Below are positions 1 through 37,381 of a stretch of 37,381 nt of DNA, in pieces. How positions within the stretch are numbered: the stretch's first letter is position 1; every line of letters begins with the position of its first letter. Origin of the DNA: a virus. The DNA is taken from positions 1-37,381 of the IMG/VR virus record IMGVR_UViG_3300024273_000056; one strand, given 5' to 3'. A program made the translations under genes and the position numbers. A model generated the notes under the pieces. It had not been told where the DNA came from. It saw nothing but the letters and a program-made list of their open reading frames with translations, and searched no databases.

Positions 1-11
1 TAAGCTTATGC

Positions 12-38
12 GGAGGGGGTACAAGGGGGTGCATGGGG
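12..38 (+). repeat. Three G-tracts in 10-nt phase
   Basis: G-runs lie at 12-13, 15-19, 25-29 and 35-38. The three long runs recur every 10 nt, close to one helical turn. GGAGG (12-16) can also pair weakly with CCTCC just downstream (41-45). No function is known to me. A G-quadruplex or a packaging or terminal signal are both possible. Confidence 0.4.
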
Positions 39-122
39 TCCTCCCTATATGTACAATACACCATAATATTTTCTATGTATTTTCCTAGGCATGCCAAAAA
101 GGAGTACCCCTCAGTAGAATAC

Positions 123-159
123 AAAAAGGCTCCCCAAGGTATTTAAACCAAGGAGAGCC
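123..159 (-). terminator. Leftward rho-independent terminator
   Basis: Read on the minus strand, an 8-bp stem forms between GGCTCTCC (159-152) and GGGGAGCC (135-128) with one T-G wobble. Two further GG/CC pairs lie inside, closing an AT-rich loop. TTTTT follows at once (127-123). The plus strand has no T-run after the hairpin, so the terminator acts on leftward transcripts only. It lies about 170-200 nt downstream of the leftward promoter at 336-364. Confidence 0.75.
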
Positions 160-196
160 CCAACTGTAGAATCTTGAACAGACCTGTATGTATAGT

Positions 197-242
197 TTAC
201 TTGATGGGTAATATAACTGTGGTGGTAATATACTTCAAGTAA
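197..242. repeat. 8-bp inverted repeat with internal direct repeats
   Basis: TTACTTGA (197-204) is the exact reverse complement of TCAAGTAA (235-242). Inside the 30-nt loop the 9-mer GGTAATATA occurs twice (207-215 and 224-232). It could be an RNA stem-loop in the leftward leader or a protein-binding site between promoter and terminator. Confidence 0.5.
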
Positions 243-335
243 TAGCTAAGCCTGTTTATGCTTACTACAAGAGTGTAGCTACCTTAGTATACATATAGTA
301 TATACCTATATCACCCCTGACGGGATGATAATGCA

Positions 336-364
336 ATTATACCTATTCTTTGTCACCCTGTCAA
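336..364 (-). promoter_or_regulatory. Perfect-consensus sigma-70 promoter, leftward
   Basis: On the minus strand TTGACA (364-359) is followed by a 17-nt spacer and TATAAT (341-336). Both hexamers and the spacing match the bacterial sigma-70 consensus exactly. It fires left, away from the terminase gene, with an expected start near 329. It fits an early promoter read by unmodified host polymerase, as expected for a phage with no RNA polymerase gene in view. Confidence 0.85.
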
Positions 365-421
365 TACAAATCGTACATTTCCTAACATATATTAAATATA
401 GTTTAAAACATCATTTAGTTG

Positions 422-450
422 TTGACACCTAGATAACTCCATGTTAAACT
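422..450 (+). promoter_or_regulatory. Sigma-70-like promoter for the late block, rightward
   Basis: TTGACA (422-427), a 17-nt spacer and TAAACT (445-450) form a promoter with a perfect -35 and a 4-of-6 -10. A TG at 442-443 adds an extended -10 element. The predicted start, near 457, leaves about 60 nt of leader before the terminase small subunit. It stands back to back with the stronger leftward promoter. Confidence 0.6.
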
Positions 451-457
451 TCCTGAT

Positions 458-503
458 ATATACTTTAAAGGAACCACCCTTTAAGAAATATACTTTAGAG
501 GAA
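458..503 (+). repeat. 16-nt direct repeat in the late leader
   Basis: atatactttaaaggaa (458-473) and atatactttagaggaa (488-503) match at 15 of 16 positions with a 30-nt period. Both lie downstream of the predicted rightward start site, in the 5' leader of the first late gene. They could be operators or RNA-binding sites. The purine-rich ends resemble ribosome-binding sites but are far from the start codon. Confidence 0.5.
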
Positions 504-516
504 GACATATAGCATC

Positions 517-1044
517 ATGATGTTCACACCTAGTCAACTCAAGGGTAGCAACGGCAAACCCAGAACTAAGAGTCTGTTCTATGAGCTAAGTTATGATGAC
601 CCGTCACTGTCGTTGTTCACGTTTAAGAGTGATGACATAGAGGCCCATGGTCAGCACTTCCTGTCCCTCCAGAAGTTATACCTAGCTCTAGCCCCTAATG
701 ATCCAACTGAATATGAGTTTGCTCAGGCAGTCTTTGGTTCATGGGACATCTGGCAGACCCTATCTCAGGCCCCTGTCATTAAGGTCCATGTGAGACGTTG
801 GCGTAATGAGGTAGAGGTTAAGATTAAGTCCGAGGCTATCCGAGCTATAGCTACCGAGATGAAAGAGGGTGGTCGTAGTTCCTTCAGTGCAGCTAAGCTC
901 CTGTTGGACAAAGGTTGGCTAGACAAGGAGTCAGCCACCATAGCTAAGACTAAGTTAAAAGCTAAAGAAACAGATGATCAGAACAAAGAAGCCTTAGCCC
1001 TTTTGTCAGAGGATGCTGAGAGGCTAGGTATCAAACTAAACTAA
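517..1044 (+). CDS. Terminase small subunit (probable)
   Basis: A 175-aa soluble protein at the head of the late block. The C-terminal third (about residues 115-160) contains a segment resembling T7-type small terminases, with FSAAKLLLDKGW followed by a charged helix. The N-terminal half shows no motif I recognise. Small terminases bind the DNA packaging site and recruit the large subunit. Here the large subunit gene lies almost 4 kb away, beyond the tail-appendage genes. Two ATG codons stand in tandem at 517 and 520, and the nearest purine-rich site (GAGGAAG, 498-504) is 12 nt or more upstream. The assignment rests on local similarity and position; a regulatory DNA-binding protein is the main alternative. 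Confidence 0.6.
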   Translation: MMFTPSQLKGSNGKPRTKSLFYELSYDDPSLSLFTFKSDDIEAHGQHFLSLQKLYLALAPNDPTEYEFAQAVFGSWDIWQTLSQAPVIKVHVRRWRNEVEVKIKSEAIRAIATEMKEGGRSSFSAAKLLLDKGWLDKESATIAKTKLKAKETDDQNKEALALLSEDAERLGIKLN

Positions 1045-1057
1045 AGGGTTACCCACA

Positions 1058-2365
1058 ATGGCTAAGAAACCAACGTTAAGTACCATAGCCTCAGGTTATG
1101 CGTCTAACACCACATTGAACAGTAACTTCGAAGCGCTGAGAGATGCCCTCGATAATACTTTGTCATTGGACGGTAGTACCCCAAATGCTATGGGTGCCGA
1201 CCTTGACTTGAACGGTAACAACATCATAGGTGCCACAGGTCTTACCGTCAACGGTACTGACTACCTAGCCGATGTTACAGCAGCTAAGGCAGCAGCACTA
1301 GCTGCACAGGCAGCAGCTGAACTAGCTGAGACAAATGCTGAGACATCAGAGACTAATGCGAGTTCCTCCCAGACAGCTTCAGCATCAAGTGCAACAGCTG
1401 CATCAAGTAGTGCAACAGCTGCACAAACAGCTGAGACCAATGCTGAACTAGCTGAAACAGGTGCAGCAGCATCAGCTGCCACAGCTACAACAAAAGCTAA
1501 CACAGCTACAACCAAGGCATCTGAGGCATCAGCTTCAGCCACTAACGCAGCCACAAGTGAAAGTAATGCAGCTACCTCAGCAACTAGCTCAGCCACATCA
1601 GCTACTGCATCAGAGACAGCTAAGACAGCATCAGAGGCAGCTAAGGATGCAGCCCTTGCAGCTTTAGATTCTTTCGATGATCGTTACCTAGGACAGAAAG
1701 CTACAGACCCTACCTTAGATAATGATGGTAATGCATTGATTGCAGGTGCCCTGTACTTCAATTCCACAGATGATGTCATGAAGGTATATGAGGGTTCCGT
1801 TTGGGTTGCAGCATATGCTTCCTTGTCGGGTGCTCTGCTTTCGGTTAATAATCTTTCTGACGTCGCAGATACTACCGCCTCAAGGACTAACCTAGGTTTA
1901 GGTACAGCAGCCACCACAGCCTCCTCAGCCTATGCTACAGCTGCTCAAGGTACACTTGCTGACACAGCTACCCAACCAGCTGACTTAGGCACAGCCGCAG
2001 CTACCGCAGCAACTGACTATGCAACAGCAGCACAGGGTGTCAAGGCGGATGCCTCCGTGCAGGCCACAGCCACCACAGGCCAAGCTAATCTTCCCTCAGG
2101 TACAACAGCACAGAGAACTGTAACTCCAGCTACTGGTGCCTTACGGTTTAACTCAACTGATGTATCCTTTGAGGGTTACAACGGTACTGAGTGGGGTTCC
2201 ATCGGTGGCGGAGCAGCTGACGGTATCTTCTATGAGAATGAACAGAACGTGACCTCCAACTACACAGTTGTAGCTACTAAGAATGCTATGACTGCAGGGC
2301 CTGTCACAATCGCAAGTGGGGTCTCAGTTACAATTGAAACAGGCGGAAGGTGGGTCGTGCTATGA
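1058..2365 (+). CDS. Tail fibre-like protein with Ala-rich coiled stalk
   Basis: A 435-aa structural protein. The N-terminus (about 1-70) carries the phage appendage signature ending DLDLNGNNIIGA, often seen as a virion attachment domain. Residues about 73-205 are an Ala/Ser/Thr/Glu-rich repeat stretch with recurring AETNAE and ATAAS units, typical of trimeric fibre stalks such as the lambda side tail fibre. A conserved block follows (FDDRYLGQKATDPTLDNDG, near 210) and then YFNSTDDVMKVYEGSVWV. The C-terminus ends in a short beta-rich domain with the phage tail ending ETGGRWVVL. The start follows AAAGGG. Its TGA overlaps the next ATG. It probably forms an adsorption fibre, and the repeat region is a natural site of length variation. 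Confidence 0.8.
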   Translation: MAKKPTLSTIASGYASNTTLNSNFEALRDALDNTLSLDGSTPNAMGADLDLNGNNIIGATGLTVNGTDYLADVTAAKAAALAAQAAAELAETNAETSETNASSSQTASASSATAASSSATAAQTAETNAELAETGAAASAATATTKANTATTKASEASASATNAATSESNAATSATSSATSATASETAKTASEAAKDAALAALDSFDDRYLGQKATDPTLDNDGNALIAGALYFNSTDDVMKVYEGSVWVAAYASLSGALLSVNNLSDVADTTASRTNLGLGTAATTASSAYATAAQGTLADTATQPADLGTAAATAATDYATAAQGVKADASVQATATTGQANLPSGTTAQRTVTPATGALRFNSTDVSFEGYNGTEWGSIGGGAADGIFYENEQNVTSNYTVVATKNAMTAGPVTIASGVSVTIETGGRWVVL

Positions 2366-2433
2366 GCATTGTATTAAACGGATCAACGGGTATTACCACA
2401 CCTGACACATGGCCACAGGAGCCTTCAGCATGA
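2362..2433 (+). pseudogene. 23-codon remnant of a tail-appendage N-terminus
   Basis: This ORF begins MSIVLNGSTGITTPD, a recognisable N-terminus of phage tail-fibre proteins, then stops after 23 codons. Its ATG overlaps the preceding stop, and its TGA overlaps the next gene's ATG at 2430. It is therefore tied by coupling at both ends. Compared with the related sequence near 3587, one A is missing around 2417. Restoring it would join this ORF in frame to the 373-aa protein downstream. It is either a truncated gene kept for coupling or one half of a frameshifted gene. Confidence 0.55.
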
Positions 2434-2434
2434 G
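2401..2434 (+). repeat. Direct repeat seam, copy 1 (SD + start codon)
   Basis: This stretch recurs at 3565-3605. The core atggccaca(a)ggagccttca(g/a)catgag differs by one indel and one substitution. Copy 1 also lacks six bases further left. Each copy holds a strong Shine-Dalgarno sequence exactly 8 nt before the ATG of a tail-appendage gene. The two copies bracket the 373-aa gene. Confidence 0.8.
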
Positions 2435-3551
2435 TAAGATAACCCTTACACCCAACGCCGCAGGCACAGGTACATTTACCCTAGCCTCCCCCAACAGCAA
2501 TACAAACCGAACCCTTACCCTGCCTGACAGTGCAGGTGAGTTGTTGACCTCTGGAAGCACCTTGTCATCAGCCAATCTTACAGGTGCCTTACCTGCTATT
2601 GATGGGTCATCTTTGACGGGCCTCACAGCAGGGGCATCCGTACAAGACGTAAACACCTTATGGCTGGAAGTAGCTCAGACTAGCAACCGTGTCACAAATA
2701 TGATTGATGGTGTAGTAGACAGCTATGGTGCGTCTACTGGTGTTGACACACTTTTAAGTACGTCCCTATCCTTTGCAGGTTCTGGTAACATCACGAGGAC
2801 ATCTGGTAGTCTTCTAACACCCACAAGCATGACATCCAACACAGCCCCAACCCCCTATGTTGCATCTCTCAGCAACTCGGCAACTACTGCATACGAACTG
2901 TTTGATGGCACCACTTCCTATGAGGAAACCCCAACGGGTGGCTGGGCTAAGATTGACCTTGGCACTTCTGCGGAAGTTTCTTCTTACTCTATGACTGCTG
3001 GAGTAAACACTACAACATACTCTTGGAAGTCTTGGACTTTCCAAGGGTCGAATAACGACTCCACATGGACAACCCTTGACACCCAGACTAACTATGTATG
3101 GACTGTGGCCATAGGTGTCCCAGTTGTGTTTAGTTGTACAGCAGGGACTTACAGATACTTGAGGTGGTCCCCTACTGCAAACGGTGGTGTTGCGGCTTAC
3201 TCACAAGAACTCGCAGCTTATGAAACTCCACCAGCCGTATTGAGCTACACAGTTATCTCCAACGCCTCTACCGCAGACGCAGTACCTACCAGTGCCGTGG
3301 TTGGCGTTCAGGCTACGGGAACCAATACACTGAACACTGACTTGATTGTTTATGCCAGTCGTGATGACGGGACCACATGGACAGCAGGCACCCTAGCACA
3401 GGTGTACACAGTCGCAGGAGGAGTTATCTATTATGAGTCAGCTGAGATTGACATATCTGGACAACCTTCAGGCACTACTATGAGATACAAGGTTTATGCC
3501 GATAGTGACTTTGTGACAGAAATCAATGCAACCCTATTCAAGTGGGGTTGA
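2430..3551 (+). CDS. Tail appendage protein with discoidin-like glycan-binding domain
   Basis: A 373-aa protein. The N-terminal MSKITLTPNAAGTG type, up to about residue 65 (ending in LPAIDGSSLTGL), is a common virion-anchoring segment in marine phage fibres. Residues about 135-266 look like an F5/8C (discoidin, CBM32-like) domain. The order is YELFDG, GGWAKIDLG, SWTFQGSNNDSTWTTLD and YRYLRW, the hallmarks of that beta-sandwich fold. The tail (270-373) is another beta-rich domain. I chose ATG 2430 because AGGAG lies 8 nt upstream; an in-frame ATG at 2409 lacks a site. The gene is bracketed by the direct repeat and may be an exchanged cassette. Likely role: binding a surface sugar during adsorption. 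Confidence 0.7.
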   Translation: MSKITLTPNAAGTGTFTLASPNSNTNRTLTLPDSAGELLTSGSTLSSANLTGALPAIDGSSLTGLTAGASVQDVNTLWLEVAQTSNRVTNMIDGVVDSYGASTGVDTLLSTSLSFAGSGNITRTSGSLLTPTSMTSNTAPTPYVASLSNSATTAYELFDGTTSYEETPTGGWAKIDLGTSAEVSSYSMTAGVNTTTYSWKSWTFQGSNNDSTWTTLDTQTNYVWTVAIGVPVVFSCTAGTYRYLRWSPTANGGVAAYSQELAAYETPPAVLSYTVISNASTADAVPTSAVVGVQATGTNTLNTDLIVYASRDDGTTWTAGTLAQVYTVAGGVIYYESAEIDISGQPSGTTMRYKVYADSDFVTEINATLFKWG

Positions 3552-3564
3552 GGGTGCAGGTTTC

Positions 3565-3605
3565 CCTGACACAATCACATGGCCACAAGGAGCCTTCAAC
3601 ATGAG
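3565..3605 (+). repeat. Direct repeat seam, copy 2 (SD + start codon)
   Basis: Second copy of the element at 2401-2434, here with AAGGAG (3587-3592) 8 nt before the ATG at 3601. It lies in the 49-nt gap after the discoidin-domain gene. The presence of both copies suggests recombination or duplication at gene borders rather than selection on protein sequence, since the two copies are read in different frames relative to the upstream genes. Confidence 0.8.
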
Positions 3606-3891
3606 CACCATAAAAGTAGATACAATCACGGATGAAGCTGGCACAGGTGCCCCTGACTTTCCTAATGGTATTGGCGTAACAGGCACTGTGACAGCCACAT
3701 CCTTCGCAGGGGATGGCTCAGCTTTGACTGGCCTTCCCTCTACGTTTACTTCTGTCAGTGTAGGTACTTGGACTGTCTCCGAAACTGCTGGGGTTCTGTT
3801 GTTCGCCACAGGTGGTGTCAATAAGATGAAACTAGATGCCTCTGGCAACATTACAACAGTTGGTGACATCACAGCATTTGGGACGGTCTAA
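3601..3891 (+). CDS. Short tail appendage protein
   Basis: A 96-aa protein starting MSTIKVDTITDEAGTGAPDFP, a widespread N-terminal module of phage tail-fibre proteins. A beta-rich segment and the repeat-like ATSFAGDGSALTGLP follow; in other phages the latter links anchor and receptor-binding parts. It stops early, with no receptor-binding domain, so it may be an adaptor or a truncated fibre. The start at 3601 has an ideal Shine-Dalgarno; longer in-frame starts upstream would run through the repeat seam. Its TAA overlaps the next ATG (TAATG). Confidence 0.65.
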   Translation: MSTIKVDTITDEAGTGAPDFPNGIGVTGTVTATSFAGDGSALTGLPSTFTSVSVGTWTVSETAGVLLFATGGVNKMKLDASGNITTVGDITAFGTV

Positions 3892-4793
3892 TGCCTCTAC
3901 CTTCGACAGGCTCTATAAGTTTTTCCGCAATCCAGACTGAGTTTGGAGGAAGTCCCCCTATCTCAGTATCTGAGTATTATGGTAAGAGTAGTCTTCCAGC
4001 ATCAGGGCTTATCGGGTTAAGTAACTTCCGTGGAACTTCTAACGTGGGTTACACCCTTGTAGCAGAGGCGGGTCCAGCAACTATCGTCAATTCAGCTTAC
4101 GCCCAGCAACCTGTGCTGATGCCAAGTGGTATTCAGGCGGGGGACATAATCCTAGTAACCCAGTTCAATGCGATGACAACGGATCAAGGTTGGGGTGGTG
4201 GTGGTCCTGCTGGGTGGGGTACATCGTCAGGATTTACTCAACTGGGCCATCAAGGGCAGTACCATACCCGCAATAACAACACTTGGTCTCAAACGTCCAT
4301 GACTGACTTGCGACTGAGCTTTAAGATTGCTACAGGAAATGAAGGGGCTACAAGTATAACTGGGTTCACTGGTGCGAACGCAACCGTATCTGGTGTTTCT
4401 AGGTCTAGCCGTTGTGATAGAGCTAGTATTGTGAGTGTTTTACGGCCTCTGCACTCCACTTCGGGAACCGTTGACCAAGTTACTGGGGAAGACGATGCAA
4501 ACACTTTGAAAGCAGACACAACACTTTCTACTGATACCGTGACCCTTACAGCACCGTCAGCTGGTCTTTCGATAGGGGTCGCCCTACAGGCCAGCTACAA
4601 TAGCTCCAATCTAAACTTATCTGCAAACGCTGGAACTGTTTTGCAGTCTAAGGCGTTCAGTGGGGTAGATGATTCAGCCAACTATTACAAGTTCAAACTC
4701 TTTACCGTTGAAGCTGGTGAATCCCTTACCACGACAAGTGATAATACCGCAGGTTCACACATAACTTACACATCCCTACTTTGTATTTCATAA
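3891..4793 (+). CDS. Tail appendage or tip protein
   Basis: A 300-aa protein. Its first 50 residues (MPLPSTGSISFSAIQTEFGG, then ISVSEYYG and LSNFRG) are a conserved phage module found at the start of many marine phage tail proteins. The remainder (about 55-300) is Gly/Ser/Thr-rich and beta-strand-like, with GWGGGGPAGWG near residue 100. I do not recognise an enzymatic motif. It is coupled to the previous gene by TAATG and is the last large member of the appendage array. A role in receptor recognition is inferred from position and N-terminal type. Confidence 0.6.
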   Translation: MPLPSTGSISFSAIQTEFGGSPPISVSEYYGKSSLPASGLIGLSNFRGTSNVGYTLVAEAGPATIVNSAYAQQPVLMPSGIQAGDIILVTQFNAMTTDQGWGGGGPAGWGTSSGFTQLGHQGQYHTRNNNTWSQTSMTDLRLSFKIATGNEGATSITGFTGANATVSGVSRSSRCDRASIVSVLRPLHSTSGTVDQVTGEDDANTLKADTTLSTDTVTLTAPSAGLSIGVALQASYNSSNLNLSANAGTVLQSKAFSGVDDSANYYKFKLFTVEAGESLTTTSDNTAGSHITYTSLLCIS

Positions 4794-4803
4794 GGAGAAA
4801 AAT

Positions 4804-4938
4804 ATGCTACCTAAATTAGCTTCAGGAGATACCACGGCTTTTATACTGTGGCTTGCAGAACAAAGAGGTATTACTGTTGAAGAGGCTCTAACTGCTTCCA
4901 AAAGTGAAAAGGCTGAGACACTAAAGATAACCAGATAA
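4804..4938 (+). CDS. Small hypothetical protein, 44 aa
   Basis: The ORF starts with ATG 4804 behind a strong AAGGAG (4792-4797) and runs to TAA at 4936. The product has a hydrophobic-amphipathic stretch (FILWLAEQRG) and a charged helix (VEEALTASKSEKAETL). It follows the appendage genes by 10 nt and precedes the large terminase. I do not recognise it. The ribosome-binding site and spacing argue that it is translated. Confidence 0.55.
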   Translation: MLPKLASGDTTAFILWLAEQRGITVEEALTASKSEKAETLKITR

Positions 4939-5006
4939 GTCTCTGAACAAATTCTTATTACCTTCTTACCTCTTTTCTCTTGACAAACCTAAACCAATAG
5001 GCTACC

Positions 5007-6542
5007 ATGGCATCTATAGACCAAATCAGACAAGCAGCAGAGACTGACCTAGTTACCTTCATCAGGCTCATAGCTCCTGAACAGGTCCTAGGCCAATGCC
5101 ATGAAGACGTTTGTAATTGGTGGGATCGGGAAGGTTCCAAGTCTCACCAGCTACTCCTCTTCCCTCGTGACCATGGTAAGTCTCGTCTTGTAGCCTATCG
5201 TGTAGCTTGGGAACTAACCAAAGACCCAACCCTACGTATCCTCTACATCTCAGCCACAGCTAACCTAGCTGAGAAACAACTAGGGTTTATCAAGAGTATC
5301 TTAACCTCTGAGGTATATAGTCGTTACTGGCCTGATCATGTTCACCCTGAAGATGGTAAACGGACACGGTGGACTAACTCAGAGATCATGCTGGACCACC
5401 CAGCCCGTAAGAAAGAAAACGTACGTGACCCTTCTGTTTTCACTGGCGGGCTTACAACCTCTCTCACTGGTATGCACTGTGATATTGCAGTTCTAGATGA
5501 CATCGTTGTTTATGAGAATGCCTACACAGGTGAGGGCAGAAACAAAGTAAAGAGCCAATACTCTCTTTTGTCATCCATTGAGGGTGCCGAAGCTAGGGAG
5601 TGGGTAGTAGGTACCCGTTACCACCCAGCTGACTTGTATAACGATCTACTCCAGATGGAGGAAGACATATACGATGACGATGGTAACAAGGTAGGTGAAG
5701 AGACTATCTATGAGATCTTTGAACGTCCAGTAGAAGACAACGGTGATGGTACAGGTCAAATGTTATGGCCCCGTAGTCAACGTAAGGACGGTAAGTGGTT
5801 CGGGTTCGACCTGAGAGTACTAGCTAAGAAACGAGGACAGTACCTAGACAAGGGGCAGTTCCGTGCACAGTACTACAACGATCCTAGTGACCCTGACAAC
5901 GTACCTGTAGGTAGTGACAAGTTTCAGTACTTCGATCATAAGCACCTACGTCAAGATAACGGATACTGGTTCTACCGAGATAACAAGTTAAACGTATATG
6001 CAGCAGTTGACTTCGCATTTAGTTTATCTAAGAGAGCCGACTATACAGCTATCGTTGTCATTGGCATTGATGCTGACAACAACGTATACGTCTTAGACAT
6101 TGACCGCTTCAAGACAGATCGTATCTCTGACTACTTTGATCACATCTTCACGTTATCAACCAAGTGGTCCTTCCGTAAGATGCGGGCTGAGACAACCGTA
6201 GCTCAGGTAGCCATTGTTAAACAACTCAAGGAGCTAGTGAAGCAGCATGGCCTGTCACTGAGCATCGAAGAGTTCCGACCTAACAAACACCAAGGCAACA
6301 AACAGGAACGCATCTCAGCAGCCCTTGAGCCTCGTTATGACAACCTTAGTATGTGGCACTACCGTGGTGGCAACACCCAAATACTTGAGGAAGAGTTGTC
6401 ATCTCGTAACCCACCTCATGATGATGTCATTGATGCGTTGGCCTCAGTTGTGGACATGGCAATAAAACCATCACGTAACGTCCGTAGGGATCGTGATAAC
6501 GTGGTACAATTTAACAAAAGATTTGGTGGAGTTTCCTTCTAA
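5007..6542 (+). CDS. terL: Terminase large subunit
   Basis: A 511-aa DNA-packaging motor protein with an N-terminal ATPase and C-terminal nuclease. The Walker A-type loop is FPRDHGKS (about 52-59). Walker B is DIAVLDD (about 159-165), after which the ATP-coupling region follows. The RNase H-like nuclease begins at AAVDFAFS (Asp near 335), with DYTAIVVIGID behind it, and ends with PPHDDVIDALA near residue 470. The length and motif order fit T7 gp19-like terminases. The start has only a weak purine-rich site (ATAGG). The TAA overlaps the portal ATG. It couples ATP hydrolysis to pumping DNA into the prohead through the portal encoded next door. Confidence 0.93.
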   Translation: MASIDQIRQAAETDLVTFIRLIAPEQVLGQCHEDVCNWWDREGSKSHQLLLFPRDHGKSRLVAYRVAWELTKDPTLRILYISATANLAEKQLGFIKSILTSEVYSRYWPDHVHPEDGKRTRWTNSEIMLDHPARKKENVRDPSVFTGGLTTSLTGMHCDIAVLDDIVVYENAYTGEGRNKVKSQYSLLSSIEGAEAREWVVGTRYHPADLYNDLLQMEEDIYDDDGNKVGEETIYEIFERPVEDNGDGTGQMLWPRSQRKDGKWFGFDLRVLAKKRGQYLDKGQFRAQYYNDPSDPDNVPVGSDKFQYFDHKHLRQDNGYWFYRDNKLNVYAAVDFAFSLSKRADYTAIVVIGIDADNNVYVLDIDRFKTDRISDYFDHIFTLSTKWSFRKMRAETTVAQVAIVKQLKELVKQHGLSLSIEEFRPNKHQGNKQERISAALEPRYDNLSMWHYRGGNTQILEEELSSRNPPHDDVIDALASVVDMAIKPSRNVRRDRDNVVQFNKRFGGVSF

Positions 6543-8287
6543 TGGCTGGAACAACTATTGACCTAGATAGCATGATCGACCCACACGCATTAGCTGTGGA
6601 TATTGCTAATCGTTGGACTGCTTGGAATACTGCTCGTCAGCCTAAGCTAGAGGAATGGAAAGAGCTACGTAACTACATCTATGCTACGGACACTCGTACC
6701 ACATCTAACAGCAAGTTGCCTTGGACTAACAGTACAACAACACCTAAGCTGACCCAGATTGCTGACAACCTACATGCTAACTACTTCTCAGCATTGTTCC
6801 CACAGAAGCGTTGGTTCCGTTTTGAGGCTAACGATAAAGACTCAGCCACCAAGATGAAACGTGATGTTATCCAAGGATACATGGAAAACAAGATACGTCA
6901 ATCTGACTTCACAACAACTGTCAGTAAACTTCTTAACGACTACATCCAGTACGGTAACTGCTTCGCCACTGTTGAGTTCTCACGGGACGTTACTGAGTTT
7001 CAGGTAGGGGACCAAGTACCTCACTACGTAGGGCCACGTCTGGTACGTCTCAGCCCCTTTGACGTATGCTTTAACCCTATTGCACCTGACTTCGATAACA
7101 GCCCTAAGATCATCCGTTCAGTTGTCACCCTAGGTGAGATTGCTCGTAAGGTTGAGGAGAGTGTTGACAACGCATACATGGCTCAGATCATGGAGAAGAT
7201 GCTAGGTAACCGTGCACATGCTTCAGGTAGTGATATTGATGTGTCAAAGTCACAGGCATTCATTGCTGATGGTTTCTCATCCTTGCAGGAATACTACGAA
7301 TCTAACTACGTAGAACTTCTCACATTCTATGGTGACATTTATGACAACGACACAGGTGTCTTCCATAAGAACCGTGTCATCACAGTTGTGGACCGTTCAT
7401 ACATCCTCACCAATGAACAGAACCCAAGCTGGCTAGGTAAGTCACCTGTGTTCCATGCGGGGTGGCGTGAACGTCCTGACAACCTCTATGCGATGGGTCC
7501 CTTGGACAACCTCGTTGGTATGCAGTACCGCATTGACCACCTAGAAAACTTGAAGGCTGACGTCTTCGATCAGATCGCCTACCCAATTCTTAAGGTTCGT
7601 GGGGACGTAGAAGATTTTACCTTCGAACCAGGGGCACGGATCTACATGGGTGAAGAGGGTGACGTAGGTTACTTAGCTCCTGACTCAACAGCCTTGAATG
7701 CTGACTTCCAGATTCAGAACCTAGAGAACAAGATGGAAGCCTTGGCTGGTGCCCCACGTGAAGCTATGGGTATCCGTAGTGCAGGTGAGAAGACAGCCTT
7801 TGAGGTTAACCAGCTAATGACAGCTGCTGGTCGTATCTTCCAACACAAGACAGCTCACTTCGAACGTGTATTCCTTGAGCCAATCCTTAACGCAATGCTA
7901 GAGTCAGCTCGTCGTAACATGGACTATGAGGACACAGTACGAGTACTGAATGACAACACAGGTTTGTTCTTCTTTGAGCAGATCACAAAGGAAGACATCA
8001 AGGCTAACGGACGTATCGTTCCAATGGGTGCTCGACACTTTGCAGAACGAGCTAACCGTGTGCAAGGCTTGACACAGTTGTACCAGCTAAAGCTAGCTGA
8101 CCCAACCATGGCTGCTCACTTGTCAGGTAAAGAGTTTGCTCGTCTACTTGCAGATGAACTTGGTGAACCTGCTCTCTTCGGTGAGAACGTCACAGTTGTA
8201 GAACAACTAGAAACACAGAAGGTAGCCACAGAAGCACAGGTTGACTTCGAAGAAGAACAACAGATAGCCATAGAGCAAGGTCGGTAA
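6542..8287 (+). CDS. Portal (head-tail connector) protein
   Basis: A 581-aa T7 gp8-like portal. Recognisable parts are the N-terminal helical region (RQPKLEEWKELRNYIYATDT, about 34-53) and LPWTNSTTTPKLTQIADNL, which podoviral portals conserve. Others are the central DNLVGMQYRIDHLENLKADVFD (near 320-345), and GAPREAMGIRSAGEKTAFEV near residues 400-420, usually part of the crown/stem. The C-terminus is acidic and Gln/Glu-rich. It forms the dodecameric ring at the packaging vertex. It starts within the terminase stop codon and is followed directly by a small ORF. Confidence 0.92.
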   Translation: MAGTTIDLDSMIDPHALAVDIANRWTAWNTARQPKLEEWKELRNYIYATDTRTTSNSKLPWTNSTTTPKLTQIADNLHANYFSALFPQKRWFRFEANDKDSATKMKRDVIQGYMENKIRQSDFTTTVSKLLNDYIQYGNCFATVEFSRDVTEFQVGDQVPHYVGPRLVRLSPFDVCFNPIAPDFDNSPKIIRSVVTLGEIARKVEESVDNAYMAQIMEKMLGNRAHASGSDIDVSKSQAFIADGFSSLQEYYESNYVELLTFYGDIYDNDTGVFHKNRVITVVDRSYILTNEQNPSWLGKSPVFHAGWRERPDNLYAMGPLDNLVGMQYRIDHLENLKADVFDQIAYPILKVRGDVEDFTFEPGARIYMGEEGDVGYLAPDSTALNADFQIQNLENKMEALAGAPREAMGIRSAGEKTAFEVNQLMTAAGRIFQHKTAHFERVFLEPILNAMLESARRNMDYEDTVRVLNDNTGLFFFEQITKEDIKANGRIVPMGARHFAERANRVQGLTQLYQLKLADPTMAAHLSGKEFARLLADELGEPALFGENVTVVEQLETQKVATEAQVDFEEEQQIAIEQGR

Positions 8288-8530
8288 ATGAAGACCGCAT
8301 GGCTAAAAGAATGTAAGACGAAAGAAGAGAAAGCACAGGTACGACAACTTATCTTGTCAAACCGTGAGAGCCTCGACCGTCTTCAAGAAATCCTAGGGCC
8401 TATGCTCAAGGACAGCCCACCTACAGCTGACTATGACAGTCCATCTTGGGCTTTCAAGCAGGCTGATAGGATCGGGTTCAACCGAGCACTAACCACGGTG
8501 CTTGATCTTATCAACCTAGACAAGGAATAA
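8288..8530 (+). CDS. Small conserved-looking protein, 80 aa
   Basis: The ATG follows the portal stop codon without a gap. The product is highly charged and helical (CKTKEEKAQVRQLILSNRES, LDRLQEILGPML) with a short aromatic segment (SPSWAFKQADRIGF). Small ORFs in this position, between portal and scaffold, occur in T7-like marine phages, but I cannot name a function. Head assembly is a guess from context. Confidence 0.65.
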   Translation: MKTAWLKECKTKEEKAQVRQLILSNRESLDRLQEILGPMLKDSPPTADYDSPSWAFKQADRIGFNRALTTVLDLINLDKE

Positions 8531-8533
8531 AAC

Positions 8534-9304
8534 ATGGTATTTACTGACGGTGCTGAAACCACACAGACCGAACAGTCCCCAGAGAATCAAGCACAGGATA
8601 CCCCACCACAGGAATCTTATGTACAGAAACTCGTAGAGGCAAAGGGAGAGAACTGGAGCAATCCTGAAACTCTTGCTAAAGGAAAACTCGAAGCTGATGG
8701 CTACATTAAGACTCTAGAAGAGCAGCTAGCCCTGATGCGAGAGGACATCCAGAAGAAAGATTATCAATCTCAAGTTCTTGAACAACTCCAGAATAAGGCC
8801 ACTGACACTACCGCAGTGAAGGATGGAGTGCCCAATAATAACGGTAGCACAAATGCGCAGAATACCACTGAAAGCATTAGTGAGGAACACCTGAAGAGCC
8901 TTGTTGAGAAGACACTGACACAGAGGGAAAACGATACTGCTGTAAAGCAGAACCTATCCCACGTAGATCAGGAGCTAAGCAAAAGCTTCGGCACAGAAGC
9001 TGTAGCTGTTGTAACTAAGAAAGCTGAAGAGCTAGGTATGTCAATGGATCGTCTACGTGACATTGCATCTGAATCTCCTAACGCCTTCTTTGCTCTTATC
9101 GGTGAAGGACCTAAAGCCCAACAGAACCCTATGGTTCAAGGCTCGGTACGAACTGAGGGTGTCAACATGCAAGTCTCGGCAGAACGTAATTGGTCATACT
9201 ACCAAAAGCTACGCCGAGAGAACTCACACGAATACTACTCGCCTCGTAATCAACAACAACTTATCGCAGATAAGATGAGAATGGGCGACAAGTTCGGTAA
9301 CTAA
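8534..9304 (+). CDS. Capsid scaffolding protein
   Basis: A 256-aa acidic, Gln/Glu-rich, mostly helical protein between portal and major capsid genes, the place of T7 gp9. The N-terminus is disordered-looking (TEQSPENQAQDTPPQ). A coiled-coil-like stretch spans about 55-90 (YIKTLEEQLALMREDIQKK), and the C-terminus is basic-aromatic (WSYYQKLRREN, then YYSPRNQQQLIADKMRMGD), as expected for a capsid-binding tail. It templates prohead assembly and leaves before packaging. Assignment by composition, size and gene order. Confidence 0.82.
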   Translation: MVFTDGAETTQTEQSPENQAQDTPPQESYVQKLVEAKGENWSNPETLAKGKLEADGYIKTLEEQLALMREDIQKKDYQSQVLEQLQNKATDTTAVKDGVPNNNGSTNAQNTTESISEEHLKSLVEKTLTQRENDTAVKQNLSHVDQELSKSFGTEAVAVVTKKAEELGMSMDRLRDIASESPNAFFALIGEGPKAQQNPMVQGSVRTEGVNMQVSAERNWSYYQKLRRENSHEYYSPRNQQQLIADKMRMGDKFGN

Positions 9305-9337
9305 ACTCTCTTAAATCAAACTAAAAGGACTAGCACA

Positions 9338-10312
9338 ATGGCTGGCATGATTTCCTCCAATGCTGATACACAGCGTTTAATCCGTGCAGAGGTATACTCC
9401 TCTGAACTAAAAGACATCCTACGGGACGAGATGCAGGCACAACGTTACGTACGTATGCTTGACGGTTTCCCAGATGGTGACTCATTCACAATCCCAACAA
9501 TCGGTAAAACAACCGTAGCTGACTACACAGAAGATGCTGCAGTTGCGTACACACCGATGGACACAGCTGAGTTCTCTTTCACAGTTGACAAGTACTTGCA
9601 GTCTGCAACATACCTAACCAAGAAAGCTGCACAAGATTCGTTCTACTCAGCTCAGCTTGAAGCACGGTTTGTACCAGAGCAAGAACGTGCCATCCTTGAG
9701 CACTTCGAGGCAACCACATTTGCATCTCCAGAAGTTGGCGTAACAGCTAACTCCGCAGAAACAACTGATGGCATTGCTCACCGTATCTCAGGTGGTAACT
9801 CAGGTGTCATGGAACTAGCTGACTTTGCATTCGCCCGTTATGCGTTGAAGAAGTCTAACGTTCCAGACCGTAACTTGGTTGCTGTTGTTGATCCATCTGT
9901 TGAGTACCAACTGAACACATTGACAAACTTGACCAACGTGTCAAACAACCCAATGTGGGAAGGTATCGTTCGTGACGGTATCGCAACTGGTATGCGTTTC
10001 GTAGCTAACGTTTATGGCTTCGATGTATATACATCCAACTACTTGAAGGGCACAGTTGCTGATGCAGCCTTGCTTGAAAAAGATGGTTCCACAGGCAATG
10101 ACTTCTCAGTCAATGCTGGTGTTGCTAACTTGTTCTTCTCAGCTGATGCGAGTGCTAACCCATTCGTTGGTGCATGGCGTCAAATGCCAGAGGTTGACTA
10201 TGAGTACAACAAAGACAACCAACGTCACGAGTATGTTACTACAGCTCGTTACGGTGTTAAGAAGTACCGTCCAGAAGGTATCGTTACAGTCGTAACTAAC
10301 CCTGCTGTATAA
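9338..10312 (+). CDS. Major capsid protein
   Basis: A 324-aa protein of T7 gp10 type (gp10A is 344-347 aa). Features seen are an N-terminal arm (SSELKDILRDEMQAQRYVRM), the DGDSFTIPTIGKTTVADYTEDAAV block, and DRNLVAVVDPSVEYQL in the middle. The closing beta segment has EYVTTARYGVKKYRPEG. Codon use is strongly biased (Arg almost only CGT), as in a very highly expressed gene. The start has AAAAGGA. A terminator hairpin and a new promoter follow it, so expression is partly separated from the tail genes. It forms the icosahedral shell. Confidence 0.92.
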   Translation: MAGMISSNADTQRLIRAEVYSSELKDILRDEMQAQRYVRMLDGFPDGDSFTIPTIGKTTVADYTEDAAVAYTPMDTAEFSFTVDKYLQSATYLTKKAAQDSFYSAQLEARFVPEQERAILEHFEATTFASPEVGVTANSAETTDGIAHRISGGNSGVMELADFAFARYALKKSNVPDRNLVAVVDPSVEYQLNTLTNLTNVSNNPMWEGIVRDGIATGMRFVANVYGFDVYTSNYLKGTVADAALLEKDGSTGNDFSVNAGVANLFFSADASANPFVGAWRQMPEVDYEYNKDNQRHEYVTTARYGVKKYRPEGIVTVVTNPAV

Positions 10313-10319
10313 TACTCTA

Positions 10320-10343
10320 GGGTGTCCCTTAACGGGGGCACCC
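10320..10343 (+). terminator. Hairpin terminator after the major capsid gene
   Basis: GGGTGTCCC (10320-10328) pairs with GGGGCACCC (10335-10343) over 9 bp with one T-G wobble and a 6-nt loop. The downstream T-tract is interrupted (actttcctctt), so termination is probably partial. The placement is like the T7 late terminator after gene 10. Confidence 0.6.
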
Positions 10344-10356
10344 ACTAACTTTCCTC

Positions 10357-10385
10357 TTGACAGATGTTTCAAACCCCTGTATAAT
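10357..10385 (+). promoter_or_regulatory. Perfect-consensus sigma-70 promoter, rightward
   Basis: TTGACA (10357-10362), a 17-nt spacer and TATAAT (10380-10385) match the consensus completely. The predicted start near 10392 gives a leader of about 43 nt before the ATG at 10435. It restarts transcription for the tail and internal-virion genes right after the capsid terminator. Confidence 0.85.
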
Positions 10386-10434
10386 TTCTTTACCTTGGCA
10401 GGGCCACTAGTATATACCCCCACGGAGACTCCTC

Positions 10435-11004
10435 ATGGCTAACGTAAATCACTCGACCCTTACTGATCCTTACTTGCATGAGCCTAAGGGTGTTGCTACA
10501 GCTTCTTCAGGTGAAGTGTATGTAGCTAACGGTTCAGGTAGTGGAGACTGGAAAGAACTATCTAGGTACGTCAACGGGTATGTACCCTTCAATTCGGTGA
10601 CTCCTTTCGCCTACCAACATGCAGTGACTACAACTTTCACACCCATTAATCCTACCTTTTCTCTTGAGGCTACTAATGGCTTTACAGCCACTGGCACCCC
10701 TAATGCACGTCTTACGTATGTGGGTACCGAGGATATTGTAGGACCGATTAACTTTTCATTAGCTTATAAGAATGCCTCAGGTACCGAAAGAGATGTTGAG
10801 CTAATCTTCTATAAGAACGGTGCTGTGATGAATGGTGGTCACCTCATTGTAACGGCTGTATCTGGGCAGTGGAAAAGTGCCACCCTTACAGATATAACAA
10901 GCTTGAGCACTAATGATTATGTAGAAGTATTTGTTAAAGCTTCTGCTGCTTTTACTCTTCAGGTTGCCTCAGCTTCTCTGACTATCTTGGGAGTACCTAA
11001 TTGA
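10435..11004 (+). CDS. Virion structural protein, head-fibre or decoration type (probable)
   Basis: A 189-aa protein. The N-terminal 40 residues (NVNHSTLTDPYLHEPKGVA, then ASSGEVYVANGSGSGDW) resemble a conserved capsid- or connector-binding module I know from marine phage structural proteins. Residues about 60-189 form a beta-rich domain of jelly-roll appearance (NARLTYVGTEDIVGPINFSLAY, then DVELIFYKNG and DYVEVFVKAS). It is the first gene behind a consensus promoter, so it may be abundant. A head fibre or decoration protein is the best reading; a tail-associated appendage is the alternative. Its TGA overlaps the next ATG. Confidence 0.55.
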   Translation: MANVNHSTLTDPYLHEPKGVATASSGEVYVANGSGSGDWKELSRYVNGYVPFNSVTPFAYQHAVTTTFTPINPTFSLEATNGFTATGTPNARLTYVGTEDIVGPINFSLAYKNASGTERDVELIFYKNGAVMNGGHLIVTAVSGQWKSATLTDITSLSTNDYVEVFVKASAAFTLQVASASLTILGVPN

Positions 11005-11729
11005 TGAAAACTACACTCCTACAGATAGTACAGTCTATCCTAAGTGATATGGACTCAGAGGGTGTCAACAGTATTAGTGACACAATCGAAGCACAGCAGA
11101 TTGCTTCAGTAGTTGAAGACACGTACTACAACATCATAGCAGCACGGGATATACCTGAGCATACTAAGTTGATGTCACTCACAGCTGCAGGTAACTCAGC
11201 TAAGCCTACTCACTTCAGCTATCCAACTAACACAAAGCATATCGAACGTATCGAATACAACATCGGTACAGACGCAGATAAGAACTATCAGGTTATCCAC
11301 TTCATGGAGCCTATGGTCTTCCTTGATCGTATGGACGAAGCAGGCCTACTTGTTGAGACCTTTGATGCTGGTGTAGACATCTTTGTCAACTCCACTAAGT
11401 CTCCTACGTACTACACAACCTTTGACGATAACTATGTCATCATGGACTCATATGACTCAACAGTTGAGGCTACCCTACAGAACAGTAAGGTCAGAGCCTT
11501 CGGTTCTACATACCCAGCCTTTAGTCAGACTGACACACACCAACCTGACTTAGACAATACAATGATGCCACTACTCTTGGCTGAGGCTAAGTCAGCTTGC
11601 TTCTCCTTGTTCAAAGGTGGTTCAGACCCTAAGGTTGAGCAGTCAGCTCGTCGCCTTAAGTCATACATTCAGAACGACATGCACAAAAGTAGTCGTGCTA
11701 ACACCAAGAACAGTTACGGGAGAAAGTAA
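11004..11729 (+). CDS. Tail tubular protein A
   Basis: A 241-aa protein matching T7 gp11 in length class and place, between head genes and the gp12-like protein. The N-terminal helical part reads LLQIVQSILSDMDSEGVNSI and EAQQIASVVEDTYYNII, a recognisable signature of this family. The C-terminus is the usual basic tail (ARRLKSYIQNDMHKSSR). It forms the ring joining portal and nozzle. I start at ATG 11004, which overlaps the previous stop (TGATG); a TTG one codon upstream is possible. The last A is shared with the next start. Confidence 0.85.
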   Translation: MKTTLLQIVQSILSDMDSEGVNSISDTIEAQQIASVVEDTYYNIIAARDIPEHTKLMSLTAAGNSAKPTHFSYPTNTKHIERIEYNIGTDADKNYQVIHFMEPMVFLDRMDEAGLLVETFDAGVDIFVNSTKSPTYYTTFDDNYVIMDSYDSTVEATLQNSKVRAFGSTYPAFSQTDTHQPDLDNTMMPLLLAEAKSACFSLFKGGSDPKVEQSARRLKSYIQNDMHKSSRANTKNSYGRK

Positions 11730-12040
11730 TGGTTGAGTTCTTCCATGACACACAGAACCAGACGTGTGTATGCAAGACTGACAAGATGCTCCCAGTCATA
11801 ACTATCTCTAAGGAGATCGGTGGTTACTGCTTCTTTGTCATTACTTTCGAGAAGGGTAGTGTTCCTGTTGAACTGAACGGTAGGTATTCAAGCATACCTA
11901 AAGCTCAAACAGCCGTTGAGCAGTACCTAAAAACCAAACGTAAGTCAGCTACAGTTCGTAGAAACGAGTTTAGTGAAGACTTCGACAAACGTAAGAAGGT
12001 AAAAGATGCCGCAGAGTCTAGGTCAAAAGGCAGTAAATAA
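11729..12040 (+). CDS. Hypothetical protein between tail tube genes, 103 aa
   Basis: A small protein with a beta-rich first half containing three Cys (QTCVCKT and GGYCFFVITFE) and a very basic, charged C-terminal third. It overlaps the previous gene's stop by one base and the next gene's start by 35 nt, so it belongs to the tail operon. I do not recognise a family. The position between tail tube A and B genes suggests a minor virion or assembly role. Confidence 0.6.
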   Translation: MVEFFHDTQNQTCVCKTDKMLPVITISKEIGGYCFFVITFEKGSVPVELNGRYSSIPKAQTAVEQYLKTKRKSATVRRNEFSEDFDKRKKVKDAAESRSKGSK

Positions 12041-14123
12041 CTTCGTTCGTGGTCTCATCACTGAGGCCTCAGAACTTACGTTTCCAGAGGGTGCTTCTGT
12101 AGACGAACTTAACTGTGACCTTCGTAGAGATGGTACACGTAGACGCAGGTTATCAGCTAAGGTAGAGGACAGCAGTGTGTTGTCTTCTTTTACTTTGTCA
12201 GACACTGAAGCCTTAGCTACAGGTGACTGGGTTAACGTAGGTGGTACAGCCGAGCTAACCTTCCTTGTGGTACAGAAGGGTTCTACCCTTTACTTCTATA
12301 ACAAGGCTGACCTACCATACTCAGCCCAGATTGAGGCTTCATCCTTTGACCTAGCTCCATATGAGTACGCAGGTTCAGCTGGTGCTGAGACAGCTAAGTG
12401 TCAGTTCACAAGCCTTAAGGGTAACCTTGTAGTATCCTCCCAAGCTATCAATACAGTAGCTGTTGAGTATGACGCAGGTACCCTCACAGGTACAGCTATC
12501 GCCTTTAAGACTAGAGACTTTGAATGGCAGGGTGACATTGACACATACTATGCCAACGATGGAACACCTACCAATGCCCGTAAGTATGATGCACAGAACG
12601 CAGGTTGGGGTGTAGGTAACGGTTCACCGTCTGACCTAACTAAACGTCTTACACACCCATGGTTTGCAGGTAAGGACGAGACAGGTGCTTACTCATCAAG
12701 TGAGTGGGAACTAATCTACGGTGGTACATCCCTCACAGGTAACGGCCACTACCTATTTGACTTCTTTAACAAGGTTCGTCCTTACGTAGGCACCGAGGCT
12801 GAGACCTCACGTTTCCGTTGTGTTGAGTCCTTTGCTGGTCGTATCTTCTACTCAGGCCTTGAGAGCTCTAAGAACGCAGGTACAATCCTGTTCTCCAAAC
12901 TGGTTGACACCATCAATGACTTAGGTCGTTGTCACCAACAGAACGATCCAACATCTGAAAACATGTCAGACTTGCTGGCCACTGACGGTGGTGAGATCAA
13001 GATACCTGACGCCATTAAGATCCAACGTCTGTACGCATACCAGTCATCATTGTTTGTCTTTGCTGAGAACGGTGTATGGCAGATCACAGGTGTTGACGGT
13101 ATCTTCTCAGCATCCCAGTATTCAGTTAACCGTGTATCTCGTGTGGGCCTACTACAGCCTGAGACCTTTGTGTCAGCTGATGGTACTCCTTTCTGGTGGT
13201 CACGGTTCGGTATTCACACGTTGTCTACTGACCCAGTATCCCTACAGGGTTCAGAGCAGAACTTAACTATCCCTACTATCCAAACGTTCTGGGATAAGAT
13301 CAGCACCGATGCTAAGCTCAAGGTTACAGCTACCTATGACAGTATCAACAAACGTATCTACTGGGCTTACCCAGATGACAACGAGACTGTATCATCTAAG
13401 CTTAACAACTTCCTGATCTTGGACATCCCACTGCAGGCTTTCTTCCCTTGGAAGATTACAGACCAACCATCTAACACCTCATCAGTTGTAGGTTTGTCAT
13501 TCTACTCAGGCTTCGGAGCTAAGAACCTCGAACTTGATGTAACAACTAACAACGGTGTTGACGATGTAGTTGAAGGTGCTGACGATGTAGTATCCCTGCA
13601 GGTGTCAACCTTTAATACAGGTGACCCAGCTATCGTTCTTATCATTCGTGACGGTACAACCAACAAGCTAACCATGGGTGGCTTCACAGGTTCTGACTTC
13701 TTGGACTGGGGTGATGCTGACTACTCATCCTTTGCTGAGACAGGTTATGACTTTGTTGGTGATCTTGTCACTAAGAAGAATGCCCCATACATTGTGGTTT
13801 ATGCTCGTCTTACAGAAGAGGGCTTCACAGGTAACGAGACTACAGGTTACGAGTCTATCCGTCCGTCATCCCTTAAGGTCTCCACAGCTTGGGACTTTAA
13901 AGATACTTTTGGAACTGGACAACAAGCATACCGATTGAAGCACCCAGTGGTTGTCAACCCCAGCAACTTGTCTGACTTCAATTACCCTGAGGATGTGGTC
14001 ACCACCAGACTTAAAGTGTTAGGTCACGGTAGGTCAGTCCGTATCCGTTACGATAGTGAAACAGGGAAAGACTTCCTGCTTCTAGGTTGGGGTCTAATTC
14101 AAGGAAAGAATCCAAGGTTCTAA
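12006..14123 (+). CDS. Tail tubular protein B (nozzle)
   Basis: A 705-aa protein matching T7 gp12 (794 aa) in place and character. It begins with a conserved segment (NNFVRGLITEASELTFPEGA, then VDELNCDLRRDGTRRRR) found in gp12-like proteins that recognise neighbouring copies. The middle is a long series of beta strands with propeller-like repeats (PFWWSRFGIHTL near 395, KRIYWAYPDDNE near 450, LDIPLQAFFPWKI near 475). The C-terminus holds RVRYD-type strands (SVRIRYDSETGKDFLLLGW). It builds the tail nozzle that fibres and internal proteins use. It overlaps the previous ORF by 35 nt and shares its stop with the acetyltransferase start. Confidence 0.85.
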   Translation: MPQSLGQKAVNNFVRGLITEASELTFPEGASVDELNCDLRRDGTRRRRLSAKVEDSSVLSSFTLSDTEALATGDWVNVGGTAELTFLVVQKGSTLYFYNKADLPYSAQIEASSFDLAPYEYAGSAGAETAKCQFTSLKGNLVVSSQAINTVAVEYDAGTLTGTAIAFKTRDFEWQGDIDTYYANDGTPTNARKYDAQNAGWGVGNGSPSDLTKRLTHPWFAGKDETGAYSSSEWELIYGGTSLTGNGHYLFDFFNKVRPYVGTEAETSRFRCVESFAGRIFYSGLESSKNAGTILFSKLVDTINDLGRCHQQNDPTSENMSDLLATDGGEIKIPDAIKIQRLYAYQSSLFVFAENGVWQITGVDGIFSASQYSVNRVSRVGLLQPETFVSADGTPFWWSRFGIHTLSTDPVSLQGSEQNLTIPTIQTFWDKISTDAKLKVTATYDSINKRIYWAYPDDNETVSSKLNNFLILDIPLQAFFPWKITDQPSNTSSVVGLSFYSGFGAKNLELDVTTNNGVDDVVEGADDVVSLQVSTFNTGDPAIVLIIRDGTTNKLTMGGFTGSDFLDWGDADYSSFAETGYDFVGDLVTKKNAPYIVVYARLTEEGFTGNETTGYESIRPSSLKVSTAWDFKDTFGTGQQAYRLKHPVVVNPSNLSDFNYPEDVVTTRLKVLGHGRSVRIRYDSETGKDFLLLGWGLIQGKNPRF

Positions 14124-14572
14124 TGGAAAAAACAGTAATTCGAACTATGCTCGAAGAAGACTTGCTAGACGTTCTAATCCTAGCTAAAGAGTTTTCAAGA
14201 GAGGCCCCTAAGTCCCATAAGTGGAACCCAGAAAAGGCTAAAAACTTTCTTATCTCAGCTTTACATAATACCAACATGGAGGTATTTGTTTCCGAGAAGC
14301 AAGGTGAGGTGACTGGATTTATTATTTGTTTGGTAACTGAAACCTTCATGTCAAATACCGTGATAGCTTCAGACGTAGCTTGGTTTGTCAATAGAGACGC
14401 AAGGGGAGACTCGTCTGCTATAAGGCTTCTTAAAGCATTTGAGGCTTGGGGTCGGTCTAAAGGAGCTAACTATCTAGGTATGTCTGATATTGAAGGGCTC
14501 TCAAACCTCTCTAAACTTTATTCCCGACTAGGTTACTCCATCTTTGAAACTACCTACATTAAGGAGGCTTAA
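14123..14572 (+). CDS. GNAT-family N-acetyltransferase
   Basis: A 149-aa enzyme. The GNAT fold is visible in order: IRTMLEEDLLDVLILAKEF (beta-1 and helix), VFVSEKQGEVTGFIICLV (beta-2/3), DVAWFVNRDARGDSSAIRLL (motif A-like, here with RGDSSA instead of the usual Q/R-x-x-G-x-G/A) and LGYSIFETTYIKE (motif B, final strand). The start at 14123 has AAGG 6 nt away and overlaps the tail-tube stop (TAATG). It sits inside the tail operon, an odd place for an enzyme. By my count its Arg codons include no CGT, the codon its neighbours prefer, suggesting recent arrival. The target (host or virion protein) is unknown. Confidence 0.75.
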   Translation: MEKTVIRTMLEEDLLDVLILAKEFSREAPKSHKWNPEKAKNFLISALHNTNMEVFVSEKQGEVTGFIICLVTETFMSNTVIASDVAWFVNRDARGDSSAIRLLKAFEAWGRSKGANYLGMSDIEGLSNLSKLYSRLGYSIFETTYIKEA

Positions 14573-15028
14573 ATGCCTATAGCAACAACAATCATGGCAA
14601 TCGGAGCAGTAGTTGCAGCAGGAGCTACTGTGGCCTCAATGAATGAGCAGAAGAAGGCTGGTAGAGCCCAAGCTTCAGCTACACAAACCCAGATTCAAAT
14701 GCAGAAGACAAAGGCTACACGTGAACGCCGTACTGCTATCCGTGCAAACATAGCTGCTCGTTCTCGCATGCGGAACCAAGCTGAACTAACTGGTGTGTCA
14801 GGTAGCTCAGGTGCTGCAGGTGGGATATCAAGTGTAAGCTCACAAGGTGGAGCTAACCTAGGCTTTGGTTCACAGATGTCAGGCCTTGGTCAACAGTTCA
14901 CAGCCTTCTCAGGTCAGGCTGCACAGCATACTTCTAAAGCAGCTATGTTAGGTGGTCTAGCTGACCTAGGTGGTAGTGTCTTTTCATTCGGTCAAGCTGG
15001 TGGCTTCGATCAATTTAAGCCGTCCTAA
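14573..15028 (+). CDS. Internal virion protein, gp14-like
   Basis: A 151-aa protein with a hydrophobic N-terminal helix (ATTIMAIGAVVAAGATVASM, residues 4-23). An Ala/Gln/Arg-rich helix (QKKAGRAQASATQTQIQMQK, then RERRTAIRANIAARS) and a Gly/Ser-rich C-terminus follow. This is the usual build of T7 gp14-like proteins, which leave the head first and insert in the outer membrane. The start touches the acetyltransferase stop. Assignment by order and composition. Confidence 0.75.
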   Translation: MPIATTIMAIGAVVAAGATVASMNEQKKAGRAQASATQTQIQMQKTKATRERRTAIRANIAARSRMRNQAELTGVSGSSGAAGGISSVSSQGGANLGFGSQMSGLGQQFTAFSGQAAQHTSKAAMLGGLADLGGSVFSFGQAGGFDQFKPS

Positions 15029-15090
15029 GAGTAGACCACAGACAGTTAAGAACTACCTAGTACCTAATACCTTAAAGTAAGGACACTTCT

Positions 15091-18000
15091 ATGGCTAATC
15101 CCATTTCTCTTGAAGACCAGATAGCAAACGAACAGGTTCTCAAGGGAGAAGTTGAGGACACAGCATCTGTTGAACTACATGATGCTAACCTACAAACTGA
15201 GATCAACAGGGCACTAGAGATTGCTATCGGTACAGGGGAGCCTCTTGACGTCGTTAAAGATGCACGTAGTAAACTTGACACAACCCTTGAGCAGGTAGCC
15301 TTGAAATCCTCACCTATTGTTGATGTTAACGGACTTATTGACAAAGGACTAGAGAACGGTATCTCAGCTGATGATCTAGCTACTGTCATCAGGGAACGGA
15401 AAGAAAAGAAAGACGATATGTCCTTCTCTGAGTACTCCCTGTTGCAGAACCTAGTAGCCACTGACGACTCAGTTAACGCACCAGCTGCTCGTACCCTAGC
15501 TAACATGGATGTCTTCGATAAGATGATCCAGAAGAGACTTGAAGCTGATGAGTCGTCAACCCTCAGTAAGGTTGGTCAATTCCTTGACATTCACATTCTT
15601 CGTCAGGCTGTCATTGGTAACTTCGAGGACATCACATATAGCTCTAACCGTTCAGGTGAAGCTATACGAGAGGCTTTCAATACTCTACCAGCTGATGAGT
15701 TCAAACTATGGGCTGAGGACTTCATTGAGGCTCAGAGCCAAGAGGGTGTCTTCACAGAGGATAGTATCTTCAACTTGTACCGTGCTGTCAATGACAGAAC
15801 CTACTTAGGTGCTGACCCACTAGCTAACGTTGACGCAGCCTTTGCTGCAGCTGAGATCGTACCTATAGCTGGTACCATCCTTAGTCGTGTAGGTAAGGCA
15901 GGGACAAGTGCTCTCCGTACTGCACGTGCACTAAAAGCCTTGAACAACGGTATTGTTAAATCTGACTCTATTGAAAGGTTAACTGAACTTGCTAATGCTC
16001 GACTACCTATCGACAAGGTAGCTGTAGTTCGTGGTGAAGTTGAGGCAGCTGAAGTTGTAGCTCGTAACGTAGAGGCCGAGGGAGTGCACCTAGATGCAGC
16101 TTCGGTAGGTAGGCAAGGCCCTGAGGCTCTAGACCCTGTAGCTGGCCCTGCTGCTCGTCCTGCTGGCCCTTCTACACGGTTCCATGGTCGTCGTAACACC
16201 CTAATAGAGGCTATTGAGAATATCCGTAGACGAGGTACGTTTGGTCGTATTGTGTCAGACGCAGAAGTTGCAGAAGAAGCCACTAGAATTGCTACCCGAA
16301 TTGCTGACTCATTAAACGATGTAGTTGTCAACACTGTAACTCGTCGTGATGAGGGTTCAGAGGACTTCGTTGTGACCGTTCGCATGGGTAAGTCAGGTAC
16401 TGGCTCAGCCTTTCGTCGTAAGATGGATGCTGAAGCTGTAGCTGCTCAAGACCCTAGCCTGTCCGTTGTCAAACGTGATGATGGACGTGGTTGGTTTGTT
16501 GAGACTGAGCAACGTATTGACGTCTTAGGTATGCCAGAGGCAGCACAAGCCTATAAATACAACAACATTGTAAGTGATGCCGTCTCTAAAGTCTTCGGTG
16601 CTTCTACTCGCAGGCTGAGTGACAAGGTAGGTGCTATGTTCCTACAAGCTGAGGCTGGTTTGTCACTACTACCTAAGCTTGCTAAACCATACCTGAAGTC
16701 ATTTAATAAACTTAAACGGGCTGACAAGGAAGAACTGAGTTCATTCTTTGAGCACCTTCGTGACGGTGAGCTATCCCACCTACGTGAGGCCCCTGACGCA
16801 GTTCGTTTCAAAAGCCTATACAAGACTATGTACAAACGTGAGCCGTCTGAGCAGACAGTAAAGGCGTATGAGGACCTACAGGTTCTTAGTGATGCGTCAT
16901 GGCACATGAAGTCAGAGAAACGACTAAAGGATACAGTAGCAGCTAACGGTGTCTATGCTGAACTTGCAGATGGTTACGGTGACGTAGCCTACAAGGTTGA
17001 CCAACCAGCTAACAAACTAGCTGATGACGACATGATCTATGATATTGCTACTGGCCGTTCAATCCCTAAGACTGACCTAAAGCCAGACCAACGTGTATTC
17101 AAGGTACCTTCAATCTTTGAAGGGCATATGTTTGTCACCAACGTGAAACGCACCCGTGTACTCGAACGTGTTGACGTGATGCCCTATAACGTCGGTGGTC
17201 CTCGTACTAACAGCCAATTCCGTTGGTTTGTAGGGGCTAACCGTACTGTAACACTAGCTTCAGGTAAAAAAGTAGAGCAGGGTTACAGCACAATCCTTGG
17301 TTCTTTCGGTCAGAAGCAAGCTAAGGCTGCTGTTGATGAACTTAACAACATCACAACTGAGATCAGACGCCTCCTAGAAGAACAGGGTGTAGAGAACATC
17401 GGTGACCTTAAACTAACTAAGGTTCAAGAAGAAAAGCTCGGTGACTTCATAAGAGCTAACAACAAGTGGGACCCTGATGTTACCGACCTAGTTGACCTAC
17501 AAAGAATTGCAGAGAAGAAGAAGTTTACCTTCACTGAGAAGTTCGCAGGTAAAGCCCGTGATGAACGAGTATCAATCGGTGGTGACATAGATGACACACA
17601 CTTTGGTATGTCAGTAGGTGAGTCACACAGCACACGTCTTAACGAGAAACGTGGTGACACAGTTCTCAAGGAATACGGTGGTGCACTACCCATCAATGCT
17701 AGTCCAGCAGCTGCTATGGCTGATCAGTTCGGTTCTGAGACCTTCGGGTATGCTAACCGTGCAGCCTCCCAGAATGCAGTTGTGTCATGGGTTAAGCTAG
17801 CTGAGACAACAGGTGGTGCTGTTACCTTCCCTACAGATGTAGGTAAGAATGACTTCTTAGGTAGGTTCCTAGGGGCTAAGGTGTCAAAGACAGGTGGTTA
17901 CGACGACATCACAGCTCAACTACGTGAACAACAAGACGTGATTAAACGTAGACTGAACCAACCAACATGGTTAAGTGACAAATGGGAAGTTGCAACTACA

Positions 18001-19593
18001 CAAGCTACTGAGTTTATCTTCAGTGCTACAGGTAAGAAGGTAGATCTAACGGGTTCTGACCCAGCTTCTCGTCTTATGCAGGTAGGCTTCTACTCTAAGT
18101 TTGGTTTCTTGAACCCTGACCAATTTGTGTTACAAAGCCTTCACGCCGTGACCATAGCCTTTATCTCACCAATCCATGGTTCCAAGGCTATAAGTATGAC
18201 TTCCCCACTGCTTATCATCACCAAGCTTAAGGACGGACCTACTCGTGCTCTAGCTATCAAACGTATGGCTAAACTCACTAAACCTCTAGGGGTAGATGAA
18301 GCTGAACTAACTGATATGGTAAACTGGATTAACCAGAGTGGTCGTAACATTGTGGATGACTCCATTGTGGAACTTCAAGGGCCACAGAAGTATGCTGCAT
18401 CAAGTGATCTACTAAGTAAAGGCAAGCAAGCAGCTGGTGGACTACTGGACAAGAGTACAATCTTCTTTAAGGAAGGTGAACGAGCCTCCCGTATGGTTGG
18501 TCTGGTAACAGCCTACCTTGAGCACAGAGCTAAACGCCCAAGTGAAAACCCTATGTCAGACGAAGGTCTACGTTGGCTCACGAACCGTGAACAAGACCTA
18601 ACATTCCGTATGACATCTCAGTCAAAGAACCTTGTAACTGGTGGACCTGCTCGTGTACCTGCTCAGTGGTTGTCATTCACAATGGCAGCTATGGAGAATG
18701 TAATTGTTGGTCGTAACTTCACAGGTGGTGAACGAGTTCGTATGGCCCTAGCTATGGGACCTATGTTCGGATTGACAGGTGTTGGTGCTGGTCACATGAC
18801 AGGCTACATCGTTGAGAAGATGGGCTATGAAGCTGATGACCCAGATGCTGTAACTGCCTATAACAACCTTAAGTATGGTCTAATGGATGAAGTCTTGTCG
18901 TACCTACTGGGTACTGAGACTGCATATGCGACCCGTGTGGCCCCTATTGATCAGGTCTTTGATGTGTACAAAGGCTTCAAGGAAGACAGTGTGCTAGAGA
19001 CCCTCTTTGGTCCTTCAGGTTCTATCGTCAATGACATGCGTAAGCCAATCTCCAACGCCCTAGGCTACATCATGACAGAGGGTTCATGGGAGCTACTCAA
19101 GGATGACGCAATACAGGTTGCTCGTAACATCTCCACGGTAGATAAAATCTTTAAGGTACGTGAGATCGTTGAATCAGGGAACTACATGAGTAAATCAAGT
19201 AGGATAGCTGTCAGTGGTATGGAGACCAACGATGCCCTCTCTGTTGCCTTCGGAGCTACACCTGCCCCCGTTCAGAACTTCTATGACTTCAAGGATATAC
19301 AGTACAAAGAGACAGCTATTGTCAAAGAGACCCGTACTCGTCTACAGCAAAAGGCTAGGGTTGCATTAAATCTCTTGAATAGTGGTTCAAAAGATGATAT
19401 GATGAGAGGTGATCGTATGTGGGAAGCTATCAACGCAGAGATTTCCCTATCGCCCCTATCCAAGAAAAACAAGGCTTCCATCACAAGGTCTCTAGTGACA
19501 GCTAATGACATACTAGACCTTATGAGAACAGTATCTGGACTAACTCCAGCTACGAAGTTCGAAGCCCGCATTCTAAATCAACAAGTAAATTAA
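15091..19593 (+). CDS. Large internal virion protein (gp16-like)
   Basis: A 1500-aa protein, the largest gene here, in the position of the T7 core proteins ejected into the cell during genome entry. The N-terminal part is helical and acidic. A small hydrophobic patch is at about 253-265 (AEIVPIAGTILSR). An Ala/Pro/Gly-rich linker lies near 345-365 (GPAARPAGPS). Long helical regions follow, and hydrophobic segments around 1225-1245 (MFGLTGVGAGHMTGYIVEKM) could cross a membrane. I see no clear transglycosylase motif of the kind at the N-terminus of T7 gp16; the lysozyme-like domain is instead on the 520-aa protein downstream. RBS: AAGGA before ATG. Confidence 0.75.
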   Translation: MANPISLEDQIANEQVLKGEVEDTASVELHDANLQTEINRALEIAIGTGEPLDVVKDARSKLDTTLEQVALKSSPIVDVNGLIDKGLENGISADDLATVIRERKEKKDDMSFSEYSLLQNLVATDDSVNAPAARTLANMDVFDKMIQKRLEADESSTLSKVGQFLDIHILRQAVIGNFEDITYSSNRSGEAIREAFNTLPADEFKLWAEDFIEAQSQEGVFTEDSIFNLYRAVNDRTYLGADPLANVDAAFAAAEIVPIAGTILSRVGKAGTSALRTARALKALNNGIVKSDSIERLTELANARLPIDKVAVVRGEVEAAEVVARNVEAEGVHLDAASVGRQGPEALDPVAGPAARPAGPSTRFHGRRNTLIEAIENIRRRGTFGRIVSDAEVAEEATRIATRIADSLNDVVVNTVTRRDEGSEDFVVTVRMGKSGTGSAFRRKMDAEAVAAQDPSLSVVKRDDGRGWFVETEQRIDVLGMPEAAQAYKYNNIVSDAVSKVFGASTRRLSDKVGAMFLQAEAGLSLLPKLAKPYLKSFNKLKRADKEELSSFFEHLRDGELSHLREAPDAVRFKSLYKTMYKREPSEQTVKAYEDLQVLSDASWHMKSEKRLKDTVAANGVYAELADGYGDVAYKVDQPANKLADDDMIYDIATGRSIPKTDLKPDQRVFKVPSIFEGHMFVTNVKRTRVLERVDVMPYNVGGPRTNSQFRWFVGANRTVTLASGKKVEQGYSTILGSFGQKQAKAAVDELNNITTEIRRLLEEQGVENIGDLKLTKVQEEKLGDFIRANNKWDPDVTDLVDLQRIAEKKKFTFTEKFAGKARDERVSIGGDIDDTHFGMSVGESHSTRLNEKRGDTVLKEYGGALPINASPAAAMADQFGSETFGYANRAASQNAVVSWVKLAETTGGAVTFPTDVGKNDFLGRFLGAKVSKTGGYDDITAQLREQQDVIKRRLNQPTWLSDKWEVATTQATEFIFSATGKKVDLTGSDPASRLMQVGFYSKFGFLNPDQFVLQSLHAVTIAFISPIHGSKAISMTSPLLIITKLKDGPTRALAIKRMAKLTKPLGVDEAELTDMVNWINQSGRNIVDDSIVELQGPQKYAASSDLLSKGKQAAGGLLDKSTIFFKEGERASRMVGLVTAYLEHRAKRPSENPMSDEGLRWLTNREQDLTFRMTSQSKNLVTGGPARVPAQWLSFTMAAMENVIVGRNFTGGERVRMALAMGPMFGLTGVGAGHMTGYIVEKMGYEADDPDAVTAYNNLKYGLMDEVLSYLLGTETAYATRVAPIDQVFDVYKGFKEDSVLETLFGPSGSIVNDMRKPISNALGYIMTEGSWELLKDDAIQVARNISTVDKIFKVREIVESGNYMSKSSRIAVSGMETNDALSVAFGATPAPVQNFYDFKDIQYKETAIVKETRTRLQQKARVALNLLNSGSKDDMMRGDRMWEAINAEISLSPLSKKNKASITRSLVTANDILDLMRTVSGLTPATKFEARILNQQVN

Positions 19594-19602
19594 GGAAAAA
19601 CT

Positions 19603-21591
19603 ATGGCTGGATTCTCAGTAGATGTAGGTGACGCAGGCGCATCCTACGCACAAGGAGTAGCTGCACCTAGTTCAGCCTATAGCTCCCCCACAGCTACAGG
19701 TCTTAAGGGCCTAGGTAACCTCTTGTCAGCCTTTGAACCCCGTAAGGTGTCAGGACCAACTCAGGCTGACAAAGATAAGGCCACTAACGCAGCACTAGCT
19801 GCAAGCCTACACGCCTTGAAGGGTACAACTGACGACCCAGTTAAGTTGAAGAGAGCTGTTGAAGGTATCGTAGCTAATCACACAGCTGCAGGTAACAACT
19901 TCGGTGATAACGAGAAGGCCGCAGTCGAGGCCATGACTGGAGTAAACTACGATGTAGCTACCTTTTCTGCTCAAGATCAGGCCCTAGAACAAGGTATCCA
20001 AGGTTTACAGGAAAACGTAGGGCAGTATGCCTTAGCTGTAAAGACACTTGCTGAGCAGGGTAACGAAAACCCTACTGACATGGACATCCTAACTCAAGCT
20101 ACCGCCTACCAACAGAGGATGGGTGCAGCTGGACTACTTGTAGCTGAGGCTCAGTCACTAGGTGCTGAGGCTTTCATGACGCAAGGGCTACCTGCCTCTA
20201 TGCTCCTTCTTGATGGTTTAGAGAAAGAGTTCTGGTCAATGTACAACATTGAGGCTGATGGTGGTGAACTTGAACCACAGTTCCTAGCTCAAGCTGAAGG
20301 TACTCTACTACAAATGCGTGGTGTGTTATCCCAAGGTACAGGTGTCACAGACGAGATGTATAAACCTCTTAAGGTACGTCTTGACCAACTAGAAAACATC
20401 CTGAAGATCACTAAGTCTTTCGATGCTAATATATTGGCTACAACTGAGGGTGACCTTCAGGAGCAGCTAACTAAGGTCCGTTTGAATACTGTCGACCAGC
20501 TAATAGACGCAGGTGAGATTGCACTTGCTAACAAGGTTATGAACTTAGGTCCTGAGTACTGGGCTACAGCTGCAGCTGTGGACTTTACTAAGGTAACTAA
20601 GAGTCTTGCTGAATTAGGTGGTTCTAAAGTTCACAGAGAACCTTACTCTATTTCTGTCAATGCTGATGCTATGACAACAGGCCCTGAACAGCCTAGTTCT
20701 GGTGGAGTAGACACTTTACCTACCTTCACAGATGAAGCTATCGAACACTCTAGTTCCCTTGAGAAGGGTGCCGTCATAGCTAACGTAACTATAGCTGCAG
20801 CTGAGAATGCTTCACTTACACCTGAATCCGTTAAGGATGACACAGGCCTTGAGATCTTCGCAACTAACGCCACCAAGACAGCTAGTATTCTAGCTAACAA
20901 CGGTAGCCTCATGAAGACAACTACGATTGACGAGACCTTGACACCAGATTTCTTCTCTAAGATGAAGATCTTGAAGACTGATAGCCCAGCCCTACACGGT
21001 GACCTCAAGGCTAAGTGGAAAGAAGCACTCCTAGCACAGCTTAACATTTCGCAAACAGCTTCATCAGGTAAGATGGCAGACTCATACATTGCACTTAGTG
21101 CCTTAGGTGAGTTGTCATACCGTTTCGATAAGAAGAAAAGTGGTGAAGGTAACCTACTGTCAATAGCCCTGAACCCTAAGACAGCAGCCCTAGTAGAAAG
21201 CTATGCAACTACCTACTATAACGGTGACATGTTGAGTATGTTCAAGGACCGAGGCCGTAATCTAGATACCTTTGCACGTAACCAAGAGGGTGTTGACTCA
21301 TTCCTTCGTGAAGGTTCACGTGATTTGTCACAAGCTATGGGTATTGCTCGTCGGACTAAGTACTACTCAGATAAGCTTAAGCAACTTGGCTTTGAGTCTA
21401 AAGACTTGGAAGCTTCTCTAATCAACGAGGTACCTAAGGCTAGCAAAGGTAAGGTTGGCTTCGACGTTAACAACCCTATGCAGATTGTATGGTCAGATGA
21501 AACCGACGTTGACGAACTACTCTTTAACTCTCTTACTGTTGGTCAGTATTTCACTAATCGCAATGGCGACATCGAACAGAAGGTACGATAA
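19603..21591 (+). CDS. Internal virion protein (gp15-like, probable)
   Basis: A 662-aa helical, Ala/Leu/Glu-rich protein directly after the 1500-aa protein, with AAGGA 5-6 nt before ATG. The N-terminus is low-complexity (MAGFSVDVGDAGASYAQG), and the remainder is a series of helices without catalytic motifs. By order it corresponds to T7 gp15-type core proteins, although here it follows rather than precedes the largest one. No specific motif supports the name. Confidence 0.6.
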   Translation: MAGFSVDVGDAGASYAQGVAAPSSAYSSPTATGLKGLGNLLSAFEPRKVSGPTQADKDKATNAALAASLHALKGTTDDPVKLKRAVEGIVANHTAAGNNFGDNEKAAVEAMTGVNYDVATFSAQDQALEQGIQGLQENVGQYALAVKTLAEQGNENPTDMDILTQATAYQQRMGAAGLLVAEAQSLGAEAFMTQGLPASMLLLDGLEKEFWSMYNIEADGGELEPQFLAQAEGTLLQMRGVLSQGTGVTDEMYKPLKVRLDQLENILKITKSFDANILATTEGDLQEQLTKVRLNTVDQLIDAGEIALANKVMNLGPEYWATAAAVDFTKVTKSLAELGGSKVHREPYSISVNADAMTTGPEQPSSGGVDTLPTFTDEAIEHSSSLEKGAVIANVTIAAAENASLTPESVKDDTGLEIFATNATKTASILANNGSLMKTTTIDETLTPDFFSKMKILKTDSPALHGDLKAKWKEALLAQLNISQTASSGKMADSYIALSALGELSYRFDKKKSGEGNLLSIALNPKTAALVESYATTYYNGDMLSMFKDRGRNLDTFARNQEGVDSFLREGSRDLSQAMGIARRTKYYSDKLKQLGFESKDLEASLINEVPKASKGKVGFDVNNPMQIVWSDETDVDELLFNSLTVGQYFTNRNGDIEQKVR

Positions 21592-21592
21592 C

Positions 21593-23155
21593 ATGGCATC
21601 ACAATTTGGAAGCAGATCACGTATTGTAGCTAAAGGTAAACCTAACGTAGAGGCAACCGAAGCACCACAGGCTGCACCACAGGCTGCCCCACAGGCTACC
21701 CCTCAGGCTGCATCTAGCCCTGACACAGGTGGTATTGAGGGTATGCTTCGTTCTTTGCTGAGTGAGTTCCTTGGTGATCGTGGTCAACCAACCTTACCTG
21801 CAGCACCTAGTGTTACTACAACACAGCTAAGCCCAGCTATGGGTACACAGGCTGTGCAGGACGCACAAGAGCAGGCTGCTATTCGTTCAGCCTCTGGTAT
21901 TACTGAGTCACTAGGACGTCCCTCACCCACAGCCATGACAGAAGTGAATGGTTTCACAACCAACCCTCAAGGTGACTCAGGTGCAGGGGTTACTGTAGGC
22001 GGTGTTGATGCTGCCACTGACAGAGGCCCTGAGCAAGGGCTTGTGACCCCACTTGTGGAGGCTATTGTACCTACACCAGAACCTGATGTCGTACCTACAG
22101 CTGCTACTGAGGTTGATACAGATGGGGTTACTGTTTCATCTAGACTTGACTCTAAAGGTAGGGAGGTTTCACAATATGAAACAGGCCTTTATTCTGAAGT
22201 GGAAGCAGAAAAAATAGAGGGCGTTCAAGGGGTGCTATCTAGACTAGGTTATGTACCCAGAGGCATTGACGGCTCAATTGGTTCTGGAACAAGGTCAGCC
22301 ATAAGACACTACCAAAGAGCAAATGAACTTCCTGTGACAGGTGAAGCCGATGAAGCTACAATAACTTCTTTAAAAGCACCTGACAAAGCTACGGAGTTCA
22401 CTTTCTCGGGGTCTACCAACGATCTCTACGACAACTATGTGGTTGACGAGATTGAAGGTGCTGGACACCACCTAGGAGGGGCAGACTATAGGGCTGTAGG
22501 TATCACATTAGAAGCTGGTATTGTTCCAGATAAAGGTCTTAAGTATAAGCATAACGGTACAGTACTAGCATTGCCTAATGACAGAGCACAACGTTGGTCC
22601 GTTTTGAGTGCTGCGGGAGTAACACGAAGAAACTTTAATGAGGCTAACGTAATTACTGATGACGTAGTAAAGTCGGGTATCAGAAGAAAAGACTATTCTA
22701 GTGACGAAGACTTCACTAAGGCTGTTCTAACAGGCTTTCAGGATAAAGCAGAAGACACTTGGGTCAGCTTAGGTTACGATAGGGATAGCTTTAATTCAGA
22801 TGCTCGAAAGACTCTAGCTGACATGGCTTGGAACGCAGGGACAGATGCAATAGGTTACAACTCTATGCGCCCTGTTTTAACAGAGCTAGCTAAGGATGTA
22901 GAGGATAGAGATGCAACAGTTATGAGGGGTCTTTTAAACACGGCCCCGACACAGAATGGACGTATCCTCGGAGGAGTGATGAAACGCAGGGCTATACAAT
23001 ATAACTGGTCTGTCCCTGAAGAAGATAGGATCGAAAGAGTTACGTCATCTAGCAGTACAGGCCAAGGGGTCTATCACTACGAAAACGGTGACACATTCAC
23101 TATTGCTAGGACTAATGGTGCTGATACTCAAGACGAAATGGTCCCACCTCTATAA
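21593..23155 (+). CDS. Peptidoglycan-binding and lysozyme-like protein
   Basis: A 520-aa modular protein. Residues 1-200 are disordered, with a repeat of APQA units near 23-40. Residues about 205-262 form a PG_binding_1 domain (VQGVLSRLGYVPRGIDGSIG, then SAIRHYQRANELPVTGEAD). Residues about 275-490 resemble a T4/P22-lysozyme-type fold, with IEGAGHHLGG and AVGITLEAG around the putative catalytic Glu, and LADMAWNAGTDAIGY later. It may be a virion-associated wall-degrading protein used during entry, or the endolysin; its place between core proteins and lysis genes allows both. I chose ATG 21593, just after the previous stop, over a start 138 nt upstream. Arg codon use changes sharply at the domain border. 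Confidence 0.75.
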   Translation: MASQFGSRSRIVAKGKPNVEATEAPQAAPQAAPQATPQAASSPDTGGIEGMLRSLLSEFLGDRGQPTLPAAPSVTTTQLSPAMGTQAVQDAQEQAAIRSASGITESLGRPSPTAMTEVNGFTTNPQGDSGAGVTVGGVDAATDRGPEQGLVTPLVEAIVPTPEPDVVPTAATEVDTDGVTVSSRLDSKGREVSQYETGLYSEVEAEKIEGVQGVLSRLGYVPRGIDGSIGSGTRSAIRHYQRANELPVTGEADEATITSLKAPDKATEFTFSGSTNDLYDNYVVDEIEGAGHHLGGADYRAVGITLEAGIVPDKGLKYKHNGTVLALPNDRAQRWSVLSAAGVTRRNFNEANVITDDVVKSGIRRKDYSSDEDFTKAVLTGFQDKAEDTWVSLGYDRDSFNSDARKTLADMAWNAGTDAIGYNSMRPVLTELAKDVEDRDATVMRGLLNTAPTQNGRILGGVMKRRAIQYNWSVPEEDRIERVTSSSSTGQGVYHYENGDTFTIARTNGADTQDEMVPPL

Positions 23156-23223
23156 TGTTTGTCTTACCCCTAGAACTCATCACCGTACTATTCTCAACAA
23201 CCCTAGGCGACTTGGAGGTCTAA
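23155..23223 (+). CDS. 22-aa hydrophobic mini-ORF
   Basis: The ATG overlaps the previous stop (TAATG) and the ORF ends 5 nt before the lipoprotein start. The product, MFVLPLELITVLFSTTLG plus four residues, resembles from memory the N-terminus of small phage holin-like membrane proteins but is cut short. It may be a degenerate holin remnant or a coupling ORF. The GGAGG for the next gene lies inside it. Confidence 0.35.
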   Translation: MFVLPLELITVLFSTTLGDLEV

Positions 23224-23228
23224 GCTAA

Positions 23229-23567
23229 ATGAAACTCACTGTAGTCTTAGTGCTCTCTCTCTTCCTAGGTGGGTGTCTTAACCCATTAGACCTACTCACT
23301 GGTGGTGGTGGCCCTAACGTAGCAGCTAACGTACAGCTAGGTAAGGAGAACAACCAGACAGGTGCTCAGGTAGGTGACACAATCAAGGCTGATACTGTCA
23401 ACAATGGTGTCACCCCTACAGGCTCCATAGGAACACTAACCGTAATGAACCAAGACATCCCAGTCTGGGTAATGCTACTCTTAATCTTAGGCTGGGTACT
23501 ACCTTCTCCACAGGAGATATGGAGAGGGCTATTGAAAACCATAACACTAGGAAGATACCGTGGATAA
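23229..23567 (+). CDS. Lipoprotein with C-terminal membrane segment (spanin candidate)
   Basis: A 112-aa protein. The signal peptide ends in a lipobox (LFLGGC, Cys16) with Asn at +2, which favours outer-membrane sorting. A Gly/Asn-rich linker follows, with GKENNQTGAQVGDTIKADTV (about 38-57). Residues about 78-92 form a transmembrane helix (VWVMLLLILGWVL) with a short basic end. Lipid anchor at one end and membrane helix at the other is the build of unimolecular spanins such as T1 gp11 (131 aa). Spanins fuse inner and outer membranes in the last step of lysis. The linker is short, so another membrane-bridging or tail role is possible. It overlaps the next gene by 8 nt. Confidence 0.6.
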   Translation: MKLTVVLVLSLFLGGCLNPLDLLTGGGGPNVAANVQLGKENNQTGAQVGDTIKADTVNNGVTPTGSIGTLTVMNQDIPVWVMLLLILGWVLPSPQEIWRGLLKTITLGRYRG

Positions 23568-23823
23568 AGCAACAGAGTGGCATTTAAGTAAATCAGTACC
23601 CATCACATTCATACTGGCAATCTTCTGCCAGACAGTAGCCCTAGTGTGGTATGTGAGTTCGTTAGATAATAGTGTACAGAACAATGCAAAGGAATTACTT
23701 AGGCAGGAGTTACGCCTAGATAGTCTTGAACTTGTAGTACATGCTCAGGCCCTGACCCTTGCCCGTATAGATGAGAACATAAAGTCTATTAGGCAGATGA
23801 TGGAGAAGCCTTCAGGCAAATGA
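23560..23823 (+). CDS. Small membrane protein with coiled coil (holin or i-spanin-like)
   Basis: An 87-aa protein with a GTG start at 23560 preceded by AGGAAG. One transmembrane helix (about 13-33, VPITFILAIFCQTVALVWYV) is followed by a predicted coiled coil (36-80, heptads around LLRQELRLDSLELVV and IDENIKSIRQMM). This is the topology of an Rz-type inner-membrane spanin, and also of some small phage holin-like proteins. With the lipoprotein gene just upstream, it completes a lysis cluster. It is the last rightward gene, before the bidirectional terminator. Confidence 0.6.
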   Translation: MDKATEWHLSKSVPITFILAIFCQTVALVWYVSSLDNSVQNNAKELLRQELRLDSLELVVHAQALTLARIDENIKSIRQMMEKPSGK

Positions 23824-23845
23824 CAGATAAGAATATGACAAAGAT

Positions 23846-23880
23846 AAAGCCCCTTGGATTACTCCTTGGGGCTTTTCTCT
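23846..23880. terminator. Bidirectional terminator between convergent blocks
   Basis: AAAGCCCC (23846-23853) pairs perfectly with GGGGCTTT (23868-23875), with an inner GG/CC pair in the loop. T-rich tracts follow on both strands (TTTTCTCTTTT rightward, TTTATCTTT leftward). It separates the late rightward and leftward blocks. Its right arm resembles that of the terminator at 123-159 (CCTTGGGG). Confidence 0.88.
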
Positions 23881-23883
23881 TTT

Positions 23884-24192
23884 CTACTCTCCTTCCATCT
23901 CTTCAATGAGACGGTCAAGGTACCACTGTGCCTTACGTAGGTCTTGCAGTGGTGTTTCTTTGTATCGGTAACGGTGCAGGTATTTCTTGGTGTTACCTTC
24001 TAGGTAGCCCATGAACATTAGAGGGTCCATGTTGTCACGCATGTAGACGATACATTCGATCTCACCATTACCGTAGTGGGGTGGGTGGTTCACACTGTCC
24101 AGTTCCTCCTCTTCAAGGACATACTCTTCGTACTCATGCTCCTTAGGCATACAGGGGTGCTCCAACTGTTTATCTAGATTCCATTTAGCCAT
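23884..24192 (-). CDS. DUF3310 / gp1.7-like nucleotide kinase family protein
   Basis: A 102-aa protein. Residues about 34-99 show the DUF3310 pattern: VNHPPHYGNGEIECIVYM, then YLEGNTKKYLHRYRYK and DLRKAQWYLDRLIEEM. The family includes T7 gp1.7, described as a nucleotide kinase acting on dGMP and dTMP. Ahead of it is an acidic extension (EYEEYVLEEEELD). It is the last gene of the leftward block, next to PhoH and downstream of NrdJ and glutaredoxin. This fits a role in making dNTPs. Confidence 0.8.
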   Translation of the reverse strand: MAKWNLDKQLEHPCMPKEHEYEEYVLEEEELDSVNHPPHYGNGEIECIVYMRDNMDPLMFMGYLEGNTKKYLHRYRYKETPLQDLRKAQWYLDRLIEEMEGE

Positions 24193-24193
24193 G

Positions 24194-24901
24194 TTATAGC
24201 TTCTCCTTCATAAATACTTTAACCCACTGAGCACAGATGTCACTACGAACAATGTCATCTACCCCAAACTCAATGATCGGTACGGGTAGTAGGTGCTTCT
24301 TAGCAAGATGGATAACCTTTGACAACCCATCAGCTTCTTTTAAATCGGACTGTTGTACATCACCGTTAAGGACAATGGTTGACCCCTCACCTACTCTTGT
24401 CAGTAACATCTTGAGTTCATGAGTTGTAATGTTCTGTGTCTCGTCAACAATGATGAAGGCCTGCTCAAAGGAACGACCCCTCATTAACGCCAGTGGTGCC
24501 ATCTCAATGTTACCTAGCTTGATGGCTGTCTCAACTGTACCCTTACCTAGATGTTTCTCCAGTACGTCAAGGACAGGTAAGGCCCATGGCATTGTCTTCT
24601 CTTGGAGGTCACCCTTGAGGAAACCTAGGTCCTTGCCAACAGCTACGTGAGGGCGAGTGATAACGATCTTATCAATCTGTTTAGCTGCATACTGTTTGGC
24701 TGCGAAGGTGGCCGTGATGTAAGTCTTACCTGTACCAGCTGGACCTAACACAAAGATCTGGGTACTCTTAGTGAGAGCATCAATGAAGTCTTTCTGCTTA
24801 GGTGTCCGAGGCAGTAGCACTACAGGTGGTTTCTTAGTGGCACCCTTGTATGTGGTGCTGCGGCGAGGGTCTTGCTTCTTCTTGGGCTGTTGTTGGGACA
24901 T
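24194..24901 (-). CDS. phoH: PhoH-like ATPase
   Basis: A 235-aa P-loop protein. After a basic N-terminus (KKKQDPRR), Walker A is GPAGTGKT (53-60), with TRPHVAVGKDLGFLKGD (82-98) and Walker B IVDETQN (151-157), followed by the conserved sensor-like GDVQQSD near 178. These are the PhoH family signatures. PhoH is very common in marine phages. Its role is unclear; links to RNA processing and phosphate stress in the host are proposed. ATG overlaps the upstream gene's stop by a base, and the downstream kinase-like gene starts 2 nt after it. Confidence 0.93.
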   Translation of the reverse strand: MSQQQPKKKQDPRRSTTYKGATKKPPVVLLPRTPKQKDFIDALTKSTQIFVLGPAGTGKTYITATFAAKQYAAKQIDKIVITRPHVAVGKDLGFLKGDLQEKTMPWALPVLDVLEKHLGKGTVETAIKLGNIEMAPLALMRGRSFEQAFIIVDETQNITTHELKMLLTRVGEGSTIVLNGDVQQSDLKEADGLSKVIHLAKKHLLPVPIIEFGVDDIVRSDICAQWVKVFMKEKL

Positions 24902-25347
24902 TAGAGTTTAACCAATTCTGCTTCTGTGTAAGGGATGTGGAAGAACTTCTCTCCTTTGGCTATGTACCTACCTTGGGCCTCCTTAAGGCCCTCCTGAGTA
25001 AGCTGTGTGTCCTTGATACGCCATGCCTGTTTGAAGTCAGGACGAAAGATATAGAAGTTAAGTGCCCCGTTCTCGTTAGCATACTTCTCGACCAGTCGTT
25101 GCTTACGGTGGGGCAGTCTTATCTCTGTCCAGTTAGTGTTCCAGTCTCCCTTCCATGCTGTCTTAACCTCTACCTCGTTGAAGTAGGTGAACCCGTTCTT
25201 CTGGGATACAACGTCAACGTTATAGTTCTCCTCGTTAGATACAATGGTGTGACCTTTACCTTCAAGGTATGACACAAGTGCCTCCCGTGCTGGTGCATCA
25301 TATGCCTCATATAGTCCACGACTAAAAGCTCTACGTACAGGTTTCAA
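24901..25347 (-). CDS. Putative PD-(D/E)XK nuclease-like protein
   Basis: A 148-aa protein. Residues about 43-65 contain YNVDVVS, then NEVEVKTAW, which fits D-x(n)-E-x-K of the PD-(D/E)XK nuclease fold, with VSYLEGKGHTIV upstream as the first helix-strand. This assignment is by pattern and is not certain. The start is an unusual TTG at 25347. It overlaps the glutaredoxin TGA (TTGA) and has a strong GGAGG 9 nt upstream, so I accept it; the next candidate is a GTG about 25 codons in. It may take part in host DNA breakdown or recombination. Confidence 0.55.
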   Translation of the reverse strand: MKPVRRAFSRGLYEAYDAPAREALVSYLEGKGHTIVSNEENYNVDVVSQKNGFTYFNEVEVKTAWKGDWNTNWTEIRLPHRKQRLVEKYANENGALNFYIFRPDFKQAWRIKDTQLTQEGLKEAQGRYIAKGEKFFHIPYTEAELVKL

Positions 25348-25589
25348 TATTCCTTACCTCCGAAAAACTCCACTAAAGATTCCAAGTCACGGTATCCACC
25401 TACAAGGCTACCATCAGTAGAAAAGATCTGAGGTACAGTCTTGATGTTAGCTTCCTTCATAAGGGTAAGTACCCACTTACTTGAAGTTTCTTCGATGTTG
25501 TACGTGGTGAAGATAATGCCCTTTGCTTTAAGTAAAACCTTAGCCTTGTCACAGTACTTGCAGTCGTTACGGGTAATCAACGTGTACAT
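25344..25589 (-). CDS. Glutaredoxin
   Basis: An 81-aa thioredoxin-fold protein with the redox motif CKYC (about 10-13), the cis-Pro region KTVPQIF (about 51-57) and the GGYRDLESL segment that ends glutaredoxins. It sits just downstream of the class II ribonucleotide reductase and probably supplies electrons to its C-terminal cysteine pair. The length is typical. It overlaps the following nuclease-like gene. Confidence 0.92.
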   Translation of the reverse strand: MYTLITRNDCKYCDKAKVLLKAKGIIFTTYNIEETSSKWVLTLMKEANIKTVPQIFSTDGSLVGGYRDLESLVEFFGGKEY

Positions 25590-25648
25590 GTTATCTCCTC
25601 ATGTTAAAAATAGTGAGAAGTTTTAACACATACTCAGGTGTTTTAGGT

Positions 25649-27547
25649 TTAGACTAGATCAACAATCTCACAGCTGTCACCTGAACATGCAAGTGTCTGA
25701 CTACCTGAGGTGTTGTCTTCACTCTCATACTCTGAAAGTTTAGCCCAGTCAATCTTCTTTGGCATAAAAGATTTTAAAGTTTCATACTCACTACGTCCAC
25801 AGTCTTGGTATGGTGCCTGCTGGTACGTATGTTCGTTGAATGGTAGGAAGGATACCCCTGACATCTCATCGAAGTGTTTGTATACGAAGGCTCCAACCTC
25901 TAACCATTCCTCTGACTTAACGTTGATGGTGACAGATGGTTTATGTTCACACCAGTTACGTTGATACATAAGCCACATCTCTAACTGTTCAATAGCTGTC
26001 ATGTCCTTGGTGCACACAGCCCCAGTAGGTGCCTTCTGAGGAAAGCTGAACACTGTAGTCTGATCAGGCTTGAACGCATCAGGTTCATTAGGGATGCCTT
26101 GGTCCTTCATGAACTGGGTGAGAGGGTCTTTGTTGTCACCCCTGACGGTGCGGATATAGTAGGGTGAGTGTCGTGCATGAATCCCTGATGCTGAGTCAAC
26201 CAACTGTGAAACGGTACCACTAGGCTTAACACAACTAATAGCAGTGGCCACAGGGATACCCAGAGTCTTAGCCCATTTCTTGTTAGTAGCCACGGCAACA
26301 TCTTTAAGGTGTTCAAGGGTCTTGTCTAGTCCTTTGTTCTTGAGGGTCATCAAGGGGTTGTCCATGATACCAGTTAGTGACACGCCAAGTAGTCGTTCCT
26401 CTTCTGTGTTGTCAGCCCACTGCTTACGTAGGTAGGGGAACTTAGTGTAGCTGGACTGGATCGTACCTAGGATAGTAGCCAGACGAACCTTCTCAGAGAG
26501 TGTCTCCAGTGTGTCAGTAGCCCGTACCACACACTCGGTTAGGTTACAGAACTGGCTTGGTCGTAGTATGATCTCACTGCAAGGGTTAGTCCCGAACGCA
26601 TAGTTAGGGTCACGTCTACCATTCTTAGCTGCCTGTTTCTTTGAAGCCTCACGGTTAAAGACACCACGTTCACCTGAGCCTGACTCAGCTAATGACAACC
26701 ATTCCTTCATGAAGGATACACTGTCAGGTTTCTCCGTGTAGGCAACTGAGTTGTTAGCTAAGGCTCGTTGTGGATTGTTGTCCCACCATGAACCTGACTT
26801 AGCTGATCGCATACGTTCATCAGATAGATTGCTCAATGAAATCATAGCACTACGACGAACACCTCCTACTACTACAACCTCTCCGATCTTACACATGATG
26901 TCATGACACTCAATGGATGACAACTTACGACCTGATGCTTTCTTGAATGTGTCAATGGTAAAGTTAAACAAGTCAATCAAAGGTGCAGGTCCTGATGCCC
27001 GTCCACCGAATGTCTTAAGAGGAGCACCAGCTGGTCGTACCTTAGATACATCCCATGTTGGTACCTCACCACTGTATAGAAGAGCAATCAGTTGACGTAG
27101 GGCCTTAGCCCAGCCTTCCTTACTGTCCTTGACAACGATGTTAGTCTCACTCTCGAACAACTCCTCTGGTACCTCAGGTAGCTTAGAGATTGACTGACGT
27201 TCAACACTGAAGCCAACACCTGTACCACATAGTAGGATAAACATAGCCTCATCAAAGGACTTAATGTCATCCACAGCTAGGTAGCTACAGTTGTACATAC
27301 ATGTGTTGTCACGTTCAGCAGCAGCACCAGCTGTCATCAGTGAACGCATTGATGGCATAACCTCAAGACCAAGGATAGCCTGCTCTAACTCTTTCTTAGT
27401 CTTAGGGTCTATCAGGTCTCTCATCACATGAGTGGAGAAACGTGTGACTGTATCATCCCATGACTCACGACCAAGACCTTCATGGTACTTAGCATACCGT
27501 GACTTGTGTATGAATGCTTGGTAGTCGGTAGGTAGTTGGTTACTCAT
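25649..27547 (-). CDS. nrdJ: Adenosylcobalamin-dependent (class II) ribonucleotide reductase
   Basis: A 632-aa reductase that turns ribonucleotides into deoxyribonucleotides with a B12-generated thiyl radical. Visible residues are the redox Cys in TCMYNCSYL (C83/C87), the active-site motif NPCSEI (C323, E325) and the C-terminal CSGDSC pair (C621/C626) that passes electrons. The family resemblance is to the monomeric triphosphate reductase of Lactobacillus leichmannii and to marine phage NrdJ. No intein or intron breaks it. Its ATG overlaps the DUF1127 gene's stop. Dependence on B12 suits a host that makes cobalamin, as many roseobacters do. Confidence 0.94.
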   Translation of the reverse strand: MSNQLPTDYQAFIHKSRYAKYHEGLGRESWDDTVTRFSTHVMRDLIDPKTKKELEQAILGLEVMPSMRSLMTAGAAAERDNTCMYNCSYLAVDDIKSFDEAMFILLCGTGVGFSVERQSISKLPEVPEELFESETNIVVKDSKEGWAKALRQLIALLYSGEVPTWDVSKVRPAGAPLKTFGGRASGPAPLIDLFNFTIDTFKKASGRKLSSIECHDIMCKIGEVVVVGGVRRSAMISLSNLSDERMRSAKSGSWWDNNPQRALANNSVAYTEKPDSVSFMKEWLSLAESGSGERGVFNREASKKQAAKNGRRDPNYAFGTNPCSEIILRPSQFCNLTECVVRATDTLETLSEKVRLATILGTIQSSYTKFPYLRKQWADNTEEERLLGVSLTGIMDNPLMTLKNKGLDKTLEHLKDVAVATNKKWAKTLGIPVATAISCVKPSGTVSQLVDSASGIHARHSPYYIRTVRGDNKDPLTQFMKDQGIPNEPDAFKPDQTTVFSFPQKAPTGAVCTKDMTAIEQLEMWLMYQRNWCEHKPSVTINVKSEEWLEVGAFVYKHFDEMSGVSFLPFNEHTYQQAPYQDCGRSEYETLKSFMPKKIDWAKLSEYESEDNTSGSQTLACSGDSCEIVDLV

Positions 27548-27726
27548 TTGGTTTCTCTTCCTCGGTTATCTTTATCTTCTTTCAACCAAACTAGACGGTC
27601 AATGTCGGCTCGACTTAATCCAATGTCGTACAACTCACGATCCGTTAAGGTGTTAAGTTGTTTGATAGCCTTACGGTGGTCACGCCATGTAGCTAGGTAG
27701 TTTACGTATCTCCAGAACCAAGTCAT
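27544..27726 (-). CDS. DUF1127 domain protein
   Basis: A 60-aa protein. Residues about 16-45 fit DUF1127: an amphipathic helix (HRKAIKQLNTL), then TDRELYDIGLSRADID. The domain is abundant in alphaproteobacteria as small Arg-rich proteins. In Rhodobacter sphaeroides the DUF1127 protein CcaF1 binds RNA and affects sRNA maturation and RNA turnover. A charged C-terminus (KEDKDNRGRETK) extends it. It is coupled by ATGA overlaps on both sides, directly upstream of nrdJ. A host-like RNA modulator on a phage is unusual. The function here is inferred only. Confidence 0.8.
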   Translation of the reverse strand: MTWFWRYVNYLATWRDHRKAIKQLNTLTDRELYDIGLSRADIDRLVWLKEDKDNRGRETK

Positions 27727-27908
27727 TTGTCATTCTCCTCTTTTAGTTTATCTAGCTCAACCTTACCTGCTTCTGTCAAGTGAGCAAACCCCAAGGTCCA
27801 CTTAATGAGGCCTTCTTGAAGTAAGTCGCAGTACTGTGCGTAGTGAGGCTTATGGTTTATAGGTTTTGATGCCATAGAGAGTAACTTTTCTCTACTTAGG
27901 TTAGTCAT
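27723..27908 (-). CDS. Small hypothetical protein, 61 aa
   Basis: A soluble helical protein with ATGA overlaps at both ends. The segment YCDLLQEGLIKWTLGFAHLT followed by EAGKVELDKLKEE looks like a short winged or HTH-like fold, which would fit a transcription-type regulator, but the signal is weak. It lies between the Cys-rich ORF and the DUF1127 gene. Confidence 0.6.
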   Translation of the reverse strand: MTNLSREKLLSMASKPINHKPHYAQYCDLLQEGLIKWTLGFAHLTEAGKVELDKLKEENDK

Positions 27909-28117
27909 TTATACTCTCCTTTATCAAAGGTATCTTCATAAGACTTGACAACTGAAGCCTTAGTCTTCCAGTAGTACCTACAGTCTTCTCCCTCTTCCTT
28001 CAAAGCATAAAAGTAAGACTGTCTGAACTCACTAGGTTTAGTGCCACTTAGTTCATTACGATAACATGTCTCAGCTAAGGGGCATGCGGCACTACCACAC
28101 ATTGATATATCAGGCAT
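27905..28117 (-). CDS. Small Cys-containing protein, 70 aa
   Basis: Four Cys occur in the pattern C-x4-C-x5-C plus one later (CGSAACPLAETC, then EDCRYYW), which could bind a metal. The middle has SEFRQSYFYAL. An ATG with a purine-rich site (AAAGGAG a little upstream, 28128) begins it, and its stop overlaps the next start. I do not recognise a family name, although similar short Cys-rich ORFs occur in phages. Confidence 0.6.
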   Translation of the reverse strand: MPDISMCGSAACPLAETCYRNELSGTKPSEFRQSYFYALKEEGEDCRYYWKTKASVVKSYEDTFDKGEYK

Positions 28118-28130
28118 TTGGGTAACTCCT

Positions 28131-28304
28131 TTAGGTTTGTGATAGGAACACCTTCAGTGTCCTGCCGTTGTCCTGTAGGCTGAACTCTATCGTCCTCACA
28201 GTGTGGTTCGTGTAGCTCCTACCGTTGTGGTCAATGACCTCGAAGCGAGTTACGTATGGGGGCTCTTCATCTGACATGTCATGGATGTCTTGTAAGGTAA
28301 TCAT
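28131..28304 (-). CDS. Small hypothetical protein, 57 aa
   Basis: This ORF starts MITLQDIHDMSDEEPPY at 28304 behind AAAGGAG and ends at TAA 28131-28133. The remaining part is beta-like (YVTRFEVIDHNGRSYTNHTV, then TIEFSLQDNGRTLKVFL). Codon use and spacing agree with neighbouring genes. It fills most of the gap between the MazG-like gene and the Cys-rich ORF. No function can be named. Confidence 0.65.
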   Translation of the reverse strand: MITLQDIHDMSDEEPPYVTRFEVIDHNGRSYTNHTVRTIEFSLQDNGRTLKVFLSQT

Positions 28305-28370
28305 TCGTGTACTCCTTTTTGTCTATCTATGACGCACAAGGCACCGTTATGTTTCATTTAAGGATCATAT

Positions 28371-28682
28371 TTAACGGTTGTCACCACTACCCTTGAGTAC
28401 ACCCCGTTCCTTACGGCTACCTAGTTTCTCAAGGTTCAAGTCAGCTACCTCCTCCAGACTGTAGCCAATGTCATTGCAGATGTTAGTTAGGTACCACAAG
28501 ACATCACCTAACTCCTTAGCTACTTCATGACGGTGAAATACCCCATCACGTATTTGCTTCTTGACCTTCTCAGCTACCTCACCAGCCTCCCCACATAGGC
28601 CTAAGGTAGGGTAGAGAACCTTGTGTGTTGCAGGGTAGATTGCGAAGCTTACAGCCTTACTTTGGTACTCTTTGAAGTTCAT
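28371..28682 (-). CDS. MazG-like nucleotide pyrophosphohydrolase
   Basis: A 103-aa protein with the metal-binding pattern of MazG/dUTPase-like all-alpha NTP pyrophosphohydrolases: GLCGEAGEVAEKVKKQIRDG (E-x-x-E) and then EVAKELGDVLWYLTNI (E-x-x-D). Such enzymes hydrolyse (d)NTPs to monophosphates, and MazG may change ppGpp levels or clean non-canonical nucleotides. I start at ATG 28682 (AAGGA upstream, ATGA overlap with the previous stop) and not six codons earlier. Confidence 0.82.
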   Translation of the reverse strand: MNFKEYQSKAVSFAIYPATHKVLYPTLGLCGEAGEVAEKVKKQIRDGVFHRHEVAKELGDVLWYLTNICNDIGYSLEEVADLNLEKLGSRKERGVLKGSGDNR

Positions 28683-28864
28683 TCTTCTATCCTTTTCCAT
28701 TCTTCCATCTCAGCATCTAGATTAAAGTAGTCATCTAAGTCAAGTAGATTCTCATCCATTAGGAACTGTACTACAAGTAGCTCTGATATTTCATTCTGCT
28801 CAAGCAATAGGGTTAAGCCGTAGTTCTCCACGAGGGCACGAAGTTTACTATCTAAATCAAACAT
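28679..28864 (-). CDS. Small acidic protein, 61 aa
   Basis: An acidic, mainly helical protein (LRALVENYGLTLLLEQNEIS, LLDLDDYFNLDAEMEEW). GGGGGTGA lies just upstream of the ATG. The stop overlaps the MazG-like start, so the two are coupled. The short acidic build recalls DNA-mimic or partner-binding phage proteins, but nothing specific supports that. Confidence 0.65.
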   Translation of the reverse strand: MFDLDSKLRALVENYGLTLLLEQNEISELLVVQFLMDENLLDLDDYFNLDAEMEEWKRIEE

Positions 28865-28879
28865 TGTTAGTCACCCCCA

Positions 28880-29092
28880 TCAGTTCATATCCCAACTATA
28901 GTTTAGGACGATGGGATCAATGGACTTATCGAAGTACTTAACCATACGGTAGGCACTATCGAAGTCCTCCAGTACAATCTCCTCTTCACCCATGGTACCG
29001 TCATCATACTCGACAAGACATAGGTTGTAACAACCATCATCATCCTCTGTTAGGTAGGGTCCTCTGAGTACCCTGTGTAGTTTAAGCTTCAC
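28880..29092 (-). CDS. Small acidic hypothetical protein, 70 aa (GTG start)
   Basis: The best start is GTG 29092, overlapping the endonuclease I stop (GTGA) with GGAG 8 nt upstream; a second GTG at 29113 is less well placed. The protein is acidic with strands around LHRVLRGPYLTEDDDGCYNL and EYDDGTMGEEEIVLEDF. It may be a small DNA-mimic-like or accessory protein. I do not recognise it. Confidence 0.6.
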   Translation of the reverse strand: MKLKLHRVLRGPYLTEDDDGCYNLCLVEYDDGTMGEEEIVLEDFDSAYRMVKYFDKSIDPIVLNYSWDMN

Positions 29093-29457
29093 TTCTTCTT
29101 CTCCCTTAACCACTCAATGGGTATTGTTTCTTTGGCATATTGGTACCCATTCTTGTCACACCAATCACCATACGTTGTCTTCGAACCCTTGTACAACTTA
29201 GCCTTAGGATTGCTGAAAACGAAACGAATGTCAAGCTCTGGATGCTGTGCTTTGACAAATAAATGTTTGGTTCTATCTGAATGGATGAACCTACCCTTTG
29301 TTTCAATGATGATACCGTTGCTTAGTACAAAGTCAGGGGTGTATTTCTTCATACGTAAGTCTTGCCAGCTAATCTTGATCTCCTCGTACTGGAACTTAAC
29401 CTTACGTTTGTTGAGGAAGTCAGCTGTTCTCTTCTCTAGGCCTGATCTAAAACGCAT
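29089..29457 (-). CDS. Endonuclease I (Holliday junction resolvase, T7 gp3-like)
   Basis: A 122-aa nuclease. The catalytic residues follow the T7 pattern: E8 (SGLEKR), D42 (YTPDF) and E52/K54 (IIETKG), with spacings of 34, 10 and 2 compared with 35, 10 and 2 in T7 (E20, D55, E65, K67). The remaining sequence has the family's basic C-terminus (EWLREKKK). It resolves branched DNA and breaks down host DNA. The start at 29457 lies inside the exonuclease end, with GGGAG upstream, and the last base pairs overlap the next gene. Confidence 0.93.
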   Translation of the reverse strand: MRFRSGLEKRTADFLNKRKVKFQYEEIKISWQDLRMKKYTPDFVLSNGIIIETKGRFIHSDRTKHLFVKAQHPELDIRFVFSNPKAKLYKGSKTTYGDWCDKNGYQYAKETIPIEWLREKKK

Positions 29458-30143
29458 TTAGGTGGCTCCCATATCTGTCCTACATGACGACGTAACCACA
29501 GTAGCCTAGCATTCTCAATGACACGAGCCTCATCACCACTGTAGGCATGGAGGCATTCAAGGTACATATCTTCGTCACTGTGAACATCAAGGAGTATCTT
29601 CTCAGCCTTCTTAGGACCAATACCATACAGACCGACGATGTTATCAGCTGTGTCACCTGTAAGGATTTGGGTGTAGAAGAACTTAGAACCCTCACGTTCT
29701 GACATTGTTGTCATCTTACGACGGGTTGGGTTGAAGTGGTGACAAGGTAACTGAAGCATGTCCTTGTCAATAGATATGATAGTTGTGTCAGGTCCTTGAT
29801 CGGTAGCCCAGATACCTAACAGGTCGTCAGCCTCCTCATCCACTGACACAATAGCAGCCCAGTTATCTATCATGTGTTGACGGATAGCTTGGAGGTGTTG
29901 AGGCTTAGCTGTGTCCTTACGGTTACCCTTGTATGGGTGAGTGATAGCATAGTCGAACCTGAAGTTACCCTTACCTGTAAGGAAGACTTGGTAACCCTCA
30001 GGGTCTAACTCCCACATCACCTCCTCTAGGGCCTCCTCCATGATACTGTCCAGCTTATCAAGAGCATCCTCAACTGGGTCATTCTCGCAGGAGAAGGCTG
30101 CACGGTAGGCGAAGATGTCCCCGTCAACGAGAACCTTAACCAT
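29436..30143 (-). CDS. 5'-3' exonuclease (FEN/T7 gp6 type)
   Basis: A 235-aa enzyme of the PIN-like FEN family. Acidic metal ligands are visible: D7/D9 (LVDGDIF), VDEEADDLLG (E103-D107), ISIDKDM (D126, D128) and LTGDTADNI (D164, D167). The helix-three-turn-helix region GLYGIGPKKAEKIL (171-184) follows. The early part (KGNFRFDYAITHPYKGNRK) gives the substrate-arch basics. It removes primers and degrades host DNA. RBS AGGGGG. It overlaps the HTH-like ORF and endonuclease I. Confidence 0.92.
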   Translation of the reverse strand: MVKVLVDGDIFAYRAAFSCENDPVEDALDKLDSIMEEALEEVMWELDPEGYQVFLTGKGNFRFDYAITHPYKGNRKDTAKPQHLQAIRQHMIDNWAAIVSVDEEADDLLGIWATDQGPDTTIISIDKDMLQLPCHHFNPTRRKMTTMSEREGSKFFYTQILTGDTADNIVGLYGIGPKKAEKILLDVHSDEDMYLECLHAYSGDEARVIENARLLWLRRHVGQIWEPPKCVLDQA

Positions 30144-30336
30144 GGATTAGTACCCCCTTAGAAGATGACCTCTTGTAACGTGTCTGGAAGTAGTCCTCAC
30201 CTAGTACCTCACTTGAGATCTTAGCTATCTCAGATGGGTTAACCCCAGATAGGTCAGCGATGGTACGAAGCTTAACGTTCTCATCTAGGTATGCCTTAGC
30301 TATAGCTAGGCGTTGGTCGAGAGTAATCTTATTCAT
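30136..30336 (-). CDS. Small HTH-like DNA-binding protein (probable)
   Basis: A 66-aa protein. Residues about 6-42 read TLDQRLAIAKAYLDENVKLR then TIADLSGVNPSEIAKISSEV. That is a helix-turn-helix like those of small regulators or resolvase HTH parts. The C-terminus is basic (RYKRSSSKG). The Shine-Dalgarno AAAGGAG is strong and lies within the end of the previous ORF. It could regulate phage or host transcription. The name is by pattern only. Confidence 0.6.
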   Translation of the reverse strand: MNKITLDQRLAIAKAYLDENVKLRTIADLSGVNPSEIAKISSEVLGEDYFQTRYKRSSSKGVLIHG

Positions 30337-30485
30337 TCGGTTTCTCCTTTATTAAACTTACGTAGCCTCTTGTTGTAGGCTCGTTTGATCTTCTTTAGCT
30401 GACCAGCCTTCCAGTTGAAGAACTTACGTGCTTTAGTTAGCCCCTCGTATTCATCACCACCCTTCATTGGTATTCGTTTACTCAT
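30333..30485 (-). CDS. Small very basic protein, 50 aa
   Basis: The ATG at 30485 lies inside the end of thyX (8 nt overlap), and its TGA overlaps the next ATG (ATGA). Sequence features are GGDEYEGLTKARKFFNWKAG followed by QLKKIKRAYNKRLRKFNKG, about one third Lys/Arg. The basic helix suggests nucleic-acid binding. I recall similar short ORFs in other phages but cannot name a function. Confidence 0.65.
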   Translation of the reverse strand: MSKRIPMKGGDEYEGLTKARKFFNWKAGQLKKIKRAYNKRLRKFNKGETE

Positions 30486-31140
30486 TCATCAAGGCCTCCC
30501 ATGCTACTGGGAACAGTGGTTTCATAGCATCATTGATTTGATCTGCAACGATACGTGTCTCGTACTGTGTGTCACTGGCACATCGTAGCTTACACATAGC
30601 AGCAAAGGCATCTAGGCTACCTGACCAGTACCATTCAGTCATAGTGGATTGTGGTAGAACCATACGTGCTTGCTCTGGTGCAGCACCTGACTTCAGTAAT
30701 GCTTTGTACGCAGAGAGTGCATCATAGGGGCTGTCTGACACGATGGCGGCATCGAGTGTACCTAGCTCAACCTCACCAGCACTACCCTGCTTCTTATCGG
30801 CACTACGACCACGCCATACATCAGGTGTATAGAACTCAGGCTCATCATCGACATAACGACGGCTGATCTCATTCCAACGTAGGAACTTATGCTTGACTAG
30901 CTGACGAGCTACAAAGATAGGGGCCTTGACGTGGAAGGATGCAAAGGCATGACCAAAGGGGCTGATGTGTTTATGCTTGGCGAGGTACTTGATTAGCTTG
31001 GTGTCACCGTTACTCATGTCATAGGTGCCAAGCACCATGTCAGTGCATACCAGCTTGGACTTCTTACCGAAGCTAACCCGTGCTGCGTTAACTACCGAGA
31101 GGTCACTACCCATGTGGTCAATGTATGTGGCTGCTATCAT
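30478..31140 (-). CDS. thyX: Flavin-dependent thymidylate synthase
   Basis: A 220-aa ThyX, making dTMP from dUMP with FAD and methylene-tetrahydrofolate. The signature, normally RHRxxSxNExSxR, is here KHKFLRWNEISRR (83-95). Both Arg are Lys and the Ser is Arg; NE, S and the last R are kept. The family's upstream HxxxF region is present (HISPFGHAFASFHVKAPIF), and YWSGSLDAF follows near 170. It goes with NrdJ in the dNTP set. RBS AGAGG. It has a terminator in front, between it and SSB. Confidence 0.92.
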   Translation of the reverse strand: MIAATYIDHMGSDLSVVNAARVSFGKKSKLVCTDMVLGTYDMSNGDTKLIKYLAKHKHISPFGHAFASFHVKAPIFVARQLVKHKFLRWNEISRRYVDDEPEFYTPDVWRGRSADKKQGSAGEVELGTLDAAIVSDSPYDALSAYKALLKSGAAPEQARMVLPQSTMTEWYWSGSLDAFAAMCKLRCASDTQYETRIVADQINDAMKPLFPVAWEALMNE

Positions 31141-31159
31141 TTTGTGTTACCTCTTTTGT

Positions 31160-31190
31160 AAAAAGATGGCGAGACCATTACAGTCCCGCC
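31160..31190 (-). terminator. Rho-independent terminator after SSB
   Basis: On the minus strand GGCGGGAC (31190-31183) pairs with GTCTCGCC (31175-31168) with one wobble over a 7-nt loop. ATC then TTTTT (31164-31160) follows. It lies between SSB and thyX and would stop most SSB transcripts, separating SSB from the downstream genes. Confidence 0.85.
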
Positions 31191-31201
31191 CTTGGTGTTA
31201 G

Positions 31202-31684
31202 TTACCAACGGTCATCCGTTGATGCCGTCTCTTCGTAAGGTACATGCTCGATGATACCTAGTTTCTCTAGTCGTACTGAGGCTGTTGCCCCTTCACCGTA
31301 GATGGAAAGTTTAACCTTAGCCTTGGTACCATTACCTAGTGCACCATCCTCAACGAAGTCCCATGTTGTATTGGTTGTACCCTTAGTTACAGCTGGGGCA
31401 CCACCGAAGTCTTCGATACCTGATGGGTGGATGTTAGGACGTTTAAGCTTCATGCCGATACGATCATTAGCAGCTGGGATAGGCTTGATCATTTGGTTAC
31501 CCATAGCTACCTCAGGGAAGCCCATTGCTACCATACGGTTAACCTCGTCACTGTCCTTAGGTACAAACATCACGTTGTACTGACCTTGTGTCTTCTCATG
31601 GAACTCACTGTCGTCCATGTTGTCATTGAATACACGGGCGTAGAATAGTTCACCTTCGAATACACCGTATTTAGATTTAGCCAT
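31202..31684 (-). CDS. Single-stranded DNA-binding protein (T7 gp2.5-like, probable)
   Basis: A 160-aa OB-fold-type protein between polymerase and terminator. Strands such as GELFYARVF and GQYNVMFVPK, and the basic KLKRPNIHPSGIEDFGG region, fit gp2.5-like SSBs. The C-terminus is acidic and ends in an aromatic (EETASTDDRW), like T7 gp2.5's terminal Phe that contacts the polymerase and helicase. I start at ATG 31684 (AAAGGAG upstream), not seven codons earlier. It has its own promoter and terminator. Confidence 0.8.
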   Translation of the reverse strand: MAKSKYGVFEGELFYARVFNDNMDDSEFHEKTQGQYNVMFVPKDSDEVNRMVAMGFPEVAMGNQMIKPIPAANDRIGMKLKRPNIHPSGIEDFGGAPAVTKGTTNTTWDFVEDGALGNGTKAKVKLSIYGEGATASVRLEKLGIIEHVPYEETASTDDRW

Positions 31685-31717
31685 GCTTAGTCTCCTTTGT
31701 TGCATGTTAGAGTATTA

Positions 31718-31746
31718 GTAATAAAGATTGTTAACTGTACTGTCAA
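31718..31746 (-). promoter_or_regulatory. Sigma-70-like promoter for SSB
   Basis: TTGACA (31746-31741), a 17-nt spacer and TATTAC (31723-31718) give a perfect -35 and 4-of-6 -10. It lies in the non-coding gap downstream of the polymerase gene, about 35 nt before the SSB start codon. With the terminator after SSB it makes a one-gene unit. Confidence 0.6.
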
Positions 31747-31787
31747 GACAAAAACGACAGGGAAAGCTAAAGTAATGTATGGTAGCA

Positions 31788-32825
31788 TTAGTGCGTGTCC
31801 TTCCAGTTGCGCCCGATGTCGGTTGACCCAGCTAATGGGCAGACCATATCGAACTTAACGCCTACGTCAACAAAAGATTGTCGTTGTATCTCACCTAATT
31901 TCTCAGCTGTTGCAAGAGTACCACACACCTCAGTCTGCCACTCATCATGAGGCCATGTGACTAGCTTGAAGTCGATACCCATCTGCTTAGCTTGACGTAC
32001 CCACTGTAGTGCTGAGTGCTTCATGATGACTGACTCACCATTCTGTAGCATACCAGCCAAGGTCTTATGCTCGGAGGGTACGATAACCTTACGTCCATCT
32101 AAGCCCTTGAACCAACCTCGTTTAGCTATGTGGGGTATGACTTTCTTCTTGAGGGTAGCTAAGCCTTCGATAGATTGAGTGAAGTTCTCGACAGCTTGGC
32201 CTGCCTCACGTTGGTTGACACCTAGTATCTGGGAAATCTTAGCTGTACCAGCCCCAAGTAGGAAGGCATAGATGAATGTCTTAGCATCATCACGTGTGAC
32301 GTGAGAGATACCTAGTGCTTTCTTGTTGAGGTTATGGATGTCAGTCTCATCCTCTTTCTTTCCTGACACAATAGCATGTACGTACTCCTCCGACTGCATG
32401 ATATGGGCCAGCACACGTAGCTGGATACCTTCTGCGTCAGTACCTACTAGGTAGTTGCCATCCTCTACCTTCCATAGCTCCCTGAACTGACCGTCATACC
32501 GTGCCTTAACTTCTTCTACTGGGGTACTGGGTGTACCGTGAAAGGCTGAGGGTATGTTAGCTTGGTTAGGTGCTGAGTGAGCCATACGTCCTGTCCATGC
32601 ACCGATGTGACTGAACCTACCGTGGATACGTTTGTCCTCACCACAGTGCCCTAGCCACTCAACCAGTGACGACCGACGACCTTCAAGTGTCAACCACTCA
32701 GCTAACCTCTTGCCGCCCTCAGGGGCTGTGTCAGGGAGTGTGTTAAGGTTTGTCTCAGATAGGGTCCATCCGTACCTTGCGAACTTATCTCCACGATCTT
32801 TGTTGATGTCTTTGTTCACGGTCAT
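31788..32825 (-). CDS. DNA polymerase, polymerase-domain protein (T7 gp5 family A, split)
   Basis: A 345-aa protein carrying the palm, fingers and thumb-end parts. Motif A is LVGTDAEGIQLRVLAH (D130, Q135), motif B is RDDAKTFIYAFLLGAG (R178, K182, Y186, L190) and motif C is PHDEWQTEV (H293, D294, E295). In T7, the residues at Q135 and L190 are Glu480 and Tyr530. Residue 186 (Tyr762 in E. coli numbering) matches T7 Y526. The exonuclease domain is a separate protein upstream, overlapping by 41 nt in the +1 frame. AAAGGA lies 10 nt before the ATG, so it can be translated independently. The two proteins probably act together. Confidence 0.88.
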   Translation of the reverse strand: MTVNKDINKDRGDKFARYGWTLSETNLNTLPDTAPEGGKRLAEWLTLEGRRSSLVEWLGHCGEDKRIHGRFSHIGAWTGRMAHSAPNQANIPSAFHGTPSTPVEEVKARYDGQFRELWKVEDGNYLVGTDAEGIQLRVLAHIMQSEEYVHAIVSGKKEDETDIHNLNKKALGISHVTRDDAKTFIYAFLLGAGTAKISQILGVNQREAGQAVENFTQSIEGLATLKKKVIPHIAKRGWFKGLDGRKVIVPSEHKTLAGMLQNGESVIMKHSALQWVRQAKQMGIDFKLVTWPHDEWQTEVCGTLATAEKLGEIQRQSFVDVGVKFDMVCPLAGSTDIGRNWKDTH

Positions 32826-33690
32826 ATCCTATGTGTCCTTTTGTTTTCTCTACTGGTGTCCACCCTGCTTCCCATAGTCTGTCGATACGCATCTTAGGGG
32901 AGGATGGTTTGAACTCTATCCAATCGTAGCACACTAGGTCAGGTGGATTGTATGACCAATCAACTCTTGTCTGAGGGTACTTCTCTTGTGCCTTGGTTAC
33001 GTTACTCATTAGCTCACCGTCTTTCTTACGACGGTACTTGATACGGTTAACCTCCTGCAGCTGAGGTGGGAAGTCAACTTGAAAGCCATCCTCTAAGTCG
33101 AACATACGTAGCTCAACCTCATCAAGTAATGTCTCAGCCTTAGCATCATCGAAGGAGAAGCCATGTGCTGTCATCTCTTCACATAGTATCTGTATGTCAT
33201 GCTCACAACGGATAGCATCTTGCCACTCAGGGTCAGCTATAACTTTCTTGAACCTCTTGTATAGTTGTACAGTTACCTCAACATCCTGATGACAGTAGTC
33301 GATCATCTCCTGTGTTAGTACCTCGAACTGATCGAAGCCAATCTTGAACTCACCGAGGCGTTGACCCCATGCCTTGAGGCTGTGACCCTTACCGTCTAGG
33401 GTGTAATCAATAAGGCGACTGAGAATAAGAGTGTCACTAACCATAGTAGGACATATGCAACCCTTTCTGACCAGTCTGTTGATAACAGGTACATCAAACC
33501 CAATCCCATTGTGGAACACAAGAGTATCAACTGTGCTGATGAATGTAACAAAACGTTCCTCCTCTTCCTCTACGTGTGATACATTAAGGAACTCATATGT
33601 TTCCCCTGTGTCAACATCCTGTGCGCAGATGACATGGATACGGGTAGCATCTAGTGCATCTGTCTCAATGTCCATTGCTACTGTCTTCAT
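32785..33690 (-). CDS. DNA polymerase, 3'-5' exonuclease-domain protein (split)
   Basis: A 301-aa protein. The DnaQ-like exonuclease motifs are complete: Exo I MDIET (D7/E9), Exo II VFHNGIGFD (N61, D66) and Exo III YCHQDVEV. A thumb-like region follows (QEVNRIKYRRKKDGELMSNV, then FKPSSPKMRIDRLWEAGWTP), matching the T7 sequence just before the polymerase domain. The reading frame then ends (RSWR) while the polymerase ORF begins in the +1 frame. The start at 33690 has GGAAG and overlaps the previous stop. Together the parts are a bit shorter than T7 gp5 (704 aa). It gives proofreading. Confidence 0.88.
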   Translation of the reverse strand: MKTVAMDIETDALDATRIHVICAQDVDTGETYEFLNVSHVEEEEERFVTFISTVDTLVFHNGIGFDVPVINRLVRKGCICPTMVSDTLILSRLIDYTLDGKGHSLKAWGQRLGEFKIGFDQFEVLTQEMIDYCHQDVEVTVQLYKRFKKVIADPEWQDAIRCEHDIQILCEEMTAHGFSFDDAKAETLLDEVELRMFDLEDGFQVDFPPQLQEVNRIKYRRKKDGELMSNVTKAQEKYPQTRVDWSYNPPDLVCYDWIEFKPSSPKMRIDRLWEAGWTPVEKTKGHIGYDREQRHQQRSWR

Positions 33691-34127
33691 GTTATATCTT
33701 CCAACCAAAGCTCAGGCTTTACCTGATCCAAGTAACCATCATTAGGGTAACTAATGTCCATGTTGAAGCAGAACTCATTGTGGAAATCAACTTCTTCTTC
33801 TTCTGGGTCATCAAGTACTTCTATGTAAAGGCGTTTGGCTTCTTCTAATTCTTTCTCAGCAGCCTCAACGTAAGCTTGAATATAGTAAGGGACGTGTACA
33901 TCAGGTCTTGTGTAACTATCCTCCACTTTGTCAGATAAAATTGAAGCTGTCTCTTCATCTGTTATTGTTAGAAGCTGGGTGTATACCTCCTGTTCAATCT
34001 CATGAACAGGTGCCATCAGAACCTCACAGATAGCTTCATAAACATCCTCGGATAGTTTTCTTCTATCGGCCAGAGTCTCCTTAGCAGTATAGTAACCAAT
34101 TTTACGTTGCTGTTTTAGATCATTCAT
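33687..34127 (-). CDS. Acidic hypothetical protein, 146 aa
   Basis: A helical acidic protein (DRRKLSEDVYEAICEVLM, ITDEETASILSDKVED, then EAAEKELEEAKRLYIEVLDD) with an acidic run EEEE. It is coupled to the genes at both sides by ATGA overlaps, between a membrane ORF and the exonuclease-domain gene. It may be a replication accessory factor; there is no recognisable domain. Confidence 0.6.
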   Translation of the reverse strand: MNDLKQQRKIGYYTAKETLADRRKLSEDVYEAICEVLMAPVHEIEQEVYTQLLTITDEETASILSDKVEDSYTRPDVHVPYYIQAYVEAAEKELEEAKRLYIEVLDDPEEEEVDFHNEFCFNMDISYPNDGYLDQVKPELWLEDIT

Positions 34128-34348
34128 CTCTCGTCATCCTCTTCATCATTGTAGTTCCCACCAAGCATCTCTTCTAAGAGCATCATCAGTACCGTCCATG
34201 GCCACACTATACTGTGTAGGAAGATACGATTAGTGCTGTAGTTTTCTGCCTCCATCAGATGAAGGACCGTTAGTACGTGGATGTAGTGAAAGTATATACC
34301 TAAGAAGTATATTCCTCCAGCTACGTATGCCATGTTAATACTGTCCAT
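34124..34348 (-). CDS. Small membrane protein, 74 aa
   Basis: ATG 34348 has a strong GGAGGAG 4-5 nt upstream and overlaps the helicase end by 14 nt; a longer reading frame to 34414 has no good site. Two membrane segments are likely: AYVAGGIYFLGIYFHYIHVL (7-26) and FLHSIVWPWTVLMMLLEEML (43-62). The C-terminus is acidic (NDEEDDER). It could be a membrane anchor for replication, an exclusion protein or a holin-like protein. Its early-region location argues against a lysis role. Confidence 0.6.
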   Translation of the reverse strand: MDSINMAYVAGGIYFLGIYFHYIHVLTVLHLMEAENYSTNRIFLHSIVWPWTVLMMLLEEMLGGNYNDEEDDER

Positions 34349-35954
34349 ATTTCTCCTCCAATGTAAATGAGTCAGGGTTAAACTTAAGTTGACCTGCGTA
34401 GCCTGTAGGTCCAACGGGTCTGTTCTTTGTGACCAGCAGTTGCGTTGTGTTCCTTTCGTCTAAGTCTTCTGACATCTTGTCCCTTTGTAACTCAACGACA
34501 ACTGATGCACGTTGCTCAATCATACGACAGTACTTGACAGCACCATCATCGTTTGTGTGTCCGATGGTAACGATCCCGATGCCAAGCTCAGCTGCTAGCT
34601 TAGATAGCCTGACAGATAGGTCAGCTAGGAATTGTTCCTTGCTCTCATCACCACCCATGTTAGCTGCTATGTCTTGGATAGGCTCAAAGAATACATAACG
34701 TACACCACAGGCCTGAGATAGGTAACGAATGTGGCCTAGTATGTCAAGGGGATCATCTTCATCGTTCAAGAAGAACTGATAGAACCTTTCATTCTTTGTC
34801 AAGTTACAAATGGAATCCCTTACTGCGTCCTCACACTGTTCTTCCTCAATCAGATCCTTACGTGTCACGTTCTTCTTCATGTCGTATGACACCAAGCCTA
34901 ACAGTGTGCGTAGTTTAGTTTCCTCCATGTGCCATGCTGCAATGCTGATGTCAGGGTGGTTCTTCAGGATGTTATACTCCAAGTACCGCATGAACTCAGT
35001 CTTACCGATGCCAGTCTGTGCCTTGAACAGTGTGAAGTGTCCTTGCATGAGGCCCATACACAGGTCGTCGAAGTCACTGATGCCAGTTGGGACATACACG
35101 TGATCATCAGCTGAGTTATACATCTTAAGGAATTGATCAGATGAATTGATGATGTTCTCAGGGGTATACTTCTTTGCGTTGAACCATGCACTGAAGTAAT
35201 CCTTGCTCATGCCAGCCATAAGGAACTCGTTAGCATCCTTATACTTGTCATGCTGCATGCGGTACACCTTGTTAGGGTACAGGTTAGCTATGCGTTGAGC
35301 TACAGCATTGCCTTGATCGTCATGCTCAATTGATAGGATGATCTTATCGAAGGATGACAACCAATCAGCTGTCTTGGTCCATAGCTTGTTGCTTGGGGTG
35401 GCTGAGGGTAGTGACACAAAGGCTGTGTTATACTTAGGGTTCTTACACATCTGATAGGCTGACATTGCGTCTAGCTCACCCTCGCAGATGGTAACGATCT
35501 TACATGTGCCAGCATTCCATAGGTTCATACCGAACAACTCATCTGACTTAAGGTTGGCTGCCCTGAACTCCTTAGGGAAGAACCTTGTCTTGATACCACC
35601 CGATGGGTATGGGTACTCCTGTTTGATTTCCTTACCTTGAGCATCAACAAAGGTCTTGACACCGTAGTATTTATGTGTGTCAGCACTGATGTCCCTCACG
35701 GTACGGTACACTGGTGTCAACATCTCGGTTGGCACTGGCTTGATGGTAGCTTGGGGCATATCCCACTCCTCTTGTTTCTGTTCACCCTCGGTAGGGTACT
35801 CATCTTTAGCCCAGTCGGTCAAGGTATCCTTAACACGTGGGTACTTACGTTCGCAGCTGTGACACCTACCTGACTGGCTCTCTGTGTTATAGCTGAAGGC
35901 ATCTGTGCTACCGCAGTCTTCATAGGGGCAAGGCTTGTGGCTCATCCATGTCAT
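34335..35954 (-). CDS. Primase-helicase (T7 gp4-like)
   Basis: A 539-aa bifunctional replication protein. The zinc ribbon has C9, C14, C31 and C34 (CPYEDC and CHSC). The TOPRIM primase centre holds TICEGELDA (E158, E160), then ILSIEHDDQG, in which the usual first Asp of DxD is Glu210. The DnaB-like helicase has Walker A KAQTGIGKTE (311-320), FFEPIQDI (Walker B area), and an arginine-finger end VTKNRPVG near 510. It unwinds DNA and makes primers. The start ATG overlaps the previous stop; a second ATG is three codons later. Confidence 0.93.
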   Translation of the reverse strand: MTWMSHKPCPYEDCGSTDAFSYNTESQSGRCHSCERKYPRVKDTLTDWAKDEYPTEGEQKQEEWDMPQATIKPVPTEMLTPVYRTVRDISADTHKYYGVKTFVDAQGKEIKQEYPYPSGGIKTRFFPKEFRAANLKSDELFGMNLWNAGTCKIVTICEGELDAMSAYQMCKNPKYNTAFVSLPSATPSNKLWTKTADWLSSFDKIILSIEHDDQGNAVAQRIANLYPNKVYRMQHDKYKDANEFLMAGMSKDYFSAWFNAKKYTPENIINSSDQFLKMYNSADDHVYVPTGISDFDDLCMGLMQGHFTLFKAQTGIGKTEFMRYLEYNILKNHPDISIAAWHMEETKLRTLLGLVSYDMKKNVTRKDLIEEEQCEDAVRDSICNLTKNERFYQFFLNDEDDPLDILGHIRYLSQACGVRYVFFEPIQDIAANMGGDESKEQFLADLSVRLSKLAAELGIGIVTIGHTNDDGAVKYCRMIEQRASVVVELQRDKMSEDLDERNTTQLLVTKNRPVGPTGYAGQLKFNPDSFTLEEKYGQY

Positions 35955-36208
35955 ATCGTTCTATCCCAATAGTCCTGTGTGAATATCTCCACGATGACAG
36001 ACTTCTCCAGTACCGTCAAGGACTGTAAGGATACTGCCTCATCATCTTGGTCATAGGCCTCCTCTAATAGGAACTCAGGGTCTAGGGAAACATCTAGCTC
36101 AGTGATCTCATCTGGCTCATATATAGCACGGCCCTCACCCTCAGCATAAAGGGTACCGTACACTGTGACCTCCTGACCTACACGTTTAAAAGTTACTTCG
36201 TATTCCAT
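35951..36208 (-). CDS. Small acidic hypothetical protein, 85 aa
   Basis: An acidic beta-like protein (EYEVTFKRVGQEVTVYGTLY, then LDVSLDPEFLLEEAYDQDDE). It starts behind GAGAGGAAAA and overlaps the primase-helicase start (ATGA). The acidity would suit DNA mimicry or inhibitor roles, which is inference only. No family was recognised. Confidence 0.65.
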   Translation of the reverse strand: MEYEVTFKRVGQEVTVYGTLYAEGEGRAIYEPDEITELDVSLDPEFLLEEAYDQDDEAVSLQSLTVLEKSVIVEIFTQDYWDRTI

Positions 36209-36267
36209 TTCGTTTTCCTCTCGTTCATACTAATTTAGTACTTGACAGACCTGAGAATGTTGTTACC

Positions 36268-36432
36268 CTAGGGCTTGTCCCTACCAAGGGTATATATGTA
36301 TTCTCTATCTTCTTCATACTGTTCTTCTTGAAGGTCACCGTTACTGTCTAACCATATAGCCTCATCTATCTGCTTGATGGTGTTACGGTGGTATGAATGA
36401 AAGTATAAGGTTTGTTGTTTATCATGTGTCAT
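36268..36432 (-). CDS. Small acidic hypothetical protein, 54 aa
   Basis: The ATG at 36432 overlaps the stop of the 67-aa ORF (ATGA). The product begins MTHDKQQTLYFHSYHRNTIK and turns acidic (GDLQEEQYEEDREYIY). A 59-nt gap to the next gene follows. It is coupled and compatible with its neighbours in base use. Confidence 0.55.
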   Translation of the reverse strand: MTHDKQQTLYFHSYHRNTIKQIDEAIWLDSNGDLQEEQYEEDREYIYTLGRDKP

Positions 36433-36632
36433 CTTGTTGTCACCCATTCTGTCCAGCTAATTAAGCAATGATCATGACCTAACACCTTGTCTATGACAAA
36501 GCATAGGTTTCTTTTCTTGTCTCTCTTACGTTGGTGGTTCCGTGCACTGAATGTCTGGTGTAGTTCACCCATTAAGATTACATTGAATAGAACTGACAAC
36601 GATACACCTACATTGTACAGATACTTTGTCAT
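36429..36632 (-). CDS. Small membrane-associated protein, 67 aa
   Basis: A short N-terminal hydrophobic helix (YNVGVSLSVLFNVILMG, 6-22) precedes FSARNHQRKRDKKRNLCFVI and DKVLGHDHCLISWTEW. I recall this NQTFSARN-x-RKRD/DHC-x-x-SW pattern from small phage proteins of unknown function, which I cannot verify here. It overlaps the preceding and following ORFs by ATGA. Role unknown. Confidence 0.65.
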   Translation of the reverse strand: MTKYLYNVGVSLSVLFNVILMGELHQTFSARNHQRKRDKKRNLCFVIDKVLGHDHCLISWTEWVTTR

Positions 36633-36769
36633 AGTTTTTTTACCTTTACTGTGAGACCTTGTATCTTTTCATACTTTGTCATCATTTGTTTTAATCTATC
36701 CCTACCTTGTACCTTGACGACACAGAATAAGAAACCTTTAGCATCTATCATGTCTAGCTTATATATCAC
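36629..36769 (-). CDS. Small protein with GTG start, 46 aa
   Basis: From GTG 36769 the product is a small mixed alpha/beta protein (YKLDMIDAKGFLFCVVKVQG, then RDRLKQMMTKYEKIQGLTVK). The GTG overlaps the stop of the 16-aa leader ORF (GTGA), and GAAGG lies about 8-9 nt upstream. An ATG six codons later is possible. Its stop overlaps the next start (ATGA). Short ORFs of similar sequence are known to me from phages but have no function. Confidence 0.55.
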   Translation of the reverse strand: MIYKLDMIDAKGFLFCVVKVQGRDRLKQMMTKYEKIQGLTVKVKKL

Positions 36770-36816
36770 CCTGCGGTACCTTCATTGAGTGGTTGTGCTG
36801 TTAGGAGAATAAACAT
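36766..36816 (-). pseudogene. 16-aa leader ORF, truncated copy of neighbour
   Basis: ATG 36816 follows AAAGGA by about 8 nt. The product MFILLTAQPLNEGTAG aligns with the start of the adjacent gene (MFLIVTTQPLNDGTKG) at 10 of 16 residues, and the DNA shares a 22-nt repeat. It then stops at a TGA overlapping the next GTG. It may be the remnant of a tandem duplication now acting as a translational coupler. Confidence 0.5.
36782..36803. repeat. 22-nt direct repeat, copy 1
   Basis: tcattgagtggttgtgctgtta matches 36998-37019 at 21 of 22 positions. Both copies encode the same part (TTQPLND or TAQPLNE) of the leader ORF and the adjacent gene, showing a local duplication. Confidence 0.85.
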
Positions 36817-36828
36817 TTTGTGTTTCCT

Positions 36829-37032
36829 TTATGCTGAACCAAACAGGCCCCATAGGTTAATATCTAATGAGTAGATGGCCCCTGTGGCTAACAGTAGTAG
36901 GGCTGTGTCCTTCAAGAACCAAACGATTGATTGGTTACGTTGCTTGCGCAGCATACCCTTGACGCCAAAGGCATTGAACCTGAACCCTTTGGTCCCGTCA
37001 TTGAGTGGTTGTGTTGTTACAATTAAAAACAT
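36829..37032 (-). CDS. Small membrane protein, 67 aa
   Basis: Residues 1-40 are basic and partly ordered (FRFNAFGVKGMLRKQRNQS). A hydrophobic helix follows (about 41-60, FLKDTALLLLATGAIYSLDI). A purine-rich site (AGAGGA) is 8-9 nt upstream of ATG 37032, which overlaps the previous stop (TAATG). Its 5' end is repeated in the leader ORF downstream. An early host-membrane-directed role is possible but not shown. Confidence 0.6.
   Translation of the reverse strand: MFLIVTTQPLNDGTKGFRFNAFGVKGMLRKQRNQSIVWFLKDTALLLLATGAIYSLDINLWGLFGSA
36998..37019. repeat. 22-nt direct repeat, copy 2
   Basis: Partner of 36782-36803 with a single mismatch. It lies inside the start of the 67-aa membrane-protein gene, which is presumably the intact parent copy. 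Confidence 0.85.
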
Positions 37033-37247
37033 TATGTCAATTCCTCTACTGTTATGGTGCAGAACGCATAGGTTGTTCTACGTTTAAGAATGTTACGTTG
37101 TCTAGTCGCACCCTTTAAGGTTGGATAAACAGAGTACGCCGTTGTGAATGGTCTGAAACTGCTGCGCAGGTATCTAGGTGCCTCGGATCGTTGCCAAGTG
37201 TGGGTGCAGTCTAGATCAAGGTTACGGGTTCTAATTACATATGCCAT
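37032..37247 (-). CDS. Small basic hypothetical protein, 71 aa
   Basis: An Arg/Thr/Tyr-rich protein with two Cys (LDCTHTWQ, YAFCTITVEEL) and basic repeats of Arg pairs (SEAPRYLRSSFRPF, ATRQRNILKRRTTY). GAGGAAGAG upstream of ATG serves as ribosome-binding site. It shares its stop with the next ATG. No domain recognised; binding to nucleic acid is possible by charge. Confidence 0.55.
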   Translation of the reverse strand: MAYVIRTRNLDLDCTHTWQRSEAPRYLRSSFRPFTTAYSVYPTLKGATRQRNILKRRTTYAFCTITVEELT

Positions 37248-37248
37248 G

Positions 37249-37381
37249 TTACTCTTCCTCTTCTTCCTGTTGTTGTTCCCATAGGGTGTTCAGACTAAGC
37301 CACGGGAACATTCTTGTTTCACCCTTGTGCACCCCTGTCATAACGACGCATTCAATCTTGGCACCATAACAGTAGAGGAAT
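37249..37381 (-). CDS. C-terminal part of a leftward gene, cut by the window edge
   Basis: A reading frame enters from the right edge and ends at TAA 37251-37249. The last 43 codons are visible, including FLYCYGAKIECVVMTG, then TRMFPWLSLNTLWEQ and an acidic end (QQQEEEEE). The stop is 1 nt from the next ATG. The start and the front of the protein lie outside, and no family can be assigned. Confidence 0.6.
   Translation of the reverse strand, partial: FLYCYGAKIECVVMTGVHKGETRMFPWLSLNTLWEQQQEEEEE

Follow-up and report, generated by a model that had tools for sequence, protein, structure and literature searches.

The window analyzed is the whole of IMG/VR record IMGVR_UViG_3300024273_000056, a stretch of 37,381 bases from a marine phage. 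Among annotated phages it is closest to ICBM2 and CRP-5, both Veravirus cobaviruses (Zobellviridae, Cobavirinae). The late genes start at 517 and point right, and the early genes start at 37247 and point left. Between the left end of the window and the first late gene lie the edge of a terminal repeat, a conserved block, an intrinsic terminator and two divergent promoters, of which the leftward one faces the terminator (Table 1). The direct terminal repeat annotated in ICBM2 is 159 bp long and its inner end reads TATGTACAAT; because alignment to ICBM2 places TATGTACAAT at 48-57 of the window, positions 1-57 were assigned to the repeat's inner end, which lies at the late genome end. The other end of the contig falls within the early arm, and the window therefore lacks both the outer repeat and the early leader. 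By alignment to the annotated ICBM2 genome, the promoter-terminator unit and the early arm occupy opposite genome ends; the unit adjoins the direct terminal repeat, upstream of the first late gene, and is aimed off the late end of the linear DNA.

For cobaviruses, terminal repeats have been reported along with a bidirectional terminator that separates the two arms; phage SIO1 is described as having no RNA polymerase of its own, and the word "promoter" is absent from the main text of the same paper (PMC6775973). The ICBM2 record carries no annotation of a terminator or promoter-terminator unit at this place. A literature search turned up neither a transcriptome for any cobavirus or other member of the Zobellviridae nor a published account of cobavirus transcription control. 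The window proteins scanned against PHROGs and Pfam, many of which have no assigned function, include none recognizable as a phage RNA polymerase, sigma factor or antiterminator. Two ORFs that overlap by ~40 nt (31788-33708, minus strand) make up the DNA polymerase, one for the exonuclease and one for the polymerase part, likewise in ICBM2 and CRP-5, and a frameshift fusion or two separate proteins are both possible.

Table 1. Features between the left end of the window and the end of the first late gene
Feature	Position	Strand	Basis or remark
Inner end of direct terminal repeat	1..57		Alignment to the annotated 159-bp ICBM2 repeat; remainder missing from contig
Conserved block at terminal-repeat boundary	48..102		Minus strand TTTTTGCAT..GAAAA..AGAAAAT..GCATTGTACATA; ICBM2 repeat ends at same TATGTACAAT
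Intrinsic terminator	119..160	-	8-bp stem 159-152/135-128, inner helix, TTTTT 127-123; -21.1 kcal/mol; stem covariation
Predicted non-coding RNA, ~209 nt	121..329	-	Start near A329 inferred from -10 position; end in U tract
Conserved motif directly upstream of terminator	168..188	-	Family consensus ~CTAAGGACACGTYCAGATTCT; near-repeats in L017 and L082
Predicted 5′-end hairpin UAUCAUCCC-GUCA-GGGGUGAUA	309..330	-	Fold; different stems in many, not all, relatives
Leftward sigma70-type promoter, TTGACA-N17-TATAAT	336..364	-	Motif match, 12/12; conserved in relatives
AT-rich stretch between two divergent -35 boxes	365..421		GC 0.29 for 351-450
Rightward late promoter, TTGACA-N17-TAAACT, TG before -10	422..450	+	Conserved in relatives, mostly TATACT
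First late gene, phrog_8035 family	517..1044	+	Directly before large terminase in other Zobellviridae

Promoter, terminator and predicted RNA

The leftward promoter, TTGACAGGGTGACAAAGAATAGGTATAAT, matches the consensus at all 12 positions, as the sequence-only reading had stated. Exact TTGACA-N17-TATAAT sequences occur twice in the window, compared with 0.01 expected from dinucleotide shuffles of the whole window, and the hexamers, a spacer within 16-18 nt, the excess over chance and the conservation described below are those of a sigma70-type promoter. The second exact copy lies at 10357-10385 on the plus strand, with counterparts in ICBM2 (L118, 28619, minus strand) and CRP-5 (L119, 28106, minus strand). 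In all three phages it directly follows the major capsid gene and points in the late-gene direction, and it is probably an internal late promoter. The AT-rich DNA between the two -35 boxes may serve as an UP element for both divergent promoters. From its place in the gene order, the phrog_8035 gene probably encodes the small terminase subunit. In L020, L022 and L023 (group L020-L023), a small secreted-protein-like ORF is inserted between the late promoter and this gene, and in L114 and L116 an HNH-like or other coding sequence adjoins the unit.

The terminator stem, GGCTCTCC/GGGGAGCC, includes one G-U pair, and the 8-bp hairpin followed by TTTTT that had been read on the minus strand at 159-123 is borne out by its fold energy. 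A simple terminator scan did not report it because the loop is 16 bases with an inner 3-bp helix, whereas the scan permits loops of up to 8 bases.

The RNA predicted from the promoter and terminator positions (329 to ~121) is close in length to the ~205 nt given earlier; predicted lengths in relatives range from 110 to 261 nt, with ~258 nt in ICBM2 and ~208 nt in CRP-5. The internal 8-bp inverted repeat (TTACTTGA/TCAAGTAA, within 197-242) and the two short repeats (GGTAATATA, at 207-215 and 224-232) are both present in the window, as claimed, and neither recurs in the RNAs of relatives. A 9-codon ORF was also claimed and could not be pinned down; the longest ORF found in the RNA has 13 codons. 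No ORF within the RNA is conserved across relatives (67 spanning loci), so the RNA looks non-coding, and a coding leader peptide was rejected on the same ground.

A structured non-coding RNA was rejected for the body of the transcript, which on average folds no better than shuffled sequences (z of about -0.9). Searches of Rfam, which includes phi29 packaging RNA and 6S RNA, gave no match at the gathering threshold and none that was meaningful at a relaxed threshold, and a known RNA family was rejected accordingly; an isrG match in L002, located in the tail-gene region and under that family's gathering score, was set aside as chance. Translation starts of the phage itself were searched as targets in three phages; none was common to all three in what is a weak test, and the phage's own mRNAs were dropped as candidate targets on this basis.

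Conservation and distribution of the unit

Relatives were gathered via the first late gene, and the stretch between this gene and the repeat was compared. This gave 67 distinct spanning loci. As they are related, they do not count independently: the 64 RNAs compared form 31 groups at 88% identity. The leftward promoter with its 17-nt spacer matches at 11 or more of 12 positions in 63 of the 67 loci (12 of 12 in 54), a terminator of -12 kcal/mol or stronger is found in 64, and both occur together in 62, all in Veravirus-type cobaviruses. Seven Zobellviridae genomes contain 19 promoters matching at 11 or more positions, only four of which are followed by a terminator within 330 nt; because all four pairs share one map position, that of the unit, the combination of promoter and terminator is not a chance one.

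A comparison of related cobaviruses for covariation had been proposed as a check in the sequence-only reading, and it revealed covariation in the terminator stem: 41 double-change cells compared with 15.6 in shuffles, with none of 500 shuffles as high. Double changes occur in 7 of the 8 stem pairs, slid controls scored far lower, 87.5% of cells are paired, and the U tract is always on the same strand. A GC-rich stem, a U tract and preservation of the stem by compensatory change are thus all found, as for an intrinsic terminator.

Directly before the terminator, a CTAAGGACACGTYCAGATTCT-like motif is found in most lineages and is weak in some (L019, L075, L020). In most relatives the 3′ half of the motif shows less pairing than the remaining RNA body (mean 74th percentile of unpairedness). 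A -10-like TATAGT is often found at about +20 of the RNA in relatives.

Between the terminator and the repeat, the conserved block is retained in relatives, and it may be a terminase recognition site. The terminator lies 44-50 nt from the GTACATA boundary sequence in many loci and less than ~110 nt from it in nearly all; in the window, the predicted RNA 3′ end (~121) is ~63 nt short of the direct terminal repeat.

The unit is absent from Siovirus (SIO1, ICBM1, ICBM3, P12053L and 11 IMG/VR loci), where only the rightward late promoter was found, and a consensus scan found no such unit in RIO-1, ICP2 or PA11. The distant Vibrio phage VpV262, which has an annotated repeat, has the same layout as the window: a promoter (TTGACA-N18-CATAAT, 45546-45575), a terminator (45709-45739) and then the repeat at 45874. 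Its relatives L145 and L147 have no comparable promoter upstream of the gene and no DNA similarity there to the VpV262 unit, giving no support for its conservation among VpV262 relatives.

On the early side of the repeat, ICBM2, SIO1 and L017 share a long, conserved non-coding stretch that lies ahead of the first early gene, and a recurring TTGCTCTTAGGGTYACMCCSATAATAGAGCAAAGCC segment within it resembles an early leader (L031, 470-720; L037, 8190-8450, minus strand; L017). The possibility that the pre-terminator motif is a site flanking both sides of the repeat was rejected, as such an arrangement is real in one clade only (L009-L029), in which GACACGTT overlaps the -35 region of a promoter-like sequence beyond the repeat; an apparent copy past the repeat in L062 is an artefact of a second TATGTAC. 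In L009, L015, L026, L027 and L028, GACACGTTCA, which also occurs in the motif of the predicted small RNA, overlaps the -35 of a promoter-like site on the early side, ~200-250 nt beyond the repeat boundary; this shared sequence is possibly a common protein site.

Possible roles of the unit

The unit comprises a promoter, a covarying terminator and a pre-terminator motif at a fixed map position, with no conserved ORF. Of the roles proposed in the sequence-only reading, a stand-alone small RNA fits best: promoter and terminator are conserved together, the stem covaries and no conserved gene lies inside. With moderate confidence, we interpret the unit as a self-contained non-coding transcription unit at the late genome end, from which the host would make a discrete RNA that perhaps works in trans by way of the motif. 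Transcription by host RNA polymerase carrying the main sigma factor would start near 329, proceed leftward and end with release of the polymerase at the terminator near 121, before the direct terminal repeat is reached. The product would be a discrete RNA, variable in length among relatives, that is made and accumulates, and that may act in trans through the conserved motif as terminator-ended bacterial small RNAs do. A promoter and a terminator of its own and the lack of a conserved ORF are the features of such RNAs, and the anatomy of the transcript (promoter, predicted 5′ hairpin, accessible conserved motif, terminator) fits action in trans via the motif. Against this, length and fold are not conserved, which would be uncommon in a structured regulator; apart from general synteny, action in trans would not account for the constant position next to the repeat; the motif is weak in the three lineages named above and the 5′ hairpin is missing in some relatives.

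Short terminator-ended phage RNAs such as lambda OOP RNA run from their own promoter to an intrinsic terminator and encode no protein. The predicted RNA is like them in each of these respects, but OOP is antisense to a neighboring gene, whereas no gene lies opposite the unit. The phi29 packaging RNA is a small RNA encoded near the genome end, as this one would be, but the unit differs in having no Rfam match, in the lack of a conserved fold and length, and in the type of packaging and genome.

An attenuated early leader that decides when early genes open, as had also been suggested, is unsupported: the unit lies at the late end and is aimed off it, and the early genes are at the opposite end. 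For virion DNA, an early leader was rejected by topology, as the terminal repeat ends the linear molecule and the early arm begins at the other end. Read-through from the unit could enter the early arm only on concatemers or circles. The lambda late leader (pR′ to tR′, 6S RNA) combines a strong promoter, a ~200-nt RNA and an intrinsic terminator near the genome end and is controlled by Q; the unit shares the promoter strength, RNA length, terminator and position, but it has no known antiterminator, and the genes across the junction are those of the early arm, which is not contiguous with it in linear DNA, where no regulated operon lies directly downstream in the same direction. By analogy, an antitermination factor would allow read-through across the terminal repeat into the early arm on concatemers or circles, which we consider improbable. 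The TATAGT at about +20 could make polymerase pause in a sigma-dependent manner, as in the pausing that serves Q loading (PMC7171158). Past the repeat and ahead of the first early gene, a TTGACA-type promoter is recognizable in only 19 of 50 loci, and because of this read-through on concatemers is kept in consideration. On the other side, the transcript is aimed off the end in linear virion DNA, no antiterminator family was recognized among the early-arm proteins scanned (many of them unassigned), and in several relatives the first early gene is closely preceded by a promoter of its own. A role as origin or primer, in which AT-rich DNA would be opened by the short transcript and this transcript would serve the T7-like replication enzymes of the phage as a primer close to the genome end, is very improbable. 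T7 uses promoter-linked origins, the window encodes a T7-like polymerase and a primase/helicase, no phage RNA polymerase was recognized, and the region is AT-rich; but priming near and towards the end would copy little of a linear genome, and an RNA that ends in a terminator and forms a strong hairpin primes poorly.

The main rival explanation holds that the act of transcription, not the RNA, matters: host polymerase released just before the repeat would aid concatemer processing or packaging, and the terminator would keep polymerase off the terminase site. We regard it as unlikely, although it accounts for several features. The unit is always aimed at the terminal repeat, the terminator keeps its distance from GTACATA in many loci while RNA length varies more than twofold, a conserved block follows the terminator at the repeat boundary, the neighboring gene is probably that of the small terminase, and the layout recurs in VpV262, which is only distantly related and whose repeat has been mapped. 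T7 RNA polymerase pauses at the concatemer junction, and the paused complex interacts with gp18 and gp19 (PMC3276506). Like T7 phiOR and this pause site, the promoter of the unit is near the late end and directed at the terminal repeat; unlike phiOR, it is of host type and not of phage-polymerase type, an intrinsic terminator stops the RNA before the repeat, and no phage single-subunit RNA polymerase with its promoter was found among the proteins scanned. Siovirus packages with similar repeats yet without the unit, the spacing between terminator and repeat is not constant in all loci, and the conserved motif inside the RNA region is left unexplained unless it is a DNA site. The broader idea that phages without their own RNA polymerase couple host transcription, or a short RNA, to concatemer maturation and packaging, as a host-polymerase counterpart of the T7 phiOR/junction system, is unlikely.

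From the arrangement and conservation of its parts, the unit probably makes a small non-coding RNA rather than serving as an early-gene switch. Cobaviruses occur in seas around the world, no RNA polymerase is known from them, and this conserved unit beside the repeat offers a concrete, easily tested handle on the control of their transcription. It implies either an abundant small RNA or the use of host transcription at the packaging junction.

Follow-up and report, generated by a model that had tools for sequence, protein, structure and literature searches.

We propose, with high confidence, that the two copies of a short repeat, here called seams, that precede appendage genes in the fibre region of a cobavirus-like phage are the surviving 3' stumps of two lost tail-fibre assembly chaperone genes, and that in relatives the same chaperone end is the joint at which fibre modules are exchanged. 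This is the best explanation that we can offer, and it is built on the identity of the stumps, the positions of the junctions, the intact counterparts in relatives and the statistics of co-inheritance. The window, by which we mean the whole stretch of DNA analysed, is one 37-kb metagenomic contig of marine origin. Its nearest isolates by DNA are the Lentibacter phages ICBM1, ICBM2 and ICBM3, the Roseobacter phages CRP-5 and CRP-4 and the Celeribacter phage P12053L, all classed as Zobellviridae, Cobavirinae, and both homology and the gene order of the terminase, portal and fibre region, shared with ICBM1, ICBM2 and CRP-5, place the window in this subfamily. The fibre block sits between a 175-aa gene and the large terminase (Table 1), at the genome end that in cobaviruses holds a fibre region variable in gene count and composition, according to the available part of the published account (PMC6775973).

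Table 1. Features of the fibre region, in window coordinates.
Feature	Position	Strand	Evidence
Upstream gene, left flank, 175 aa, small-terminase-like by position only	517..1044	+	phrog_8035, E=7.8e-35
Fibre A, first appendage gene, N-terminal anchor	1058..2365	+	phrog_38058, phrog_22284 tail fiber protein
23-codon mini-ORF, MSIVLNGSTGITTPDTWPQEPSA-stop	2362..2433	+	Translation; alignment to both L235 parts
Probable 5' end of lost second appendage gene (MSIVLNGSTGITTPD...)	2362..2407	+	blastn homology to L235, L244 and L253 stops at 2407
Probable chaperone gene 1 stump, last codons TWPQEPSA-stop	2408..2433	+	Shine-Dalgarno AGGAG at 2417-2421; chaperone-end alignments
Gene B, appendage protein with discoidin (F5/8 type C) domain	2430..3551	+	Pfam matches; homologues in L245, L251
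Probable chaperone gene 2 stump, AGFPDTITWPQ/EPST-stop	3556..3604	+	Shine-Dalgarno AGGAG at 3588-3592; aligns to chaperone ends
Gene C, short anchor-like protein, 96 aa	3601..3891	+	Syntenic homologue directly 3' of ICBM1 chaperone 2
Gene D, appendage protein	3891..4793	+	Syntenic homologue in ICBM1/ICBM3
Large terminase, right flank	5007..6542	+	97% identical in L002-L005; homologue annotated terminase in ICBM2, CRP-5

Seam 1 (CACATGGCCAC-AGGAGCCTTCAGCATGAG, ending in the ATG at 2430) and seam 2 (CACATGGCCACAAGGAGCCTTCAACATGAG, ending in the ATG at 3601) match at 29 of 31 aligned bases, with one A inserted in seam 2. Their local score of 27 was not reached in any of 2000 dinucleotide shuffles of both regions (maximum 18), and each carries an AGGAG 8 nt 5' of its ATG, so that the repeat and its Shine-Dalgarno signals are real and lie where the original prediction had put them. 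Invertible fibre segments of the Gin/Cin type were considered and rejected because the copies are direct repeats, with no third copy in the window on either strand, and no phase switching was seen. An exact DNA scan of viral contigs for the seam gave no match because relatives differ at a few bases, and a coupled-pattern scan of genome contigs also gave none; the 41 matches of a seam pattern scan are a subset defined by codon register, the spacer of the pattern being one base short.

What had been taken for a free-standing repeat is recognisable in relatives as the 3' end of a chaperone gene, in genomes where fibre genes commonly have their own chaperone gene behind them. Specifically, FP....WP..P is in relatives the C-terminus of tail-fibre assembly chaperones, whose last codons read FP..xWPQEPxx-stop, and the chaperones of ICBM1 and ICBM2 match PF16778 with E=2e-17 to 6e-24. 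In the coupled class of these genes the chaperone stop and the ATG of the following fibre gene share bases (ATGA), and the last codons contain the Shine-Dalgarno, AGGAG falling within those for Gln-Glu. The stumps in the window are homologous to the 3' ends of PF16778 chaperone genes at the syntenic position, and from these alignments each seam is best read as the last 8-15 codons of such a gene together with the start, overlapping by ATGA, of the appendage gene behind it. In ICBM1, ICBM2 and metagenomic relatives the seam positions are occupied by complete chaperone genes. The order in ICBM1 is fibre A, MAITLDG gene, chaperone 1, MSKIS gene, chaperone 2, short gene, MVIPTGT gene and terminase; that in the window is fibre A, 23-codon mini-ORF, MSKIT gene (B), stump, short gene (C), MPLPSTG gene (D) and terminase, which is the ICBM1 order minus both chaperones. 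Within the window no complete chaperone domain was found with PF16778 (the control genomes likewise gave no match), and a custom chaperone model also found none there, against 138 matches in the 255 sequences searched.

The best-conserved core of the seam takes in the Shine-Dalgarno and ATGAG, as it would if the likeness were only a ribosome-binding and start region held constant by translation selection, with no gene history behind it. We regard that reading as highly improbable and already contradicted, since homology is seen for 24-45 bp on the 5' side of the old chaperone stop and for 70-97 bp on its 3' side, identity is 78-94% in the best matches and the matched junctions in relatives are coding on both sides.

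Approached from either side, the break that created seam 1 falls at base 2407. In blastn comparisons the homology of the fibre A end and the start of a second appendage gene (MSIVLNG) to L235, L244 and L253 stops at this base, and the chaperone-end homology of 10 distinct segments starts there (at 2406 in one of them) and continues to about 2527. Of these matches the best, to L235, covers 122 bp at 94% and spans -24 to +97 relative to the chaperone stop, and the chaperone/collar junction of ICBM1 (E=1e-8 in the phage collection search) has the same start at seam 1. L235 holds both parts of junction 1 with ~855 bp between them, in which the remainder of a 224-aa appendage protein and a chaperone of 87 aa are encoded, an arrangement from which the mini-ORF, overlapping both neighbouring genes by ATGA, is best explained as an in-frame deletion fusion of the lost second appendage gene start to the lost chaperone end. 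Junction 2 lies at about 3552-3557, directly 3' of gene B, the discoidin gene: chaperone-end homology begins at 3556/3557, ~5 nt past the gene B stop, with matches to L253 (81% over 117 bp) and ICBM2 (78% over 116 bp), whose chaperone/fibre junction aligns to seam 2 with E=9e-17. Stump 2 is frameshifted by one extra A, which breaks the old chaperone frame, so that it no longer codes for a chaperone end. The junctions were read from one metagenomic contig; assembly collapse between repeated chaperone ends is thought unlikely, since the junction 1 partners share only ~2-3 bp at the break and the sequence before stump 2 is gene B, not chaperone. Two high-identity copies in one genome might also result from a local duplication that placed a copy of one appendage gene's start region before another. 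The genes differ 3' of ATGAG, and each seam finds its best match in the corresponding chaperone/fibre junction of other genomes, so that this origin, too, is contradicted and can be given very little credence.

The gene between the stumps has the discoidin-like domain that had been predicted for it, with F5/8 type C matches above the Pfam cut-offs (PF22633, E=1.3e-7; PF00754, E=1.2e-6). The start at 2409 given by the mechanical ORF call is probably unused, because relatives start at the ATG that overlaps the chaperone stop, equivalent to 2430. The tip belongs to a family ending in ..W[GSE]; homologues are full-length in L245 (48%) and discoidin-plus-tip in L251 (38%), and the genes that follow them encode chaperones of only 66 and 68 aa, respectively, from which most of the N-domain is absent. 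This tip type may therefore need little or no chaperone. We infer that gene B folds without one, and it is a candidate chaperone-independent receptor-binding protein. On the reverse strand of L251 (2832-3902) the discoidin and tip of gene B are carried on a gene-C-type anchor (MSKISVDAITDEAGTG); hence the same tip occurs on two different anchors. An AlphaFold model of gene B (mean pLDDT 47, three aligned sequences) was set aside. As to the genes downstream, a short gene ending GVNKMKLDASGN..GDITAFGTV followed immediately by a gene that starts MPLPS or MVIPTG is seen at 3601-4793 of the window, in L084 and in many of L088-L167, and the pair is recurrent in many viral contigs. The gap between gene D and the terminase holds a 44-codon ORF (4804-4938) with a strong AAGGAG start signal, for which no relative was found among the fetched loci.

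Stumps are also present in other genomes. L236 has a stump, DSFPNIITWPQEPLA-stop, behind an unrelated gene and just 5' of a gene that in L250 has an intact chaperone before it (118/140 identical across the junction region), and L040 (6109-6494) has a complete chaperone and, within ~20 bp of it, a second chaperone end that immediately precedes the large terminase. We propose that the stumps are probably kept because each provides the next gene with its ribosome-binding site: with that gene's Shine-Dalgarno in the last chaperone codons and the stop overlapping its ATG, the body of the chaperone gene is dispensable and the end is not. A Shine-Dalgarno-like motif is present in 22 of 27 ATGA-coupled chaperone ends versus 2 of 51 uncoupled ones, and translational coupling presumably operates at the ATGA overlaps. 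The retention argument draws on few cases, four stumps beside the 138 chaperone-domain matches in 255 sequences, and does not extend to the L040 stump, which precedes the terminase, is of the WPTKP type and is without an embedded Shine-Dalgarno. Stump 2 retains ~20 bp 5' of its Shine-Dalgarno, more than the ribosome-site argument requires, which a recent deletion would explain. Three of the four stumps start near Gly/Ser-Phe-Pro codons, a number too small to define a preferred break point.

The evidence for exchange comes from relatives and consists of statistical reassortment. For each of 78 distinct chaperone ends with flanks we tabulated the fibre gene upstream, the chaperone and the gene that follows, and 71 of the ends had an N-domain long enough to compare; this sample, gathered with C-terminal queries, is non-random, and related contigs account for some of the 71 pairs. 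Across these pairs the clusters of fibre tip and chaperone N-domain show an adjusted mutual information (AMI) of 0.725, with a maximum of 0.159 in 500 permutations, and a similar tip goes with a similar N-domain in 125 of 133 pairs. In the same 71 pairs no association with chaperone type was found for either the fibre anchor (AMI 0.06, permutation maximum 0.147) or the next gene (AMI 0.048, permutation maximum 0.133). DNA likeness across the chaperone stop reaches a median of 79 bp upstream and drops off on both sides. Co-inheritance of tip and N-domain, together with the likeness around the stop, points to the conserved chaperone C-terminal domain and the following start as the exchange joint. 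The natural cassette is the fibre tip plus its chaperone, rather than the single bracketed gene of the original prediction, and it is in relatives that the two are co-inherited, the window itself being without the chaperone part. The larger idea, that seams serve as swap points for fibre genes complete with expression signals, survives in part: the region bounded by the terminase genes is modular, the translation signals of each following gene lie within the seam, and exchange is supported across equivalent seams in relatives, but no event using the window's 31-bp copies was seen. Whole-block replacement also occurs between relatives with 94-97% identical flanking proteins (L168 on the left, where the 175-aa gene is 94% identical and the fibre block differs; L004 on the right), and the replaced block, rather than running from seam to seam, begins near codon 60 of fibre A and ends just short of the terminase. 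The fibre A anchor is common to many cobavirus-like relatives, its first ~60 codons being present in L168, L082, L083 and others. Where sequence is available, L168 and L002-L005 have a CRP-5-like fibre block, unlike that of the window.

These data bear on whether the seams are active 31-bp direct recombination repeats that excise or swap the discoidin gene and leave one working seam. If the copies recombined with each other, the ribosome site would be kept and gene C placed behind it; family-wide exchange at equivalent joints is strongly supported, and P12053L and L137 have fewer cassettes than ICBM1. We nevertheless consider such activity unlikely. The copies appear to be chaperone gene relics, the joint in relatives is longer than the seam, given its median upstream extent, and no loss of the bracketed gene by seam-to-seam recombination was seen, nor was any genome found in which that gene is precisely absent. 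Seam likeness is 0.847 within a genome versus 0.815 between genomes (permutation p=0.16), so that homogenisation within genomes is not significant; an earlier comparison had given a higher contrast with chaperone ends of another register mixed in. The two seams of the window, not significantly closer to each other than are seams across genomes, thus give no sign of mutual recombination.

The mechanism that we put forward is one of chaperone loss. It would start from the arrangement of relatives, in which a fibre gene has its own chaperone and the chaperone end carries the Shine-Dalgarno of the next gene. Loss of a coupled chaperone end would take away the next gene's ribosome site, and the body could go. 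One deletion would have fused the second appendage gene start to the chaperone 1 end, and a second event would have taken out all of chaperone 2 but the last ~15 codons. Across the family, the conserved C-domain of the chaperone and the following start would form the joint, with tip/N-domain pairs moving among anchors and positions.

Mosaic fibre genes are well known, and the location and cause of their joints have seldom been resolved. Here the joint would be a short gene end that belongs to the chaperone C-domain and at the same time serves the next fibre gene as ribosome-binding site, a dual role that would explain why a useless gene end outlasts the lost gene. Repeats at gene starts between fibres can also be footprints of past chaperone cassettes. 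More speculatively, the 3' end of the chaperone gene, with the Shine-Dalgarno inside it and the ATGA start, might be a standard connector of marine phage appendage operons, upstream of which any fibre/chaperone type could be inserted with the expression of the next gene undisturbed, and phages whose new tip needs no chaperone might shed the body and keep the connector as a recombination joint; we hold this general form only tentatively.

The cobavirus fibre region (ICBM1, ICBM2, P12053L, CRP-4/5) resembles that of the window in its place between terminase and genome end and in its variability, and the gene order of the window matches that of ICBM1, except that the window has lost both chaperones; the chaperone/fibre joint, the co-inheritance rule and the chaperone stumps are not described in the available part of the cobavirus account (PMC6775973). 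Pam3 gp25 and Mu Tfa have a variable fibre-binding N-domain and a conserved trimerizing C-domain (PMC9608196), and the chaperones of the relatives are built likewise, from a conserved C-domain and a variable N-domain that tracks the fibre tip. The stumps align with the final codons of such PF16778 (Phage_tail_APC/Tfa-like) genes, whereas the window keeps only the last 8-15 codons and encodes no chaperone protein. In the Alteromonas phages A5, V22 and P24, fibre-chaperone host-recognition modules are exchanged, and the A5 fibre functions without its chaperone (PMC10579305). Fibre and cognate chaperone travel together there as they do in the relatives of the window, and A5 offers a precedent for chaperone loss; however, the Alteromonas phages keep the chaperone gene, while those of the window appear to have been deleted, and in the present case the joint is resolved to the chaperone C-domain and the start of the next gene.
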